A stretch of 64,000 nt of DNA, taken from assembly GCA_018970945.1 (NCBI GenBank), contig JAGWVJ010000002.1, positions 62,001 through 126,000 on the forward strand, given 5' to 3'. Shown piece by piece: positions 1 to 64,000 of this stretch. The notes under the pieces are model-generated. The model was given only the letters and a program-made list of their open reading frames with translations. It was not told the DNA's origin and did no database searches. Both the position numbers and the translations under genes were made by a program. This stretch comes from Cyanobacteria bacterium REEB417. GTDB lineage: Bacteria; Cyanobacteriota; Cyanobacteriia; PCC-6307; Cyanobiaceae. Numbering within the stretch: position 1 is the first letter of the stretch; the number at the start of each line of letters is the position of its first letter.

Positions 1-667
1 GTGACTGCAGGCTCAGCAGCAGATCGTTGCCCAGGCCGCCCAGGCCAAACACCCCCAGCAGGGTGGCGCTGCGCAGGGCGCATTCGAGCCGGTAGCCCCC
101 GTAGCTGAGCAGGCCCGGCAGCAGCGGGGGGCCCAGGGCCGTCAGCAGGGCGGTGGGCGCGGGCGTCCCCGCGCTCAACAGGGCGGAGAGGCTGGCCCGG
201 GGCAGGGCATCCAGCAGGTCGCGCACCACCCGGGCCACCAGGGTGCCATAGGGGATCGCGATCGCGGCCACCGCCACCGCTGGCTGCAGACCGATCAGCT
301 GCAGCAACAGCAGGCCCCAGATCAGCTCATGGATGGAGCGTGGCAGCGCCAGCAGCCGGGCCAGCAGATCGGCGGGCCAACACCGCCCGCTGAGGCTCTG
401 CCAGACCACCCGGGCGCTGGCCAGCCCCAGCACCACCCCCAGCACCAGGCTCACGGCCCAGCCCACCAGGGCCACGGCGCAGGTGATCGCCAGACCCCGC
501 AGCAGGCTCTGCAGCACCAACGGATCGAGGCTGGGCTGCAGCGCCGCGGCGGCAAACTGGCCGACTAGCTCCCAGCCGCCCCCGTGCAGGGCCTGGGGCA
601 GCAGCAGCAGCAGCGGCAGCAGCACCGCGGCGGGCAGCAGCATCAGCAGCGGCGCGGCCGGTTTCAA
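1..667 (-). CDS. Phosphonate-type ABC transporter permease, partial at left edge
   Basis: Inner-membrane permease of a PhnE-like ABC importer; the reading frame runs off the left end, so the C-terminus is missing. About 222 residues are visible. They are very Leu/Ala/Val-rich, with a hydrophobic N-terminal stretch and several more candidate membrane segments. A loop followed by GVFGLGGLGND near the cut matches the conserved end of PhnE-family permeases. I choose a TTG start because it overlaps the TGA stop of the ATPase gene upstream (TTGA), a sign of translational coupling; an ATG lies eight codons further in. It is the last gene of a minus-strand operon with an ATPase and a periplasmic binding protein. 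The substrate is probably an oxyanion (phosphonate, phosphite or selenate) and cannot be settled from the sequence. Confidence 0.85.
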   Translation of the reverse strand, partial: MKPAAPLLMLLPAAVLLPLLLLLPQALHGGGWELVGQFAAAALQPSLDPLVLQSLLRGLAITCAVALVGWAVSLVLGVVLGLASARVVWQSLSGRCWPADLLARLLALPRSIHELIWGLLLLQLIGLQPAVAVAAIAIPYGTLVARVVRDLLDALPRASLSALLSAGTPAPTALLTALGPPLLPGLLSYGGYRLECALRSATLLGVFGLGGLGNDLLLSLQS

Positions 668-1461
668 CCCACGCCTGCGGCGCCCTTGGCGTCCGCATAC
701 AGATCGGTCAGGGTTGCGGGGGTCAGGGCACTGCGTGGCATGTCAAACGCCACCTGCCCGCCCCGCAGCCCGATGACTCGGTCAAAACCGGCCAGCAGGT
801 CAGGCCTGTGCAGGCTGAGCAGCAGCGCCCGGGGCGCTGCGCCCTCACGCAGGAGCAGGGCCAGCAGCCCATCAGCCAGCCGTGGATCCAGGCTGGCGAG
901 GGGTTCGTCGGCCAGAAGCAGTTCGGGTTCCTGGCGCAGCAGCCTGGCCAGGGCCACCCGCTGCCGCTGGCCGCCCGAGAGGGTCGCCACCGGTTCGACC
1001 AGGAGTCCTGGTTCCAGGTCGAGGCGCAGCAACAGCTCGCGGCAGGCCTGGGTTTCTAGGGGAACCAGCAGGTTGAGCAGTGCCCGTGGCCAGCCCCAGG
1101 CCCCCAGGCGTCCGGCGTTGAGGTTCTGCTGCACGGTCAGTTCCTCAATCAGGCGCAGGTCCTGCCAGAGCGTGCCGATGCGGCGCTGCTGACGCCGCCG
1201 GGCCCGTGCCCTGGAGGCCCGCGTTTCCCCATGCCACAGCACCTGGCCCTGATCGGGCTCCAACAGGCCATTGGCCACCGCCAGGAGGGTGCTCTTGCCG
1301 GCGCCGCTGGGGCCCAGCAGGGCCAGCCGTTCGCCCGGCCTGAGCTGCAGGTTGACCCCATCCAGGCGGGGCTGACAGCGCCCCCGCACGGTGATGTTCT
1401 CGAGGGTCAGCAGGGCAGTCAACGGCGGGTTCTGTGGGTGTGCCGGGCAGGGCGCAACCAC
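664..1461 (-). CDS. ABC transporter ATP-binding protein, PhnC-like
   Basis: Cytoplasmic ATPase driving the importer with the adjoining permease. The Walker A GPSGAGKST, the signature LSGGQRQRVALARLL and the Walker B LLLADEPLASLD are all intact. Length (about 252-265 residues) is normal for PhnC. The GTG at 1461 gives 13 extra residues before the usual start of the fold (LTLENITV); a TTG near 1422 is the likelier true start. The stop overlaps the permease start. Two tiny membrane ORFs lie between this gene and the binding-protein gene. Confidence 0.9.
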   Translation of the reverse strand: MVAPCPAHPQNPPLTALLTLENITVRGRCQPRLDGVNLQLRPGERLALLGPSGAGKSTLLAVANGLLEPDQGQVLWHGETRASRARARRRQQRRIGTLWQDLRLIEELTVQQNLNAGRLGAWGWPRALLNLLVPLETQACRELLLRLDLEPGLLVEPVATLSGGQRQRVALARLLRQEPELLLADEPLASLDPRLADGLLALLLREGAAPRALLLSLHRPDLLAGFDRVIGLRGGQVAFDMPRSALTPATLTDLYADAKGAAGVG

Positions 1462-1485
1462 CCATCCTGCCCCAGCTGCCGGCCC

Positions 1486-1572
1486 TCAGGCCAGGGTGAG
1501 GCGGTAGACGATCAACGCCAGGATCAGCGCCACCAGGGACACCTCGATCAGATCGGGCCCGCGGGGATTCAT
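1486..1572 (-). CDS. Possible 28-residue single-span membrane peptide
   Basis: A short ATG-started frame reading MNPRGPDLIEV followed by a hydrophobic stretch (about residues 11-22) and a short tail YRLTLA. It sits 7 bp after the 80-residue membrane ORF and 24 bp before the ATPase GTG, on the same strand and inside the transporter operon. The composition, a polar head and one clean membrane helix, is what a small membrane subunit looks like, but no clear Shine-Dalgarno is visible. I do not recognise a family. It may be a real small protein or chance. Confidence 0.4.
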   Translation of the reverse strand: MNPRGPDLIEVSLVALILALIVYRLTLA

Positions 1573-1579
1573 GGCCGTC

Positions 1580-1822
1580 TCAGGGGTGCCGCCGCTCGAG
1601 GCTGGCTGCCGAGGGCAGCGCCAGTGCCAGCACCAGCATCGGGATCTCGATCAGCCATTGGCCGTTGCCCAGGGTGATGAAGGCCAGATCGAGAACGGCA
1701 ATGCTGCGCAGAAAGAGCGACCAGGCCTCATCCCCCTCATTGCTGGCGCGGGTCCAGATCACCAGGCCGGCGAGCAGCAGCACCAGATCGATCAACCAGA
1801 CCACGGAGCAGCCGCACCGCAC
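1580..1822 (-). CDS. Small two-span membrane protein of unknown function
   Basis: An 80-residue frame with two hydrophobic segments (about residues 8-22 and 39-68, the second possibly broken) and a charged linker SNEGDEAW between them. It starts with GTG at 1822; another GTG six codons later would put the start directly before WLIDLVLLLAG. It lies 44 bp after the binding-protein gene and just before the 28-residue ORF, all on one strand. It looks like a conserved small cyanobacterial membrane protein, but I cannot name it. The position suggests co-transcription with the transporter, not necessarily a role in it. Confidence 0.55.
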   Translation of the reverse strand: MRCGCSVVWLIDLVLLLAGLVIWTRASNEGDEAWSLFLRSIAVLDLAFITLGNGQWLIEIPMLVLALALPSAASLERRHP

Positions 1823-1866
1823 TGGGTTGATTCTGAACGGTGTGGTGCCCGCCCCACCCCGATGGG

Positions 1867-2790
1867 TCAGCGAATCTTGCCAAGTTGCCGGCCCACACGC
1901 TCGATCGGTGCATAGGCCTTGCTGTCGACCGGGGTGAACTGCTGGGCGCCAAACAACTGCAGCACCGCCCTCTGCTCGGGGTTGGCGGGCCGCCAGCTGA
2001 GGATTGCGCTGCGCAGTTTGGTGGTGAAGCCCTTACCGAAGCGTCGATCGAGGTTGGGCTGGCCGATCCAGTGGTAGTCGGGGTAGGCGGGGGTGCGCCA
2101 GATGGCCAGCACCCTGGTCCGGTTGGCCTTGCCGCTTCGCAGGTTGGCCAGCCAGACCTGCTCGTTGACCGCGCCGGCCTGGTAGGTGCCGCTCTGCACC
2201 AGGGCGATGGTGGCGTCATGGCTGCCGCTGAAGCCCGGGGCGCCGCCGGCAAAGTCGCTGAGCTTCACGCCCGCCTGCTGCAGGAAGAATTGCGGCATCA
2301 ACCGCCCGGAGGTGGAGCTCTCAGACCCGAAGGTGAAGCGCTTGCCTTTGAGTTCCTGCAGGCCCTTGAGGCTGGTGATCGGTTGTAGGCCGCTGCCCTT
2401 GTTGGCGATGAAGACGGTGTGGAAGGCCGCGTCGATGTCGCGTTGGGCGATCAGCTGGGCCCCGGGTTTCTGCAGCCGCGCCTGCACCCCGGTCAGCCCG
2501 CCGAACCAGACCAGATCCAGGTCGCCGGTCCTGAAGGCACTGACGGCGGCGGCATAGTCGATCACCGGCACGTACTGCACCGGCACGCCCAGCTGCTCGG
2601 CAAGCAGCTGGGCAACCTGGCCGTACAGCCGGTTCAGCTTTTCGGGGTTCTGGTCGGGGATGGCGCTGATGCGCAGCACCGGGCGGCTGGCCTGGGCGGC
2701 GGCGGGGCGCAGGTGAGGGGTCAGGACCACCGTGCCCAGGGCCAGGCTCAGGCCCAGGGCGACGGCGGTCCAACGTTCTCGAGCGGGCAT
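1867..2790 (-). CDS. Periplasmic substrate-binding protein, PhnD-like family
   Basis: First gene of the transporter operon, 307 residues. A signal peptide (about residues 1-33, ending near AAAQA) is followed by the PhnD-type fold: RISAIPDQNPEKLNRLY, then DYAAAVSAFRTGDLDLVWFG, then FTFGSESSTSGRL and FSGSHDATIALV. The binding-site features of the phosphonate/phosphite-binding family are present. From memory, the wording RISAIPDQNPEKLNRLYG and GSESSTSGRLMPQFF is closest to cyanobacterial proteins annotated as putative selenate-binding proteins. I therefore call an oxyanion importer without fixing the ion. No phosphonate-degrading or ptxD gene is seen in the window. Confidence 0.88.
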   Translation of the reverse strand: MPARERWTAVALGLSLALGTVVLTPHLRPAAAQASRPVLRISAIPDQNPEKLNRLYGQVAQLLAEQLGVPVQYVPVIDYAAAVSAFRTGDLDLVWFGGLTGVQARLQKPGAQLIAQRDIDAAFHTVFIANKGSGLQPITSLKGLQELKGKRFTFGSESSTSGRLMPQFFLQQAGVKLSDFAGGAPGFSGSHDATIALVQSGTYQAGAVNEQVWLANLRSGKANRTRVLAIWRTPAYPDYHWIGQPNLDRRFGKGFTTKLRSAILSWRPANPEQRAVLQLFGAQQFTPVDSKAYAPIERVGRQLGKIR

Positions 2791-2839
2791 GGTCGACGGC
2801 AGATGGAGGATGGTTGGATGGGTTGGGGTTGCTCAGGCC

Positions 2840-4051
2840 TCAGAGCGCCTTCAGAAACCGGGCCAACCGTCCGAGACCATCATCGATTGTCGTCTCGGCA
2901 GCCGCACACGACAGACGGATGCAGCGGTCGTCGCCGAAGGCGATGCCCGGCACCACCGCCAGCCCCACCTCGTCGAGCAGGCGGTTGCACAGGGTCATCG
3001 AATCGAGGCCGTAATGGCTCACATCCGGGAAGGCATAGAAGGCTCCCTCAGGCGGCTGCAACTGCAGCCCGGGGATCGCGCGCACCCCGTCGCTCAGGCG
3101 CTGACGCCTGCTGTTGAACTGCGCGGCCATGGCCTGGACGCAGTCCCTCGGCCCGCCCACGGCGGCGAGGGCGCCGTATTGGGCAAAGGTGCACACATTG
3201 CTGGTGCTCTGGCTCTGCAACGCCGCCGCGGCTTGGATCACGCTCTGGTTGCCAGCCAGCCAGCCGATGCGCCAACCGGTCATGGCCCAGCCCTTGGCAC
3301 AGCCGCCGACGATCAGAATGCGCTCGGCCAGGTCGGGTGCCACCGCCGCCAGGCTGTGGTGGCTGTGGCCGGGTGCCACCAGAAATTCGTAGATCTCGTC
3401 GCAGACCACCAGCAGGCGGGGGTGGCGGCGCAGCACCGTGGCCAGGGCTTCGAGCTCGCTGCGGTGCAGCACCGTGCCGGTGGGATTGCTGGGGCTGTTG
3501 AGCACCAGCAGCTTGCTGGCGGGTCCGATCGCGGCCTCCAGCGCCTCGGGCGTCAGCCGGAAGCCGGCAGCCGCATCGCTTGGGATCAGCCGCACCGAGG
3601 CACCGGCCAGTTGGGCCATGTCGGGGTAGCTGAGCCAGAAGGGTGCCGGCAGCAGCAGCTCGTCACCCGGTTGCAGCAACACCTGGAACAGGTTGAACAG
3701 GGCCTGCTTGCCGCCGTTGGTGACCAGCACCTGGGCCGGCTTGGTGGGTACCTGGTTTTCCTGACTCAGCTTGGCGGCGATGGCCTCGCGCAGGGCCGGT
3801 TCGCCGGCGGCTGGGCCGTAGCGCGTCTGGCCGTTGGTCAGGGCCAGGGCCGCGGCCTCGCAGATGAAGGCCGGGGTGTCGAAGTCGGGTTCACCGGCGC
3901 TCAGGCTGCAGATGTCGCGGCCGTCGGCCTTGAGCTGCTTGGCCTTGGCGGCGATCGCCAGGGTCAGCGAGGGTTGCAGGGCCCGGGCCCGCTCCGACAG
4001 CCAGGCGCTCGCGGCTGAAGCAGAACTCTGCGAAGGCGACGTCGCCGGCAT
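2840..4051 (-). CDS. aspC: Pyridoxal-phosphate aminotransferase class I, aspartate aminotransferase type
   Basis: Cytosolic transaminase, probably aspartate/2-oxoglutarate (or the prephenate-active cyanobacterial type). The 403-residue protein shows the substrate loop SLSAGEPDFDTP, the cofactor ring contact NSPSNPTGT, CDEIYE, and the lysine region GGCAKGWAMTGWRIG near residue 250, where K forms the Schiff base. The Ser common two positions before that Lys is Cys here. I choose the ATG at 4051 (MPATSPSQ); an ATG at 4159 would add 36 atypical residues and leave almost no spacer to the divergent uracil-DNA glycosylase gene. Confidence 0.92.
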   Translation of the reverse strand: MPATSPSQSSASAASAWLSERARALQPSLTLAIAAKAKQLKADGRDICSLSAGEPDFDTPAFICEAAALALTNGQTRYGPAAGEPALREAIAAKLSQENQVPTKPAQVLVTNGGKQALFNLFQVLLQPGDELLLPAPFWLSYPDMAQLAGASVRLIPSDAAAGFRLTPEALEAAIGPASKLLVLNSPSNPTGTVLHRSELEALATVLRRHPRLLVVCDEIYEFLVAPGHSHHSLAAVAPDLAERILIVGGCAKGWAMTGWRIGWLAGNQSVIQAAAALQSQSTSNVCTFAQYGALAAVGGPRDCVQAMAAQFNSRRQRLSDGVRAIPGLQLQPPEGAFYAFPDVSHYGLDSMTLCNRLLDEVGLAVVPGIAFGDDRCIRLSCAAAETTIDDGLGRLARFLKAL

Positions 4052-4164
4052 GGGGCAGGGGGCGTTCGGGCCATCCTGCCGCACGCCTTTGCGTGGAACC
4101 GTTCGGGCCGAAACCAAACGACCCAACCTGCTCCTGCAGGATGGCCGCGGATGCGACAACAGCC

Positions 4165-4785
4165 ATGAACGCGCCGCTCTCGCTGCAGCGTCTCGGGCAG
4201 CTTTGTGCCAGCTGCCGGCGTTGCGGGTTGGTCGATCAGCGCCAGCAGGTGGTGGTCGGTCGCGGCAATCCCGCTGCCCGGCTGATGCTGATCGGTGAGG
4301 CGCCCGGGGCCGACGAAGATGCCACCGGCCTGCCGTTTGTGGGGCGATCGGGCCAGCTGCTCGACAGCCTGCTGCAGCAGGCTGGCCTGGACGATCTCTA
4401 CATCTGCAATGCGATCAAGTGCCGACCGCCGGGCAATCGCCGGCCCACGGCCGCCGAGCTGACGGCCTGCCGACCCTGGTTGGCTGCCCAGATCTCGATG
4501 GTGGCGCCCGACCTGGTGCTGTTGGTGGGGGCCACAGCCCTGGAGGCGGTGCTCGGCATCAAGGGCGGCATCACCCGCCTGCGGGGTCAGTGGCACCAGG
4601 CCGCTTCCGGGCCCCTGGCCGCCGTCCTGGCCGGTTGCCGGCTGATGCCGATCCTTCATCCCTCCTACCTGTTGCGCTTTGGCCGGGAGGCCGAGGGCAG
4701 TCCCAGGGCTCTCACCCGCCTGGATCTGCGTGCCGTGGGTGTAGCCCTTGCCGCACCGGGCGTCCCGCCGGCAATCCCCAGCTGA
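4165..4785 (+). CDS. Uracil-DNA glycosylase, family 4 (iron-sulfur)
   Basis: Base-excision repair enzyme that removes uracil from DNA. Motif [10 protein letters not shown] near residue 49, the ring loop [13 protein letters not shown] and motif HPSYLLR near residue 164 identify family 4. Cysteines for the [4Fe-4S] cluster are visible as CASC at the N-terminus and CNAIKC with a further Cys in the middle. The ATG at 4165 puts the CxxC at the usual distance from the start; ATG 4141 and an earlier start are in frame but add an atypical leader. It is divergent from aspC and precedes ispG by about 50 bp. Confidence 0.9.
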
Positions 4786-4833
4786 CCCTGTCGCTGTGAC
4801 AGCCTGGCTGCCGTTGACGGCTTGTACACCGCC

Positions 4834-6066
4834 ATGACTGCCGCCCTGGCCAGCCCCCAAGCAGCGTCCACGGACTGGGCCGGCAACCCTCGCTACGACA
4901 CCTTGATCTCACGCCGCAGGACCCGCAGCGTCCGCGTGGGTGACATCTGGATCGGCAGTGACCATCCGGTGGTGGTGCAGTCGATGATCAATGAGGACAC
5001 CCTCGACATCGAGGGTGCCACCGCCGGCATCCGCCGTCTCCACGAGGCCGGTTGCGAGATCGTGCGGGTGACGGTGCCGTCGCTCGCCCATGCCCGGGCC
5101 ATGGGCGAGATTCGCCAGCGTCTGATCGACACCTACCAGCCGGTGCCCCTGGTGGCCGACGTGCACCACAACGGCATGAAGATCGCGCTTGAGGTGGCTC
5201 AGCACGTCGACAAGGTGCGCATCAACCCGGGTTTGTTTGTGTTCGACAAGCCCGATCCCAACCGCAGTGAGTTCTCAGACGCTGAGATCGCTGCGATCGG
5301 TGAGCGCATCACCGAAACCTTTGAACCTCTGGTCAGGCTGCTCAAGGACCAGGACAAGGCCCTGCGCATCGGCGTCAACCACGGTTCGCTGGCGGAGCGC
5401 ATGTTGTTCCGCTATGGCGACACTCCGCTGGGCATGGTCGAGAGCGCGATGGAGTTCATCCGCATCTGCGACCGGCTCGACTTCCACAACATTGTCGTTT
5501 CGATGAAGGCCTCACGGGCCCCGGTGATGATGGCGGCTTACCGGATGATGGCCGACCGCATGGATGCCGAGGGGTTCCCCTACCCCCTGCACCTGGGCGT
5601 CACCGAGGCGGGTGACGGCGATTACGGCCGCGTCAAGAGCACTGCAGGCATTGCTCCGCTGCTGGCCGAGGGCATCGGCGACACGATCCGGGTGTCACTC
5701 ACCGAGGCGCCGGAAAAGGAGATTCCGGTCTGTTATTCGATCCTCCAGGCGCTCGGGCTGCGCAAGACGATGGTCGAGTACGTCGCCTGCCCCAGCTGCG
5801 GCCGAACCCTGTTCAACCTCGAGGAGGTGTTGCATCAGGTGCGCAGCGCTACCGCCCATCTCACCGGCCTCGACATCGCCGTGATGGGGTGCATCGTCAA
5901 CGGGCCTGGTGAGATGGCTGACGCCGACTACGGCTACGTGGGCAAGACGCCGGGTGTGATCTCCTTGTACCGCGGTCGCGAGGAGATCCGCCGGGTGTCA
6001 GAAACCGAGGGTGTTGCAGCCCTGATCCAGCTGATCAAGGACGACGGCCGCTGGGTTGACCCCTGA
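4834..6066 (+). CDS. ispG: 4-hydroxy-3-methylbut-2-enyl diphosphate synthase
   Basis: MEP-pathway enzyme that reduces ME-cPP to HMBPP, feeding carotenoid, phytol and quinone synthesis; in cyanobacteria the electrons come from ferredoxin. The 410-residue protein begins its barrel at [20 protein letters not shown] and carries the cluster cysteines as CPSC near residue 319 and [10 protein letters not shown] near residue 351. The ATG at 4834 follows an in-frame TTG at 4822 and is preferred. The length fits the short bacterial form without the inserted domain of plant GcpE. Confidence 0.96.
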
Positions 6067-6146
6067 TCCCGCTCCGCATGCCGGGCCAGGGGTGCTTCGC
6101 TGAAACCGGCTTCGGCGGCTAGCTTGATTGCAGGATTCCCGGCGGG

Positions 6147-7502
6147 ATGGAGATGGTCAACAGGTCGGTGGTGGTGCTGCTCGGTCTCAGTGCCTGCGCT
6201 GCCACCGCAGTGTTGGCACGCGAGGCGGTCACACCCCCAGGGGGGATGGGGCGCGTCAGCGACAGTCCCAAGGAGGTCATTGATCAGACCTGGCAGGTCG
6301 TCTTTCGCGATTACCTCGATACCACCGGCAAGTACAACGACGAGCGGTGGCGCAAGCTGCGACGCGATGTGCTGGCCAAGAGCTACGGCAGCTCCAAGGA
6401 GGCCTATGACGCCATCCGCGGCATGCTGGGCAGCCTCGATGATCCCTACACCCGTTTCCTTGACCCGCGCGAGTTCAAGGAGATGCAGATCGACACCTCG
6501 GGCGAACTGTCCGGGGTGGGCATCCAGCTGAGTCTCGACAAGGAGACCAAGGAGCTGGTGGTGGTTTCGCCGATCGAGGGTTCGCCGGCCTCCCGCGCCG
6601 GGGTGCAGCCCAAGGACGTGATCACGGCGATCGATGGCAAGAGCACCAAGGGCATGAGCACTGAGGATGCGGTCAAGCTGATCCGAGGCCAGGCCGGCAC
6701 CGCCGTCAAGTTGACGCTGCGCCGCAAGGGACAGCCGGTGGAGTTGTCGCTGACCCGTGAGCGCATCGAACTGCATGCGGTGGATCACCAGATCAACACC
6801 ACCCCCGATGGCTTCAAGGTCGGATACATCCGGCTCAAGCAGTTCAATGCCAATGCCACCAAGGACATGCGACTGGCGCTGAAGGATCTCGAGACCAAGG
6901 GGGTCAATGGCTACGTGCTCGATCTGCGCAGCAACCCCGGTGGGTTGCTGATGGCCAGCATCGAGATCGCCCGCCAGTGGCTCAACGAGGGCACGATCGT
7001 CTCCACCAAGACCCGTGATGGCATCACGGACGTCAAGAAGGCAAACGGCCGTGCCCTCACCGACAAACCTCTGGTGATTTTGGTCAATGAGGGATCCGCC
7101 AGCGCCAGTGAAATTCTTTCCGGAGCCCTGCAGGACAACAACAGGGCCGTGTTGGTGGGCCAGAAGACCTTCGGCAAAGGTCTGGTGCAGTCGGTGCGCG
7201 GCCTGTCAGACGGTTCTGGCATGACCGTGACCATTGCCAAGTACCTCACACCCAGCGGTCGCGACATTCACAAGCACGGCATCGCCCCCGATGTGAAGGT
7301 CAAAATGGGCGAGCAGGAGGCGCAGCGGCTCAAGCTTGAGGATCTGGGCACCCGCAACGACAGCCAATACCGGGTCGCTGAGAGCACCCTGGTCAAGAAG
7401 GTGCGCGCTGCCGGCAGCATCGACAAGGCCTACAAACCCGGCACTACCAACCTGCCAGCGGCCACCTCTGCTGCCCCGGCGGCCCAGACGGCCGCCCCCT
7501 GA
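6147..7502 (+). CDS. Carboxyl-terminal processing protease (S41, CtpA/Prc type)
   Basis: Exported serine protease with a Ser-Lys dyad. A short hydrophobic N-terminus (about residues 5-24) acts as signal or anchor, followed by a PDZ domain (about residues 115-200) and the S41 domain. The nucleophile lies in NEGSASASE near residue 314 and the lysine in TFGKG near residue 341. Cyanobacteria carry several paralogues; CtpA matures the D1 protein of photosystem II in the lumen, while the others have less clear substrates. I cannot say which paralogue this is. A proline/alanine-rich tail ends the protein. Confidence 0.93.
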   Translation: MEMVNRSVVVLLGLSACAATAVLAREAVTPPGGMGRVSDSPKEVIDQTWQVVFRDYLDTTGKYNDERWRKLRRDVLAKSYGSSKEAYDAIRGMLGSLDDPYTRFLDPREFKEMQIDTSGELSGVGIQLSLDKETKELVVVSPIEGSPASRAGVQPKDVITAIDGKSTKGMSTEDAVKLIRGQAGTAVKLTLRRKGQPVELSLTRERIELHAVDHQINTTPDGFKVGYIRLKQFNANATKDMRLALKDLETKGVNGYVLDLRSNPGGLLMASIEIARQWLNEGTIVSTKTRDGITDVKKANGRALTDKPLVILVNEGSASASEILSGALQDNNRAVLVGQKTFGKGLVQSVRGLSDGSGMTVTIAKYLTPSGRDIHKHGIAPDVKVKMGEQEAQRLKLEDLGTRNDSQYRVAESTLVKKVRAAGSIDKAYKPGTTNLPAATSAAPAAQTAAP

Positions 7503-8150
7503 TCAGAGCGCCTGCAGCAGGCCGAAAGTGTCGTAGTGACGCATGAGGCTGAGGGCGATCCCCGGCTCCGGGTCCCACCTCAGGCTCACGGCTTCGGCAA
7601 GCCCGGGTTCCCGGCCTGCCATGGTCGTCACAGTGACGCCGGGCTGCTGCTCCAGCTTCCAGAGCCTGTGGTGTCGCTCGACGGTCTGGGGCCGCACCCG
7701 CAGGGGAGCGGCCGGTGGTGCCGGTTCGTGGCCGGGGTGGCCCTCGCACACCAGCACCAACGTCTCGAGATCGCTGAGGCCATGGCGCACCACGATGCGG
7801 CGGCGCTGCTCACCCCAGACCAGGCACAGTTCGCACACCCAGGGCCAGGGGCCGATCCGGTCAGGCCCCAGGCTCCAGTGTCCTGCCGGGCTGATCTGCA
7901 TCTCGGCAGGGGGCTGGTCAAACTGCATCGAGCGCACCGTCCCACTGCTGCGGTTGGTGAGATCGGCATGGATTGTGCCCTGGCGCTCGGCCACCTCGAG
8001 GTGGCTGGCAAAGCGTTCCTGTTCGCGGCCCTGACCGTCGAGGCGAATGAACGTTCCCTGCCAGATCCCCGCGTTGTGGCGCAGCAGGGTGGCCCGATCA
8101 GCGCCTGCCTGTCCGGAAGCTGTCTGCTGCGACGGGGTTGCCGGTGACAA
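7503..8150 (-). CDS. DUF3598-like cyanobacterial protein
   Basis: About 215 residues with HNAGIWQGTFIRLDGQG near the start, which matches the NxGxWxGxFxR opening of DUF3598 proteins, thought to form a lipocalin-like barrel. Tryptophan and short beta-type segments recur (SLGPDRIGPWPWVCEL). The function is unknown. The frame is open upstream to 8276, but those residues look non-coding; a TTG at 8150 is my tentative start and leaves a short divergent spacer to the membrane gene at 8166. The gene is convergent with, and abuts, the ctp protease gene. Confidence 0.7.
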   Translation of the reverse strand: MSPATPSQQTASGQAGADRATLLRHNAGIWQGTFIRLDGQGREQERFASHLEVAERQGTIHADLTNRSSGTVRSMQFDQPPAEMQISPAGHWSLGPDRIGPWPWVCELCLVWGEQRRRIVVRHGLSDLETLVLVCEGHPGHEPAPPAAPLRVRPQTVERHHRLWKLEQQPGVTVTTMAGREPGLAEAVSLRWDPEPGIALSLMRHYDTFGLLQAL

Positions 8151-8165
8151 TGGGTGCGTTCTCCA

Positions 8166-8447
8166 ATGCGACTGGGGCCTGGGATTGTGGCAGCTGAGCT
8201 TGGACCTGAGCCTCAGGGTGGTTCGGCTGGTTCTGAGCCCGGCTCCATCTGGGTGCTCAAACCTTGGTGGTGCCAACCCTGGACGATCGTCCTGACGGGA
8301 CTGGTCGTGGTGGCAGGCAGCTGGTTGGTGCTGCAGCGCTGGTGGATCACGGCCCCGCTCGGCCTTGCTGTTGTGCTCTGGTGGGCGGTGTTTCTGGTGT
8401 TGGTTCCCGGGGCCTACCGCCAGAGCGAAGGTCCCGGGAACCGGTGA
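8166..8447 (+). CDS. Small two-span membrane protein, DUF6737-like
   Basis: About 93 residues: a variable, acidic N-terminus, then the block SIWVLKPWWCQPWTIVLTG leading into two hydrophobic segments (about residues 42-58 and 64-81) and the end VLVPGAYRQ. The KPWWCQPW block followed by a membrane hairpin is what I associate with the cyanobacterial DUF6737 family; its function is unknown. The ATG at 8166 is preferred over the GTG at 8154. It is divergent from the DUF3598-like gene. Confidence 0.75.
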   Translation: MRLGPGIVAAELGPEPQGGSAGSEPGSIWVLKPWWCQPWTIVLTGLVVVAGSWLVLQRWWITAPLGLAVVLWWAVFLVLVPGAYRQSEGPGNR

Positions 8448-8462
8448 TTCACAGCTGCAGAC

Positions 8463-8639
8463 TCAAGCAGCGCCAGCGACGGGCTGCATCATCCCTCCGC
8501 CTGGACTGGAATCATCATCGTCGTTCTTGTTCTCACCCTGCAACAGGGCGTACAACCCGAGTGCCGCCAGACTGACCGTTGCCGAAATCAAGCCATAACC
8601 ATGGTCGAGGCCAGCACCCAGCGTCATCACCTCGCCCAT
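8463..8639 (-). CDS. Small acidic-tailed protein, 58 residues, unknown
   Basis: An ATG-started frame of 58 residues: a short hydrophobic stretch LISATVSLAALGLYALL (about residues 17-33), then a charged run ENKNDDDDSS and a glycine-rich end GGGMMQPVAGAA. The hydrophobic helix, acidic linker and terminal Gly/Met/Gln/Pro motif look organised, unlike random frames here. It sits downstream of mfd on the same strand, convergent with the DUF6737-like gene. An in-frame ATG four codons in is an alternative start. I recall similar small proteins in picocyanobacteria but cannot give a family. Confidence 0.6.
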   Translation of the reverse strand: MGEVMTLGAGLDHGYGLISATVSLAALGLYALLQGENKNDDDDSSPGGGMMQPVAGAA

Positions 8640-8703
8640 GAACAGCGCTTTACATAACTTCTCACAATCGTAACGGACTTTTGCGTGATGTGTTGCTGCC
8701 GTC

Positions 8704-11700
8704 TCACACGGTCAGCACGTCCGCGTTCTGGTCGCGCTGCTGTGCGGCCCGCTGGGCCTCGGTGAGGCCATCGGCCCCAGGGATCTGGGCGGCCATGAGC
8801 GCCAACCAGTCCTTGAGCTCTTCGACCTGCTTCTGGATCGGCAGCACCCCCAGGCCCCGGGCCAGCACCTTGGCGGTGCTGCCCGTGCCGGGCTGGTACA
8901 CCAGGCGCCCATGCAGATGCTGGGGCAGCCCCTGGCGCAGCAGCCTGAAGGCGGGCTCCTCCATGGGGGTCTCGAGTGCAATGTTGGGCTTCTCGGGCTT
9001 GAGTCTTGAAAAGCCGCAACGCCTCGCCAGCAGCTTGAGCTCCATCAGCTCAAGCAGGGCGATCACCGGGGCCGGCAGGGCGCCATAGCGATCGACCCAG
9101 CCCGTGGCCAGCTCCAGCAGGGCCTCCTTGCTGGCGCAGTCCGCCGCTGCCCGGTAGGCCGCCATCTTCTCGTCGTTGTCGGCGATCCAGTCACCGGGAA
9201 TGAACGCGGTGATCGGCAGATCGATCTGCGTGTCCTCAACCCTGGGAATGTCCTGGCCCTGGATCTCAGCCAGGCACTCCTGGAGCATCTCCATGTAGAG
9301 GTCGAAGCCGATTGTCTCCATCTGGCCGCTCTGCTCGACACCCAGCAGGTTGCCGACACCGCGGATCTCCATGTCGCGCATGGCCAGCTGGTAGCCGGAA
9401 CCGAGCTGGGCGAACTCCTGAATCGCCCGCAGCCGTGCCCGGGCCGCCTCACTTAGTGAGGCATCACCGGGATAGAACAGCCAGGCATGGGCCTGGATGC
9501 CGCTGCGGCCCACCCGCCCCCGCAGCTGGTACAGCTGGGCCAGACCGAACTTGTGGGCGTCCTCGATCAGGATCGTGTTGACCCTTGGAATGTCGAGCCC
9601 GCTCTCCACAATCGTCGTGCACAGCATCAGGTCGGCCTCGCCGGCGTTGAAGGCGACCATGGCGCTCTCGAGCTCCCCCTCGGCCATCTGGCCGTGGGCC
9701 ACCAGCAGCCGCAGCCCCGGCAGCATCGCCCGCAGCTGGGTGGCCACCTCCTCAATGCCCTCGACCCGCGGCACCACGTAGAAGATCTGCCCCCCGCGGT
9801 CGAGCTCTTGACGGATGGCACTGCGCACCGCCTCTTCGTCGAGGGCGGCCAGGTGGGTCTTGATCGGCCGGCGCAGCGGCGGTGGCGTGGTGATCAGGCT
9901 CATTTCACGCACCCCTGAAAGGCTCATGTAGAGCGTTCGCGGGATCGGTGTGGCCGAGAGGGTCAAGACGTCAACGTCCTTGCGCAGGGCCTTGATCTTT
10001 TCCTTCTGATTGACGCCGAAGCGCTGCTCTTCGTCGACCACCAGCAGACCCAGCTGCTTGAAGCTGGTGCCCTTGCCCAGTAACTGATGGGTGCCCACCA
10101 CCACATCGACTGAGCCTTCGGTCAGGCCCTCGAGGATCGTCTTGCGCTCGCCTGCGGTGCGAAAGCGGTTCAGCAGGCTCACCTTGAGTGGGTAGGGGGC
10201 GAAGCGTTCGCTCAGGGTGCGCCAGTGCTGCTGGGCCAGCACCGTGGTCGGGGCCAGCATGGCCACCTGCTTGCCGGCGGTGACGGCCTTGAAGATCGCC
10301 CGGATCGCCACTTCGGTCTTGCCGAAGCCCACATCGCCGCAGACCAGCCGGTCCATCGGTGACGGCTGCTCCATGTCGCGCTTGACATCGGCGATCGCCT
10401 TGACCTGGTCGGGCGTGGGCTCGTAGGGGAAAGACTCCTCCAGTTCGTTCTGCCAGGGCCCATCGGGCGGGTAGGCATAGCCCGGTGCCTTGTGGCGTTC
10501 GGCGTAGAGCTTGACCAGGTCGAGGGCCACCTTGCGGATGGCCTTCTGGGCCCGCTCCTTGGCCTTGCTCCAGGCGGTGCCGCCCATGCGGTTGAGCTCA
10601 GGGGGAGCATCGCTGGTGGCCCGGTAGCGGCCCAGGCTGCCCAGCTGGTCGGCGGCCACCCGCAGCAGGCCATCGGCGTACTGCACCACCAGGTAGTCGC
10701 GCGACTCGCCGCCGAGGGCCAGCTTCTCGAGCTTGAGAAACCGGCCGATCCCGTGGTTGCGGTGCACCACGAAATCGCCCGGCCGCATCTTGTTGGGGTC
10801 GACGGTGCGGCTGGCGGCCTTGCGGCGCCTCCGCACGTAGCCGCTGGCGGCGAGGCTGTGCTGGCCGAAGAACTCCCGGTCGGTGATCAACACCAGCCGC
10901 CAGGCGGGCAGCTGCAGCCCCTCGAGTTCGGCGGTGCCCCGGGTTTTCAGGGCCACCGGCGTCTTCTGCTCGACTAGCCGCTCGATCGCCGGGGTGTCAA
11001 GCGGGTTGGGAACGAAGCGGGCGATGCAGTCGTGTTCTTCGAGCAGGGCCACGGCCCGGCTCGGCTGGGCCGACAGCAGCCAGACCGTGGCGTGGTCCCT
11101 CTGGAAACCGTTGATCAGGCCGGCCAGCTTGCCGAAGGCATTGGGGTAGGCCGGCACCGAGCGGCTGGCCAGATCGAGCTGGTTGGGATGGTGGTCGGTC
11201 TCGTGCAGCTCGCACAGGTCGAAGCCCGCAAAGGCATGACTGGCCTCGGCCAGGGCGGCGGCGGGGTCGCGATGCAGGCGTGGCGCCAGGGTGGTGCCCA
11301 GGTCGGTTTCGACCTCGTGGTGGTGGTTCACCACGTGGTCCAGCCATTGCTGCCCATGGGCCAGGGCGGCCCGACGCTCGTCGATGGCGATCAGCGTGCC
11401 CGGATCGAGGTAGTCGAGCAGCGAGGCCGGTTGGCCCCAAGCCAGCCCCATCAGCCGCCTCAGGCCCTCCGTGGGCGTGCCGCCATCGAGCAACCTGTCG
11501 AGCTCGGCCGGGCTCAGCAGGTGTTCCAGGCCTTCCGGCATGGCATCGCGCAGGGCCGCGGCGATCAGGGGGCCATAGCCGCTGGGGGTGAGCCGCACCA
11601 CCTCGACGGCATCGAGGGAGCGCTGGCTGGCGGGGTCGAATTCGCGCAGTTTCTCGAGCTCCTCACCAAAGAACTCGAGCCGCACCGGCAGTTCGCTGCT

Positions 11701-12291
11701 GACCGGAAACACATCGATGATGTCGCCCCGGCGGCTCCAGCTGCCCTCCTGTTCGATGCTGGTGACCCGTTCATAGCCCAGTCGGGTCAAGCTCTCCCCC
11801 AGCTCCTCGAGGTTGACGGTGTCGCCCTTGCGCAGGCTCAGGCACTGGGCCTGCAGCGCTGCCGGTGGTGGCAGGTGGGGTTGCAGGGCGCGCTCGGTGG
11901 CCACGATCGCCAGGTCGTTCCAGGCAACGCCCCTGCCGCTGCCACCGTCGTGCAGGTCCAGCAACGCGCTGAGCACCTGCAGCTGGCCCCAGGTGATCTC
12001 GCTTGTGGCATCAAAGGCCTCGTAGGGGCTGGCCTCGCTGGTGGGATAGAGCTGGCAGCTGCGCCAGCCCATCAATTCCAGCAGGGAGGCCCAGCGGCCC
12101 GCCTCCTCAAGGGTGGGGACCACCACCAGCATCGGGGCCTGGCGGCTGCGGGCCAGGGCACTGCTGACCAGAGCCCGGCTGGCCCGGCCGCCACCACCCA
12201 GCCGCAGGCGCTCGCCGCGGTTGATGCGAGCCGCCACCTCACCGGTCAGGGGCGTCTGCTGCAGCTGACGCACCAGGGCAGTGAGGGGCAT
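8704..12291 (-). CDS. mfd: Transcription-repair coupling factor
   Basis: ATP-dependent translocase that removes stalled RNA polymerase and recruits UvrA. It has 1195 residues from the ATG at 12291 (MPLTALVRQL); upstream in-frame codons read as non-coding and overlap the divergent gene. Domains in order are the UvrB-homology region, the polymerase-interacting tudor-like domain starting MRPGDFVVHRNHGIGRF near residue 504, helicase motifs with Walker A CGDVGFGKTE near 650 and DEEQRFGV near 754, then the translocase motif with QLRGRVGRS and the C-terminal regulatory domain. DEEQ replaces the commoner DEEH box. Confidence 0.97.
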   Translation of the reverse strand: MPLTALVRQLQQTPLTGEVAARINRGERLRLGGGGRASRALVSSALARSRQAPMLVVVPTLEEAGRWASLLELMGWRSCQLYPTSEASPYEAFDATSEITWGQLQVLSALLDLHDGGSGRGVAWNDLAIVATERALQPHLPPPAALQAQCLSLRKGDTVNLEELGESLTRLGYERVTSIEQEGSWSRRGDIIDVFPVSSELPVRLEFFGEELEKLREFDPASQRSLDAVEVVRLTPSGYGPLIAAALRDAMPEGLEHLLSPAELDRLLDGGTPTEGLRRLMGLAWGQPASLLDYLDPGTLIAIDERRAALAHGQQWLDHVVNHHHEVETDLGTTLAPRLHRDPAAALAEASHAFAGFDLCELHETDHHPNQLDLASRSVPAYPNAFGKLAGLINGFQRDHATVWLLSAQPSRAVALLEEHDCIARFVPNPLDTPAIERLVEQKTPVALKTRGTAELEGLQLPAWRLVLITDREFFGQHSLAASGYVRRRRKAASRTVDPNKMRPGDFVVHRNHGIGRFLKLEKLALGGESRDYLVVQYADGLLRVAADQLGSLGRYRATSDAPPELNRMGGTAWSKAKERAQKAIRKVALDLVKLYAERHKAPGYAYPPDGPWQNELEESFPYEPTPDQVKAIADVKRDMEQPSPMDRLVCGDVGFGKTEVAIRAIFKAVTAGKQVAMLAPTTVLAQQHWRTLSERFAPYPLKVSLLNRFRTAGERKTILEGLTEGSVDVVVGTHQLLGKGTSFKQLGLLVVDEEQRFGVNQKEKIKALRKDVDVLTLSATPIPRTLYMSLSGVREMSLITTPPPLRRPIKTHLAALDEEAVRSAIRQELDRGGQIFYVVPRVEGIEEVATQLRAMLPGLRLLVAHGQMAEGELESAMVAFNAGEADLMLCTTIVESGLDIPRVNTILIEDAHKFGLAQLYQLRGRVGRSGIQAHAWLFYPGDASLSEAARARLRAIQEFAQLGSGYQLAMRDMEIRGVGNLLGVEQSGQMETIGFDLYMEMLQECLAEIQGQDIPRVEDTQIDLPITAFIPGDWIADNDEKMAAYRAAADCASKEALLELATGWVDRYGALPAPVIALLELMELKLLARRCGFSRLKPEKPNIALETPMEEPAFRLLRQGLPQHLHGRLVYQPGTGSTAKVLARGLGVLPIQKQVEELKDWLALMAAQIPGADGLTEAQRAAQQRDQNADVLTV

Positions 12292-12328
12292 GGAGTTGCG
12301 GCAGCACAGCCGGTCATCTTGGCAAGTG

Positions 12329-13129
12329 ATGGCTGCTCGGCGTTGCGATCCGCCACACTGGCCCAGGTTGTTGGTCCAGGCCCTGCCCAGCTCCCGCGCT
12401 CCTGATGGCAGCGTCCAGCCGATCGGGGATGTTCCTGCTGGAAGGCCATTCATCGTTGTGGCGGGGGCTGTGCTGCTGTTCGGCGTGATCGCCGCCACGC
12501 TGCCGCCGCGGCCAGGGCCCCGGCAGGAGCCCGCCGAAGGGATTGGGGCTGCCGAGCCCCTGCTGGCTGAGTTGGAACGGGCTGATCGGCAGTGGCGTCC
12601 CCGCGTCGAACGCCTGCCGGATGGTGGGGTGCGCTACTGGTATCGGCGCCAGCCGGATGGGACGCCTCTGAGCCTGGCCGAGATCCGCAGGCTGGTGACC
12701 CATCCGCCGAGCTTTGCGGCCGAGCGCCTGGCCATTATCAGCCTGTTGCGCAGGCTGCAGGCCATCGGCGTCGCGGTGCATCTGGAGCCCCCACGGCTGG
12801 CCGGTGCCGCCGCCGAATGGGATCCCGCCTCCCGCCGCGTGCGCATCAAGCCCCAGGTGCTCAGTCAGGGCAGTCGCTCCTTTGCGTTGGTGCTCAATCA
12901 CGAAGCCATCCACGTGGCCCAGAGCTGCCGCGGCGGATCGCTGGGGGGGCGCCCGGTGCCGTTGGGGTTATCGCAGGTCATGCCGGCTTCACTGGCTGCG
13001 GCCCTGCACGATCCCCCGTACCAGCAGGCCGGTGAGTGGCAGAAGGCCCTCGAACGTGAGGCCTACGCCAACCAGCACGATCTGGGCCTGGGTCTGGTGC
13101 TGCTGGAGCAGCACTGTTGGCGCGGTTAA
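12329..13129 (+). CDS. Membrane-anchored protein with HExxH motif, putative zincin
   Basis: About 266 residues with one N-terminal hydrophobic segment (FIVVAGAVLLFGVIAATL, about residues 38-55), so probably anchored with its body outside the cytoplasm. In the body, LVLNHEAIHVAQSCRGGS contains HEAIH, an exact HExxH zinc-protease signature with hydrophobic flanks. A second conserved-looking part near the C-terminus is ALEREAYANQHD, whose Glu could serve as third ligand as in gluzincins. I do not recognise a named family. The start is uncertain: ATG 12329 leaves 37 bp to mfd, while earlier in-frame codons overlap mfd. It ends tail-to-tail with the next gene, sharing TTAA. Confidence 0.7.
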   Translation: MAARRCDPPHWPRLLVQALPSSRAPDGSVQPIGDVPAGRPFIVVAGAVLLFGVIAATLPPRPGPRQEPAEGIGAAEPLLAELERADRQWRPRVERLPDGGVRYWYRRQPDGTPLSLAEIRRLVTHPPSFAAERLAIISLLRRLQAIGVAVHLEPPRLAGAAAEWDPASRRVRIKPQVLSQGSRSFALVLNHEAIHVAQSCRGGSLGGRPVPLGLSQVMPASLAAALHDPPYQQAGEWQKALEREAYANQHDLGLGLVLLEQHCWRG

Positions 13130-13842
13130 CCCGCTGCCCCAGCCTCGCCCGCGGCGATCAGCTCCCCTTCCAGGAGCATGTTGAACTCCAGCAGCTGGCT
13201 GTCGCTGAGTTGCTGACGGCTGCTGCGGCCGAACTTTGATTCCAGCAACTGGCGCCCGCGGCCGGCATCCCAGCCCAGTTGCCCGAGCAGCTGGTCGCAC
13301 TGGCCCAGCAGGTCGCTGCGCTTCAGGGGCACCCCGGCCCTTTCGGGCTCGGTGCCTGCCGGCAGGGCCTCCAGAGCCTTGAGATAGGCCATGAGGTCGG
13401 CATAGGTGGTGAGCCGTGAGCGGCTGCCATGGCCAAAGGCGCGCGCCAGGTAGGTCGACTCCTGCTCCCGGCTCCAGCCCAGCCGCTGCAGCTGCAGATC
13501 CAGGTTGGCCAGTTCACTGCTCCAGTCTTCGGGGTCGGCCTGGGGCTCCTGCACCGGGGGTTCGACTGCCTGCTCCGGCGGCGCAGCGGGCTGTTCGGCG
13601 TGGGGCTGGCCAGGAGCGACCGGGGCGGCAGCGCTGGACTGGGGCCTGCCGGGGCGTCGGGGTTGGCCGCTGGTCTGGGCTTCCAGTTGGGCCGTGAGCC
13701 GGCTTCTGGCCTTCTCCTCGGCCTCTTCGGCGGTGGCACCCTCGCCCAGGGCCATGGCCAGACAGCCCTCTGCTGCGATTGCGCGGGCCCGCACCACCCG
13801 CTGCCCGGTTGCGGCATGCACCAGCTCGATCTCGATCAGCAT
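13126..13842 (-). CDS. Conserved cyanobacterial protein, unknown function
   Basis: 238 residues in three parts: an N-terminal domain resembling a ligand-binding alpha/beta unit (about residues 1-50), a Pro/Ala/Gln/Glu-rich linker of about 60 residues, and a helical C-terminal half with repeated elements LGWSREQESTYLARAFGHG and LGWDAGRGRQLLESKFGRS. The two LGW...FG...SR units look like an internal duplication. I recognise no family. The stop overlaps the stop of the HExxH gene (TTAA shared). It is divergent from the TerC gene. Confidence 0.65.
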   Translation of the reverse strand: MLIEIELVHAATGQRVVRARAIAAEGCLAMALGEGATAEEAEEKARSRLTAQLEAQTSGQPRRPGRPQSSAAAPVAPGQPHAEQPAAPPEQAVEPPVQEPQADPEDWSSELANLDLQLQRLGWSREQESTYLARAFGHGSRSRLTTYADLMAYLKALEALPAGTEPERAGVPLKRSDLLGQCDQLLGQLGWDAGRGRQLLESKFGRSSRQQLSDSQLLEFNMLLEGELIAAGEAGAAG

Positions 13843-13916
13843 CGCCGGGTCCGGCAGGCCAGGGAGGCTTTCTAGAGTGCACCCTTGTGAGCCCCGCTGC
13901 AGCGGTTTGCGCCGGG

Positions 13917-14669
13917 ATGGAAGCCGAATCGATCCAATCGTTGCTGCCGCTGCTCAACAACGCGGATCAGTGGAGTGAACTGCTGCTGCTGCTGCCCCTG
14001 CTGGTGGCATTGGAAGCCGTGCTGTCAGCCGACAACGCCATCGCGCTGGCCGCCATCAGCCGTGGTCTGCACGACCGGGCGCGTCAGCAGCTGGCCCTGA
14101 ACCTGGGTCTGGCTCTGGCGCTGGTGTTTCGCCTCCTGCTGATCGTCGCGGCCCGTTGGGTGCTGAATGTCTGGCCGCTGCAGCTGGCGGCGGCGCTCTA
14201 TCTTCTCTGGCTCTGCGGACGCCACCTGCAGGTGCTCTGGTCGGGACGGCACGGCGACGCAGCAGTAGCGTCCGAGTCGCCAGCCTCCGCGGCTCACAGC
14301 CCCGACCCGACAGCTGTCGCTTCACTGGCATCGGTGGTCGGCACCCTGGCGATCACCGACCTGGCGTTCTCGCTCGACAGTGTTGCTGCGGCGGTGGCGG
14401 TCAGCGACCGGCTTTGGCTGGTGATGGCCGGTGGGGTGATCGGGGTGATCGCGCTACGGCTCACCGCCGGCCTGTTCATTCGCTGGCTGGAGATCTACAG
14501 CCACCTCGAGACCGCAGGTTTTCTGGCCGTCGGCCTGGTGGGAATCCGCCTGTTGCTTCGTCTGGGGATGCCCGAGCACCTGCCCCCTGAATGGGTGTTG
14601 CTGCTGGCCGTGGCCTGTCTGTTTGTCTGGGGCTTCTCGAGCCGCAGACCCATTGATGTGACCCCATGA
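13917..14669 (+). CDS. TerC-family membrane protein (putative metal exporter)
   Basis: Polytopic inner or thylakoid membrane protein of about 250 residues. The two family motifs are present: EAVLSADNAIALAAI near residue 32 and TDLAFSLDSVAAAVAV near residue 147, each with the membrane-embedded acidic residues, and a third conserved site LETAGF. TerC proteins are linked to Mn2+ or other metal export and tellurite resistance, and in plants to thylakoid membrane insertion. The ATG at 13917 is preferred; a GTG at 13887 is in frame. The stop overlaps the next start by 4 bp (ATGA). Confidence 0.88.
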   Translation: MEAESIQSLLPLLNNADQWSELLLLLPLLVALEAVLSADNAIALAAISRGLHDRARQQLALNLGLALALVFRLLLIVAARWVLNVWPLQLAAALYLLWLCGRHLQVLWSGRHGDAAVASESPASAAHSPDPTAVASLASVVGTLAITDLAFSLDSVAAAVAVSDRLWLVMAGGVIGVIALRLTAGLFIRWLEIYSHLETAGFLAVGLVGIRLLLRLGMPEHLPPEWVLLLAVACLFVWGFSSRRPIDVTP

Positions 14670-15028
14670 GGGTTGAGTTGCGCCAGAGCGGCAGCGGCCG
14701 GTTGCTCGATCAGCTCGAGGTGGCCGATCTGGCTGATGTGCCCCATCCCGGTCGCTGGTTCAGCAACGAGGGTCGGAGCTTCCTGGTGCTGCAGCGCAGC
14801 CATCGTTATCAGTTCCGGGCGGGTCGCTATCAGCTCGCTGCCGTGGCCCTGCAGGTGAAGGCGCAGCAGCGACCGGCCGACGCCCGCCTTTGGCGGCACC
14901 AGTGGGTGATCGGCGATCCCAGTTGCCGTTTCAATGCCCGCAGCCCCCTGCTGCGTTGTGCGGTTTTGCCCGATGGGCCTTGCGATCGCTGTAACCACTA
15001 CGAGGCCGGCAACGGCACCGAGACCTGA
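14666..15028 (+). CDS. DUF6464-like protein
   Basis: 120 residues, soluble. A block around EGRSFLVLQRSHRYQFRAG is followed by a C-terminal cysteine set, GDPSCRFNARSPLLRCAV and GPCDRCNHYE, four cysteines arranged like a metal-binding or disulfide site. This arrangement matches the cyanobacterial DUF6464 family as I remember it; no function is known. It overlaps the TerC stop by 4 bp and abuts the next gene, so the three are probably one transcript. Confidence 0.75.
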   Translation: MRVELRQSGSGRLLDQLEVADLADVPHPGRWFSNEGRSFLVLQRSHRYQFRAGRYQLAAVALQVKAQQRPADARLWRHQWVIGDPSCRFNARSPLLRCAVLPDGPCDRCNHYEAGNGTET

Positions 15029-15724
15029 ATGGCCCTGGCTCTGCAGTGGCATCCCTGCCGGGTGCATGAGGGCTACGGGGTCGCGTCAGGTCGCTCACCG
15101 GACACTCCCTACCCGGCCGGCAGCATCTCCCTGCAAGCTCCGCTGTTTGCCGCCAGGGGCATCGACCTCAGTCGGTACTACTCAGGCACCTTGAACCTGG
15201 GATTTGATGACACCCGCTGGCAGCTGAGGTGTCCCGATGCCCAGATCGAGCAGCTGCGCTGGACCGATCGCCATCCGCCCGAGTCCTTCTCGTTCTGGTC
15301 GGTGGCCCTGCGCTGGCAGGGGCAGCCAGAGTCGGTTGCCGGGCTGATCTATTGGCCCCATCCAGAAACCAAGTGCGCCCACCATCAGGATTCCGATCGG
15401 CTCGAGGTGCTGGCCCCCTGGATCGCCGGGATCGCTTCAGTCCAGGCGCTCGAACTGGGGGTGGACCCAGGCCGCTGCCGCCGCATCCGTCCACGCCGGT
15501 TGCAGGCCCAGCTGCTTGAGGCGTGCAAGTTCAGGGTGCTCGCGTCGCAGGAGGCCTTTTTTGCCGACTTTGAGCGCGACGGTCAGCTTGTGCCGGCGTC
15601 TCTTCGCCGCTGGATCCAGGGCGTGCTCCCCCTGGCGCTGGACCTCAGCGATGCCGAGCTCGCCGCGGTGCTGGCGCAGGCGCGTGATCTTTACTGCGAA
15701 TCAGGGCCCAGCCGCGCAGTCTGA
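15029..15724 (+). CDS. Conserved cyanobacterial protein, possible cradle-loop barrel
   Basis: 231 residues, starting one base after the DUF6464 stop. Conserved-looking blocks in order are HEGYGVASG, YPAGSISLQAPLFAARGIDL, YYSGTLNLGFDD, PPESFSFWSVALRW, GLIYWPHPETK and RLEVLAPWIAGI. The succession G.GVASG ... GTLNL ... lEvlAP resembles the order of motifs in archaeal CTP-dependent riboflavin kinases, but this is only an impression. The C-terminal third is helical and Leu/Ala-rich. The function is unknown. A 15-bp tandem repeat starts at its stop codon. Confidence 0.7.
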   Translation: MALALQWHPCRVHEGYGVASGRSPDTPYPAGSISLQAPLFAARGIDLSRYYSGTLNLGFDDTRWQLRCPDAQIEQLRWTDRHPPESFSFWSVALRWQGQPESVAGLIYWPHPETKCAHHQDSDRLEVLAPWIAGIASVQALELGVDPGRCRRIRPRRLQAQLLEACKFRVLASQEAFFADFERDGQLVPASLRRWIQGVLPLALDLSDAELAAVLAQARDLYCESGPSRAV

Positions 15725-15787
15725 AACGGCGCAATTGGCAACCGTGCAATTGGCAACGACGCAATCTGCAACGGCATCGATGGCGAC
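15722..15787. repeat. 15-bp-phased tandem array, five units
   Basis: A hexamer of the form TGAAAC/GGCAAC recurs exactly every 15 bp at 15722, 15737, 15752, 15767 and 15782 (the last is GGCGAC), with GCAAT between units. The first unit includes the stop codon of the preceding gene. The frame stays open after that stop for about 90 bp and would encode pentapeptides such as NGAIG/NRAIG. It fills most of the spacer before the small ORF at 15837. Confidence 0.8.
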
Positions 15788-15836
15788 AAAACGGAGTGCC
15801 CCGCTGGGTTGAACTGAGGGTCTGCTTCTGACAGCC

Positions 15837-16022
15837 ATGCCCTACGAGCCCGGATCGCCCCAGTGCCGTGTGCTGATCGACTGCAAGGACCAGCTCGAGT
15901 CGATGCTGCTAAGCCTCTCACGCATCGATCAGACCGAGGCGATTCGCGCCCAGCTGCTGGAGGTCCACCATCAGCTCGAAACGCTGCATGGTCAGTACCG
16001 CCGCGCCGCATCCGATTCCTGA
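15837..16022 (+). CDS. Small helical protein, 61 residues, unknown
   Basis: ATG-started frame beginning MPYEPGSPQCRVLIDCKDQL and continuing as a probable helical hairpin with heptad-like leucines (LLSLSRIDQTEAIRAQLLEV, then HHQLETLHGQY). The codon pattern agrees with coding sequence, and composition is balanced rather than Arg/Pro-biased like shadow frames nearby. It overlaps the opposite-strand small gene by 31 bp at the 3' ends. No family recognised. Confidence 0.55.
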   Translation: MPYEPGSPQCRVLIDCKDQLESMLLSLSRIDQTEAIRAQLLEVHHQLETLHGQYRRAASDS

Positions 16023-16195
16023 ACCACCGCCAGATCCATTTCGAACACCTGACAGGTTGCGTAGGCGCTGGCCAGGGTGGCGGCATGGGCGCGACCTCGG
16101 GGATGCTCCTGATGGCTGACCACGTAACGCCCTGTCGTCTCGCGATGGATCAGACAGCCACTGCCGGTTTCACCCACATACGAGAGTTCGCCCAT
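15992..16195 (-). CDS. Small conserved protein, 67 residues, unknown
   Basis: ATG-started frame beginning MGELSYVGETGSGCLIHRET and continuing TGRYVVSHQEHP, then an alanine-rich helix and VFEMDLAVVQ. The alternation of beta-like segments with a helix and the normal composition suggest a real small soluble protein; I recall close relatives in picocyanobacteria but no named family. Its 3' end overlaps the 61-residue gene on the other strand. Downstream on the same strand nothing else is co-directed. Confidence 0.6.
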   Translation of the reverse strand: MGELSYVGETGSGCLIHRETTGRYVVSHQEHPRGRAHAATLASAYATCQVFEMDLAVVQESDAARRY

Positions 16196-16280
16196 GACCG
16201 CGGTTCAGAGTCTTCTCTCTCTCTAGCCGTGATCGCGGGGAGCGTCCATGTGCGTGAGTCCACACAACACGGACCGTTAC

Positions 16281-17303
16281 TCAGGCGTCCACGTCCAGAT
16301 GGTCTCCGCTGTGGGCCCCCAGTTGCTGCAGCAGGCTGGTGCCGCTGCTGGCGGCCTTGCCCTCCAGCTGGGCCTGCCGGATCAGCAGCGGGCAGCCGCG
16401 CGTGCTCACCACCAGGCCTAGTCCGGGCTCGCAGGCGAGCACGGTCCCGGGTTGATGGGTCCCAGGCGACCAGCGCTCAAGCACCCGATGCACATCGGGG
16501 CTGAGCTGATCACTCAGGCGACTGATCAGCGGTTCGCTGGCCAGCAGCTTGAGTCGCTTGCCCTGCCACTGGGTGGCGGCTCCTGGGTAGAGCCCCATCA
16601 CCCGCCGGTGAATCGCCAGGGCGCTCTGGTCCCAGTCGATCCGATGGTCATCCTTGGTCAGCGGCCGGGCATGGCAAACCCCTTGATCGCGCTGGGCCCT
16701 CACCCCCAGACGTTCGAGTCGCTCGCCCTCAGGACCCGGTCCGGCCGCTTCGATGCGGGGCAGCGCTTCGACCAGCAGGTCGGCTGTCAGCTGGCTCAGC
16801 CGTGCCGCCAGGGTCAGGGCGTTGTCAAGCAGGGCAATGGGGGTGCTGCGCTCGAGCAGCACTGGGCCGGTGTCCAGTCCCTCGTCCATGGCCATGATTC
16901 CCACGCCGGTGAGGGCATCGCCCTCGATCAGGCTCCACTGGATCGGTGCGGCACCGCGCCAGCGTGGCAGCAGCGATCCATGGCCGTTCCAGCAGCCCAG
17001 TGGAGGCTGTTGCAGCACCTCAGGCGGCAGGATCTGGCCGAAGGCCACCACCACCGACAGATCGGCCCCCAGCAGGGCCAGTTGCTGCTGCATTTCTGGT
17101 TCACGTCGGATCCTGGATGGGGTGAACACCGGCAGGCCCAGCTCCAGGGCCCGGGTCTTGACGGGAGAGCAGACCAGGTCTTTGCCGCGCCCGCGGCGGC
17201 GGTCGGGTTGGCTGACCACTCCGACCAGCTGGTGTCCGGCGGTCACCAGCGCATCAAGGCTGGTGACCGCATAGGCCGGTGTTCCCCAAAACAGAACCCG
17301 CAT
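16281..17303 (-). CDS. fmt: Methionyl-tRNA formyltransferase
   Basis: Formylates initiator Met-tRNA using 10-formyl-THF. It has 340 residues from the ATG at 17303 (MRVLFWGTPAYAV). The catalytic set is visible: Asn and His in CWNGHGSLLPRWRGAAPIQW, and Asp in GIMAMDEGLDTGPVL; the usual NVHASLLP is NGHGSLLP here, keeping the catalytic N and H. A C-terminal OB-like domain follows KDDHRIDW. It starts 11 bp after the tldE stop on the same strand, so it may share that transcript. Confidence 0.96.
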   Translation of the reverse strand: MRVLFWGTPAYAVTSLDALVTAGHQLVGVVSQPDRRRGRGKDLVCSPVKTRALELGLPVFTPSRIRREPEMQQQLALLGADLSVVVAFGQILPPEVLQQPPLGCWNGHGSLLPRWRGAAPIQWSLIEGDALTGVGIMAMDEGLDTGPVLLERSTPIALLDNALTLAARLSQLTADLLVEALPRIEAAGPGPEGERLERLGVRAQRDQGVCHARPLTKDDHRIDWDQSALAIHRRVMGLYPGAATQWQGKRLKLLASEPLISRLSDQLSPDVHRVLERWSPGTHQPGTVLACEPGLGLVVSTRGCPLLIRQAQLEGKAASSGTSLLQQLGAHSGDHLDVDA

Positions 17304-17314
17304 GGAACGGGTGT

Positions 17315-18688
17315 TCAGGCCTCGCCCGTGATCGAGAGTCCCTCGACCCAGACGTGGGGACACACCCCATCAGGGGTCACCTTGGCTGCGCCTTCAAACC
17401 CAATCAGATTGTTGAGCACGCTGCGGATGTCGCCGGCGACGGTGGCGGCTTCGATCGATACGCGCTGGCCGTTGTCCATCAACCAGCCGTCGAACGGCAG
17501 CGAAAACGATCCCTGGCTGGCCTTGACTCCGGCATGCAGAGCCGAAAGCGAATCAATCAGCACCAGCGGCCCCTGATGGCGGCTGTGGTCCAGGCCTGCG
17601 GCACCGCCGGACGCGGCGGAGCTTCCGGCCGGTCCCACCTCGAAGTAGTCAGGCCCGACCGAGACCTTGGCTCCCATGCCCGCATGGCCGGTGGGGGCCA
17701 CACCGAAGGCTCGGGCCGTGGCCTCTGAATGCAGGAATTGACGCAACACCCCACCCTCGAGCAGGGTCAGGCGCCGGGTCGGGGTCCCTTCGCCGTCAAA
17801 GCTCGAGGCGCCGATGTTGCCGGGGTGCAGGCCGTTGTCGTGCAGATTGAGACACGGTGATGCCAGTTGCTGCCCCAGTGATTCGCGAGTGGACAGACTG
17901 ACTCCGTCGAGCACGGCACGGGCATTGAACAGGCTGCTGAAGGCGCCGATCAGATCGAGGAAGGCCTCAGGGCTGAACACGCAGGTGTAGCGACCGGTTG
18001 TGATCGGCGCATAGTCGAGGTGGCTGATCGTGCGTTCGGCCGCCTCATCGATGCAACCGGCGATGTCCAGGTCACCGGCGCCGTAGGCCAGTCGCACGGC
18101 CCCTGCGCTACGCGGCTTGCGGCCGCTTTGCTCGGCCCGGGCATACAGATACAGGCTGGCCGTGGTCATCGCCTGCTGGCGGGCGGCCCCGGCACTGTTG
18201 AGGTATAGGCGCTGGCTGCGGCGCTGGGCCAGGCCGTTGTAGGGCACGGTCCCGATCGCCGCATGGCGGCCCAGCAGCTCCCGCTCGGCGTCCTTGAGGG
18301 TGTCGAGCAGCTGCAGGATGTTGACCGGCTCGTGCAGGGGCTGCTCCAGCGGTTGCAGCGCCGCCGTGGCAAGAGGTGAGAAGGCCGGTGCGTCATCGGG
18401 ATTGCCGAAGGCGCTCGCCTCGCTGGCCCCCAGCAGGGCTCTCTCCAGCCCCTCGGCCGAAAGGTCGGAGGTGCTGGTGATGCCCACCAGCCCGTCAGTG
18501 TTCCAGGCGCGCACCGTGATGGCGCTGCGCTGGGCGGCCTTCATCTGCTTCGCTTCACCCCGATCGACCTGCACCGAGGTGTCGTCACTGCATGAGGCGC
18601 CCAGATCCCACTGGTCAATGCCATGGCGCTGGGCCAGGTGCTCCAGGCTCTGGCGCAGGCCTTCGGCATTCAGTTGGCTGGTGCCCAT
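17315..18688 (-). CDS. tldE: TldE/PmbA subunit of the TldD-TldE protease
   Basis: 457 residues, the non-catalytic partner of TldD. It lacks the HExxxH zinc site but has the family core (RGEAKQMK, then the central TGRYTCVFSPEAFLDLIGAF and FDGEGTPTRRLTLLEGG). TldD/TldE degrade unfolded peptides and mature some modified peptides such as microcins. The start ATG overlaps the tldD stop as TGATG, implying coupled translation and equal subunit supply. Confidence 0.93.
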   Translation of the reverse strand: MGTSQLNAEGLRQSLEHLAQRHGIDQWDLGASCSDDTSVQVDRGEAKQMKAAQRSAITVRAWNTDGLVGITSTSDLSAEGLERALLGASEASAFGNPDDAPAFSPLATAALQPLEQPLHEPVNILQLLDTLKDAERELLGRHAAIGTVPYNGLAQRRSQRLYLNSAGAARQQAMTTASLYLYARAEQSGRKPRSAGAVRLAYGAGDLDIAGCIDEAAERTISHLDYAPITTGRYTCVFSPEAFLDLIGAFSSLFNARAVLDGVSLSTRESLGQQLASPCLNLHDNGLHPGNIGASSFDGEGTPTRRLTLLEGGVLRQFLHSEATARAFGVAPTGHAGMGAKVSVGPDYFEVGPAGSSAASGGAAGLDHSRHQGPLVLIDSLSALHAGVKASQGSFSLPFDGWLMDNGQRVSIEAATVAGDIRSVLNNLIGFEGAAKVTPDGVCPHVWVEGLSITGEA

Positions 18689-20160
18689 CAGCGGCCCCCC
18701 ACGGTGATGCTGTCCACCTTGATATGGGGCTGACCCACCGTCACGAAGATGCTGCCGCTGACCGAACCGCAGAACCCAGCCGCCAACTCCAGATCGTTGG
18801 CGCACATCGAGATCCTTGGCATCACCTCCTTGGCTTCACCGATGAGAGTGGCCCCCTTCACCGGACGGGTCAGCTGACCGTTTTCGATCAGAAACGCCTC
18901 ATCGACCGCAAAGTTGAACTGGCCCGTGGGACCGACGCTGCCGCCACCCATCGATTTGCAATAGAGCCCCCGGTCGACCGATGCGATCAACTGCTCAGGG
19001 GTGTGGGGACCTGCGGCGATGTAGGTGTTGCGCATGCGGCTGGCGGCGGCGAATCCGTGGCTCTGGCGGCGGCCGCTGCCGGTGCGGGCATGGCCGGTGC
19101 GTTGCTCGCCGGCGCGATCGCTCAGGAAGCGCCTCAACACCCCGTTCTCGATCAGGACGGTGCGCTGGGGTTCCATGCCCTCGTCGTCCATGCTCAGTGA
19201 GCCGAAGGCACCAGGGCTCAAGCCTTCGTCGATGGCGGTCACCGCCTCATGGGCAATGGGTTCGCCCACCTTGTCGGCAAACGGGGTGGTGCCCCGCTCG
19301 ACCTGGGTGGTTTCGAGCAGATGCCCGCAGGCTTCGTGGAAGATCACACCACCGAAGCGGTTGGCCAGCACCGCCGGCATCTGGCCTGCTTCGACGTAGT
19401 CGGCGTAGAGCATGGTGGCGGCGCTGTCACAGATTTCCAGGGCCGAGGCGTCGGCGTCCCAGCGGCGCAGGTCGTCGGGGCTGTCGCTGGTGCCGTAGCG
19501 CCGCCCGAGGCTGGCGCGATGATCACCATCGGCGGCCAGCACGTTGAGCCCCAGGGACTGGTGCAGGCGAATGTCACGGGCGAAGGTGCCGTCGCTGGCG
19601 GCCACCAGTACCTCCTGCCAGTCGCGGCTGTAGCTGCCCCGGCGCACCTGCAGGTGGCGGCCATGGCGCTCCAGTCTGGCCGTGCCCTCCAGCAGCTTGG
19701 ACGAGGCCTCGGCCAGGCCGGGGCATGCGGCCAGCCAGGACACCTTGCTGCTGGCATGGTCGCGAAGAGCGGGCAGTCCATCAAAGCCATCGCTGCCGCC
19801 GGCCCGGCTGAGCGACGCGACCTGCAGACCAAGCATGCCGAGAGCCTGCTCGAGCGCGCTCTGAAGCCCCTGATCACTCAGGTCATTGGTGCTGACGAAA
19901 CCATCGCGGGAACCCAGGAAGACCCGGACGCCGGCGCCCAGCCCGAAGGCCGGACTCACGCTGGTGACCCGATCCTGTTCGGTCAGGACGCCCAGATGGT
20001 CGGTGCGTTCAAGAAAGACCTCGACCAGATCAGCTCCCGCACGTCGGCCGGAGGCGAGCAAGGCCTCAAGCCGGCCGCTCCAGAGACTGCCGAAACCGCC
20101 CAAAAGGATGGCTCCAGCTTGATGCGCTGGATCGCCAGCGCGCGTGGGGGTGATGGTCAA
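18688..20160 (-). CDS. tldD: TldD subunit of the TldD-TldE metalloprotease
   Basis: 490 residues. The zinc motif HEACGH (HExxxH) lies near residue 272, inside [15 protein letters not shown], followed by [10 protein letters not shown] and the conserved end [18 protein letters not shown]. It forms the active heterodimer with the TldE subunit encoded immediately downstream. The frame starts with TTG at 20160, 15 bp after acsF; I see no better start nearby, so the exact N-terminus is open. Confidence 0.93.
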
Positions 20161-20175
20161 GGTGGGGGTCTCCGT

Positions 20176-21297
20176 TCAGCGAACGGCAGGCTGGAACCGG
20201 TCGCTGCGGATCGGCGCCATCAGGAACAGCTTGGCCATCTCGGCAGCATTGGCGGCCCAGTAGGGGAGTTTGCGCAGCAGCTTCAGCGGAGCTGGGGCAG
20301 AAGTGGCGTCGGCCTCTGCCAGAGCGTTGTTGTTGCTGACCAGCCGTTCCAGACGCACATAGAACTTGGGGTGGTCGACGTTCAGAACCACCGGGAAGAC
20401 GCGGGCCGACGTCTCGTTGGTCTTGGCGATCACGTACTTGTCGTAGCTGCGGGCATCGAGGCCCAGGGCTTCGTAGAACTCCTTGCGGGCGACGTCGCGC
20501 ACATACATGGTGGCGAATACGGCCAGCAGAAAGAAACGGCACCACAGACGGGCCTGCAGCCCGCGCACTGAATCGGGCTGGGCCTTCATCAGGGCATCAA
20601 AGAAATCGCCATGACGATTCTCATCTTGGCACCAATTCTCAAAGAAATTGAAAATCGGGAAAATCTTGCTTTCCGGATGTTTTTCGAGGTGGCGGAAAAT
20701 GGCGATGTAACGCCAGTAACCAATCTTTTCAGACAGATAGGTGGCGTAAAAAATGAATTTTGGCTTGAAGAACGTGTAAGCCTTGTTGGCTGTCAGAAAG
20801 CCCAGGTCAAGCTGCAGGCCGAAGTCGGCCATGGACTTGTTGAGGAAGCCAGCATGGCGGGCCTCGTCGCGGGCCATGTGGGCAAAACACTCGGCGAGAA
20901 GTGGGTTTCTGTCTTTGATGCGGCGGCTCAGCTCCTTGTAGAGCAGGAAACCTGAAAACTCAGAGGTGCAGCTCTGCTCAAGAAATTCAATGAACACCCG
21001 ACGGGTCTCGGGATCCAGCTTGTCGGCAGCACCTTCGAACGCCTCGTTGCGCACGAAATGGTGTCGGTTGTAATCCTTGCGGAACTCCTCGCAGATGGCC
21101 TCGAGTTCCAGTTCGTTGGGCCGCAGATCCATCGCCGCCATGGCGTCGAAATCCGTGGTGTAGAAGCGCGGTGTCAGGATCGTGTCCTTGACCGGCTCCT
21201 TGATTGCCGGAGCGTCGGGGTTGCCGAGCGAGGTTGTGGTCGTGTCGGCTACGGCGGACGGAGGCACCATCGACTGCACAGGTGGCGTTGCCTGCAT
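20176..21297 (-). CDS. acsF: Mg-protoporphyrin IX monomethyl ester oxidative cyclase
   Basis: Aerobic diiron cyclase making the fifth ring of chlorophyll. About 373 residues from ATG 21297. Diiron ligands are visible in [29 protein letters not shown] and [13 protein letters not shown] nonconserved Pro/Thr-rich N-terminus precedes the fold. Part of the gene is unusually AT-rich: 20641-20760 is 47/120 G+C (39 percent) by my count, with AAA, AAT, ATT and TTT codons otherwise scarce nearby. It precedes tldD/tldE on the same strand; cyanobacteria often carry two cyclase copies (ChlA-I/ChlA-II) and I cannot say which this is. Confidence 0.96.
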
Positions 21298-21337
21298 CGT
21301 AGAGGCCACGCCGTCGCCACCGGGTGCTTGTAACGCC

Positions 21338-21790
21338 TCAGTTGGGCCCGAGCCATTTCTGGCCATTGAGCCGTTGCACCAGGCGGGAGACCAGCAGGGC
21401 CAGGCTCATTTTCTTTTCGTCGATCAGAAACGACTCCAGCACCGTCGGTGAGCTGCCCGGCTCAGCCAGGCTCACGGTCTTGGCCGCGTTGATGTCGGTC
21501 GCGGTGAAACACAACCAGAAACGGCGCCCATCGCTGAAACCTCCCTTGACCATCCAGCAGGGGCTTCCCACCACGGGCATGTCACCCTGCTCGAAGCTCA
21601 GATCGCAGGCCGGCCCACCGGTGCTGCTGATCTCCCTGGCCAGGGCCGGGATCAGCAGGTCGGGCACGAACCGTTCGAACGGCTGCTCCTCAGGGGCCGG
21701 AGGTTTGACCTTGGCGGCAGGGCCTGGGGTGCTGGGTTCAGACGCTGATCCGCTCGCTGGTTCGCTCGCCGGCACTGACCTGCTGGGCAA
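21338..21790 (-). CDS. DUF2996 protein
   Basis: About 145-150 residues. A disordered Ser/Pro/Ala N-terminus is followed by the domain: [53 protein letters not shown] and the terminal [11 protein letters not shown], which is the signature end of DUF2996. Function unknown; the family is confined to cyanobacteria and plastids. The start is uncertain (TTG 21790 or GTG 21775). It lies just upstream of acsF on the same strand, about 40 bp away. Confidence 0.88.
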
Positions 21791-21853
21791 CTGCCATGAC
21801 TCTAGGATTGGTGCCGGTCGGCTGGTCAGGACCCTCTGGTCGGACTCTCCCGG

Positions 21854-22345
21854 TCAGCCCCAGGCCTCATCGGTGGGTTGGTCCCAGCCGTCGTCGATGT
21901 CGGTGCGGGCAGCTGCGGCGGTCGCACGGGGAGCGGCACTGCCGCGGCGAATCACCCGGAAGGGCACCTCAACCGTTGGTGCCGGTTCTCCCGGCGCCCG
22001 GCTGGGCCCAGCGCCGCCTGCGCTGGACTGCGGTCGCTGCGGCGCCTGCCGGGAGGTTTGCCGCGGTGGGGTGGTAGCGCGTTCAGATGCCCTCGTCCCT
22101 GACGGTGGTGCAGCCGTCCAGGCTTCCCGGGTGCCCTGGCGCAGGGCCAGGGCCGTCGCGGCCGCGCTCAGTCCTGCACCGCCGGCCGCCGCGGCGGCAA
22201 TCCAGGCTCCCAGGGGCAGGGTGGGTGAGCTCCAGAGCAGCAGGCGCAGGCTCACCCCCGGACGGGGATTCGCCGCCGCCAGCAACAGAACCGCCAGCAG
22301 GGGTGCCAGCACCGGAAGCAACATCAGCTGACGCAGCACCTTCAC
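21854..22345 (-). CDS. Two-span membrane protein, unknown
   Basis: 163 residues with two hydrophobic segments (about residues 5-25 and 43-68), then a long polar, Pro/Arg/Thr-rich tail ending VEVPFRVIRRGS and DIDDGWDQPTDEAWG. The DDGWDQP end looks conserved and may bind a partner. I know of similar cyanobacterial membrane proteins but no function. It begins 7 bp after the ubiX stop on the same strand. Confidence 0.7.
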   Translation of the reverse strand: MKVLRQLMLLPVLAPLLAVLLLAAANPRPGVSLRLLLWSSPTLPLGAWIAAAAAGGAGLSAAATALALRQGTREAWTAAPPSGTRASERATTPPRQTSRQAPQRPQSSAGGAGPSRAPGEPAPTVEVPFRVIRRGSAAPRATAAAARTDIDDGWDQPTDEAWG

Positions 22346-22352
22346 GCTCGGC

Positions 22353-22970
22353 TCAGGGGCGACCCATCCATCGGTTCAGCGGAGCCAGCTCCTCGCCCAG
22401 CACATCAAACAGGCGAACCACCAGAAAATCCACCATGTCCTCAATGGTTTGAGGCTGGTGGTACCAGGCCGGTACGGGCGGAGCAATGCGCGCGCCCGCT
22501 TCGGCCAGGGCGGTGAGATTGCGTAGGTGCACGAGGTTCCAGGGGGTTTCGCGTGGGCAGATCACCAGGGGGCGAGCCTCCTTCAGGTGCACATCGGCTG
22601 CCCGCTCCAGCAGATCGGTGGCCACGCCGGCGGCAATCCTGCCAACGCAGCCCATGCTTGCCGGCAGGATCACCATGCCCCGGGTCCGATAGCTGCCGCT
22701 GGCGATGCTCGCTGCCTGGTCGTTCCAGCGATGGCAGCGCAGCTGTCCATCGGTGCTGCCGGTGCGGTCGCGCCAGAAGGCCTCCTGGGCTTCCGGTTCG
22801 CCGGGCAGCTGGATGCCGAGTTCGGCCTGCCAGACCGTGATCGCCCCGCGACTGGTGACCAGCTCCACCGAGTCGCCGGCATCCAGCAGGAGCTGGAGGG
22901 CCCGCTGCGCAAGGGGCTGGGCCGATGCCCCCGACACGGCCAGCACCAGTGGAGGCCGCGATGTGCCCAT
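22353..22970 (-). CDS. ubiX: UbiX-family flavin prenyltransferase
   Basis: Makes prenylated FMN, the cofactor of UbiD-type decarboxylases. 205 residues with the FMN-binding start LVLAVSGASAQPLAQRALQL, the Ser/Met region MVILPASMGCVGRIAAGVAT, and LVICPRETPWNLVHLRNL. No ubiD gene is in the window. It starts 2 bp after the stop of the RNase R-like gene, so the two are likely co-transcribed. Confidence 0.93.
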   Translation of the reverse strand: MGTSRPPLVLAVSGASAQPLAQRALQLLLDAGDSVELVTSRGAITVWQAELGIQLPGEPEAQEAFWRDRTGSTDGQLRCHRWNDQAASIASGSYRTRGMVILPASMGCVGRIAAGVATDLLERAADVHLKEARPLVICPRETPWNLVHLRNLTALAEAGARIAPPVPAWYHQPQTIEDMVDFLVVRLFDVLGEELAPLNRWMGRP

Positions 22971-22972
22971 GC

Positions 22973-25279
22973 TCAGTCGGCGTCCGGGGCGTTGCCGTTG
23001 TCGCCAGCGTGGTCGCGATCGACTGCGTCGCCATCGACCGGCTCGATTTCGACTTCGCCTTCAGGCAAAACCACGGCCAGATCAATCTGATGCCGCAGCG
23101 GATCCACCTTTTCGATCACCACATCAACGCTGTCGCCGAGCATGTAGGTGCGACGATTCTTGCGGCCTACCAGGCGGTTCTGGCGCGAACGGTACTCGTA
23201 CCAATCGTCTTTGAGGGAACTCACGTGCACCAGACCCTCCACCTGGGACGGGGGCACCTCCACGAAGAAGCCGTAGCTCTGCACGCCACTGATGGTGCCG
23301 CTGAGGGTCTGCCCAACCAGTGGCTCGGCCTGGCGAGCCTGGGCCATGGCCACCAGGTCGGTGCTGAAGTCCTGCAATTGACGATGGCGCTGGTTCAGGC
23401 GTTCGCTCAGCCCATGGGCCAGATCCTCGGTATAGGGCACGAGCACCCCTGCGGCGAGCAGGGGCCAGTCGATCTGGCCATGGCAGCTGTCTGCAGCCAG
23501 ATCCACGCTGGTCTTGTGGCGGATGCTCGGCCTGTCCTTGCCCTCCAGCAGCAGGGTCAGCAGCAGCTGCTGATTCCAGATGTCGGCGTAGTGCAGGGTC
23601 GGGTTGCACCACGGCGCCTGGGCCGTTGTGGCACCACCCAGCATGTGGAGACCGGCTTCGTCCGACAGCTGCACCGGGTTCAGGGTGCCGCGCAGCTGCT
23701 GCTGCAGGGGGCGCTGCCGCTCGCTGTGGCTGAAGCACTGGGCCAGTTCGGTCGCGCTGGTGTCGCCTTCCTCGCTCAGTTCAAGGGGAATCTCCAGGGC
23801 CAGGGCTGCTTTCACCACGTCATGCAGGTCGGCGGCGCTCGGCGCCGGGTTGACAGCAAAGATCGCCGGCAGTTCCAGGGCACTCAGATGTTGGCCCAGG
23901 GCGCGTTCGGCCAGCACAACGGCTTCACGCAGGATCGCGTGGGGGTGGTGGGGCGGCAGGATCACCATCCAGCCGTTGCGACTGGCATCGGGGGCGGGGA
24001 CGTGCAAATCGCCGAGCCGGTCGATCGCCGGCAGGGGCAGATCAAGATCGAGGGACCCCGCCGCCAGACGCTGCTCCCGCAGCTGGGTGCCCAAGGCGAC
24101 CAGCTGCTCGAGCAGGGGGAGATGGTCCTTGAGCGGTTTGAGAGGGGCGGCCAGGGTCCGGCTTTTGGGTTTGCGCTCGGCCAGGGCACTCAGGGCTGCC
24201 TCGCTCGCTACGGCATCGACCCTGATCAGGCTGCGGTGAAAGCGGAAGTGGAGCAGCTGGCCGTGGCTGTCGAGTTCCAGGGCCACCGACAGGGCTTCCT
24301 GGCTGTCGCCTGGCTTGAAGCCACAGGCCTTGCTGAGGGCCGCACTGAGCAGTGGCTGCCACTGGCCGCCCAGGCAAAGGGCTTCAGCCTGTTCCCGCAG
24401 CCACTGGTCTGTGCTGCTGCCGGGTGCCACCCGTTCGGCCACGCTGGGGGCATGCAGCCACAGGCGCTGGCCCTGTTCAAGGGGCTCCAGTGACAGCGCC
24501 GCCAGGGGTGGGGCTTCCTTTCCCTGCCAGGCTTCAAGCAGCAGGGTTGGCAGGCCGGTTAAATCGGTCCTGTTGTGGCCGCCCGGAGCCTTGGGTGTGG
24601 CCCGTGGCGCCGGGCCGCGGTCCTGCAGTCGATGCTTGGTCAGCAGCAGATCGAGGTCGGCGGCTTCACCGCCGTTGATCGGCAGGCTGCGGGTCACATG
24701 GCCAAAGGCTGGTCTCTGGGCCACCGGGAAGCGATCGACGACCACTTCGACAACGCTGTCGGCGTTGTCGTTGCAGTGCTTGCTGTCATCGCTCGGCAGC
24801 TCGATGCTGGTCAGCAGGCGGTCATCCAGCGGTTGGGCGATGATCCGCTCACCCTGCTGATCCAGCTGCGCCAGCAGGCTTGTGGTCGTGCGGGTCAGGA
24901 TGCACTGCACGCCCCCCTCGGGTGAACGACGCCGTCCGCCTTCGCGGGTGATCCGCACCAGCACCCGGTCGCCGTTCCAGGCGTGGTTGAGCTGGTGATC
25001 ACGGATGTAGATATCTTCACCGCCGTCTTCGCGCAGGGCAAAACAGAATCCTTTGCTCGAGCAGCGCAACCGGGCAGGAATCAGGCTGTCGTTGCTCAGC
25101 CGTTGCACCCCGGCGTCGTTCAGCTCGACCAGGCCAAGCCGACCCATGGCTTCGAGGCCGATGCGCAGGTGCTCTTTGTCACCTTTGAGGCTCAGACCCA
25201 GGGCTTTTTCGAGCTTGGCAACAGGCAGGGGCTCGGCGGCGGGAAGCTGGTCGAGCAGGTCAGCGACCGTGAACTTCAT
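22973..25279 (-). CDS. RNase R/II-like (RNB) protein with degenerate active site
   Basis: 768 residues with the RNase R architecture: an N-terminal winged helix (about residues 1-60), a cold-shock domain (LRCSSKGFCFALREDGGEDI onward), an RNB domain (about 225-600) and a C-terminal S1 domain from about 655 (GQTLSGTISGVQSYGFFVEV). The RNB catalytic loop, normally a DGxDARDFDDA segment, reads LLLEAWQGKEAPPLAALSLE near residue 246, so the metal-binding Asp residues are Pro, Leu and Ala. The second active-site block, usually SPIRRYxD, is NPTLHYADIW near 558. Active exonuclease is therefore unlikely; RNA binding may remain. The cyanobacterial Zam protein is a possible relative. The ATG at 25279 matches the domain start. 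Confidence 0.88.
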   Translation of the reverse strand: MKFTVADLLDQLPAAEPLPVAKLEKALGLSLKGDKEHLRIGLEAMGRLGLVELNDAGVQRLSNDSLIPARLRCSSKGFCFALREDGGEDIYIRDHQLNHAWNGDRVLVRITREGGRRRSPEGGVQCILTRTTTSLLAQLDQQGERIIAQPLDDRLLTSIELPSDDSKHCNDNADSVVEVVVDRFPVAQRPAFGHVTRSLPINGGEAADLDLLLTKHRLQDRGPAPRATPKAPGGHNRTDLTGLPTLLLEAWQGKEAPPLAALSLEPLEQGQRLWLHAPSVAERVAPGSSTDQWLREQAEALCLGGQWQPLLSAALSKACGFKPGDSQEALSVALELDSHGQLLHFRFHRSLIRVDAVASEAALSALAERKPKSRTLAAPLKPLKDHLPLLEQLVALGTQLREQRLAAGSLDLDLPLPAIDRLGDLHVPAPDASRNGWMVILPPHHPHAILREAVVLAERALGQHLSALELPAIFAVNPAPSAADLHDVVKAALALEIPLELSEEGDTSATELAQCFSHSERQRPLQQQLRGTLNPVQLSDEAGLHMLGGATTAQAPWCNPTLHYADIWNQQLLLTLLLEGKDRPSIRHKTSVDLAADSCHGQIDWPLLAAGVLVPYTEDLAHGLSERLNQRHRQLQDFSTDLVAMAQARQAEPLVGQTLSGTISGVQSYGFFVEVPPSQVEGLVHVSSLKDDWYEYRSRQNRLVGRKNRRTYMLGDSVDVVIEKVDPLRHQIDLAVVLPEGEVEIEPVDGDAVDRDHAGDNGNAPDAD

Positions 25280-25489
25280 GGTTGGGGCGGGCGAACGGCA
25301 GCAGGACGGGCTCAGCTGGCGGCGGTCTGGAATCCCACGGCACGGTCCCTGCAAGAACGGGGGTGTCGCGCGGAAGTCCGGCTGCGATGGCTGGGCAGGA
25401 ACGCTCAGGGCTCGAAGCGATGCCCTAAGACCCTGCGACTCCCGGAGGGGTTACTTCAATCTTACCCAGCCGTTCGGTCGTGGCCGGGC

Positions 25490-25792
25490 TCACTCCGGTG
25501 GCGTCCCGGCGTTGGCGAGGCTGCGGATGATCAGCTGCATGCCGATCAGCAGAAACCCCACGGCGGCGGCCAGTTGCAGAAGGTTGGTGGGAATCAGGCT
25601 CGACAGGGATCCTCCCGCCGCCGCCCCCACCAGGCTGGCCAGCACCAGGGCCGTGGCGCTGCCGGCAAACACCGCGCCGGGACGGCTGCTGGTGCCGCTG
25701 ATGGTGACGATCGCCAGCTGGGTCTTGTCGCCTAGTTCTGCCAGAAACACCGTCGCGAAGGTGGAGGCCAGCAGGCCCAGAGGGAGCGCCAT
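25490..25792 (-). CDS. UPF0016-type hemi-manganese exporter, subunit B
   Basis: 100 residues, about three membrane segments with one ExGDKT motif: TVFLAELGDKTQLAIVTISG near residues 14-33. The Mnx/GDT1 family normally has two such repeats in one protein; here each repeat is a separate gene. Established work shows that cyanobacteria can use paired half-size exchangers to export Mn2+ and protect photosynthesis. It begins 5 bp after the companion gene, giving co-expression. Confidence 0.9.
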   Translation of the reverse strand: MALPLGLLASTFATVFLAELGDKTQLAIVTISGTSSRPGAVFAGSATALVLASLVGAAAGGSLSSLIPTNLLQLAAAVGFLLIGMQLIIRSLANAGTPPE

Positions 25793-25797
25793 GGGTC

Positions 25798-26169
25798 TCA
25801 GCTGAAGTTGGGCAAGGTCAGAATGGCCTGCCGGCCGAGCCACAGACCGAGCACCACCATCAGGATTCCGGCAAGGCGTTCCAACAGTTCCGGAGCCAGC
25901 AGGCGGGCCAGCCAGCGGCCGAGCACCACCCCCACCAGTGACGAACAGATCAGGGCCAGCGAGGCGCCGGCAAACACCACCATGGGCTGGCCCGACTGGG
26001 CCGACAGCAGCAGGGCGGCCAACTGGGTCTTGTCTCCGAGTTCGGCCAAAAACACGGTGGTGGCAGTGGTCACGAACACCGCCCCCCAGCCGGCTGAAGC
26101 CGGGCCGACCTCGCCCGCACCGACCCCGCCCGCAGCGTCGATGCTTACCGGCTCCTGCTGGTCGCTCAT
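25798..26169 (-). CDS. UPF0016-type hemi-manganese exporter, subunit A
   Basis: 123 residues: a polar 25-residue N-terminus, then the motif TVFLAELGDKTQLAALLLSA and further hydrophobic helices. It is the other half of the two-gene exchanger; the acidic motif residues line the metal site in the family. The ATG at 26169 overlaps the stop of the YkgJ-type gene (ATGA), so the three genes form a tight operon. Mn2+ is the likely substrate in a phototroph, Ca2+ possible. Confidence 0.9.
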   Translation of the reverse strand: MSDQQEPVSIDAAGGVGAGEVGPASAGWGAVFVTTATTVFLAELGDKTQLAALLLSAQSGQPMVVFAGASLALICSSLVGVVLGRWLARLLAPELLERLAGILMVVLGLWLGRQAILTLPNFS

Positions 26170-26579
26170 CGCCGCCGTCCGTTGGCCCGCAGAAATCGTT
26201 TCATCACCTTGCCACGGCCGCCGTATTCGCTGCGGATCTGCTGCGTGCAGCAGTCGATGGCGAAGGCTTCGCCCGCTGCGCTGCCCAGGCCTTCGGGGGC
26301 AAACAGGTTGACCAGGTTGCTCACCTGGCAGAAGTCGGGCCGCTCGCTGTAAATGCGGCAGCGCCGGCTGCCTGTGTCGAAATGGCGGCACCATCCGTCG
26401 TCGCCCACCAGGGCCAGATAGGTCTGCCGCTGCACGGGGCTGAGGGCTTCCAGGGCCTCCTGACGCAGGGCCGGATCCAGCCGGCAGCAGGCTCCGCAAC
26501 CGGTGATGCACTGCCACTTGGGCATCGAGCCTGAGCCTGAGGGCGCCATGCAGCCTGGTGCGCTGATGCGCTCCAGCAT
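26166..26579 (-). CDS. YkgJ-family cysteine cluster protein
   Basis: 137 residues with [11 protein letters not shown] near residue 24-34, [19 protein letters not shown] and DFCQV, the Cys pattern of the UPF0153/YkgJ family, thought to bind zinc or an iron-sulfur cluster. Exact function is unknown. It is first in the operon with the two hemi-manganese exchangers and overlaps the next gene by 4 bp, which hints at a metal-related role. It is divergent from psb30. Confidence 0.9.
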
Positions 26580-26708
26580 GACAAGCCGTCACAGCCGGCC
26601 AGCGGAGTGCGGGCCCGGCCCGCCGGGGCTTTTAATCTGATGGGGCAGCTCGACCTGCTGCAGGCCGCTGATTCCCGATCCCGACCCGAGCCCCCCAACC
26701 CGAGCCCG

Positions 26709-26810
26709 ATGGATTTCCACCTGATCGCCAACTTCGCTGCTCTGGCGCTGATCACCCTGGCCGGACCTGCGGTGATCTTCATCCTTTTCTACCGCCGCGG
26801 CGCTCTCTGA
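26709..26810 (+). CDS. psb30: Photosystem II reaction centre protein Psb30 (Ycf12)
   Basis: 33 residues, [20 protein letters not shown] followed by a short end with FYRRGAL. The single membrane helix, the AGPAV turn and the terminal RRGxL are diagnostic of Psb30, a small peripheral subunit of photosystem II. In-frame upstream codons (from 26607) are Arg/Pro-rich and not part of the protein; the ATG at 26709 is the start. The gene stands alone between YkgJ and recJ. Confidence 0.92.
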
Positions 26811-26839
26811 CCGTGCGTTCCTGAACCCTGGAGTGGGAT

Positions 26840-28873
26840 TCAGGCGGCAAGTCCGAGGGCTACAGCCGCTTCATCCAACAGGCGTTGCACGTAAGGGTGG
26901 ATGTCTCCGCCTCCCCCCACGTCGCCGACACAACCCCCCTGGCCAATGGCCCCGCCACCTGAACCGTGCAGCCTGGCCAGCCGCTCTGCAAGCGGCTGGC
27001 GCAATTCGTTGCCGGCAGCGTTGCGCACCACCAGATCGTCGCCCTCCTGCTGACACCAGTAAGTGCGCCGGTTTCGGTGCAGCACCACCACGGCCCTGTC
27101 GCGCTGGCTGGCTCGGAGCCCCACCAGTTCGAGCTGGAGACGCTCGTGGCCCTGCCACTGGTCCTGGACCAGCCGGTAGGCCACATCGACATAGGGTGGC
27201 AGGCCGGCCGGGCCCTGCCAGCGCCAGCCCATGGCTCTGGTGCGGGCGGGGCCCTGGCTGAGTTCAAGCTGCAGATGCCCGCCCCGCAGCACCGCGCTGT
27301 GCTCCACCCGGCAGGCGCGGCTCCAGAACACCGGGGCGGGCTGGCCGATGCCAAACGGGCCGAGGCGCTGGTGCTGCTGCCAGAAGCCGCGGTCGATGCT
27401 GCTGAGTCCCAGCAGGGCCTCGGGTTCCACCGGTAACCCCTGACCGTGCTGCTGCTGCCAGGTGGCGGCTAACCCGTTGAGATCGTGATGCAGGGCTGCC
27501 AGCGCTTCGGCCCGCACGCTGAAACCACCGGCCGCCGGGTGGCCGCCGAACCGCTCGAGGTGGTGCGAACAGGCCTGCAGCGCCGCATCGACGGCGAAGC
27601 CCTTGGGCGCGCGCACTGAGGCCCTCAGGCGACCGTCACCTTCGCTCGCCAGCAGGGCGGCAGGCTGGCCGAAGCGCTCGACCAGGCGGGCGGCCACGAT
27701 GCCGATCACGCCGTGATGCCAGTGGTTCTGGGCAATCAGCAGAAACGGACTGCGCCGTTCGCCATCGGCCTCAATCAGGGCCAGCGCTTCGGCTTCGATC
27801 GCGTCGCAGAGGTCGCGGCGCTGGCGATTGAGGGCCTCGCACTGCCGGGCCAGCTCCAGCGCCCGAGCCGTGTTGTCGGTGGTCAGCAGTTCCACCACCA
27901 GGGCCGGATCCCCAAGCCTTCCCACCGCATTGATGCGTGGCGCCAGCTTGAAACTCACGGCCTGGGCATCGAGCGCCTGATCATCAAGACCCGCCAGCTG
28001 CATCAGGGACTGCAGGCCGGGTAGGGGGCTGGCGGCCAGGCGCGGCAGTCCCTCCTGGAGCCAGCGGCGATTCACACCCTGCAGCGGAGCCATGTCGGCG
28101 ATGGTGCCGATGCAAAACAGATTGAGCGCGATGTCCAGCCCCTCGGCATCGCCAAGGGTTTCGCAGAGGGCGGCCGCCAGCACGTAAGCCAGTCCCACGC
28201 CGGCCAGCCCTCGGTAGGGGGAATCGCATGGCGTCACGGCCGGGTGCAGCAGCGCCAGGTGGGGCGGCAGCGTGGTGGGCAGGGTGTGGTGGTCCGTGAG
28301 GATCACCTCCAGCCTCAGTTCCTGGGCCTTTTCAAGGGCGGCGGCAGCGCTGACACCGTTGTCGACCGTGATCAGCAGGGTGATCGAGCGGCCCGCAAGC
28401 TCTTCCACCATCGCGGTGTTGAGCCCGTAGCCGTCGTTCATGCGGCTGGGGATCGCCGCCACGGGCCGGGCTCCAAGCCGTTGCAGCACGCCCACCAGCA
28501 GGGCGGTGCTGGTCATGCCATCGGCGTCATAGTCGCCACAGATCGCGATCGCCTCCTGCCGGCTGCAGGCCTGGCGCAGCCGCTGCACCGCCTTGTCCAG
28601 GTCGGCGAAATGGTCGCTCGCCGGCGGCGGCGGATCTGGCCGCAGCAAGGCCGCGATCGCTGCGGCGTCACAGTGTCCACGGCGCAGCAGCACTGCCACC
28701 AGTTCGGGCGCCAGCCCGGCGCGCCGGGCCAGTTGATCCAGTGAAGCGCTCTGCTGCGGCGTCAGGGGTTCAGGCAGCTGCCAGCGTTGCTCGTCGATCG
28801 GGGGCAGCAACGGGCACAGGCAACACCGATCCATTGTGCTGGCTGCCGCCGATTGGTCCAGGCGGTTCTCCAT
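26840..28873 (-). CDS. recJ: Single-stranded-DNA-specific exonuclease RecJ
   Basis: 5'-3' single-strand DNA exonuclease in recombination and mismatch or base-excision repair. 677 residues with the DHH-family motifs: CGDYDADGMTSTALL near residue 113, VDNGVSA, LTDHHTLP near 190, and the DHHA1 motif FGGHPAAGGFSV. A C-terminal OB-like domain follows GPFGIGQPAPVFW. The start at 28873 leaves a 29-bp divergent spacer to the CbbY-like gene; an ATG 13 codons in is an alternative. Confidence 0.95.
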   Translation of the reverse strand: MENRLDQSAAASTMDRCCLCPLLPPIDEQRWQLPEPLTPQQSASLDQLARRAGLAPELVAVLLRRGHCDAAAIAALLRPDPPPPASDHFADLDKAVQRLRQACSRQEAIAICGDYDADGMTSTALLVGVLQRLGARPVAAIPSRMNDGYGLNTAMVEELAGRSITLLITVDNGVSAAAALEKAQELRLEVILTDHHTLPTTLPPHLALLHPAVTPCDSPYRGLAGVGLAYVLAAALCETLGDAEGLDIALNLFCIGTIADMAPLQGVNRRWLQEGLPRLAASPLPGLQSLMQLAGLDDQALDAQAVSFKLAPRINAVGRLGDPALVVELLTTDNTARALELARQCEALNRQRRDLCDAIEAEALALIEADGERRSPFLLIAQNHWHHGVIGIVAARLVERFGQPAALLASEGDGRLRASVRAPKGFAVDAALQACSHHLERFGGHPAAGGFSVRAEALAALHHDLNGLAATWQQQHGQGLPVEPEALLGLSSIDRGFWQQHQRLGPFGIGQPAPVFWSRACRVEHSAVLRGGHLQLELSQGPARTRAMGWRWQGPAGLPPYVDVAYRLVQDQWQGHERLQLELVGLRASQRDRAVVVLHRNRRTYWCQQEGDDLVVRNAAGNELRQPLAERLARLHGSGGGAIGQGGCVGDVGGGGDIHPYVQRLLDEAAVALGLAA

Positions 28874-28902
28874 GGGACGCTTGGACCAGCAACGGGGTCG
28901 CT

Positions 28903-29661
28903 GTGGCCACGCTTCGGGCGCTGCTCTGGGATGTGGATGGCACCCTCGCCGAGACCGAGCGCGACGGTCACCGGCCGGCGTTCAACCGCGCCTTTGCGGA
29001 GGCGGGTTTGCCATTGCATTGGGATCCCCGGGGATACGGCCGCTGGCTCGCCATCAGCGGGGGCCGTGAACGCATCGCTGCCCAGCTGCACGAGCTGGAG
29101 GGTCAAGCACCCCAGCCGCAGCGGGTTGAGGCCCTGCAGGCAGCCAAGCAGGGTCATTACCGCAACCTGATGCAGCAAGGCTGTCTGCAGCTGCGACCTG
29201 GTGTCGTCGACCTGCTGCGCGAGGCCCATCAGGCCGGCCTCTGCCAGGTGATCGTGACCACCAGCTCGCGTGCCGCCATCAGCGCCCTGATGGACCATCT
29301 TCTGGGGCCCTTGGAGCCGGTGTTCCGTTTCTGGGTCTGTGGTGACGACGTGGGCCGCAAGAAACCTCATCCGGAGGCCTATGTGCAGGCGCTGCAGCGG
29401 CTGCTGGCGGACGGCCTGGTGGCTGATCCCGCCGAGCTGCTGGTGATCGAAGATTCCGATAACGGCCTGCGGGCGGCCCGTGCCGCCGGGCTGTCCTGTG
29501 TGGTCACCTGCAGCCATTACAGCTCCCTGGGGTCGTTGGCTGATCCGGATAGGGCCGCTGCGGTGGTCAGTCAGCTGGGGCCCCCGTCCCGGGTGCTGCA
29601 CGGTCCGGCTTGCCAGGACGGCCAGATCACGCTCTCCTATCTGCAGTCCCTGGTGCGCTGA
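28903..29661 (+). CDS. cbbY: HAD phosphatase, CbbY-like (xylulose-1,5-bisphosphate type)
   Basis: 252 residues. HAD motif I is LLWDVDGTLAETERDGHRPA (residues 7-26), followed by the CbbY-like cap AFNRAFAEAGLPLHWDPRGY and SGGRERI; motif II is VTTSSRA, the motif III lysine lies in DVGRKKPHPEAY, and motif IV is VIEDSDNGLRAARAAGL. CbbY removes xylulose-1,5-bisphosphate, an inhibitory by-product of RuBisCO. The start is a GTG at 28903; no ATG fits. It is followed closely by ycf20-like and glycerate kinase genes, a plausible carbon-fixation repair cluster. Confidence 0.85.
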   Translation: MATLRALLWDVDGTLAETERDGHRPAFNRAFAEAGLPLHWDPRGYGRWLAISGGRERIAAQLHELEGQAPQPQRVEALQAAKQGHYRNLMQQGCLQLRPGVVDLLREAHQAGLCQVIVTTSSRAAISALMDHLLGPLEPVFRFWVCGDDVGRKKPHPEAYVQALQRLLADGLVADPAELLVIEDSDNGLRAARAAGLSCVVTCSHYSSLGSLADPDRAAAVVSQLGPPSRVLHGPACQDGQITLSYLQSLVR

Positions 29662-29670
29662 GCCGCTCGG

Positions 29671-30018
29671 ATGACCCGCCTGCCCCTGCAGCAGACCCGC
29701 TACCAACGCCTGCAGCAGGGTCTGTTCTCGGAGCTGTTCGCCGGTTGGGGGCGCAGCTGGCGGGAGCGCAGTCTGCAGCTGCTTGCCTTGCTGGGTGGCT
29801 ATTACCTGGGCTCCAATCTCACGGTCTACGTGCTGGATCGCATCCCGGGGGGGCGTCCCAGTGTGGTGCTCGTGATGGTGCTGCTGGTGGAACTGCTGGT
29901 GCGCCTGCGCAGCCGTTGTGTTCGGGGCCGGCCGCCGCTGGGCTGGGTCTTGATCGACAACCTGCGCCTCGGTGCCGTGTATTCGGTGGTGTTGGAGGCC
30001 TTCAAGCTGGGAACCTGA
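29671..30018 (+). CDS. ycf20: Ycf20-like (DUF565) membrane protein
   Basis: 115 residues starting MTRLPLQQTRYQRL, then RERSLQLLALLGGYYLGSNL, a second hydrophobic helix, and the conserved end IDNLRLGAVYSVVLEAFKLG. The pattern N.xxLG..Y...L.AFKLG is typical of DUF565/Ycf20, which in plants affects non-photochemical quenching. It lies 9 bp after the CbbY-like gene, and its stop overlaps the next ATG (TGATG). Confidence 0.88.
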   Translation: MTRLPLQQTRYQRLQQGLFSELFAGWGRSWRERSLQLLALLGGYYLGSNLTVYVLDRIPGGRPSVVLVMVLLVELLVRLRSRCVRGRPPLGWVLIDNLRLGAVYSVVLEAFKLGT

Positions 30019-30929
30019 TGCCCGAAGCCGACGTCAGGACCCAGTGGAGCGCGCGGTTGCAACGGCTCGAGACGCCACCCGCCATGGATCCGCTGCTGCT
30101 CAGTGACCTGGTGCTGCCGTTGCTGAGCTGGCTGGAGCAGCGTTGCGCTGATCGGCAGCACCGCGTCGTGATCGGGCTCACGGCTCCTGTCGGCTGCGGC
30201 AAGAGCACCCTGGCGGGCCAGCTGGTTCAACTGGCCCGTTTGCTGCCGTTGCGTTTGGCCGTGGTCTCGATCGATGACGCCTACAGACCCTGGGCCGAGC
30301 GGCGCGCGCGCCTGGAGGGCAATCCCTTTGGGGTCAACCGGGTCCCACCAGGCAGCCATGATCCAGGTCTGCTCACCGCCGCCATTGGGGCCTGGCGTGG
30401 GGGTGGGCCGCTGTGCCTCCCCCGTTTTGACAAGCGGCGCAACCAGGGCCACGGGGATCGAACCACGCCCATCACCGTGGCGGCTGATGCGCTCTTGCTG
30501 GAGGGCTGGCTGGTGGGAATCGAGCCGATGGGTGCAGCCAGACTCAACGGCTGGCTGAGCTCGGGGACCACGGGCCTCAGCGATGCGGAGCGCCGTTGGC
30601 TGCCCCGCTGGAACGGGGCCCTTGAGGCCTATCGGCCGCTGTGGGCCTGTTGTGACGGTTTCTGGGTGCTGCAACCGGACCACTGGAGCCGGGTCGCCCG
30701 TTGGCGAATGCAGGCCGAAGCCAGGCAACGGCGCCACGGTCAGGGGGCGATGGCGGCACGTGAGGTAAGGAGTCTGGTGCGCGCCAGCCTGGCCTCACTG
30801 CCGCCCGTGCTGTACCACCCAGCCCTGTTGAAGCGGGCCATGGCCGTGGCCACCCTGGATGGCCGGCGGCGTTGTCTGAGGGTCGAACCCGGCGCTCAGG
30901 CTTCGGTTTCGTCGTCGTTGATCGGATAG
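30018..30929 (+). CDS. glyK: D-glycerate 3-kinase, plant type
   Basis: Last step of photorespiration, phosphorylating glycerate to 3-phosphoglycerate. 303 residues, P-loop [12 protein letters not shown] near residues 53-62, Walker-B-like [11 protein letters not shown], and [15 protein letters not shown], the substrate segment of the GLYK family. The start overlaps the ycf20 stop by one base. Its 3' end runs 34 bp into the convergent rpmF gene, so the two coding ends overlap. Confidence 0.9.
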
Positions 30930-31069
30930 ACAAAGCCTTGGGCGCGGCCGCTGAGCACGGCTTTGCCAATCGACAGAGCCTTCTGGGCTGCCATGGAGGC
31001 CTTGGCCTTCCAATGGGCATGGCGCTGATTGCGCTTGCCTTTGGAGGTCTTTTTCTTGGGAACAGCCAT
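30896..31069 (-). CDS. rpmF: 50S ribosomal protein L32
   Basis: 57 residues: [20 protein letters not shown], then [20 protein letters not shown] and a short acidic end DDETEA. The basic N-terminus and the cyanobacterial form without the CxxC pair of other L32 proteins make the call firm. Too short to stand out among long frames. Its 3' end overlaps the glycerate kinase gene by 34 bp; it is divergent from ftsH. Confidence 0.95.
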
Positions 31070-31155
31070 CCCGCTACCCGGTTGCCAAACGACAATCTTG
31101 TGGTGCCGGCTGGCCTTTCGTCAAATCGCTAAACTCTGTTGAAAACAACACCCCT

Positions 31156-33048
31156 GTGGGCGCAAGCGTTCCTGGCTTCTCCTCAACGCTGCTGACCGCT
31201 GCGAAACCTGTCATCCCCATCGCAACCCAATCTGCCGGGCCATCGCAGTCAGCCCCTGCAGCACCAGCGAAGTCAGGTTCAGCTGCACCTGGGACGTCAG
31301 CGGCCTCTCCCACCTACAGCCAGCTGCTCAAGGATCTGCAGGCCGGTCGGGTCCGTGAGCTGGAACTCTCCCCGGCCCGCCGCGAGGTCTCGGTCCGCTA
31401 CGCCAACGGCCAGACGGCCAAGGTCAGCATCTTTCATAACGACCAGACCCTGTTGCAGACAGCCCAGCAGGCGCGGGTGCCACTCAATGTGCGCGATGAC
31501 CGTCAGGAGGCAGCGACGGCTTCCTTCGTGGCCAACGGGGTCCTGGTTCTGCTCCTGCTGCTGGGACTCGGGCTGTTGTTGCGCCGTTCGGCCCAGATGG
31601 CCAACCGTGCCCTCGGCTTCGGACGCACCCAGGCCCGGGTCCTTGAGGACGTTTCGGCGCCGGTGCGCTTTGAGGATGTGGCCGGTATCGCCGAGGCCAA
31701 ACAGGAGCTGCAGGAGGTCGTGACCTTTCTGCGCGCTCCCGAGCGCTACACCGCGGTCGGCGCCAGGATTCCCAAGGGTGTGCTGCTGGTGGGCCCCCCC
31801 GGCACCGGCAAGACCCTTCTGGCCCGGGCCATCGCCGGCGAGGCGGGAGTGCCCTTCTTTTCGATGGCGGCGTCCGAGTTCGTGGAGCTGTTCGTCGGGG
31901 TCGGGGCCAGCCGGGTGCGTGATCTGTTCCGCAAGGCCAAGGCCAAGGCACCTTGCATCATTTTCATCGACGAGATCGATGCCGTCGGCCGTCAGCGCGG
32001 TGCCGGCATCGGGGGGGGCAACGACGAGCGCGAGCAGACCCTCAACCAGCTGCTCACCGAGATGGATGGCTTCGAAGACAATTCCGGAGTGATCCTGCTG
32101 GCTGCCACCAACCGCGCCGATGTGCTCGATTCGGCGCTGATGCGGCCAGGGCGGTTTGACCGGCGCATCACGGTGGACCTGCCCGACCGCCGCGGTCGCG
32201 AAGAGATTCTCGCGGTTCACGCCCGCACCAGGCCGCTGGCCAGTGGGGTCAACCTGGCCGACTGGGCCGCCCGCACCCCCGGATTCTCAGGGGCGGATCT
32301 GGCCAATCTGCTGAATGAAGCAGCGATTCTGACGGCGCGGCGTCAGCAGCAGCAGGTCGACGACGGGGCCCTCACCGATGCGCTTGAGCGCATCACCATG
32401 GGGCTGAGTGTCGCCCCGTTGCAGGACAGCGCCAAGAAACGTCTGATCGCTTATCACGAGATCGGCCATGCCCTGGTCACCACCCTGCTGCCTGCCGCCG
32501 ACAAGCTCGACAAGGTGACCCTTTTGCCCCGAGCCGGCGGTGTGGGTGGCTTCGCCCGCACCCTGCCCGATGAGGAGATACTCGATTCGGGGCTCATCAC
32601 CCGCGCCTTTCTCAAGGCCAGGCTGGTTGTGGCCCTGGCTGGCCGGGCCGCCGAGCTGGTGGTCTTCGGTCCCAGTGAGGTGACCCAGGGGGCTGCCGGT
32701 GACCTGGACCTGGTGGCTCAGATCAGCCGCACCATGGTGACCCGCTATGGATTCTCCAGTCTCGGGCCCGTGGCACTCGAGGGGGAGAGCGCCGAGGTCT
32801 TTCTAGGCCGCGACTGGTTGCGGAGCGATCCCCAGTATTCGGAGCAGACCGGCCGGCGTATCGATGCCCAGGTGCAGGATCTGGCCCGCCAGGCTCTGGC
32901 TGAAGCCGTTGCCCTTCTGACCCCACGGCGGGTGCTCATGGATCAGCTGGTCGAGCTGCTGATCGGCGAGGAGACCATTGAGGGTCCCCGCTTCCGGGAG
33001 CTGGTGGCCCGTCACGAGCAGGCCGAATGTCAGCTGGTGTCTGCCTGA
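31156..33048 (+). CDS. ftsH: FtsH-family ATP-dependent zinc metalloprotease
   Basis: 630 residues from a GTG at 31156. AAA domain: Walker [15 protein letters not shown] near residue 212, Walker [16 protein letters not shown], second region of homology [20 protein letters not shown]. The zinc site is HEIGH near residue 434 (usually HEAGH). Only one membrane helix is evident ([14 protein letters not shown], about residues 127-142); the first 60 residues are polar and Ala/Pro/Ser-rich, so the usual first helix is missing. No start further upstream is in frame. FtsH degrades damaged photosystem II D1 and other membrane proteins; this may be the FtsH1/FtsH4-like type. Confidence 0.93.
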
Positions 33049-33050
33049 TC

Positions 33051-34079
33051 TCAGTCCGATTGCCCAGCTGCTGCGTCGAGGCCGGTCGCGAAGCGGATGT
33101 CGAGACTTCGCAGATGGGTCTGCAGACCGGCATCCTGAACCGGCAGCAGCGTGGCCGCCCTGCCACTCTGATTGACGTGAGAGTGCCAGTGCCCCGGCGG
33201 GGTGATAAATGCCCCTCCCGCTTCCCAGTCGATCCGCTGTGGGTTGTGGATCGTGCCGTCGTCGTTGAGTTCGGTGCCCACCAGGGTGTACACCCCAGGG
33301 TCGCAATCGATGATCAGATCAAGGGCTACCGACTGGTGCCTGTGGGGAGCCTGAACGGCTCCTGACGGCACCATGCCGTACATGGCCCAGAGCACATGGG
33401 TCACGGTGCGGCTGGCGGGCAGATCGCTGTTGGCCAGCAACAGGCTGAGTCTGTTGCTGCGGCTGCTCCCCGGCGCCGCCGCAAGCCGGCCGAGTTCCTG
33501 GTTCAGCCAGCTGGCGGGGTAGAGAGTGGCTTCGAATCGCGGTGCTGTGGGCATCGCGCCCAGGTGGCTCAGCAGAGGTGCGTCATGCACCCAGTAAAGA
33601 ACGCTGGTGGTGTGGGCCTGCAGCAGCGGGGCTTCACCGCAGGGCAGCACAAACAGATCACCGGCTTCCCAACTCAGGTTCACCGCCGGGCTGCCGTTGC
33701 CGGCGCTGCGCAGGCAGGTGCCCTGGCCACGAAGCACATAAAACAGGGAGCTGGTGGCAGCAGCTGGGGTCTTGATCTCTTCGGCCGCAGCGATCCGCAC
33801 AAAGTGGGCTGCCAGGGCCGGACTCGTCGCCGGACCGGGCATCCCCAGCTCGGCACTCAGATCGAGCGGAATCACCGAACTCGGCCCCTGGCGGTGCAGG
33901 TCCGCTCCCCAGGAGCGGTAGGGAATGGGCTCGGTGAGCCCACTGCGCACAGGATTGGCTGCCTGACGATAGTCAAACAGCAGGGCCTTGCTGCCGGCCC
34001 CTGCATCCTTCGCATTGCGCTCGCTCTTGGAGGACTCCAAAGGGCTGGTCGCCATGGTCAGCTCCGGTGTCTGTGTCAT
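33051..34079 (-). CDS. Bicupin protein, gentisate-dioxygenase-like
   Basis: About 342 residues with two cupin domains. The second carries a plausible metal site, QAPHRHQSVALDLIID (HxH) and ITPPGHWHSHVN, and the first (FYVLRGQGTCL ... WEAGDLFVLPCGEAP) has lost the histidines. The overall pattern is like gentisate 1,2-dioxygenase and related double cupins, but no aromatic-degradation gene is nearby, so the substrate is unknown. Start ATG 34079 (MTQTPELT) is favoured; ATG 34055 is possible. It is downstream of thrC and the MoaD-like gene on the same strand and convergent with ftsH. Confidence 0.8.
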   Translation of the reverse strand: MTQTPELTMATSPLESSKSERNAKDAGAGSKALLFDYRQAANPVRSGLTEPIPYRSWGADLHRQGPSSVIPLDLSAELGMPGPATSPALAAHFVRIAAAEEIKTPAAATSSLFYVLRGQGTCLRSAGNGSPAVNLSWEAGDLFVLPCGEAPLLQAHTTSVLYWVHDAPLLSHLGAMPTAPRFEATLYPASWLNQELGRLAAAPGSSRSNRLSLLLANSDLPASRTVTHVLWAMYGMVPSGAVQAPHRHQSVALDLIIDCDPGVYTLVGTELNDDGTIHNPQRIDWEAGGAFITPPGHWHSHVNQSGRAATLLPVQDAGLQTHLRSLDIRFATGLDAAAGQSD

Positions 34080-34210
34080 TGCGTCGTCTCTGCCCGGCCA
34101 TCGAACGCGGCACGGCATGGGTGCCAAGGGTTCAGGCTATTGAGCGGTGGCAGGGACCGTTGACCTCAGAACCGGCCGATGATCGACCCTGGGGGGCTGC
34201 AAGGTCAGGA

Positions 34211-34486
34211 TCAGCCACCGGCCACTGCTGGCACGATGCTGACCTCATCACCGTCGCTCAGGAGCGTCTGCTGGTTGTCGAGGAAGCGAATGTCCTCGCT
34301 GTTCACGTAGACGTTGAGAAATCGCCGTAACTTGCCGCCCTCATCGCACAGGCGGGCCTTCAGGCCTGGATACCGGGCATCGAGGGCATCAATCAAAGCG
34401 TCGACGCTGGCCGCTTCCAGGGAAGCTGTGGCTTCGTCGTTGGTGAACTTCTGGAGCGGGGTCGGAATCAGAACCTGGACGGCCAT
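34211..34486 (-). CDS. MoaD/ThiS-family sulfur carrier protein
   Basis: 91 residues with a ubiquitin-like fold pattern and the essential terminal Gly-Gly (SIVPAVAGG). The core reads [20 protein letters not shown], then [16 protein letters not shown] and [15 protein letters not shown]. Such carriers are adenylated by an E1-like enzyme and hold sulfur as a thiocarboxylate. It lies 30 bp after thrC, an arrangement seen in several bacteria, where the carrier may serve amino-acid sulfur transfer instead of molybdopterin synthesis. No MoeB/ThiF-like enzyme is in the window. Confidence 0.9.
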
Positions 34487-34516
34487 GGTGAAAGGAACAG
34501 TCGGCGAATACGGGCG

Positions 34517-35875
34517 TCAGTGCTGGGCCTGGGCCTGTTGCCAGGCGGCCTTGAAGCTGTCGAGCTGGGCTTCGATCGTGAAGGGAGCGCCGATCGCGTC
34601 GGCCACGGCCTCGGTGGTCTTGAGGCCATTGCCCGTGATGTAGGCCACGGTGGTCTCATTGGAATCGATCTTGCCCTCTTCGACAAGCTTCTTCAGCACG
34701 GCGATGGTGGTGCCGCCGGCGGTTTCGGTGAAGACGCCTTCGGTTTCGGCCAGCAGCTTGATCCCCTCGACGATGTCGGCATCGCCCACGGCAGCAATGC
34801 TGCCGCCGGTTCGGTTGGCGATGTCGATCGCATAGGGACCGTCGGCGGGGTTGCCGATGGCGATCGACTTGGCAATGGTGTTGGGTTTGACCGGAGTGAT
34901 GAAGTCGCGACCTGCGGCGAAGGCCTGGGCGATTGGGCTGCACCCTTCGGCCTGGGCGCCACTGAAGCGAACGGCCTTGTCATCGACGAGGCCGACCTTG
35001 ATGAACTCGTCGAATCCCTTGCGGATCTTGGTGAACAACGAGCCAGACGCCAGGGGCGCCACGATGTGGTCTGGCAGCTGCCAGCCGAGCTGTTCAATCA
35101 CCTCGTACCCCAGGGTCTTGGATCCCTCGGAGTAATAGGGACGCAGGTTGATGTTGACGAAGCCCCAGCCGAAGGTGTTGGCCACCTCTGAGCACAGACG
35201 GTTCACCTGGTCGTAGTTGCCCTTCACCGCCATCAGGGTGGGGTTGTAGATCAGGGTGCCGAGCACTTTGCCCAGCTCGAGGTCGCTGGGAATGAACACG
35301 CAGCACTCAAGGCCCGCGTGGGCGGCGATCGCCGCGGTCGAATTGGCCAGGTTGCCGGTCGAGGCGCAGCTCACCGTGGTGAAGCCCAGCTCGCGGGCGC
35401 GGGTCAGCGCCACGGAGACGACCCGATCCTTGAAGGACAGCGTCGGCATGTTGACGCCGTCGTTCTTGATGAACAGGTTCTTCAGTCCAAGGCGTCGGGC
35501 AAGATTGTTGGCCTTGAGCAATGGGGTGAATCCGGTGCCGACGTCGATCGGATCACCCTGGATCGGCAGAAAGTCGCGATAACGCCAGATCGAGGCGGGT
35601 CCCGCTTCGATGGTGGCCCGGCTGACCCGCGCCCTGATGGCCTCATAGTCGTAAACCACCTCAAGCGGGCCAAAGCAGACGTCTTCGCAGACGTGGCGGG
35701 CGCTGGCTTCGTAGGCGTGGCCGCATTCCTTGCAGCGCAGCCCCGTGAAGGTGGGTCCGGTCGTGGGAGAGCAGGCGAGGGTGGCTGTCAACAACTTCTC
35801 CAGCACTGGCAGGAGGCTAACAGCGCTGGGCAAAGGGTTTGTAAAAAGCCGATCAGGGAAATCGGGTATAGACAC
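34517..35875 (-). CDS. thrC: Threonine synthase
   Basis: PLP enzyme converting O-phosphohomoserine to threonine. Up to 452 residues. A zinc-ribbon-like N-terminus (LRCKECGHAYEASARHVCED) precedes the fold; the PLP lysine is in MPTLSFKDRVVSVAL, and the phosphate loop CASTGNLANSTAA is present. The GTG at 35875 starts an N-terminus about 25 residues longer than usual; a TTG close to LLTATLACSP is a likely alternative. A MoaD-like carrier gene follows within 30 bp, which raises the question of a sulfur-transfer side function. Confidence 0.94.
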   Translation of the reverse strand: MSIPDFPDRLFTNPLPSAVSLLPVLEKLLTATLACSPTTGPTFTGLRCKECGHAYEASARHVCEDVCFGPLEVVYDYEAIRARVSRATIEAGPASIWRYRDFLPIQGDPIDVGTGFTPLLKANNLARRLGLKNLFIKNDGVNMPTLSFKDRVVSVALTRARELGFTTVSCASTGNLANSTAAIAAHAGLECCVFIPSDLELGKVLGTLIYNPTLMAVKGNYDQVNRLCSEVANTFGWGFVNINLRPYYSEGSKTLGYEVIEQLGWQLPDHIVAPLASGSLFTKIRKGFDEFIKVGLVDDKAVRFSGAQAEGCSPIAQAFAAGRDFITPVKPNTIAKSIAIGNPADGPYAIDIANRTGGSIAAVGDADIVEGIKLLAETEGVFTETAGGTTIAVLKKLVEEGKIDSNETTVAYITGNGLKTTEAVADAIGAPFTIEAQLDSFKAAWQQAQAQH

Positions 35876-35922
35876 CCTGCGTGCCCCCTTGTCGTTCGCG
35901 ATGTGCTGTCTAGCTTCGGGCG

Positions 35923-38781
35923 ATGAAGCGTCTGGCTCCGTCGACCCTGTTCAGACCGCGGTTGGCGATGTGGGCAGTGCCCTTGCTGGCGCTGTTGCTG
36001 TTGGCGATCGTGCTGGCCTCCAGGCTGATCATTGAATGGCTCTGGTTTGCCGAGTTCGAAGCCCAGGGCATGCTCCTGCGCCGCTGGCTGCTGCAGATCG
36101 CGGCGTTCACCCTGGTGATGGGGCTGGGGGTGCCCCTGCAGCTCCAGCAATTGCAGCGCTGCTGGCGTCTGCGGCAACAGTCTGCCCGCAAGGCTCTACC
36201 CGCGCAGCCGATCCTGGTCTTGGGGGCCTGGGGCTTGCCTCTGTTCCTGCTGGCGCTGCTGGTTCTGCTGACGGTCGGCCTCTCCTTTCTCTGGGTGCAG
36301 GCCCAGGGACTGATCGCTGAGCCCTTCAGCGGTCAGGTGATCACGGGGCTCTCCGGGGTGGTCGGCCTGCCCCTGGTGCTGGTGCTGAGCCTGGCCGTCG
36401 TGCTGCTGCCTGCGCTACTCCTGGCACCACGAACAAGTCTTCAGATCACCCTGGCTGCCGCGTTGGCGGCCTCTGCCACGGCCCTGGCGCGGGGTTGGAG
36501 CTTCTGGCTGCCGGCGCTGCTGGCTGTGCCCTTCGGCAAAGGGGATCCACTCACGGGTCTGGACCTGAGCTTCACGGTGCTGCAGCTGCCGGCCCTGCGC
36601 CTGATTCTCAGTGTGGTGTGTGCCCAGGCCGTCGTTGGTCTGGCGGGATGTCTCTGGCTCACCCTGACCGAATCCAGCAGCCTCAGCGATCTGCGCTATC
36701 CAGGCCTCAGCCGCGATCAGCAGCGGGTGCTGCAGCCCCAGCTTGCAGTTCTGGCCCTGGTGATCGCCGCTAGCAATGCACTGGCTCCCTTTGACCTGAT
36801 GGTTCAGGGCAGCGGCGTGGCCAGTGGTGCCGGCTGGGTTGACCTGCATGTGCGACTGCCACTGCGGTTGCTGCTGTCTGGCCTGCTGCTGCTGAGCTCG
36901 TTGGCACTGGTGCTGCCCCATGGCGGTAGCTGGCTCCGCCGAGGAGCCCTGCTGCCGTTGGCGGGCACAGCGCTGCTGGTGCCGCTCACCGAGCTGATCG
37001 GCGCGCCCGTGGTCCAACGTCTCTGGGTGCAGCCGCGGGAGCTGGCGGTCGAGACCCCCTACCTGCGGCGCAGCATCGAGGCCACCCGCGATGCCTTTGG
37101 GCTGTCGGCGGTCGAGGAGACGAATCTCGACCCCAGGCAGCGGCTCACACCCGCCGATCTGCGTGCGGCCCAGGGCACGGTGGCCAACATCCGCCTCTGG
37201 GACAGCCAACCACTGCTGGCCACCAACCGCCAGCTGCAGCAGTTGCGTCTCTACTACCGCTTCGCCTCGGCCGCTGTAGACCGCTACGCGCTGCGGGGCA
37301 ATCCCGCCATCAACGGCGCCCAGCAGGTGCTGATCGCGGCCCGGGAACTCGACACCGGCGGTCTGTCCAGGGGATCGGCCACCTGGCTCAACCGCCACCT
37401 GGTGTTCACCCACGGATATGGCTTCACGGTGTCGTCGGTGAATGCGGTGGGACCTGACGGCCTGCCGCTGTACTTCGTCAAGGATCTGGGCCGAGCCGGC
37501 CAGCTGCGCGGCATTCCCCAGCTGGGCATCGACACGGCTCAGGTCAAGGCGATGGTGCCAGTGGGGCGTCCGCGTCTGTATTTCAGTTCAGCGGCGGCGC
37601 CCTATGCCATTGCACCGACCCTGGTCCGTGAATTCGATTTTCCTGACGGCGATCTCAACGTCTACAACCATTACCAGGGCCGCGCCGGCATCGCCGTTGG
37701 CTCGCTGCCGCTTCGGCTGATGGCCTCGGTCTACCTGCAGGAACCCAGGCTGCTGGCCTCCGGCTCGCTCACCCGACGCTCCAGGTTGTTGATCCGGCGT
37801 CAGGTGAATGGGCGTCTGGCCCGGTTGCTCCCGTTTCTGCGCTTCGAAAGCCAGCCCTACCTCGTGACGGTTCGCATTCTCGGGAACCCGAGTTATTCGC
37901 CGAATCAGCACCAGTACTGGATGCTCGATGGCTTCACCACCAGCTCCAGCTATCCCTATTCGGATGCCAACAAAGCCGGGACCCGCTATTTCCGCAACCC
38001 CGTCAAGGCGGTGGTCGATGCCCATGACGGCAGGGTCTGGCTGTATGTCAGCGATCCCAGCGATCCGATCCTGCGCACCTGGCAGCGGGCTTTCCCTGAT
38101 CTGTTTGAACCCCTCAGCGCCATGCCACGGGAGCTCCAAGCCCACATGCAGGTGCCCCAGAGCCAGTTCAGCATTCAGGCCGAGCGCCTGCTTCGCTATC
38201 ACGTCACCGATGTGCGCACCTTCTACAACGGCGATGACGTCTGGTCGATCCCGCTGGAGATCTACGGCGACAGCAATGTGCCGATGCGTCCATATCACAT
38301 CACTCTGCAGCTGCCCGGGCAGACCAAGCCTGAGTTTGTGCTGCTGCTTCCGTTTTCGCCACTCAAGCGCTCCAACATGGTGGGCTGGCTGGCGGCCCGT
38401 AACGACCAGCCTCATTACGGCAGGCTGCAATTGGTGCGATTCCCCCAGCAGAGGCTGCTGCTCGGGCCGCAACAGGTGTCGGCGCTGATTGAGCAGGATC
38501 CCGAGATCAGCTATCAATTTGGACTCTGGAATCGGGTGGGTTCCCGTCTGGTCCATGGCAATCTGCTGGTGATGCCCGTTGGCAACGGCCTGCTCTACGT
38601 CGAACCCATCTACCTGCAATCGCGAAACAATGACATCCCCACTCTCGCCAGGGTGGTGGTCACCGATGGCGTCACCTTTGTGATGGAGCGCGATCTTGAT
38701 CAGGCCCTCAAGGAACTGGTCAACCGCAAGGGTGTCGCTGATCCGCTGCCCATGAGGCCTGAGGGTCTGCCGCAGGGCTGA
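35923..38781 (+). CDS. UPF0182 family large membrane protein
   Basis: 952 residues. The N-terminal third holds about seven hydrophobic segments (for example WAVPLLALLLLAIVLASRLI), and the rest is a large extracytoplasmic domain with LRLYYRFASAAVDRY, YGFTVSSVNAVG, YFSSAAAPYAI and a conserved end IPTLARVVVTDGVTFVMERD. This matches UPF0182, found in cyanobacteria and actinobacteria, function unknown; full length for the family. It is divergent from thrC with a 47-bp spacer and convergent with the aldolase gene. Confidence 0.92.
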   Translation: MKRLAPSTLFRPRLAMWAVPLLALLLLAIVLASRLIIEWLWFAEFEAQGMLLRRWLLQIAAFTLVMGLGVPLQLQQLQRCWRLRQQSARKALPAQPILVLGAWGLPLFLLALLVLLTVGLSFLWVQAQGLIAEPFSGQVITGLSGVVGLPLVLVLSLAVVLLPALLLAPRTSLQITLAAALAASATALARGWSFWLPALLAVPFGKGDPLTGLDLSFTVLQLPALRLILSVVCAQAVVGLAGCLWLTLTESSSLSDLRYPGLSRDQQRVLQPQLAVLALVIAASNALAPFDLMVQGSGVASGAGWVDLHVRLPLRLLLSGLLLLSSLALVLPHGGSWLRRGALLPLAGTALLVPLTELIGAPVVQRLWVQPRELAVETPYLRRSIEATRDAFGLSAVEETNLDPRQRLTPADLRAAQGTVANIRLWDSQPLLATNRQLQQLRLYYRFASAAVDRYALRGNPAINGAQQVLIAARELDTGGLSRGSATWLNRHLVFTHGYGFTVSSVNAVGPDGLPLYFVKDLGRAGQLRGIPQLGIDTAQVKAMVPVGRPRLYFSSAAAPYAIAPTLVREFDFPDGDLNVYNHYQGRAGIAVGSLPLRLMASVYLQEPRLLASGSLTRRSRLLIRRQVNGRLARLLPFLRFESQPYLVTVRILGNPSYSPNQHQYWMLDGFTTSSSYPYSDANKAGTRYFRNPVKAVVDAHDGRVWLYVSDPSDPILRTWQRAFPDLFEPLSAMPRELQAHMQVPQSQFSIQAERLLRYHVTDVRTFYNGDDVWSIPLEIYGDSNVPMRPYHITLQLPGQTKPEFVLLLPFSPLKRSNMVGWLAARNDQPHYGRLQLVRFPQQRLLLGPQQVSALIEQDPEISYQFGLWNRVGSRLVHGNLLVMPVGNGLLYVEPIYLQSRNNDIPTLARVVVTDGVTFVMERDLDQALKELVNRKGVADPLPMRPEGLPQG

Positions 38782-38797
38782 CTGGAGACCACCCCAT

Positions 38798-38821
38798 AAA
38801 AAAGGGCCCCTGACGGGGCCC
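38798..38821 (-). terminator. Rho-independent terminator after the aldolase gene
   Basis: On the minus strand a perfect GGGCCCC-GTCA-GGGGCCC stem is followed by a run of six T. It lies about 28 bp after the fba stop codon. On the plus strand the T-run is absent, so it terminates only the minus strand. Confidence 0.85.
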
Positions 38822-38848
38822 AGTGGGGTGATCGGTGCGGCCCCAGTC

Positions 38849-39922
38849 TCAGGCGGCAACGGCGGTCTTGGGATCCAGTGCGCCCTTGGCGTAAAGACCC
38901 GCGTAGTAGTTGATGTCGCGCTGCTTGATCTTGCTGGCGTTGCCGGCACACCAGAACTGCTGGTAACGATCGAGGCAGACCTGCTTCATGTAGGCCCGGG
39001 CGGGCTTGTTGAAGTGGCGGGGGTCAAAGTTGCCGGGGTCCTTGGCGGCGGCCTCACGGATGGCGGCGGTGAAGGCCAGACGGTTGTCGGTGTCGATGTT
39101 CACCTTGCGCACGCCGTTGCGGATGCCTTCCTGGATCTCCTCCACGGGCACGCCGTAGGTCTCGGGGATGGCGCCGCCGAACTTGTTGATCATGTCGAGC
39201 CATTCCTGGGGCACCGACGAGGAGCCGTGCATCACCAGATGGGTGTTGGGAATCGCCTTGTGGATCTCGGCGATGCGGCTAATGGCCAGCACTTCACCCG
39301 TGGGCTTGCGGGTGAACTTGTAGGCACCGTGGCTGGTGCCGATGGCGATGGCCAGCGCGTCGACCTTGGTCTTGCCCACGAAGTCGGCGGCCTCGGCGGG
39401 GTCGGTGAGCAGCTGGCTGTGGTCGAGCTTGCCCTCGAAGCCATGGCCGTCCTCGGCCTCGCCCATGCCGGTTTCCAGGGATCCCAGGCAGCCCAGTTCC
39501 CCCTCAACGCTGACGCCGATGGCGTGGGCCACGTCGACCACTTCCTTGGTGACGGCAACGTTGTAGTCGTAGCTGGCCGGAGTCTTGGCGTCGGCCATCA
39601 GCGAGCCATCCATCATGACCGAGGTGAAGCCGTTGGCTGCAGCGCCGTAGCAGGTGGCAGGGCTGTTGCCGTGGTCCTGGTGCATCACCACCGGGATGTC
39701 GGGATAGGTCTCGACCGCAGCCAGGATCAGGTGGCGCAGGAAGTTCTCGCCGGCGTACTGGCGGGCGCCGCGGGAGGCCTGCAGGATCACCGGGGAGTCG
39801 GTCTCGTGGGCCGCCTCCATGATCGACTGCACCTGCTCGAGGTTGTTCACGTTGAAGGCAGGAATGCCGTAGCCGTTCTCGGCGGCGTGGTCCAGCAGCA
39901 GGCGAAGCGGTACGAGCGCCAT
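38849..39922 (-). CDS. fbaA: Class II fructose-1,6-bisphosphate aldolase
   Basis: Zinc-dependent aldolase used in the Calvin cycle and gluconeogenesis. 357 residues starting [20 protein letters not shown]. Zinc ligands and catalytic Asp are visible in [11 protein letters not shown], the glutamate in [10 protein letters not shown], the next histidine in GTSHGAYKF, and the last in [10 protein letters not shown]. It ends with a strong terminator and is preceded by a region of about 490 bp holding a small gene. Confidence 0.97.
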
Positions 39923-40045
39923 GGGATGTCCTCGTGAAGGGGCAGAAGGGAGTGAACGAGCAGGCGGGCTGAAACCCGGTCTGCGCGCGAGTTTACGGGA
40001 TGCCCCCCTGCGGCCGATGTGTGTGGGGCAGCGCCGCAGCAGAAA

Positions 40046-40070
40046 GCCCCGCCCGGGGTCCGGACGGGGC
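40046..40070 (-). terminator. Probable terminator after the 39-residue gene
   Basis: On the minus strand a GC-rich hairpin (GCCCCG paired with CGGGGC, with an imperfect inner stem) is followed by TTTC. It lies about 30 bp after the stop of the small gene at 40101, so that gene has its own end. The T-run is short, so termination may be partial. Nothing else is seen between here and the aldolase start at 39922. Confidence 0.6.
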
Positions 40071-40100
40071 CGCAAACGGTGCAAGCCTCAACCGAGGACT

Positions 40101-40220
40101 TCAGTCGATCAGCTGCTGCTTGCGCAGCGACTGCACGGCGAAGCCGTTCTGCTTGGCGGCACGGCGGGCCTCGGCGGCCTGACGCACCATCTGTCTGGCT
40201 GTGGTGATGGACATGGACAT
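40101..40220 (-). CDS. Small basic protein, 39 residues, strong ribosome binding site
   Basis: ATG-started frame MSMSITTARQMVRQAAEARR followed by AAKQNGFAVQSLRKQQLID. It looks like a basic amphipathic helix. A clear Shine-Dalgarno, CTGGAGGC, lies five bases before the ATG, the best I saw in the window, and a terminator hairpin follows. Both support real translation despite the small size. A second ATG two codons in is possible. I do not recognise the family. The rest of the 490-bp spacer between aldolase and the oxidoreductase holds only a CCGGCAG/CTGCCGG hairpin (40293-40312). Confidence 0.7.
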   Translation of the reverse strand: MSMSITTARQMVRQAAEARRAAKQNGFAVQSLRKQQLID

Positions 40221-40416
40221 TGCCTCCAGGAACGATCCGGTCGTGACCGGGGTGGATGGCGCGTTGCTTCGGGGGCTTCCCTACTTCCACCTCCGGCAGC
40301 CAGGACTGCCGGGGCCAACGTAATGAAACAGTAGCCATCGCTACGGACGATCGGTGTTCGCTGAGATACCACACGACGCGATGGCCATCACCAACGTGTT
40401 GATCCCTGTGCTCTGA

Positions 40417-41487
40417 TCAGCGCAGGGTCTCGCGTGCCTGGTCGCAGCAGCGTTGGCTGCCGAGGGCCTCGAGCAGACCAGGCACCATTGGCCGTTGGGC
40501 GGTGATCGCGTCGGCCCACCAGTTGTGCAAACGCTCCACAGGTGCGATGCGCCCATCACCCCAGGTGCGCTTGAAGGCCAGCCGGGGATCGGCCGTCACC
40601 GGTCGCAGCGGCTCGCCCGCACGGGCCATCCACAGGCCGAACCCGTGCACGTAGTCGCTCTGGTTGTCGGAGCCGAGTACCAGGGTGGCCTCGCTGCCGT
40701 AGAGCTCGAGCCAGAAGCCCCGGCCGGCCCGGGTGACACTGGCCAGGTTCAGCTGGGCCGGCACCGGCTTCCCGGTTGAGGTCTGCAGCTCCATCTGGAT
40801 CAGGGCGATGTCTTCGGCATCCACCGGGAGTGGCTGGCCGTTGACGGGATCGGGACGCTCAGCCACGGCGGTGCCCAGCTGGGCATGCAGGCCGAGGCTG
40901 GGGCCCACCAGCCAGTGCAGCATGTCAAAGGCATGCGTGCCGAGGGCGCCCAGCACCCCGCCGCCCAGGTCGCGGCTCGCGTACCAGCTCCAGGGTCGGC
41001 GGGCATCGGCCCGGCTGCCCATCAGCCAGTCGAGCTTCACCAGCCAAGGCTCGCCGAGCACCCCCTGCTGCAACAGCTCGGCCAACTGCATGAACAGCGG
41101 CACGGCGCGGTATTCGAAATCGACAGCCACCGTCAGCCCCTTGGCTAGGGCCTGACGCTGCAGGTCCTCGACCTCGCCGGCGTGGAGACCGACGGGTTTT
41201 TCCAGCATCAGGTGCTTGCCGGCCTCCAGTGCCAGGCAGGCAAGGCCATGGCGCGGGCCCGGCGGTGTGGCGATCACCACGGCATCGAGCCCAGGGTCGG
41301 CCACCAGGGCTGCAAAGTCATCGGTTCCGGGGAGCTGGTTGCGCGCGCAGGCCCGCTCGAGCCGTTCGGCCCGTGGGTGCCACAGGGCCACCGGCTCCCA
41401 CAGCGGCGAGGCCCTGAGGGCTTCGAGATGCACCGTCTCGCCGAAGCCGAGACCAGCCACCGCCACGCGCAGAGAGGGTTTGCTCAT
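40417..41487 (-). CDS. Gfo/Idh/MocA-family oxidoreductase
   Basis: NAD(P)-dependent dehydrogenase, 356 residues. The Rossmann start reads RVAVAGLGFGETVHLEAL (GxGxxG), followed by AVVIATPPGPRHGLACLAL and the family motif GKHLMLEKPVGLHAGE with the catalytic Lys. C-terminal domain: GGVLGALGTHAFDMLHWL. Substrate unknown; usually a sugar or related polyol. The start overlaps the stop of the secreted-protein gene by 4 bp. Confidence 0.92.
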   Translation of the reverse strand: MSKPSLRVAVAGLGFGETVHLEALRASPLWEPVALWHPRAERLERACARNQLPGTDDFAALVADPGLDAVVIATPPGPRHGLACLALEAGKHLMLEKPVGLHAGEVEDLQRQALAKGLTVAVDFEYRAVPLFMQLAELLQQGVLGEPWLVKLDWLMGSRADARRPWSWYASRDLGGGVLGALGTHAFDMLHWLVGPSLGLHAQLGTAVAERPDPVNGQPLPVDAEDIALIQMELQTSTGKPVPAQLNLASVTRAGRGFWLELYGSEATLVLGSDNQSDYVHGFGLWMARAGEPLRPVTADPRLAFKRTWGDGRIAPVERLHNWWADAITAQRPMVPGLLEALGSQRCCDQARETLR

Positions 41488-41900
41488 GACCGCGGCGTGG
41501 CGCGGGGCGGGGCCAGCGCAGTGGCTGCAGCACAGCTCTGTTGCACCACGGCCTCGATCAGGGCGTCGCCCTCAATGGGTTGCCACTCGGCCTGCCAACG
41601 GGGGATGCCGTTGATCGAGGTATCACGGAAGAGATTCTGACCGCAATCGATCTGCATCACATACAGATCCCCCAGGATGCGAGGCTTTGTGGCCTCGGCA
41701 TCCTTGGCTTCGGCGGGCTGAAAGCGGCTCAGCACCGTGAGTTCGCCGTTGCGGCTGTAGCGCAGGCTGCCGGCGTCCCACCACTGGCGACCTGCAGCCG
41801 TGGCCGGCACTTCGTGCCAATCGACGGGACCGGCCATCACGGCGGCTGGGCAGGCCATCAGGCTGCACGTCAGAACCAGCGCCAACAGAAGGGTTCTCAT
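41484..41900 (-). CDS. Small secreted protein, unknown
   Basis: 138 residues with a typical signal peptide, [20 protein letters not shown] ending near VMAGP, then a mature part with [30 protein letters not shown] and a Cys near the C-terminus (QQSCAAA), so one disulfide is possible. Location: periplasm or thylakoid lumen. I know of comparable cyanobacterial proteins of unknown function. It overlaps both accD (ATGA) and the oxidoreductase gene (ATGA), so translation is probably coupled in an accD operon. Confidence 0.8.
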
Positions 41901-42772
41901 GCCGGTTGCAGTGCAGGGCAGCCGTGCAGCCTCAGCAGGCTCGACAGGGTCTCCCTGAGGTCGGGCCGGGCCACGATCAGATCCACAAACCCGTGATCCC
42001 GCAGGTATTCGGCGGTCTGGAACCCGTCGGGCAGCTTTTCGCGCAGGGTCTGTTCGATCACCCGGCGTCCGGCAAAGCCGATCAGGGCCCTGGGTTCGGC
42101 CAGAATCAGATCCCCCAGCATCGCAAAGCTGGCGGTGACCCCGCCGGTGGTCGGATGGGTCAGCAGGGGTAGGTAGAGCAGGCCCGCCTCGCGGTGTCGT
42201 TGCAGGGCCCCTGAGATCTTGGCCATCTGCATCAGGCTGAGCATGCCCTCCTGCATGCGGGCTCCACCGGAGGCACACACGATCAAGACCGGCAGCCGTT
42301 GCGCCGTGGCGATCTCGATCAGCCGCGTGAGCTTTTCGCCCACCACCGAACCCATCGAGCCGCCCATGAAGCGGAAATCCATGACCCCCAGGGCCAGTGG
42401 ATGGCGGTCGACCCGGCACAGGCCGGTGATCACGGCATCGATCAGACCCGTGCTGCTCTGGCTGTCGCGCAGGCGGTCGGCATAGCTGCGTCGATCCTTG
42501 AAGGCCAGTGGATCGGTTGGACTCAGATCGCTGTCGATCGGTTCGAAGCTGCCGGGATCGGCGATCAGGGCGATCCGCTCGTCGCTGAAGATGCGATGGT
42601 GGTGGCCGCAGCCCTTGCACACGCTGGCGTTGGCCAGCAGGTCCTTGCGGTAGACGACCAGGCCGCATTCAGGGCATTTGCTCCACAGGCCATCCCCCTC
42701 ATCCACGTCCTGGGTGTTGCGCACCGCCGGGGCGGTTTTGCGGCGATCGGCAAACCAGTCGAACAGCGACAT
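41897..42772 (-). CDS. accD: Acetyl-CoA carboxylase, carboxyltransferase beta subunit
   Basis: First committed step of fatty-acid synthesis. 291 residues with the N-terminal zinc ribbon ([12 protein letters not shown] and [10 protein letters not shown]) and the crotonase-like carboxyltransferase domain ([57 protein letters not shown]). Full length for the family. It heads a three-gene run with 4-bp overlaps, upstream of a secreted protein and an oxidoreductase. Confidence 0.97.
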
Positions 42773-42918
42773 GGAATTCGGGGTGAGTCCAGGCGGCGTG
42801 GGCCTGCTTCCTGGAGCGTTGCACCATTAAAGGATCCGAACCCGTGGGCGCCTGGCGGCAGGTTGACTGTTCACGGGGCAAGCTGCTCGCGGTGACAGCC
42901 CTTCACGCCTGCATCAGC

Positions 42919-43737
42919 TCACAGGGGCAGCAGCACCAGCCAGAACCGGTTGCCCAGCAGCCAGACCGCCGCACCGCCCAGGGCAAGGAAGGGGCCAAAC
43001 GGAAAAGGCTGGCCGGGTTTGAGGCGGCCGCTGAGGCGCGCCACCAGTCCGAATGCCGCACCGCTGAACACCGCCAGCAGCATCGTGAGGCCAAGCCCTG
43101 TCAGCCCAAGCCAGCCACCCAGCAGGGCCGACAGCTTGGCATCGCCGAGGCCCAGGGCCGGTTGGCCCAGCAGCCGTTCGCCGGCGGCGCTCACCGCTTC
43201 GCTGCCCAACAGTCCAAGCGCCGCAGCCAGTAGGTGATGCAGCAGCAGCGCCCGGCCGATGCCGGCATCCTGGTGAAAGCCGATCGCCGCCGTGCTGAAC
43301 AGGCCCAGCACCAGGCCGATGCGGCAGAGGGGTTCAGGCAGCCACAGGTGGTCCAGATCGATCAGCACCAGAGGCACCAACCAACTCAGCAACAGCCAGC
43401 CGGCGATCAGCACCAGCCAGTCATCGGGTCTTGGGCCCAGGCCCGATGGTGCGGCCCACACCGCTGCCACCCAGAGGCCGGCGCTCATCAGCTCCACCAG
43501 CCAGTAGCGGATCGCGATCAAGGCGCCACAGTGGCGGCAGCGTCCGCGCAGCACCAGCCAGCTGACCAGTGGAATGTTGTCGAACCAATTGAGATCGGTT
43601 CCGCAGCGCGGGCAATGGCTGGCTGGAGCCACAATGGATTCCTGCCGTGGCAGCCGCCAGGCCACCACATTCAGAAAACTGCCCACACAGGCGCCGAACA
43701 CGGCGGCCAGCAGGCTCAGGGCTGCACTGGGGGGCAT
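42919..43737 (-). CDS. pilD: Prepilin peptidase and N-methyltransferase (A24)
   Basis: Bifunctional inner-membrane protease for type IV pilins and related pseudopilins. 272 residues, about eight hydrophobic segments. The cytoplasmic zinc site is CPRCGTDLNWFDNIPLVSWL with a second CRHC; the two catalytic aspartates are in LVLIDLDHLWLP and GLGDAKL. Start ATG 43737 (MPPSAALSLL). The upstream small gene overlaps it by 22 bp. Confidence 0.95.
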   Translation of the reverse strand: MPPSAALSLLAAVFGACVGSFLNVVAWRLPRQESIVAPASHCPRCGTDLNWFDNIPLVSWLVLRGRCRHCGALIAIRYWLVELMSAGLWVAAVWAAPSGLGPRPDDWLVLIAGWLLLSWLVPLVLIDLDHLWLPEPLCRIGLVLGLFSTAAIGFHQDAGIGRALLLHHLLAAALGLLGSEAVSAAGERLLGQPALGLGDAKLSALLGGWLGLTGLGLTMLLAVFSGAAFGLVARLSGRLKPGQPFPFGPFLALGGAAVWLLGNRFWLVLLPL

Positions 43738-44063
43738 GGTTCCTGCAGACGGGGTCGGGCGCGTCCCGGCCGGCCACCGGTTGAGGCAGGGCCCAGCAGC
43801 CACTCAGCCGGAACGAACTGTTCGTGGGGCAGCAGGGTGGGCCAGCGGAAGACCACCCGTCCCAGCTGCCCCTGAACGATCACACCCAACGGCGGCGGGG
43901 TCAGAGAACCACCGGCGCTCAGGTAGCTCCAATAGATACCGCGGGCCTGTCGGATCAGCAGGGCGCTGTTGATGCGGTCGAGCCGCAGCCAGGGCCGCCG
44001 GGCAGAACCATCCTGGCGATGGTCCAGGCGTTGGGAGCGGGCCGAAGCGATCTCGAACGACAC
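43716..44063 (-). CDS. Conserved cyanobacterial protein, 115 residues, unknown
   Basis: Reads RINSALLIRQARGIYWSYLS, then GGSLTPPPLGVIVQGQLG and RVVFRWPTLLPHEQFVPAEW, a compact block of regular composition, followed by a Pro/Arg-rich tail overlapping pilD by 22 bp. The block recurs in picocyanobacteria as far as I remember; no function is known. The start is a GTG at 44063 and the true N-terminus may differ. Confidence 0.65.
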   Translation of the reverse strand: MSFEIASARSQRLDHRQDGSARRPWLRLDRINSALLIRQARGIYWSYLSAGGSLTPPPLGVIVQGQLGRVVFRWPTLLPHEQFVPAEWLLGPASTGGRPGRARPRLQEPCPPVQP

Positions 44064-44177
44064 TGCTGCGCCATCCCCGCGTCGGTCATTGGAACCAAGC
44101 GTGGATGGGCTGGCGATGGTGGGCCTCCCCAGAGTCCTGATTCCAGACTAGACAGACCCACTCCAGTTCACCCAGGT

Positions 44178-45080
44178 TCAGCCCAAGGTCTTCTTGTCTT
44201 CGATCATGCGATGAATGATCGGGGTGAGGATCAGTTCCATCGCAAAACCCATCTTGCCGCCATTCACCACGATCGAGGTGGGGCTTGACATGAACGAGTC
44301 GTGAATCATGTCAAGCAGATAGGTGAAGTCAATCCCCCATTTCTCCCTGGCGCCCTTGCGGAAGTGGCAGATCACGAACGATTCGTCCGGGGTCGGGATG
44401 TTCCGGATCATGAACGGGTTTGAAGTGTCGACCGTTGGAACGCGCTGGAAGTTGATGTCGGTGCGGCTGAACTGGGGGCAGATGTGGTTGATGTAGTCGG
44501 GCATCCGCCGCAGGATCGTGTCCACGGTGGCCTCCGCCGAATAGCCCCGCTCGCTGTTGTCGCGGGCGATCTTCTGGATCCACTCCAGGTTGACGATCGG
44601 CACCACCCCCACGAGCAGGTCGGCCAGGCCGGCGACGTCGTAGCCGTCACCCTTCACACCGCCGTGCAGGCCTTCGTAGAAGAGCAGATCGGTGCCGCTG
44701 GGGATTGCTTCCCAGGGGGTGAACTGGCCGGGGGCCAGGTCGGTCCCCAGGCGACCGTTGTGCTGGGCGGCCTCCTCCACAGAATGCAGGTAGTAGCGCT
44801 TCTGACCGCTCCCTGATTCGCCGTAGCTCTGGAACAGCTCGGCCAGCTTGTCAAACAGGTTTGCCTCGGGGCCGAAGTGGCTGAAGTTTTCTCCCTTGGC
44901 CAGGGCAGCCGCCATGGCTTCCTTCATGGGGCCGCGCTCGTAGCGGTGATAGCTGTCGCCCTCGACCACGGCCGGGGTGATGCCTTCGCGCTTGAAAATC
45001 TGCTCGAAGGCCCGCTTGACAGTGCTGGTCCCTGCGCCTGAGGAGCCGGTGACGGCGACGACCGGGTGACGCTTCGACAT
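44178..45080 (-). CDS. prk: Phosphoribulokinase, proteobacterial-type (class I)
   Basis: Calvin-cycle kinase making ribulose-1,5-bisphosphate. 300 residues, VVAVTGSSGAGTSTVKRAF (P-loop), VVEGDSYHRYERGPMKEAM, NFSHFGPEANLFDKL, and FTYLLDMIHDSFMSSPTSIV. The P-loop region of typical cyanobacterial and plant PRK contains a redox-active Cys pair; here that part has no Cys, and only two Cys (HICPQF, FVICHF) appear in the protein. It therefore looks like the short proteobacterial class that alpha-cyanobacteria are known or expected to use. leuB lies upstream, in the same orientation. Confidence 0.93.
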   Translation of the reverse strand: MSKRHPVVAVTGSSGAGTSTVKRAFEQIFKREGITPAVVEGDSYHRYERGPMKEAMAAALAKGENFSHFGPEANLFDKLAELFQSYGESGSGQKRYYLHSVEEAAQHNGRLGTDLAPGQFTPWEAIPSGTDLLFYEGLHGGVKGDGYDVAGLADLLVGVVPIVNLEWIQKIARDNSERGYSAEATVDTILRRMPDYINHICPQFSRTDINFQRVPTVDTSNPFMIRNIPTPDESFVICHFRKGAREKWGIDFTYLLDMIHDSFMSSPTSIVVNGGKMGFAMELILTPIIHRMIEDKKTLG

Positions 45081-45143
45081 GCGCGGTGGGCGATGAACTG
45101 GGGCTGAGTTTGGCAGGTCGCCGGTCGCCACCCCTGCCGGGCT

Positions 45144-46229
45144 TCAGCTTTCGAGAGCCGCCTGCAGTTGATCGCCCATGGCGCGGCAGCCCAACTGGGT
45201 GCAGCCTGCCTGCATCAGATCGCCTGTGCGATAGCCCTCGGCCAGGACCTGATCGACGGCCCGCTCCAGATCAGCGGCGGCGGCCTCCTGCTTGAGGCCG
45301 ATGCGCAGCAGCATGGCGGCGCTCAGCACCATCGCCATTGGGTTGGCCTTGTCCTGGCCAGCGATGTCGGGCGCAGAACCGTGGATCGGTTCGAACACGC
45401 CCGGCCCGGCTTCGCCCAGCGACGCCGAGGGCAGCATGCCGATCGAGCCGCTGAGCATGGCCGCTTCGTCGCTCAGGATGTCGCCGAACAGGTTGCCGGT
45501 CAGCAGCACGTCAAATTGCTTGGGCGCCCTCACCAGCTGCATGGCGGCGTTGTCGACATACAGGTGGCTGAGGGCCACATCGCCATAGGCCTCGCCGTGA
45601 ATCGCCTCGACCCGCTCGCGCCACAGCTGACTCACATCAAGCACGTTGGCTTTGTCGACGGAGCACAGCTGGCCTCGGCGTTGCCGTGCCAGTTCAAAAC
45701 CCACCCTGGCGATGCGGTCGACCTCGAAATCGCTGTAGGCCATGGTGTTGAAGCCGCGCTCACCGGACTCGGTCTTCACTCGGCCCTTCGGGGTGCCGAA
45801 ATAGATGCCGCCGGTCAGCTCGCGCACCACCATCAGATCGACGCCGTCGATCACCTCCGGTTTGAGGCTGCTGGCCGAGGCCAGGGCCGGCACGATTTTG
45901 ACCGGCCTCAGGTTCGCGAACAGCCCCAGGCCTGCCCGAAGACCCAGCAGGCCGGTCTCGGGCCGTTGCTGGCGCGGCAGCTTGTCGTACTGCGGTGAGC
46001 CGATCGCCGCCAGCAGCACCGCCTCGCTGGCTCGGCACGCCTCCAGGGTGCTCTCGGGCAGGGGCACGCCATTGGCCTCGATCGCAGCCCCGCCCATGGG
46101 CTGCTCGTCGTAGATGAGGGTGAAGCCGTGGCGCCGGCTCACCGCATCCAGCAGTTGTCGGGCCACCGCGGTGATCTCGGGGCCAATGCCGTCGCCTGCG
46201 AGCAGGGTGATCCGGTGGCTGGTGGTCAT
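45144..46229 (-). CDS. leuB: 3-isopropylmalate dehydrogenase
   Basis: Leucine biosynthesis, oxidising 3-isopropylmalate with NAD. 361 residues: [51 protein letters not shown], the catalytic region VDNAAMQLV, and [14 protein letters not shown]. Start ATG 46229. A 368-bp non-coding region with an 18-bp-phased repeat lies upstream. Confidence 0.96.
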
Positions 46230-46416
46230 GGTCGCGCAGTGCTCAAAAGGGCAGGGCAACGCTGCCTGCGTTCGGCGCGAGGCTACGGCGCTGCGGGCGG
46301 CGCGGTGCGCGGCGTTGCGGGTGCAACTGGCGGATGCTTGACCTTGCTGTGTATCGACGTTGTATCGACAACACGTCGAGCATGGTTGCTGGCTCCACGA
46401 ACCAAGGCGGAGTGAT

Positions 46417-46535
46417 TCCTGCAAACAGACCGCTCCTTGCAATCTGAGCAATGCCTGCAACCACAGCCCCGCCTGCAACCAGAGTCAGGCAGCCATACAG
46501 CAAGCCTTCTGCAAGCAGCAAGCCTTCTGCAAGCA
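46417..46535. repeat. 18-bp-phased tandem array in the leuB-lpxD spacer
   Basis: TGCAA recurs exactly every 18 bp at 46420, 46438, 46456, 46474, 46510 and 46528; the unit at 46492 is degenerate (GCCAT). The last two units are near-identical (AGCCTTCTGCAAGCAGCA). The whole 368-bp spacer (46230-46597) holds no recognisable gene. The only long plus-strand frame through the array encodes Cys-rich hexapeptides and starts and ends in non-coding-looking sequence. A hairpin GGGGTGAAGACCCC lies at 46578-46591, close to the lpxD end. Confidence 0.8.
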
Positions 46536-46597
46536 GCGCGATTCATCAAGCAACGTGATGCCCCCACCTGCGTGATGGGGTGAAGACCCCGTGGTTC

Positions 46598-47650
46598 TCA
46601 GGGGTGGCGAGCTTTGTCCAGATGGCGCACAGCCTTGGCCAGCTCGGGCAGCTTGTTGAAGGCGGCCGAGCAGCGCAGCCATAGCCGGTTGGGAATCGCG
46701 GGGTAACCGCTCACCACCTCGCCGGCGGCCACTTCGCCGTGAACGCCCGATTTGGACGAGGCGATCGCCCGGTCGCCCATCACCGCCTTGTTGGCCAGAC
46801 CGACCTGGCCGGCCAGGATCACGCCGTTGCCTAGCCGCGCACCACCGGCGATGCCCACCTGGGCCGCCAGGGCACAACCCTGGCCGGTGACCACGCCATG
46901 GCCGATATGGACGAGGTTGTCGATCTTTGTGCCGGCGCCGATGCGGGTCTCGCCCACCGAGGGTCGATCGATCGTGCTGCCGCAGCCAACCTCGACCCCG
47001 TCTTCGAGGATCACCCGGCCGGTCTGGGGCATCTTGCGCCAGCCGTTGGCGGTGGGCACAAACCCGAAGCCCTCGCTGCCGATCACGGCGTTGGAGTGCA
47101 CCACGCAGCTGCGGCCCAGGCGCGAGCCCGTGTGCAACACGGCGCCGCTGTGGATCTCACATTCAGGGCCCAGCACCACATCCCGGTACAGGGTGGCATT
47201 GGCGTGGATGGTGCAGCCCGCGGCGACCACCACCGCCGGGCCGATCACGGCGTGGGCTCCCACATGCACCCCGTCCTCAATGCGAGCTGAAGGGTCCACC
47301 ACGGCGCTGGTATGGATGCCCGGCGGCTCGACGATCCTGGGATGCAGGGCGTCGAGGGCCTCAGCAAACGCAAGCCTCGGATCAGCCAGGGCAACCCAGG
47401 CAAGACCCCTTGCGCTGGCTTGCGCCTGCAGACGTTCTGCCCCGTCGCCATGGGCCGGAATGAGCACGGCGCTGGCACCGGTCGCCGCGAGAGCGGCTGC
47501 CAGGGCGTTGCCTGCTTCCAAAAAACTGAGCTGGCCTGACCCCGCCCGATCGAGCGCATCGGCGCTGCTCAGTTCAGGATCGGAAGCGAGGTGGCGTGGG
47601 GCAGCGTCAGTCACCTCGCTGAGGTGGCTGAGCAGTGTGCTGAAACGCAT
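46598..47650 (-). CDS. lpxD: UDP-3-O-acylglucosamine N-acyltransferase
   Basis: Lipid A synthesis. 350 residues: N-terminal uridine-binding domain, then a left-handed parallel beta-helix made of hexapeptide repeats (for example [34 protein letters not shown]) and the acceptor region [20 protein letters not shown] with HIGHGV. The catalytic His is in the HIGHGV block. The start is ATG 47650 ([10 protein letters not shown]). The expected GGFG-type helix coils are all present; no break is seen. Confidence 0.95.
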
Positions 47651-47682
47651 GCACCGGCTCTGGCTGGGATTGATGGTAGTGC

Positions 47683-48783
47683 TCAACCCGGGGTCAGGAC
47701 CAGCTGGTCGCGGTGTACCACCTCAACCCCACCCTGGCCCAGCAGGGGTTCGAGTTCATCGCTGCTCAGGCGGCAGATGCCGCGTCCGAGCTCGCGTCCA
47801 TCGCCGGCCACGAGCCGCACGGCATCATGACGGGCAAAGCGCCCCTCGAGGCCGCTGATGCCGACCGCTAGCAACGAGGCTCCGCGCTGCAGCAGGGCTC
47901 GTTCAGCCCCCGGATCCAGCCGCAGGGTTCCCCTTGGCACCAGGGCGTGGGCTAGCCAACCCTTGCGGCTCGGCAGGGGTGTGGCCGCTGGCTGGAACAG
48001 GGTTCCCGGCAGAAGTCCGTCGACGGCCTGCTCGGCCAGCACGGTGACCAGCACCGATGGATCGCGACCATCGGCCAGCCGCACACGGATGCCGCTGGCG
48101 GTGGCGATCCGCGCAGCCGCCAGTTTGGTGGTCATGCCCCCGGTGCCCCACCTGCCGCCGCCGCTGGCACCTTGGGCCAGGCGATTGAGCTCGGCCAGAT
48201 CGCGCACCTCCGCGATCGGCGTGGCATCGGGGTCCTGGCGGGGGTCCCCCGAATAAAGGCGGTCCACATCGGTGAGCAGGATCAGGTCGTCGGCCCCGAT
48301 TGCCACGGCCACCAGCGCTGAGAGGGTGTCGTTGTCGCCGAAGCGCAGCTCGTCGGTGGCCAGGGTGTCGTTCTCGTTGACGATCGGCACCACACCCCAG
48401 GCAAGGAGCTGCTCCAGCGTGCGGCAGGCATTCTGGTAACGCCGCCGCGAGGCCAGATCGCCTCGGGTCAGCAGTACCTGAGCCACGGCCAGGGCGGAGG
48501 CTCCGAATGCGTCCTGGTAGAGGGCCATGAGCAGGCCCTGGCCGACCGCTGCTGCGGCCTGCAGCGCCACCACCTCAGCGGGCCGTCGCTCCATGCCCAG
48601 GGCCCGGCAGCCCAGGCCCACGGCACCACTGGTGACCAGGGCGATCTGCTCGCCCCGCGACTGGGCCGTGGCGATCGCGTCGGCCAGATCGCCGATCACA
48701 GCTGCGGTGCTGCGCTGCTGGTCGCCCCGCAGCAGGCTGGTGCCTACCTTGATGACCCGTCGACGGCTGGAACGGCGCACCAT
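47683..48783 (-). CDS. proB: Glutamate 5-kinase with PUA domain
   Basis: First step of proline synthesis. 366 residues: [57 protein letters not shown] and [15 protein letters not shown], then a C-terminal PUA domain (about residues 275-355). Length fits the two-domain form. Its start is 5 bp from the YqeG stop, and it ends 32 bp before lpxD, in the same orientation. Confidence 0.96.
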
Positions 48784-48788
48784 GGCGA

Positions 48789-49298
48789 TCAGCCGAGGGG
48801 GGAACCGATCCAGCGGGCCAGGTGCAGTTCCAGCCGTTGCAGACGGTCCTGGCGGCAGGGAAGGCCGCTGGGGTCGATCGGCCTCACCAGCACGGTGAAC
48901 AGTCCCAGCCGATTGCCGGCGATCACATCGGTGAACACGCGGTCACCGACCAGGGCCACCTGGCCGTGGGGCAGACCCAGTTGCTTCAGAACGCGACGCA
49001 GGGCCGTGCGTCGGGGCTTGCCTGCCGAGGTGGTGAACGGAAGATCCAGTTCCCGTGCCACGGCCCCGATGCGCTGCCGCGATGGGTTGTTGCTCAGCAG
49101 ATGGATGGGCAGCCGGGTCTTGGCATGGTCGAGCCAACGCCGGGCCGCCTCGGGCAGCACCGACTGACGGCGTGGCAGCAGGGTGCGGTCGACATCGAGC
49201 ACCAGGGCCCTGATCTTCCGGTCGAGCAGCGTCTCAAGGGGCAGCTCGGCCAGGGTGGTCTCCAGCAACCAATCGGGACGGAGCAGCTCCCGCAACAT
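48789..49298 (-). CDS. YqeG-family HAD IIIA phosphatase
   Basis: 169 residues. HAD motif I LVLDVDRTLLPRRQSVLPEA, motif II LLSNNPSR, motif III KPRRTALRR, motif IV VALVGDRVFTDVIAGNRLG. The family is related to phosphatidylglycerophosphate phosphatase GEP4/PGPP1, so a role in phosphatidylglycerol synthesis is possible; phosphatidylglycerol is essential for cyanobacterial photosystems. The start overlaps the DUF3727 stop as TGATG. Confidence 0.88.
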   Translation of the reverse strand: MLRELLRPDWLLETTLAELPLETLLDRKIRALVLDVDRTLLPRRQSVLPEAARRWLDHAKTRLPIHLLSNNPSRQRIGAVARELDLPFTTSAGKPRRTALRRVLKQLGLPHGQVALVGDRVFTDVIAGNRLGLFTVLVRPIDPSGLPCRQDRLQRLELHLARWIGSPLG

Positions 49299-49840
49299 CA
49301 GAGCGCGTCCTCCCGCTCTTCGATCTCGGCCTCGATGCGCGGTTGCACCCGTTCGAACTCTTCTCCCTCCACGAGCACAGCCTCGCCGTTGTTCATGCGG
49401 GCGACCACGAAAAAGGGGTCGAGGGGGATGTACAGCCCATATTCCTGCTCTTCGACCATGAAGCTGACCAGCAGTTCATAGGTCTCGGTCTCCTCATCGT
49501 CGTCGTTCTCGTCATCGTCGAGCTCATCGGGATCGGGCTCATCCAGCTCGCCGCTGACGGTCAGCGTGACGGCCGAACGCACCAGGGTCAGGTCGTGTTC
49601 CTGCAGAACCACGTCGGCGACCGAGAGGATCGGCTCAGTGGCGTCAATCGTGTCGATCAGCTCCGGATCCTCGTCGTCGTCCAGACGAAACAGGCACACC
49701 GGGGTGTCCACCGGGGTCAGCAGGGCGTAATCGTGGCCATCGAGCGGGATCAGCTGCTCCAAAAAGCAGAGCAGCTGGCGGTCCCGCGCGTCCTTGACCA
49801 GAACCGTGGGAACATCGCTCGGACCGTCGCCTGCGGTCAT
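49298..49840 (-). CDS. DUF3727 protein
   Basis: About 180 residues. Two beta-rich halves: LVKDARDRQLLCFLEQLIPL, HDYALLTPVDTPVCLFRL and, after an acidic linker (about 25 Asp/Glu-rich residues), YELLVSFMVEEQEYGLYIPL and DPFFVVARMNN. This matches cyanobacterial DUF3727 (relative of DUF1292). Function unknown. ATG 49840 is preferred; 49861 gives seven additional residues. It overlaps yqeG by one base. Confidence 0.85.
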   Translation of the reverse strand: MTAGDGPSDVPTVLVKDARDRQLLCFLEQLIPLDGHDYALLTPVDTPVCLFRLDDDEDPELIDTIDATEPILSVADVVLQEHDLTLVRSAVTLTVSGELDEPDPDELDDDENDDDEETETYELLVSFMVEEQEYGLYIPLDPFFVVARMNNGEAVLVEGEEFERVQPRIEAEIEEREDAL

Positions 49841-49881
49841 GTCGGGATCCTGAGAACGCATCGGTCAATGGGGTGCTGCGC

Positions 49882-50367
49882 TCAGGATGATGCAGCGACC
49901 GCCCCCTGGCCAGCCTGCATGGTCTGCGCGGACACCGGACGCGGCTCCGGGCCTTCGCGCAACCATTGCTCCAGCAACAGGGCTGCGGCCGCACTGTCGA
50001 GAGCGCCACTGCGGTCGCCATGCAGACCATGGCGTTCGCCGGCCTCCCAGGAGCTGGTGTGTTCATTGACCCAGGCCAGGGGCAGATCCAGCTGGCGGGC
50101 CAGCCGCTCGCCATAGCGGCGGCAGTGAACCGCCTGGTCGGTGGCCTGACCGCAGTGATCGAGGGGCAGTCCGACCACCAGGGCGTTCGCGCCCCGCCGC
50201 GCGACCAGCGCCCGCAGCCGCTCAAGATCCTCAGGGAAGCTGCCGCGATGCAGGGCTCCCAGGGGGGTAATGCTGATGCCCAGCGGGTCGCACCCCGCCA
50301 GGCCGATGCGACGACGGCCCACATCGAGGCAGAGCACTGACCGGGGCTGGGGAGCGTGGGATGCCAT
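49882..50367 (-). CDS. ruvX: Holliday junction resolvase-like RuvX (YqgF)
   Basis: 161 residues, RNase-H-like fold. Acidic residues of the active site are in LCLDVGRRRIGLAGCDPLG, ALVVGLPLDHCG, WVNEHTSS and LDSAAAALLLEQWL. RuvX/YqgF homologues are implicated in Holliday junction resolution and in 16S rRNA end processing. It lies 8 bp after the GNAT-like gene stop on the same strand and precedes DUF3727. Confidence 0.93.
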   Translation of the reverse strand: MASHAPQPRSVLCLDVGRRRIGLAGCDPLGISITPLGALHRGSFPEDLERLRALVARRGANALVVGLPLDHCGQATDQAVHCRRYGERLARQLDLPLAWVNEHTSSWEAGERHGLHGDRSGALDSAAAALLLEQWLREGPEPRPVSAQTMQAGQGAVAASS

Positions 50368-50375
50368 GGCTGCCC

Positions 50376-51458
50376 TCAGCGGGGTGACAGGGGCGTGGGC
50401 ACGGGTCGCCGCCGTGGTTGCAACTGGGCCAGCACCGCCTCGATTCGGCGGTTGGCCTGGCTCTTGAGATCGGGCAGCGGTTGTCTGCGCCAGAGACTGC
50501 GGGCCATGAGCACCCGTTCGCTGCGCTGCTGGGCCCCGAGCGTCTGCAACCAGGCCAGACGCCCATGGTCATACGGATCACTGCGCAGCCACAGGGCCTG
50601 CTGGGTGGCGTGCAGCTGCCGGAACTGTCTGAGCAGCAGGGTCGTGGCAGCTCCATAGAGGTGTTGCCAGCGGGGATCAACGGTCAGCTCGACGTCCACC
50701 CCCCCACCGGGGTGCTCACCGATCAGACGGACTCCGGCCACGGCAACGTCGCGACTGGGCTCAATCAGCAGCCAGCCACGACCATGACTCTGATCGAGCA
50801 GGTCTTCGACCCGGCGATCGAGGATCTGACGCAACTGGCCCGCACAGGTCACCTGCTCGAGGTGCCACAGCAGTGGCGCCGTCTGCCCTGTGAGGGGATG
50901 AAGCCGCAGCTCACTGGGCATGGCAGCAGGGCTGCTGTCGCACGGATGGCTATCAGACCACTGGCTATCAGAGTCTTGGCTCCCGCGGACCTGGTTAGCG
51001 GGCTGCCAACACCAGATCTGGTCCTGGCGCAGGGGTTGAAATCCCTGCTCGCGCAGCACGCTCAGCCGCAGCTGATCGCCCGTGTCTGCCGAGGCGACCC
51101 AGCTGGTTGTGGCCGTGCGTTGCATCGCCGCCTTGAGCAGGTCGCTGCTCAGGTCGCGCCGGTGCTCCGCATCGGTGGTGCGTAGGTGCATGATCTGCCA
51201 GCAGCTTCCGCTGCGGTTGAGCCGCTGACACACCACAAGAGCCAGCGGGGTCTGGCTCAGTTCGGCAAAGGCCACCAGCACCTGGGGAGCCAGTGGTTGG
51301 GCTCGGCCGAGCCAATGCATGACCCGTTCGGGCATGCTCAGTAGGGCGGCACGCTGCAGCAGGGTCTGCAGTGGCAGAAAGGCCGGATCGCGCAGCAGGG
51401 GAAGGTGCCAGCCAGCCAGTGGTTCAAGGCGCCATCGCAGCGGTGTGGATGCGCGCAA
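50376..51458 (-). CDS. Probable tandem GNAT-like protein
   Basis: 360 residues. The N-terminal half contains LVAFAELSQTPLALVVCQRL and RRDLSSDLLKAAMQ with an end WVASADTGDQLRLSVLREQG followed by FQPLR, and the C-terminal half contains AVAGVRLIGEHPGGGVDVEL and YGAATTLLLRQF with RLAWLQTLGA. Both halves have the beta-strand and helix order of acetyltransferases of the GNAT type (domain 1 about 20-155, domain 2 about 195-345), but no clear Q/RxxGxG/A. Function and substrate are unknown; a pseudo-GNAT is possible. A Ser/Asp-rich linker lies between. Confidence 0.6.
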   Translation of the reverse strand: MRASTPLRWRLEPLAGWHLPLLRDPAFLPLQTLLQRAALLSMPERVMHWLGRAQPLAPQVLVAFAELSQTPLALVVCQRLNRSGSCWQIMHLRTTDAEHRRDLSSDLLKAAMQRTATTSWVASADTGDQLRLSVLREQGFQPLRQDQIWCWQPANQVRGSQDSDSQWSDSHPCDSSPAAMPSELRLHPLTGQTAPLLWHLEQVTCAGQLRQILDRRVEDLLDQSHGRGWLLIEPSRDVAVAGVRLIGEHPGGGVDVELTVDPRWQHLYGAATTLLLRQFRQLHATQQALWLRSDPYDHGRLAWLQTLGAQQRSERVLMARSLWRRQPLPDLKSQANRRIEAVLAQLQPRRRPVPTPLSPR

Positions 51459-51529
51459 GCTGTGGCACGGAAAGCCTTCGGTTCACTCTATCGGCCCTGG
51501 TGAGGCCTGGCCGGTCGTCCGGCTGCCCT

Positions 51530-52708
51530 TCAGGCTGGACGCACCAGCACCAGGGGCGTGCGCTCATCGGCATTGCCGGCAGGGTTGGGCCGCAGGGCGC
51601 GCTGCAGCAGCGCCTGGTCGCAACCTGCACTGGCGGCCAGCACCTTCACCCGTCCGAGATCGTTGACATCCACCACGGCGACGTCAACGCCCAGCACAGC
51701 TGCAGCATCGCGGCAGAAGTGCTGGGCGTCCTCCGGGCCGAGCACGATGGTCTGGTCGTAGGGCGGCGTGGTGCCGGTGACGTCGTCGATCAGACGCGCC
51801 TGATCGCCTGCGAGTCGGTAGAACCACCCCTTCTGACCCAGCAGTTTCAGCAGGCTGCCCAGCACCCAGGCGTTGAGCACCCTGGCCGGTCCGACCAGAT
51901 CGATCAGGCTCTGCAACCCGCAGGCCGTGGCCAGCGAACTGGTCGGGTGAAACGCCCGGCAGAGCAGCCGCGCCAGTGGAGAGGGCGTCACTGTGTCCGG
52001 GTGGTGGTAGCGGCCCTGCATCACCGCCAGGGGTGTTTCGCCGATGGTGAGCACATCACCCGGTTTCAGGTGAGGGGTGGCGTAGGTCTGCAACACGGCG
52101 ATCGGATCGTCGAGCACGCCCAGCAGATGGGTGCCCAGGGCCAGCATCTGGCAATGTTCGCCGTTGCGCCATGGGGCGGCTGCCGGGGCCACCGGTTCGG
52201 GTCGATGCAGTGAAATCAGGATTCCGTCGCGACGCCACAGACGCCCGAACGGGCCATAGTTCAGCCAGTGCACTTCGAGCCACAGGGTGTCGAGCAGTGC
52301 TGCCAGATCCTGGCCGCCGCTGATGGTCAGGTCAATGCGGGCAGTCGTGCTTCTGTGGCCTTTGACGATGTAGGCCGCCCAGTAGCCATCGGTGCGGGCC
52401 GGGGCGTCGGCATGCTCCGGGGTGATCCGGCTGACGATTGTCACCCCAGCCAGACACCCCCGACCCAGGAGTGTCGGCGCGAGTCTGATCTCGGGGACGA
52501 ACACCTCCATGCGTCGATGGGGGTTGTGGATCGTCAGCCTGCCGGTGATCTGAAGCACACCTTGGCTGCGGTTCACCACGATGTCGGATGCCCGCAGTCG
52601 CAACGGTGAAGCCGGCCTGATCCGATGGGCGGTGCCCAGGCCCAGCAGCAGCAGGACATAGATCAGCAGCACCAACAGGCCGATGGTCCAGATGGGAAGC
52701 AGGGTCAC
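51530..52708 (-). CDS. CofE-like (coenzyme F420:gamma-glutamyl ligase) protein, membrane-anchored
   Basis: 392 residues. An N-terminal membrane helix (IWTIGLLVLLIYVLLLLG) and a beta-rich region precede a CofE-like domain: LKPGDVLTIGETPLAVMQGR, ACGLQSLIDLVGPARVLN, FYRLAGDQARLIDDVTGTTP, IVLGPEDAQHFC and VDVNDLGRVKVLAAS. F420 or the known deazaflavin pathway is not a general feature of picocyanobacteria, so the peptide-bond-forming fold may have another target. It is divergent from the PIN-PhoH gene with a 110-bp spacer. Confidence 0.75.
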   Translation of the reverse strand: MTLLPIWTIGLLVLLIYVLLLLGLGTAHRIRPASPLRLRASDIVVNRSQGVLQITGRLTIHNPHRRMEVFVPEIRLAPTLLGRGCLAGVTIVSRITPEHADAPARTDGYWAAYIVKGHRSTTARIDLTISGGQDLAALLDTLWLEVHWLNYGPFGRLWRRDGILISLHRPEPVAPAAAPWRNGEHCQMLALGTHLLGVLDDPIAVLQTYATPHLKPGDVLTIGETPLAVMQGRYHHPDTVTPSPLARLLCRAFHPTSSLATACGLQSLIDLVGPARVLNAWVLGSLLKLLGQKGWFYRLAGDQARLIDDVTGTTPPYDQTIVLGPEDAQHFCRDAAAVLGVDVAVVDVNDLGRVKVLAASAGCDQALLQRALRPNPAGNADERTPLVLVRPA

Positions 52709-52818
52709 GGTGGCGTAATGGACGTTGGTGTGCGGTGTTGACGATCGCGACGGTGCGCGAATCGCCGGAGCGTAGGCGGCCCCGGGGAATTAGCTTCCGG
52801 CAGCCGGATTTCCATTCG

Positions 52819-54210
52819 ATGCGCAAAACCTTCGTGCTCGATACCAACGTGCTGCTGCACGATCCGGATGCCCTGCGACGCTTTGAAGACAACCTCGTGG
52901 TGGTCCCCATCGAGGTGGTGGAGGAAATCGATCGCTTCAAGCGCGATCCCTCCGAAAAGGGACGCAATGCCAGGGCCGTTTCGCGCCTGCTCGATGAGCT
53001 TCGCAATTGCGGCAATCTTGCTGACGGGGTCCCCATCGGCGGTACGCCCGGCGGCCAACTGAAGGTGGTGTTCTGCCGCAGCGAAACCCTCGCCCAGTTG
53101 CCCCCCGAGCTCAAGGGCGGAAATGGCGACAACAACATCCTGGCCGTCGCTCTCGAACAACGGCTTCAGGAGGTGATGGGAAGTCAACCGCCGGTCGTGC
53201 TCGTCACCAAGGACACGAATCTGCGCATCAAGGCCGATGCGGTCGGCCTGATCGCGCAGGACTACACCACCGACAAAGTGGCGATCGCCAATCTCTATCC
53301 GGGGATCAGTGAGCTGTGGCTCCGTGCGGATCACATGGATCGGCTCAGTCGCGATGGTGGCCTTCCCCTTGTGGATCTGCCTCCCGAATTGCAGCCGCAG
53401 ATGCCTCTGCAGGCCAATGAAGGGGTGACCCTGATCGATCAGGCGCAACCCTCCCACACCATGTTGGCCCGCTACAGCGCTTCCACCATGGCTCTGCAGC
53501 CTCTGAAGCGAGCCAACAAGGTCAGGCTGGGTCGCATCCAGCCGCGCAACCGCGAGCAGACGTTTGCGCTTGATCTGCTGCTGGATCCAGCCTTGCCATT
53601 GATCACGCTGGTCGGCAAGGCCGGTACCGGCAAAACACTGCTGGCACTGGCAGCCGGGCTTCACCAGGTCGCCGATGAGCGTCTTTATGAACGCCTGTTA
53701 GTGACCAGACCGGTGATTGCCCTGGGCAAGGAGATCGGCTTTCTTCCGGGCGATCTCGACGAGAAGATGGCACCCTGGATGCAGCCGATCGTTGATAACC
53801 TCGACTATCTGCTTGGCAGTGCCGAAGAGAATGCCTCGGGAGCAGCGCGCAGTGGCCATCGAGGTCCCCGCAGCAGCTGGGCTGACCTCAAGGGCATGGG
53901 CCTGCTTGAGGTCGAGGCCATCAGCTACATCCGCGGTCGTTCCATACCGCGTCAGTTCATGATTGTTGATGAGTCGCAGAACCTCACGCCCCACGAGGTC
54001 AAAACGATCGTGACCCGCGTTGGTGAGGGCACGAAGATCGTTTTCACCGGAGACCCCTACCAGATCGACAATCCCTATGTGGATGCCGAAAGCAACGGGC
54101 TGACCTGGCTCGTCGAACGGTTCAAGGGGCAGATGCTCGCCGGTCATGTCACCCTGGTGCGGGGCGAACGTTCGGAGCTTGCCGAGCTCGCAGCGAATCT
54201 TCTGGAGTAA
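52819..54210 (+). CDS. PIN-domain PhoH-like ATPase (PhoH2 type)
   Basis: 463 residues in two domains. The PIN ribonuclease domain (residues 1-150) has acidic active-site residues in FVLDTNVLLHDPDALRRFED, GDNNILAVA and LVTKDTNLRIKA. The PhoH domain (about 225-463) has Walker [18 protein letters not shown] near residue 264, and QFMIVDESQNLTPHEVKTIV with TRVGEGTKIVFTGDPYQID. PhoH2 proteins are RNA helicase/nucleases. Start ATG 52819 (MRKTFVLDTN). It is monocistronic here. Confidence 0.93.
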   Translation: MRKTFVLDTNVLLHDPDALRRFEDNLVVVPIEVVEEIDRFKRDPSEKGRNARAVSRLLDELRNCGNLADGVPIGGTPGGQLKVVFCRSETLAQLPPELKGGNGDNNILAVALEQRLQEVMGSQPPVVLVTKDTNLRIKADAVGLIAQDYTTDKVAIANLYPGISELWLRADHMDRLSRDGGLPLVDLPPELQPQMPLQANEGVTLIDQAQPSHTMLARYSASTMALQPLKRANKVRLGRIQPRNREQTFALDLLLDPALPLITLVGKAGTGKTLLALAAGLHQVADERLYERLLVTRPVIALGKEIGFLPGDLDEKMAPWMQPIVDNLDYLLGSAEENASGAARSGHRGPRSSWADLKGMGLLEVEAISYIRGRSIPRQFMIVDESQNLTPHEVKTIVTRVGEGTKIVFTGDPYQIDNPYVDAESNGLTWLVERFKGQMLAGHVTLVRGERSELAELAANLLE

Positions 54211-54240
54211 TCGTTGGGTACGGATTTCTGCCAATTGCCC

Positions 54241-54269
54241 TTCACAGGCATTCGTCGATCCGTTATGTT
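54241..54269 (+). promoter_or_regulatory. Probable promoter of the cyAbrB gene
   Basis: TTCACA (54241-54246, 5 of 6 to TTGACA) and TATGTT (54264-54269, 4 of 6) are separated by exactly 17 bp. The predicted transcript start near 54276 would fall inside the longer frame that begins with GTG at 54270, so it favours the ATG at 54294 as the start of the regulator. Confidence 0.5.
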
Positions 54270-54293
54270 GTGACTACCCACAACTTTCAATCC

Positions 54294-54656
54294 ATGCTCA
54301 CGGGTAGCGAACTCCTCGCCAAGGTCAAGGAACTTGGCGATGTCTCCAAGTCTGAACTGGTTCGCAGCTGCGGCTATGTCAGCTCCAAGAAGGATGGTGC
54401 TGAGCGTCTGAACTTCACCGCTTTCTATGAGGCTTTGCTCGAGGCCAAGGGTCTCAGCCTCGGTGAGGGATCGGGCAAGGGTCGTGGCAAGGGTGGCCGT
54501 ACTCTCAGCTATGTCGCCACTGTCCAGGGCAACGGCAATCTCCTGATCGGCAAGGCTTACACCGCTCTGCTCGATCTGAAGCCTGGTGATGAATTTGAGA
54601 TCAAACTGGGTCGCAAGCAGATCAAGTTGATCCCTGCCGGTGCTGAAGAGGAGTGA
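54294..54656 (+). CDS. cyAbrB transcriptional regulator
   Basis: 120 residues. The cyanobacterial AbrB family starts MLTGSELLAKVKELGD and continues KSELVRSCGYVSSKKDGAER, then a Gly/Lys-rich stretch and a C-terminal swapped-hairpin AbrB domain GNLLIGKAYTALLDLKPGDE. cyAbrB proteins act genome-wide on carbon and nitrogen genes and carbon/nitrogen balance. Codons such as AAG and CTC match high expression. ATG 54294 chosen from promoter position; GTG 54270 is in frame. A strong terminator follows 30 bp downstream. Confidence 0.9.
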   Translation: MLTGSELLAKVKELGDVSKSELVRSCGYVSSKKDGAERLNFTAFYEALLEAKGLSLGEGSGKGRGKGGRTLSYVATVQGNGNLLIGKAYTALLDLKPGDEFEIKLGRKQIKLIPAGAEEE

Positions 54657-54688
54657 GTTGCTGGGCCTAGCTTTCACCAGTGACCTCG

Positions 54689-54713
54689 GCCCGGGCATTC
54701 ACCCGGGCTTTTT
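54689..54713 (+). terminator. Rho-independent terminator after cyAbrB
   Basis: Plus-strand stem GCCCGGG-CATTCA-CCCGGGC followed by TTTTT, about 32 bp after the cyAbrB stop codon. A perfect 7-bp stem with a 6-base loop. Confidence 0.9.
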
Positions 54714-54820
54714 GCTGCTCGGCTCTGTGCTGGTCTCAGGCAAGAAATCTGAAATCAAACCGTGGCTTCTTGGTAGCGCTGGATACCGCTGTCAGCATCC
54801 ACTCACTTGGACAGTGTCGG

Positions 54821-55006
54821 TTGCAAATCACCCATTGCGATGACGAGCACCTGATCAGGCTCAACCAGAAGGAAGCTTCTTTGCTTGTGGATGCCTGTGT
54901 GATGGTCATCCTGGCTGCCGAGACGGCTCCTGAAACCGCGCTGCGGCCTGATCTTGCCGGTTTGCTCGCCACACTCTTCGAGCATCTCAGTCCGGTGGTG
55001 CATTGA
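54821..55006 (+). CDS. Possible small protein, 61 residues
   Basis: A frame open from a TTG at 54821: DDEHLIRLNQKEASLLVDAC, then VMVILAAETAPETALRPDLA and LLATLFEHLSP. The helical, amphipathic character and Leu/Ala pattern are protein-like, but there is only a TTG start and no clear Shine-Dalgarno, and a longer frame from 54680 runs through the cyAbrB terminator. The stop is inside the first copy of a 16-bp direct duplication. I cannot name it. Confidence 0.45.
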   Translation: MQITHCDDEHLIRLNQKEASLLVDACVMVILAAETAPETALRPDLAGLLATLFEHLSPVVH

Positions 55007-55023
55007 TCCGGTGGTGCATTGAT
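54992..55023. repeat. 16-bp perfect tandem duplication at a gene end
   Basis: CCGGTGGTGCATTGAT occurs twice with no spacer (54992-55007 and 55008-55023). The first copy includes the stop codon of the possible 61-residue gene; the second lies close to the convergent fumC stop (55047). Confidence 0.9.
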
Positions 55024-55046
55024 GCGAGCCCCTCAGGGGTGTGGTC

Positions 55047-56429
55047 TCAGACCATCGCTTCAGGTTGGACCCAGCGGTCGAAGTCATCGGCGCTGATGTC
55101 CCCCAGAACCAGCGCGGCTTCCCTGAGGCTGAGACCGTGGAGATGGGCATGCTTGGCGATGGCACTGGCGCGGTCGTACCCAATCGCGGGTGTCAGCGCG
55201 GTGACCAGCATCAGGCTTTCATTGAGCAGCGCGCGAATGCGCCGGCGGTTCACCGAAAGTCCCTCGATGCAGTGCTGGCGAAAACCGTTGCACCCACCAC
55301 TGAGCAGCTCGATGCTCTCGAGCACGTTGCAGGCCAGCAGCGGTTTGAACACGTTCAGTTCGAAATTGCCCTGGCTGGCTGCCATCTGCACTGCGGTGTT
55401 GTTGCCCATCACCTGCACGGCCACCATCGTGAGGCTTTCAGCCTGGGTGGGATTCACCTTGCCGGGCATGATCGATGATCCGGGTTCGTTCTCGGGCAAC
55501 ACCAGTTCACCAAGTCCGCATCGGGGGCCGCTGCCCAGCCAACGGATGTCGTTGGCGATCTTGAACAGTGACCCCGCCAGCACCGTCAGCGCCCCATGCA
55601 GAGCCGCCAACGGTTCCTGCCCAGCCAGCGCCTGAAACGGATTGGCTGCAGCGCTGAACGGTAGCCCCAGGCGCTCGGCCAGGCGGGTAGCGACCGCTGG
55701 TCCAAAGCCCTTCGGTGCGTTGAGCCCCGTGCCCACGGCGGTACCGCCGATCGCCAGCTGCAGCACCTGGGGCAAGATCGCCCGCAGACCCGCGAGCCCC
55801 AGCTCGAGCTGGGCCCCATAGCCGCTGAACTCCTGTCCCAGGCTCAGGGGCACCGCATCCTGAAGATGGGTGCGGCCGATCTTGACGATGTCGCGGTAGG
55901 CCTCGGCTTTGTCAGCCAGGGCTCCGATCAGGGCTTCGATCGCGGGGATCAGGCGCCGTTCGAGCTCCAGCGCCACCGCCACATGCATCGCCGTTGGAAA
56001 GGTGTCGTTGCTCGACTGGCTGAGGTTGACGTGGTCGTTGGGATGGACGGGCGTTTTGCTGCCAAGTACGCCGCCCATCAGCTCGATCGCTCTGTTGGCG
56101 ATCACCTCATTGGCGTTCATATTGGTCTGGGTCCCGGAACCCGTCTGCCAGACCTTGAGCGGAAATTCCGCATCAAGACGGCCGCTGGCCACCTCTTCGG
56201 CTGCCGACACAATCGCGCTGCAGATGTCTGCATCGAGTTTTCCCTTGGCCAGGTTCACTTCGGCGCAGGCGGCCTTCAGGGAGCCGAAGGCATGGACCAC
56301 GGCCGTGGGCATCGATTGCCCAAACGGAAAGTTGTGAATCGAACGTTGGGTCTGGGCTCCCCAGTAGTGCTCAGCAGGCACCTGGAGCGTTCCCATGCTG
56401 TCACTTTCCTGACGCTGGGCTGGATTCAT
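55047..56429 (-). CDS. fumC: Class II fumarate hydratase
   Basis: Converts fumarate to malate. 460 residues; active-site signature GSSIMPGKVNPTQAE is present, with LSQSSNDTFPTAMHVAVALE, TNMNANEVIANRAIELMG and GRTHLQDAVPLSLGQEFSGY. Full length for the class II family, with no Fe-S cluster. The start overlaps the preceding gene's stop by 4 bp (ATGA). Confidence 0.96.
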   Translation of the reverse strand: MNPAQRQESDSMGTLQVPAEHYWGAQTQRSIHNFPFGQSMPTAVVHAFGSLKAACAEVNLAKGKLDADICSAIVSAAEEVASGRLDAEFPLKVWQTGSGTQTNMNANEVIANRAIELMGGVLGSKTPVHPNDHVNLSQSSNDTFPTAMHVAVALELERRLIPAIEALIGALADKAEAYRDIVKIGRTHLQDAVPLSLGQEFSGYGAQLELGLAGLRAILPQVLQLAIGGTAVGTGLNAPKGFGPAVATRLAERLGLPFSAAANPFQALAGQEPLAALHGALTVLAGSLFKIANDIRWLGSGPRCGLGELVLPENEPGSSIMPGKVNPTQAESLTMVAVQVMGNNTAVQMAASQGNFELNVFKPLLACNVLESIELLSGGCNGFRQHCIEGLSVNRRRIRALLNESLMLVTALTPAIGYDRASAIAKHAHLHGLSLREAALVLGDISADDFDRWVQPEAMV

Positions 56430-56986
56430 GGCTGTTGCACTTCGCTATTCAGCTCGTTGAAACTCACGGTGGTGCCGCTGTTGCCCTGGCCTTCGAGCAG
56501 CGCAATTCCGGTGGCCTGGCTCACGGCTTTGTTGATGCTGCCGATGTCGACCTGGCCGTTGGCATCCAGCACGACCTGACCCTGGGGATCGATGACCACA
56601 ACCTGAGGTACAAGGCCTGACCAGTAATGGGCTGGGTCGCCGGCACCGGTTTCACGACGGTTTTGCAGGGGATCGGTGGCGATGGGGATCAGCTCGACGC
56701 TGTTGCCCCAGACCCGTTGCAGTTCAGAGACCACGGCAGCAAAGCGCTTGCTGGCTGAGGCGTCATCGAGGTAGTAGACGACGACTGCGGTGCGATGGGC
56801 GTCCAGGGCCTGGCCCAGGGTGCTGCGAGGTGGGACCAGGGAGCCGTTGCCGGCATACAGGGCATAAATGTTGCCGTCGTAGTTGTTGTTGGTGAGCGCC
56901 GCCTGGACCGGGGCGACCCAGGCGCTGCACCAGCACACCATCCCCAGCACGATGGGGAGCAGGGATCTCAGCAGCCGAAGTGCCAC
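56426..56986 (-). CDS. Thylakoid membrane photosystem I accumulation factor-like
   Basis: 186 residues with a signal or anchor peptide (residues 1-29, ending PVQAA), then LTNNNYDGNIYALYAGNGSL and VVVYYLDDASASKRFAAVVS, a thioredoxin-like fold without a CxxC. This matches cyanobacterial proteins annotated as thylakoid membrane photosystem I accumulation factors. Predicted on the lumenal side. It precedes fumC and overlaps it by 4 bp. Confidence 0.83.
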   Translation of the reverse strand: MALRLLRSLLPIVLGMVCWCSAWVAPVQAALTNNNYDGNIYALYAGNGSLVPPRSTLGQALDAHRTAVVVYYLDDASASKRFAAVVSELQRVWGNSVELIPIATDPLQNRRETGAGDPAHYWSGLVPQVVVIDPQGQVVLDANGQVDIGSINKAVSQATGIALLEGQGNSGTTVSFNELNSEVQQP

Positions 56987-57005
56987 GCAGCAGGGACAGG
57001 TGCGT

Positions 57006-58640
57006 TCATTGTGACGCCCTGAGGCTGCGTCCCATGCCCTGAAGAATGCCGCGACCCACCAGGCCGATGGCGCGGCCGATCACCTGGGTGAGCAGCACCA
57101 CGACCAGCCGTCCAAGCCCGCGGATCAGACCTTGCAACTGCGGAGCCAGGGCGTCGCGTGATTCAAGCGCCAGAGTGACCAGTTGCTGGTCCCAGCTGAG
57201 CTCTCTGAGCTCCCGGTCGCGGGGCTCAGCGTGCTGATGGCTGGTGATGCCGCTGGCTTCAAGGGTGAGCAGCTGACGGCGGCTTTCGTAGATCGCCACC
57301 GGGCGGTCGAGCCAGGTGCTCCAGCGCTGCTGGGCATTGAGCTGGTTGCGCAGCCGCTCGAGGTTGCGGGTCGACAGCAGTTCGGGCACCAGCAGGTAGC
57401 GGCGCAGTTCGGGCCAGCCGGCACAGCCGGCCAGCACCTGGCCAGCCACCTGCTCGGCGTTGCGCACCAGCCAGTTGGCGACCAACCGCTGCAGCTCGAG
57501 AACGGCAAGCGGTTCATCGGGCGCCATCAGCCGACCCTGAACCAGCAGTGGCTGGCCCAGCACCAGCGCATTGAGCATGGGCTGGGGATCGGGCAGCTCT
57601 GGATCGTTGACAACCAGATCGCTGGACTGCAAGAGGGTTTCGGCCACGGGTCTGAGCTCGCCATTGAGTGGCAGCCGCACATATGGGCTGGCCATGGCGG
57701 CCAGGGCCTGCTGGCGCAGCTGCCGTTGCAGTTCCAGCCATTGCTGCCTCAGAACGGCTGGTTGATGCTGGCCGGAGCCGAGTTGCTCCCGCAACAGTTC
57801 CAGTTGGTCGAGCAGGCCTCCCAACAGATCCCGGCGCCGGCGGGCATCCAGACCTTCCAGGGCGAGCAGTTGTCCGCTGCTGTTGTTCAGGGGGGTGTCG
57901 ATCTGCTGCCTGAGGGCACCGACAATCGAGCGCCAGCTGCCCTCGGCATTGCGCTGCACCAGGCTGATCGCTGTGCTGGTCGCCAGCCCGGCACCAGGCT
58001 CGTGCCGAGCTGGCGCTGCTGCCGGCGCCGCTGGTGCCCCCCAGGCCAGGCTGACGGGCCCATGCAGCAGCAACAGCAGAGCCCGCGCTGCCCGCAGCTC
58101 CCGCAGCTGACCCTGCAGCAGCAGCAGCGTCAGCGCGTCGAGGTCCGCCCGTTGCTGCTGGATCAACAGCGCGCGCAGCTGTTGGTCGATCTGCTGCAGC
58201 CCGCTGATCAGAAGCCACTGACCCAGGCCAATGGCAGGATTCGCCAGGGGTTGGGCCTGGGTTGTGGCGCCATCGCTGAGTCGCACGATCCGGCCGCCCT
58301 GCAGCAGGGTTTCGATCGCTTCCAGCAGCAGGTCGGCGGTCGGCGCCTGAAGCAGACCTTCGGCCGGCAGCGCCAACAGCGCGTCGCGGGGCAGGCCTGC
58401 TGCCTGGGGCAGGCCGATCAGCAGGGGTGCCGGCTGCCAGGTCTGGCTGAGCCGTGCCGATTCGCGTTGCAGGGCTTCGAGACCAATGGTTGCCTCGGGA
58501 ATCCACAGCACCAGTTGGGGTGAGCCGTTGGGTTCGGCCTCGCTGGTACTCACCCGCAACCCGTTGCCGGGATCCTCCAGCAGGCGCGTTAACCCTTCGG
58601 CCAGCAGGGGCTCAGCAAAGAGCAGCAGTTGCCGGCCCAC
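57006..58640 (-). CDS. DUF3685 (Ycf55-like) protein
   Basis: 544 residues. The N-terminal part resembles a response-regulator receiver (LLLFAEPLLAEGLTRLLEDP), but the phosphoacceptor Asp region is degenerate. The middle is Leu/Gln/Arg-rich and helical, and the C-terminal segment (RLPLNGELRPVAETLLQSSD, then WSTWLDRPVAIYESR) matches DUF3685, related to plastid Ycf55. Function unknown. A final hydrophobic helix (RLVVVLLTQVIGRAIGLVG) suggests membrane association. Confidence 0.85.
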   Translation of the reverse strand: MGRQLLLFAEPLLAEGLTRLLEDPGNGLRVSTSEAEPNGSPQLVLWIPEATIGLEALQRESARLSQTWQPAPLLIGLPQAAGLPRDALLALPAEGLLQAPTADLLLEAIETLLQGGRIVRLSDGATTQAQPLANPAIGLGQWLLISGLQQIDQQLRALLIQQQRADLDALTLLLLQGQLRELRAARALLLLLHGPVSLAWGAPAAPAAAPARHEPGAGLATSTAISLVQRNAEGSWRSIVGALRQQIDTPLNNSSGQLLALEGLDARRRRDLLGGLLDQLELLREQLGSGQHQPAVLRQQWLELQRQLRQQALAAMASPYVRLPLNGELRPVAETLLQSSDLVVNDPELPDPQPMLNALVLGQPLLVQGRLMAPDEPLAVLELQRLVANWLVRNAEQVAGQVLAGCAGWPELRRYLLVPELLSTRNLERLRNQLNAQQRWSTWLDRPVAIYESRRQLLTLEASGITSHQHAEPRDRELRELSWDQQLVTLALESRDALAPQLQGLIRGLGRLVVVLLTQVIGRAIGLVGRGILQGMGRSLRASQ

Positions 58641-58722
58641 CGGTGACGCCCCTGAGCAGTGACGCCAACGGTAACGGCTGGCTGGTGAATTTCCAGGCCT
58701 CCACGGATGATCGGGCTGGGGC

Positions 58723-59160
58723 TCAGCTGCGCCGGCCGGTGAGCTGCACGCTGTAGGACTCGATGGCGTACCCGGTGTGCGCTTCGATTGCGGCCAGGAG
58801 CTCGGGCGGCAGTTTGAGATCCAGATCCTGGATCGCGCCGGTGTCCGCGCAGATCAGGTGACTGTGGGGGTCGCTGCGGTAGCCATAGAGCCGTCCACCG
58901 GCGCGGTCGAGGCATTCGATCACCCCTGCCGACTGCAGCGCCTCAAGGTTCTGATAGACCGATGTGTGGCCGATGTTGCGGCCCTGGTCGTTCAGTTTCT
59001 CGAAGATGTCACGGGCGCTCAGATGGCTGCGCTCCTGCCACAACAGGTCGAGCACCATGCGCCGCTGCTTGCTCAACCGCATGCCGAGTTCGCGGCAGCG
59101 TCGGTAGGCGCTGTCGGCGCGCAACACACCGTTCGGGATGGTGATCACGCCTTGGGCCAA
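58723..59160 (-). CDS. Fur-family transcription regulator without the CxxC zinc sites
   Basis: 145 residues, winged helix with MRLSKQRRMVLDLLWQERSH and TSVYQNLEALQSAG recognition helix. The metal-binding block reads RSDPHSHLICADTGAIQDLD: the His pair and Asp remain, but the structural zinc CxxC is reduced to one Cys (CADT), and the C-terminal CxxC is absent (the protein ends SVQLTGRRS). Closer to PerR than to Fur or Zur in block shape. The start is TTG 59160 or GTG 59148. A palindrome that could be its operator lies just upstream. Confidence 0.88.
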   Translation of the reverse strand: MAQGVITIPNGVLRADSAYRRCRELGMRLSKQRRMVLDLLWQERSHLSARDIFEKLNDQGRNIGHTSVYQNLEALQSAGVIECLDRAGGRLYGYRSDPHSHLICADTGAIQDLDLKLPPELLAAIEAHTGYAIESYSVQLTGRRS

Positions 59161-59174
59161 AAAACCGTCATTCC

Positions 59175-59197
59175 GTTATAGGTCAACCGACCTTGAC
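59175..59197 (-). promoter_or_regulatory. Possible -10 and palindromic operator before the Fur-family gene
   Basis: On the minus strand GTCAA-GGTCGG-TTGAC (59197-59182) is a perfect 5-bp inverted repeat, and TATAAC (59180-59175) follows, a 5-of-6 match to a -10 box. The operator would sit in the spacer of the promoter, consistent with autorepression by the regulator. The -35 region is unclear, so the assignment is tentative. Confidence 0.4.
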
Positions 59198-59958
59198 TAG
59201 GCGGTGAAGCTGTTGATGACATCCTGCAGGCGCCCGTCGCCGATCGCCTGCAACGCTTCACCGAGGTCAACGCGACCGTCATAGAGGGCCCGGCCCACGA
59301 TCACCCCTGAGACGCCCGCTGGTTCGAGGCTCAGCAGCGACAGCAGATGCTCCAGGGTGCCGATGCCCCCAGAGGCGATCACCGGCACGCTGCTCGCCTC
59401 CGCCATGGCCCGCAGCGCCGTCAGGTTGGGCCCCGCCAGGGTGCCGTCGGTGGCGATGTCGGTGCTGATGATGGCGGCGATACCGCTTCTGCTGAAGCGG
59501 CGCGCCAGGTCGGTGGCCTCGGTGGAGCTTTCACTGATCCACCCGCGGGTGGCGACCTTGCCGTTTTTGGCGTCGATGCCAACGATCACGCGACCGGGAT
59601 GGCGTCTGGCGAGCTGATCGACCAACTCGGGCTGCTCCAGGGCCACGGTGCCCAGAATCACCCGATCAAGGCCGCAGGCCAACAGTTCATCGGCGCGCTC
59701 TGGGCTGCGCACGCCGCCCCCCAGTTGCACGGGGATCTCCAGTGCCGCTGTGATCGCTTTGATGGCTGTGTCGTTGAGCGGTTGACCGCTGCGGGCTCCG
59801 TCGAGATCGACCAGGTGCAGGCGTTCAGCCCCCTGCCGCTGCCAGCTGAGGGCCTGGGCCACGGGGTCGTCGCTGAAGCGGGTGACCTTGTCGTAGTCGC
59901 CCTGATGCAGGCGCACACAGTGCCCATCGAGGAGGTCGATGGCTGGAATCACCTGCAT
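59197..59958 (-). CDS. hisA: 1-(5-phosphoribosyl)-5-[(5-phosphoribosylamino)methylideneamino]imidazole-4-carboxamide isomerase
   Basis: Histidine biosynthesis, an Amadori rearrangement. 253 residues, (beta/alpha)8 barrel: MQVIPAIDLLDGHCVRLHQG with the catalytic Asp8, VQLGGGVRSPE, FSRSGIAAIISTDIATDGTL with the second Asp, and VIASGGIGTLEH. Full length. Divergent from the CSP41-like gene. Confidence 0.96.
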   Translation of the reverse strand: MQVIPAIDLLDGHCVRLHQGDYDKVTRFSDDPVAQALSWQRQGAERLHLVDLDGARSGQPLNDTAIKAITAALEIPVQLGGGVRSPERADELLACGLDRVILGTVALEQPELVDQLARRHPGRVIVGIDAKNGKVATRGWISESSTEATDLARRFSRSGIAAIISTDIATDGTLAGPNLTALRAMAEASSVPVIASGGIGTLEHLLSLLSLEPAGVSGVIVGRALYDGRVDLGEALQAIGDGRLQDVINSFTA

Positions 59959-60067
59959 GGAATCACCCCTGCGCGCACTGGTTCAATCGTTGCAGGCGGC
60001 CTGCTCCCTCAGGGCGGGTTCGGGTTTGAATGGCGCCCAGACGAATCCCCCCACAGCGGGCAGCGGT

Positions 60068-60985
60068 ATGAAGATTCTGGTGATGGGCGGCACCCGTTTT
60101 GTTGGTAAACCCCTGGTGGCGCAGCTGTTGGCCCAGGGCCATGCCCTGACCCTGTTCACTCGCGGCAACAAGCCGGCCCCCGCAGGGGTCGAGCATCTGA
60201 TTGGCGATCGCAGCCGTGCTGATGACCTGGTCCCGTTGGCCGGCCGTGGCTTCGATGTGATCGTTGACAGCTCGGGCCGCGCGCTCGATGACAGCCGCGC
60301 CGTCATCGAGCGCACCGGAGCACCCAGCCACCGGTTTGTCTACGTGAGCTCGGCTGGCGTCTATGCCGATAGCGAGCTCTGGCCCCTGGACGAGGACAGC
60401 CCCACCGACCCGGCCAGTCGCCATGCCGGCAAGCTCGACACCGAGTCCTGGCTTCGGGCCGAAGGCATCCCCTTCACCAGCTTCCGCCCCACCTACATCG
60501 TTGGGCCCGGCAATTACAACCCCGTTGAAAGCTGGTTCTTTGATCGCATCGTGCACGGCCGGCCGGTGCCCCTGCCGGGTGACGGCAGCACCATCACCCA
60601 GCTGGGCCATGCCCACGACCTGGCCACGGCCATGGCCCGCAGCATCGGCATCGATGCCGCCGCCAACCGGATCTACAACTGCAGCGGCCGCCAGGGGGTC
60701 ACCTTCAAAGGGCTCGTGCACGCCGCAGCGGTCGCGGCCGGACAGGATCCGGCCAGCGTCGAGATCCGCAGCTTTGACCCTGCCGGACTCGACAAGAAGG
60801 CCCGCAAGGCCTTCCCGTTGCGCATGGCCCATTTCCTGACCGACATCACCCGGGTGCGGCGTGAACTGGCCTGGGAGCCCCAGTTCGATCTGTCCGCCAC
60901 CCTGGCGGATAGCTATGCCAACGACTACGCCCTACGCATGCCGACCAGCCCTGACTTCAGCGGTGATGCGGCATTGATCGGGTGA
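60068..60985 (+). CDS. CSP41-like NAD-dependent epimerase/dehydratase
   Basis: 305 residues, extended SDR-like. The nucleotide-binding start is MKILVMGGTRFVGKPLVAQL; SSAGVYADSELWPLDEDSP and FRPTYIVGPGNYNPVESWFF are typical of the chloroplast stem-loop-binding CSP41 proteins, which bind and process plastid RNA and lack the usual YxxxK catalysis. Here the YxxxK tyrosine-lysine pair is not obvious. The ATG at 60068 follows an in-frame upstream extension that looks non-coding. RNA binding is therefore a plausible role. Confidence 0.88.
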   Translation: MKILVMGGTRFVGKPLVAQLLAQGHALTLFTRGNKPAPAGVEHLIGDRSRADDLVPLAGRGFDVIVDSSGRALDDSRAVIERTGAPSHRFVYVSSAGVYADSELWPLDEDSPTDPASRHAGKLDTESWLRAEGIPFTSFRPTYIVGPGNYNPVESWFFDRIVHGRPVPLPGDGSTITQLGHAHDLATAMARSIGIDAAANRIYNCSGRQGVTFKGLVHAAAVAAGQDPASVEIRSFDPAGLDKKARKAFPLRMAHFLTDITRVRRELAWEPQFDLSATLADSYANDYALRMPTSPDFSGDAALIG

Positions 60986-61066
60986 TGTCCTGCCGGGCAC
61001 CCTGCTCGTGCACCCCGCAGGGAGGGGGCGTTCCCTGATTGCGCCGCCGACACAGTGATTCGAGGG

Positions 61067-61192
61067 TGTTTTGACAGTTTTTCGAGAGTGTCGCAGCAAT
61101 GTCCCAACAATGTCGGAACAGAGACTCGACACTTTCCCCATAGTGTTGGGACAGTGTCCTGACTTCATTTCAACCTGTCCCCCCTGGGACAC
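61067..61192. repeat. 11-bp-phased TGTC array with inverted repeats, CSP41-pgsA spacer
   Basis: The 253-bp convergent spacer (60986-61238) holds no gene. TGTC or TGTT begins at 61067, 61089, 61100, 61111, 61144 and 61155, all on one 11-bp phase; the three central units are TGTCGCAGCAA, TGTCCCAACAA and TGTCGGAACAG. There are also perfect inverted repeats: TGTCCCAACA (61100-61109) with TGTTGGGACA (61144-61153) and, inside that, TGTCG (61111-61115) with CGACA (61127-61131). GTGTCC (61154) can pair with GGACAC (61187). Confidence 0.7.
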
Positions 61193-61238
61193 CCTCGCCG
61201 CGATGGGGGGCAGGGCCGGTGTCGCAGCAAGCTGTTGG

Positions 61239-61769
61239 TCAAGCCTTGCGCACGTAACCCAGCGCTGAGCTGAGCGCCAGCAGCAGTGACGGCCAGAACA
61301 CCCACCAGCCCAGACCGCGCAACGTGCTCACCAGCGCGGCCCCGCCCCAGGTCCCAGGCCACAGCAGCAGCAGCAGACTGGCGAACTGCAGCACCGTTTT
61401 GGCCTTGCCGCCGAGGGAGGCCGGGCCGCCGCTGGTTTCGCTGGCGCGCCAGCCGCTGATCAGCAGCTCGCGGGTCAGGAGCACCCAGACCGCCCAGAGC
61501 GGAAGACGGCCGCTTGCTCCCAGCCACAGCAGCGGCGCGCTGATCAGAATCTTGTCGGTGAGGGGATCCAGCCGGGCCCCCCAGACGCTGCCCCCGCCGG
61601 CGCGGCGGGCCAGTTGGCCATCGAGCCAGTCGGACAGACCGCCGGCCAGCAGCAGCAGCCAGGCCAGCGGCGCCTGTCCCGCCGCAAGCATCACGATCAG
61701 CGGCAGGCCCAGCAGGGCTCGCATCAGGGTGAGGCCATCGGCAAGCTGTCGCAGGCGGGTGGGCCCCAT
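61239..61769 (-). CDS. pgsA: CDP-diacylglycerol-glycerol-3-phosphate 3-phosphatidyltransferase
   Basis: Makes phosphatidylglycerolphosphate for PG, a required thylakoid lipid. About 176 residues with about five membrane segments. The CDP-alcohol phosphotransferase motif is SDWLDGQLARRAGGGSVWGA with LDPLTDK. Start ATG 61769 (MGPTRLRQLADG) chosen; the longer frame from 61838 has a non-coding look. Convergent with the CSP41-like gene and divergent from the CBS gene. Confidence 0.93.
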   Translation of the reverse strand: MGPTRLRQLADGLTLMRALLGLPLIVMLAAGQAPLAWLLLLAGGLSDWLDGQLARRAGGGSVWGARLDPLTDKILISAPLLWLGASGRLPLWAVWVLLTRELLISGWRASETSGGPASLGGKAKTVLQFASLLLLLWPGTWGGAALVSTLRGLGWWVFWPSLLLALSSALGYVRKA

Positions 61770-61821
61770 CGGTGTGCGGTCGGCTCGGCCCCAGAATGCC
61801 TGCAGTCGATCAGCCCTGCCC

Positions 61822-62286
61822 GTGGTGCAGCAGCCCATCTCCGCCGTGATGACCAGTCCGGTGCTCAGCGTCCGCGAAAGCTCCCCATTGCAGGATGCCG
61901 TTCAGTTGATGAGTGAGCACCACGTCAGCGGTCTGGCTGTGGTCGACGGCAGCGGTGTGCTGGTGGGTGAGCTCACCGAGCAGGACCTGATGGTGCGCGA
62001 GAGCGGTTTTGATGCCGGCCCCTACGTGATGCTGCTGGACGCGGTCATCTATCTGCGCAATCCGTTGAACTGGGACAAGGAGGTGCACCAGGTGCTCGGC
62101 AGCACCGTGGGCGAGGTGATGAGCAAGGCCCCCCATAGCTGCAACGCCGATCTGGGCCTGCCGGCTGCGGCCCGATTGCTGCACGAGCGCAGCACCCAGC
62201 GTCTGTTTGTGCTCGATGCCCAGAAACAGCCTGTGGGCGTTCTCACCCGTGGTGACGTGGTGCGCGCACTGGCGGCGGCAGGGTGA
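61822..62286 (+). CDS. Tandem CBS-domain protein
   Basis: About 154 residues with two CBS domains: MTSPVLSVRESSPLQDAVQL, VSGLAVVDGSGVLVGELTEQ, and after a linker VGEVMSKAPHSCNADLGLPA and RLFVLDAQKQPVGVLTRGDV. CBS pairs bind adenosyl nucleotides and usually regulate a partner; no enzyme domain is fused. The GTG at 61822 fits the family N-terminus; GTG 61825 and ATG 61849 are also in frame. Divergent from pgsA with a 52-bp spacer. Confidence 0.88.
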   Translation: MVQQPISAVMTSPVLSVRESSPLQDAVQLMSEHHVSGLAVVDGSGVLVGELTEQDLMVRESGFDAGPYVMLLDAVIYLRNPLNWDKEVHQVLGSTVGEVMSKAPHSCNADLGLPAAARLLHERSTQRLFVLDAQKQPVGVLTRGDVVRALAAAG

Positions 62287-62299
62287 TCGATCTGCCCTG

Positions 62300-63727
62300 C
62301 TAAGGCGGAGGCAGCAGTGGTGGCGGAGGTGCGCCTGGTGTGGTGACAACCCTGAAGGATGCCTCGGGCTGGGTCATGGCTGGTGGTTCCTCGCGCAGGG
62401 GCGGGTGCTGGCTGGCACCTTGCTGATTCGTGGCAGGCTCCTCGAACGGCAGCGCATGTCCCTCGGGCAGCACCAATGGTGGCGGCAGATCGGGCGGCAG
62501 CACCACGGTGTCGCCGCCGTTAACGCGGGCCTCGGGGTCAACGCTCTGTTCGGCCTGGCGTTGGCGCAGGGCCAGGGGATCGGCGCTGATCGGCGGTTCG
62601 CGCAGCGGTGACCCGCGCCGCGCCAGTTTGGCGCCGCTGCCGGGCTTGGGCGCCCAGATCAGGCGCGCGATCGGTTCCACGCCCTGTTCCATCAACCGGT
62701 TGAAGCCGGCGAGGGCGCGGTCGAGAAGCTGGCTGCCCAGCGTCTGCCCACAGCGCAGGGGGTTGCTGCAGGGGCCTTCGGCCGCCCTGGCGCTGAGCCC
62801 GGTCAGCAGCGATCCCTGCAGGGGCTGAGCGCGGTGGCTCAGGCGCAGCATGTAAGGCACGTGCACAAAACTGGTGGCGCCGCCGCTGATCCAGTTGGCG
62901 TCCTCCTGACTGAAGCCCTTGATCCCCGGAATGATGAAGCGGCTCTTGGAGGCATGGTCGGGCATGTAGGCCGCCTGCAAACCGCGTCGACGGGCCAGCG
63001 ATCGTGTCTGCTCCAGCGTCAGGCCTTCACGGCTCATCAACACCTCGATCCGGCCGTCGCGACGCAGACCGATCAGCATGCGGATCCGCGGAAGGTAATA
63101 GCGGATCTGCTGGCCCATGCTGATGCTGTAGGCCCCGCGGTAGCTGGAGGGCGGTTGCTCAAGGTCGTTGTAGATGCTGTGCAGTCCACCGATGAAGGTG
63201 TCAAACCGCTGGGCCCGGGCCGGCGTCAGTTCTCCGTAGCCGAATTCCACCCCGCCATCACGCCGCACGCCGACAAAGGCCCTCTGACGCGCGGCGGTGC
63301 GGTTGCGACCCCGCCAGATGCGATCGCCGAGCTTGAGATCACCCAGTGGCACCGTGATCTCACGGCCGCTGGCATCGACATGGCGCTCATACATGGGGCC
63401 CGAGACAAAGCCCAGGGCGCTGCGATCGGCATAGGCCTGCTGTTCCTTGTCCCAGCCCTCGAGCAGGTCAACGCGCACCTTGCGCGGATCGAAGTCGAGG
63501 GCATAGACCTCGTTGTCAGACAGCAGGCGAAAGGGCTTGCCGTCGGCGGCGGTGAGCAGGTCGTCGACGCTGGCTGTCCGTTGTTCGGGTAGCGGCGGCG
63601 CGATGGCGATCAGGAAGGCCAGAAAGCCCATTGGCAACGCCACCGTGAGGCTGCGTTTGCGGCGCCACAGGGGCCGCTTCAGGCGGCCAGCTGGGGCGTC
63701 ACTGGAGGCGGTGATGGCTGATTCCAC
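62300..63727 (-). CDS. Conserved membrane-anchored exported protein, unknown
   Basis: 475 residues. A basic stretch then one hydrophobic segment (MGFLAFLIAIAPPLP, about residues 33-47) anchors or exports the protein. The body has GDLKLGDRIWRGRNRTAARQ, FVGVRRDGGVEFGYGELTPA, RYYLPRIRMLIGLRRDGRIE, AYMPDHASKSRFIIPGIKG and DANWISGGATSFVHVPYMLR. The GxxxG...GYGEL and GGATSF patterns are vaguely reminiscent of phosphodiester glycosidase (NAGPA-like) domains, but I do not claim it. The last 120 residues are Pro-rich and disordered. Its 5' end overlaps the PdeM-like gene by 49 bp. Confidence 0.8.
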   Translation of the reverse strand: MESAITASSDAPAGRLKRPLWRRKRSLTVALPMGFLAFLIAIAPPLPEQRTASVDDLLTAADGKPFRLLSDNEVYALDFDPRKVRVDLLEGWDKEQQAYADRSALGFVSGPMYERHVDASGREITVPLGDLKLGDRIWRGRNRTAARQRAFVGVRRDGGVEFGYGELTPARAQRFDTFIGGLHSIYNDLEQPPSSYRGAYSISMGQQIRYYLPRIRMLIGLRRDGRIEVLMSREGLTLEQTRSLARRRGLQAAYMPDHASKSRFIIPGIKGFSQEDANWISGGATSFVHVPYMLRLSHRAQPLQGSLLTGLSARAAEGPCSNPLRCGQTLGSQLLDRALAGFNRLMEQGVEPIARLIWAPKPGSGAKLARRGSPLREPPISADPLALRQRQAEQSVDPEARVNGGDTVVLPPDLPPPLVLPEGHALPFEEPATNQQGASQHPPLREEPPAMTQPEASFRVVTTPGAPPPPLLPPP

Positions 63728-64000
63728 GCAACGATCGCCCCGTCGGCCACCAGCCAGAGGTGATCACCCTGGCTGCAGGCATGGCCTCCCGTCAAGCGAC
63801 CAAACGACGGCAGAGCCAGGCGCTGTTGCTGCTGGTCAAGGCTGAAGCAGGGAGTGCGAACCCGGCTGTTGCCCTTGCCCAGAACCGCCACGGGATGCAG
63901 GTGGCCACAAAGGTTGAGGGCCCCTGTGCGTGGATCGGGCTCATGGCTCAACCACCAGGGCCCCAGGGGTTGGGCCGGCTCCTGTTTGATGCCGCCGATC
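63679..64000 (-). CDS. PdeM-like metallophosphoesterase, C-terminal part
   Basis: The frame enters from the right edge (GGIKQEPAQPLGPWWLSHEP upstream of the first in-window ATG), so the N-terminus is missing. The visible C-terminal part contains LNLCGHLHPVAVLGKGNSRV, then PCFSLDQQQQRLALPSFGRL and a TGGHACSQG region. GHxHP is the last metal-binding motif of calcineurin-like phosphoesterases, and the LPSFG.LTGG end matches the PdeM type found with DNA ligase-helicase repair genes. Those partners would lie outside the window. Confidence 0.78.
   Translation of the reverse strand, partial: IGGIKQEPAQPLGPWWLSHEPDPRTGALNLCGHLHPVAVLGKGNSRVRTPCFSLDQQQQRLALPSFGRLTGGHACSQGDHLWLVADGAIVAWNQPSPPPVTPQLAA

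Follow-up and report, generated by a model that had tools for sequence, protein, structure and literature searches.

Sequence analysis of a Zam orthologue with a degenerate RNB active site from a Cyanobium/Synechococcus-type cyanobacterium

Bacterial pseudonucleases are few, and Zam is among them; in 2022 its active sites were described as degenerate and Zam proteins as probably not nucleases (PMC9145284). Purified Zam of Synechococcus PCC 7002 lacked nuclease activity, a result given with the authors' own caution about aggregation (PMC9145284). The deletion phenotype, comprising altered pigmentation and a redox-dependent function, has been described for PCC 7002 only (PMC9145284), and in that strain a Cys73Ser or Cys79Ser exchange is equivalent to deletion, with altered pigment and photosystem ratios (PMC9145284). 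Here we analyse an RNB-family gene of Cyanobacteria bacterium REEB417 within a stretch of 64,000 nucleotides (the window, to which all coordinates refer). The original prediction for this DNA, an RNase R-like protein devoid of its catalytic aspartates, is a correct observation of a known family; the worthwhile additions are a graded loss of the catalytic acids along the Zam tree and a signature peculiar to the picocyanobacterial proteins.

The gene, its family and its neighbourhood

The gene occupies an unbroken minus-strand frame of 768 codons plus stop at 22973-25279, and our ORF check agrees with the original prediction in position, length and continuity. Its features are as follows.

22973..25279, minus strand: zam, RNB-family pseudonuclease, 768 aa (ORF, Pfam, alignment)
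25082..25279, minus strand: N-terminal winged helix, residues 1-66 (helices and strands predicted in the model)
24890..25081, minus strand: CSD1 (OB fold), residues 67-130 (Pfam OB_RNB; conservation 0.91; dN/dS 0.026)
25043..25063, minus strand: redox pair Cys73/Cys79 in the RNA-contact loop RCSSKGFCF of CSD1
23510..24589, minus strand: RNB domain, residues 231-590, catalytically degenerate (Pfam RNB; catalytic positions)
24497..24535, minus strand: ex-metal-binding loop, residues 249-261 (E249, P257, L259 and A260 replace four Asp)
24128..24175, minus strand: picocyanobacterial basic patch, residues 369-384 (R369, K370, K372, R374, K381, K384)
23582..23605, minus strand: NPTLHYAD, residues 559-566, replacing SPIRRYxD (L562 at the catalytic Arg position)
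23060..23347, minus strand: S1 domain, residues 645-740 (Pfam; dN/dS 0.021)

Pfam recognises OB_RNB, CSD2, RNB and S1, the RNB match reaching 152 bits against a curated cut-off of 29.3, and the winged helix is seen in an AlphaFold model (mean pLDDT 93.3, pTM 0.90), so that the predicted domain order is borne out. The model overlays on E. coli RNase R with a TM score of 0.83 normalised by target length. The protein nevertheless scores 206 bits against a cut-off of 598 for the NCBIfam RNase R model, and it also falls far under the cut-off of the general VacB/RNase II model.

Its sequence identifies the gene as the zam orthologue of a freshwater cyanobacterium of the Cyanobium/Synechococcus type. 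We collected 80 orthologues, mainly from Cyanobium and Synechococcus, the nearest of which (L002, 91% identity) comes from a freshwater-type Synechococcaceae MAG. In a phylum-wide search, all genomes listed for the class Cyanobacteriia, to which REEB417 belongs, had a strong match (E < 1e-44), 89 match-less genomes standing outside that list; more remote lineages of the phylum, presumed to be non-photosynthetic, matched only weakly. Zam appears to be universal in photosynthetic cyanobacteria. Cys73 is present in 167 of 169 aligned Zam proteins and Cys79 in 168, the pair is absent from cyanobacterial Rnb and from E. coli RNase R, and the redox pair of PCC 7002 Zam carries the same numbers (PMC9145284). 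W101 and R116-R118 likewise correspond to the Trp and the Arg repeat of the published CSD1 analysis. In our tree the Zam proteins fall on one branch (SH-aLRT 94) and cyanobacterial Rnb lies outside it; the topology has a weak root and two long-branched E. coli sequences whose placement we do not trust. The original suggestion of a relative of Zam was therefore right and can be put more strongly, since the phylum search, the shared cysteines, the grouping in the tree and the published account (PMC9145284) all identify an orthologue.

One natural exception at the first cysteine is found in the finished genome of Synechococcus sp. RCC307 (L072), where Cys73 is replaced by Ser and CSD1 reads RVRSSSKGFCF; its relatives L071, L074 and L075 retain Cys73.

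Three neighbouring features are relevant to the genomic context of zam.

22353..22970, minus strand: ubiX, flavin prenyltransferase family (ORF; synteny)
20176..21366, minus strand: acsF, aerobic Mg-protoporphyrin ester cyclase (ORF; same conserved run as zam)
25490..26178, approximate bounds, minus strand: two GDT1/UPF0016-like genes directly upstream of zam (two ELGDKTQLA motifs; synteny)

The frame that begins 2 bases past the zam stop codon, in keeping with the predicted coupling, is one that we take to be ubiX, as in the original prediction, and that at 20176..21366 is presumably acsF, as recognised from its sequence. Both the window (18688-28873) and L002-L107 carry, on one strand, recJ, a CxxC protein gene, two GDT1-like genes, zam, ubiX, a small ORF, a DUF protein gene, acsF and tldD, and this run from recJ to tldD is kept from Cyanobium to marine Synechococcus and part of Prochlorococcus. 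The conserved run gdt1-gdt1-zam-ubiX-orf-DUF-acsF is described here for the first time. Elsewhere in the cyanobacteria zam and ubiX adjoin each other in at least 11 of 25 other loci, with flanks that differ in length. In three loci of group g9 (L114, L117 and L118) ubiX is absent between zam and DUF-acsF, its place being taken by a small, unrelated-looking ORF, and a search of six Prochlorococcus-type g9 genomes with one protein query, the window's ubiX, and no positive control did not find the gene. The quinone and chlorophyll genes and those for probable Mn/Ca transport beside zam, named in part from sequence motifs, would fit a role in photosynthesis.

The lost catalytic site and the selection acting on the gene

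The alignment comprised RNase II and R of E. coli, 169 proteins of Zam type and 23 RNB proteins of canonical type, the latter almost exclusively cyanobacterial Rnb. The four-acid metal site is missing from the REEB417 protein: RNase II residues D201, D207, D209 and D210 align with E249, P257, L259 and A260. The catalytic Arg and both active-site Tyr are also absent, R500 being opposed by L562, Y253 by C302 and Y313 by E360; E542 was left out of the comparison as the linker aligns unreliably with RNase R. Both motifs quoted in the original prediction, AWQGKEAPPLAALS and NPTLHYAD, are present to the letter, and its description of the canonical loop as four aspartates is nearly right, except that cyanobacterial Rnb read DDDD or DEDD. 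Orthologues at 56-91% identity carry the same kind of replacements, which are therefore due neither to sequencing error nor to chance, and the same loops are opposed when the protein is aligned by profile to solved structures of RNase R, independently of the residue alignment. The loss of the catalytic site is real but, having been published in 2022, largely known.

Could activity have been rebuilt from different residues? The RNB fold is retained, and the Anabaena RNB protein Alr1240 is reported to be active (PMC10989914). However, neither that profile alignment nor the confident model of Zam revealed an intact set of aspartates elsewhere in the protein, a finding that would have told against the predicted loss. 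The conserved residues of the picocyanobacterial RNB domain include no evident acid cluster from which a metal site could be remade; the conserved acids are scattered, several being common to all RNB proteins outside the metal site. With the metal site wholly gone, no evident substitute, and the catalytic Arg and both Tyr lost, we regard a retained nuclease activity as very improbable. The exoribonuclease label that many genome annotations give to Zam (PMC9145284) is probably wrong.

Nearly all of 121 family genomes carry a pair of RNB genes: besides zam there is a shorter, canonical gene that scores up to 247 bits. In the REEB417 assembly (78.6% complete, 82 contigs) a second, active RNB gene was not found with either the family model or the sister's Rnb as query, and the DNA flanks of the sister's rnb gave no useful match in a search that is weak at such divergence. 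Since the assembly is incomplete and the two nearest relatives, the same-genus G025 and the genome of L002, both possess canonical Rnb, the absence is probably an assembly gap. In the canonical Rnb genes of the nearest relatives (G025:C172:32547-33416 and G341:C1:46424-47287) the match to the RNB model is broken into two segments, between which about 50 model positions (228-285) find no counterpart although the frame is open. The general co-occurrence of Zam and Rnb would suit a role in which Zam competes with the canonical enzyme by protecting 3' ends, but we consider this improbable: CSD1 and S1 are under the strongest selection, and Zam no longer has the active-site residues by which the 3' end is gripped. 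An RNA chaperone, likewise suggested in the original prediction, is a possible role.

The selection analysis used Nei-Gojobori counts from our own script. Against L002, dN/dS is 0.112 for the whole gene and 0.026, 0.021 and 0.144 for CSD1, S1 and RNB, respectively; against four more distant orthologues the whole-gene values are 0.17-0.25. CSD1 and S1 are also the best-conserved parts of the protein. A gene in decay might be suspected from the lost active site and from the fragmentary zam of a few lineages (G199, G333). Yet the frame is open, dN/dS is 0.11, the gene is present in all related genomes and its new residues are invariant, all of which argues against decay and makes that explanation barely tenable. 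Strong purifying selection and family-wide conservation instead support the original view of a purposeful loss. As for the fragments themselves, L173 (G199) lacks the metal loop and has lost the cysteines, while L174 (G333) lacks the metal loop and is split into two frames; possibly these represent one decaying lineage.

The acids are not lost uniformly. All four are kept in 23 of 23 Rnb proteins, whereas among 66 non-picocyanobacterial Zam proteins three acids remain in 4, two in 30, one in 30 and none in 2, and among 103 picocyanobacterial ones 67 have none and 36 have one. In the Zam part of our tree, which was built with the catalytic columns excluded, L116, L129 and L138 (DADD with SPxRRYPD) and L137 (ETDD) form the deepest branches. 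As these deep sequences keep three acids, the loss looks stepwise, the D207 position going first and the others later, with what looks like complete erasure on the long branch to the picocyanobacteria, a direction that hinges on the weak rooting of the tree. This graded loss is new here, and provides a natural series with three, two, one and no acids for testing whether nuclease activity ever mattered. In the Zam proteins L168-L171 of family f11 the ex-metal-binding loop is the precise site of a long insert, acidic and of low complexity.

The picocyanobacterial RNB domain and the role of Zam

The ex-metal-binding loop holds new conserved residues, W251 and P257, and a further new conserved residue, W557, lies immediately N-terminal of NPTLHYAD. 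Across picocyanobacterial Zam, W251, P257, L259, P260, W274, W307, W557 and E282 are nearly fixed, as are R369, K370, R374, K381, K384, N569, Q570 and K581; in short, four Trp, APxLPA, RKxKxR...KxxK and NQ. REEB417 itself has A rather than P at position 260. Most of these residues are seldom or never encountered in other Zam proteins or in Rnb, K/R at 581 being common to other Zam, and the positions were chosen for being conserved, which makes the signature a description and not a test. The basic patch at 369-384 is at least 95% K/R across the 103 picocyanobacterial proteins and mostly missing in other Zam and in Rnb. Even the Prochlorococcus-like g9 genomes (1.6-1.7 Mb), with an RNB domain only 21-22% identical to that of REEB417, have nearly all signature residues the same, which argues that the domain is constrained for something besides catalysis.

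This signature is new here. To judge from these alignments, the ex-nuclease domain of picocyanobacteria has probably been re-purposed, and the emptied pocket with the neighbouring basic patch is perhaps a binding surface for RNA or a partner. We tentatively raise a stronger version, which we hold possible but short of probable: the dead RNB domain may form a new functional module across the picocyanobacteria, which comprise Prochlorococcus, Cyanobium and both marine and freshwater Synechococcus, with the emptied metal pocket, rebuilt around the invariant Trp251/Pro257/Trp557, and the adjacent basic patch as a putative clade-specific binding site, so that Zam would there do something that other Zam proteins do not. 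The signature, found in the most abundant phototrophs on Earth, points to residues worth mutating.

For Zam as a whole we favour, with moderate confidence, a non-catalytic regulator that binds RNA and/or RNase E and is switched by a Cys73-Cys79 disulfide. Zam would bind through its OB folds; the disulfide in the RNA-contact loop of CSD1 would switch binding with the photosynthetic redox state; and the switched binding would in turn tune mRNA turnover of photosynthesis genes. The model is consistent with the lost metal site, with selection on the OB folds and with conservation of the cysteine pair. Alr1240 is reported to bind RNase E and to stimulate it (PMC10989914), and it has been identified as Zam (PMC9145284). 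However, the exonuclease activity reported for Alr1240 (PMC10989914) is at odds with its being Zam, and purified PCC 7002 Zam, which is aggregation-prone, bound no RNA in the authors' hands (PMC9145284). RCC307, as a natural Cys73Ser variant, further indicates that the disulfide may be dispensable in some lineages.

An alternative modelled on Ssd1 would have Zam bind chosen mRNAs and affect their translation or stability with no role in an RNase E degradosome. Ssd1, a member of the same family, has lost catalysis in a similar way and is matched by both the profile and the model of Zam, and fungal pseudonucleases keep their CSDs under constraint (PMC8097288), just as the OB folds are the most constrained parts of Zam. 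The RNase E binding reported for the Anabaena protein that has been called Zam and the RNA binding not seen with the purified PCC 7002 protein both weigh against this alternative, which seems to us rather unlikely.

Comparison with described RNB proteins

By sequence profile and by fold, the best solved-structure match of Zam is bacterial RNase R, with which it shares the winged helix, two CSDs, RNB and S1. Zam differs in its predicted lack of catalysis and in falling below the NCBIfam RNase R cut-off; identity as an active RNase R or RNase II appears ruled out by the missing four acids, Arg and two Tyr together with the failed equivalog cut-off. We know of no redox cysteine pair in Ssd1. Descent of the Ssd1 type, from Dis3L2, was not found for Zam, whose closest match by profile and fold comparison is bacterial RNase R. 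Yeast Ssd1 resembles Zam in belonging to the same family, in having lost catalysis, independently, and in its constrained CSDs (PMC8097288), while it differs in its Dis3L2 descent and its occurrence in fungi.

Cyanobacterial Rnb (RNase II; Synechocystis sll1290) is also of the RNB family and co-occurs with Zam in the same genomes. Unlike Zam, it retains the complete set of four acids, two Tyr and one Arg in each of the 23 proteins, lacks the CSD1 cysteines and occupies its own branch of the tree.

The closest system is the acetazolamide-resistance protein Zam itself (Synechocystis sll1910, Synechococcus PCC 7002 A1543), with the same domain order, degenerate RNB site, Cys73/Cys79 numbering, CSD1 Trp and Arg repeat, and confinement to photosynthetic cyanobacteria as found here. 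Where other Zam proteins keep up to three acids, the loss is total in REEB417 and zero or one of four acids is left across the picocyanobacteria, whose RNB domain bears a new, clade-specific signature.
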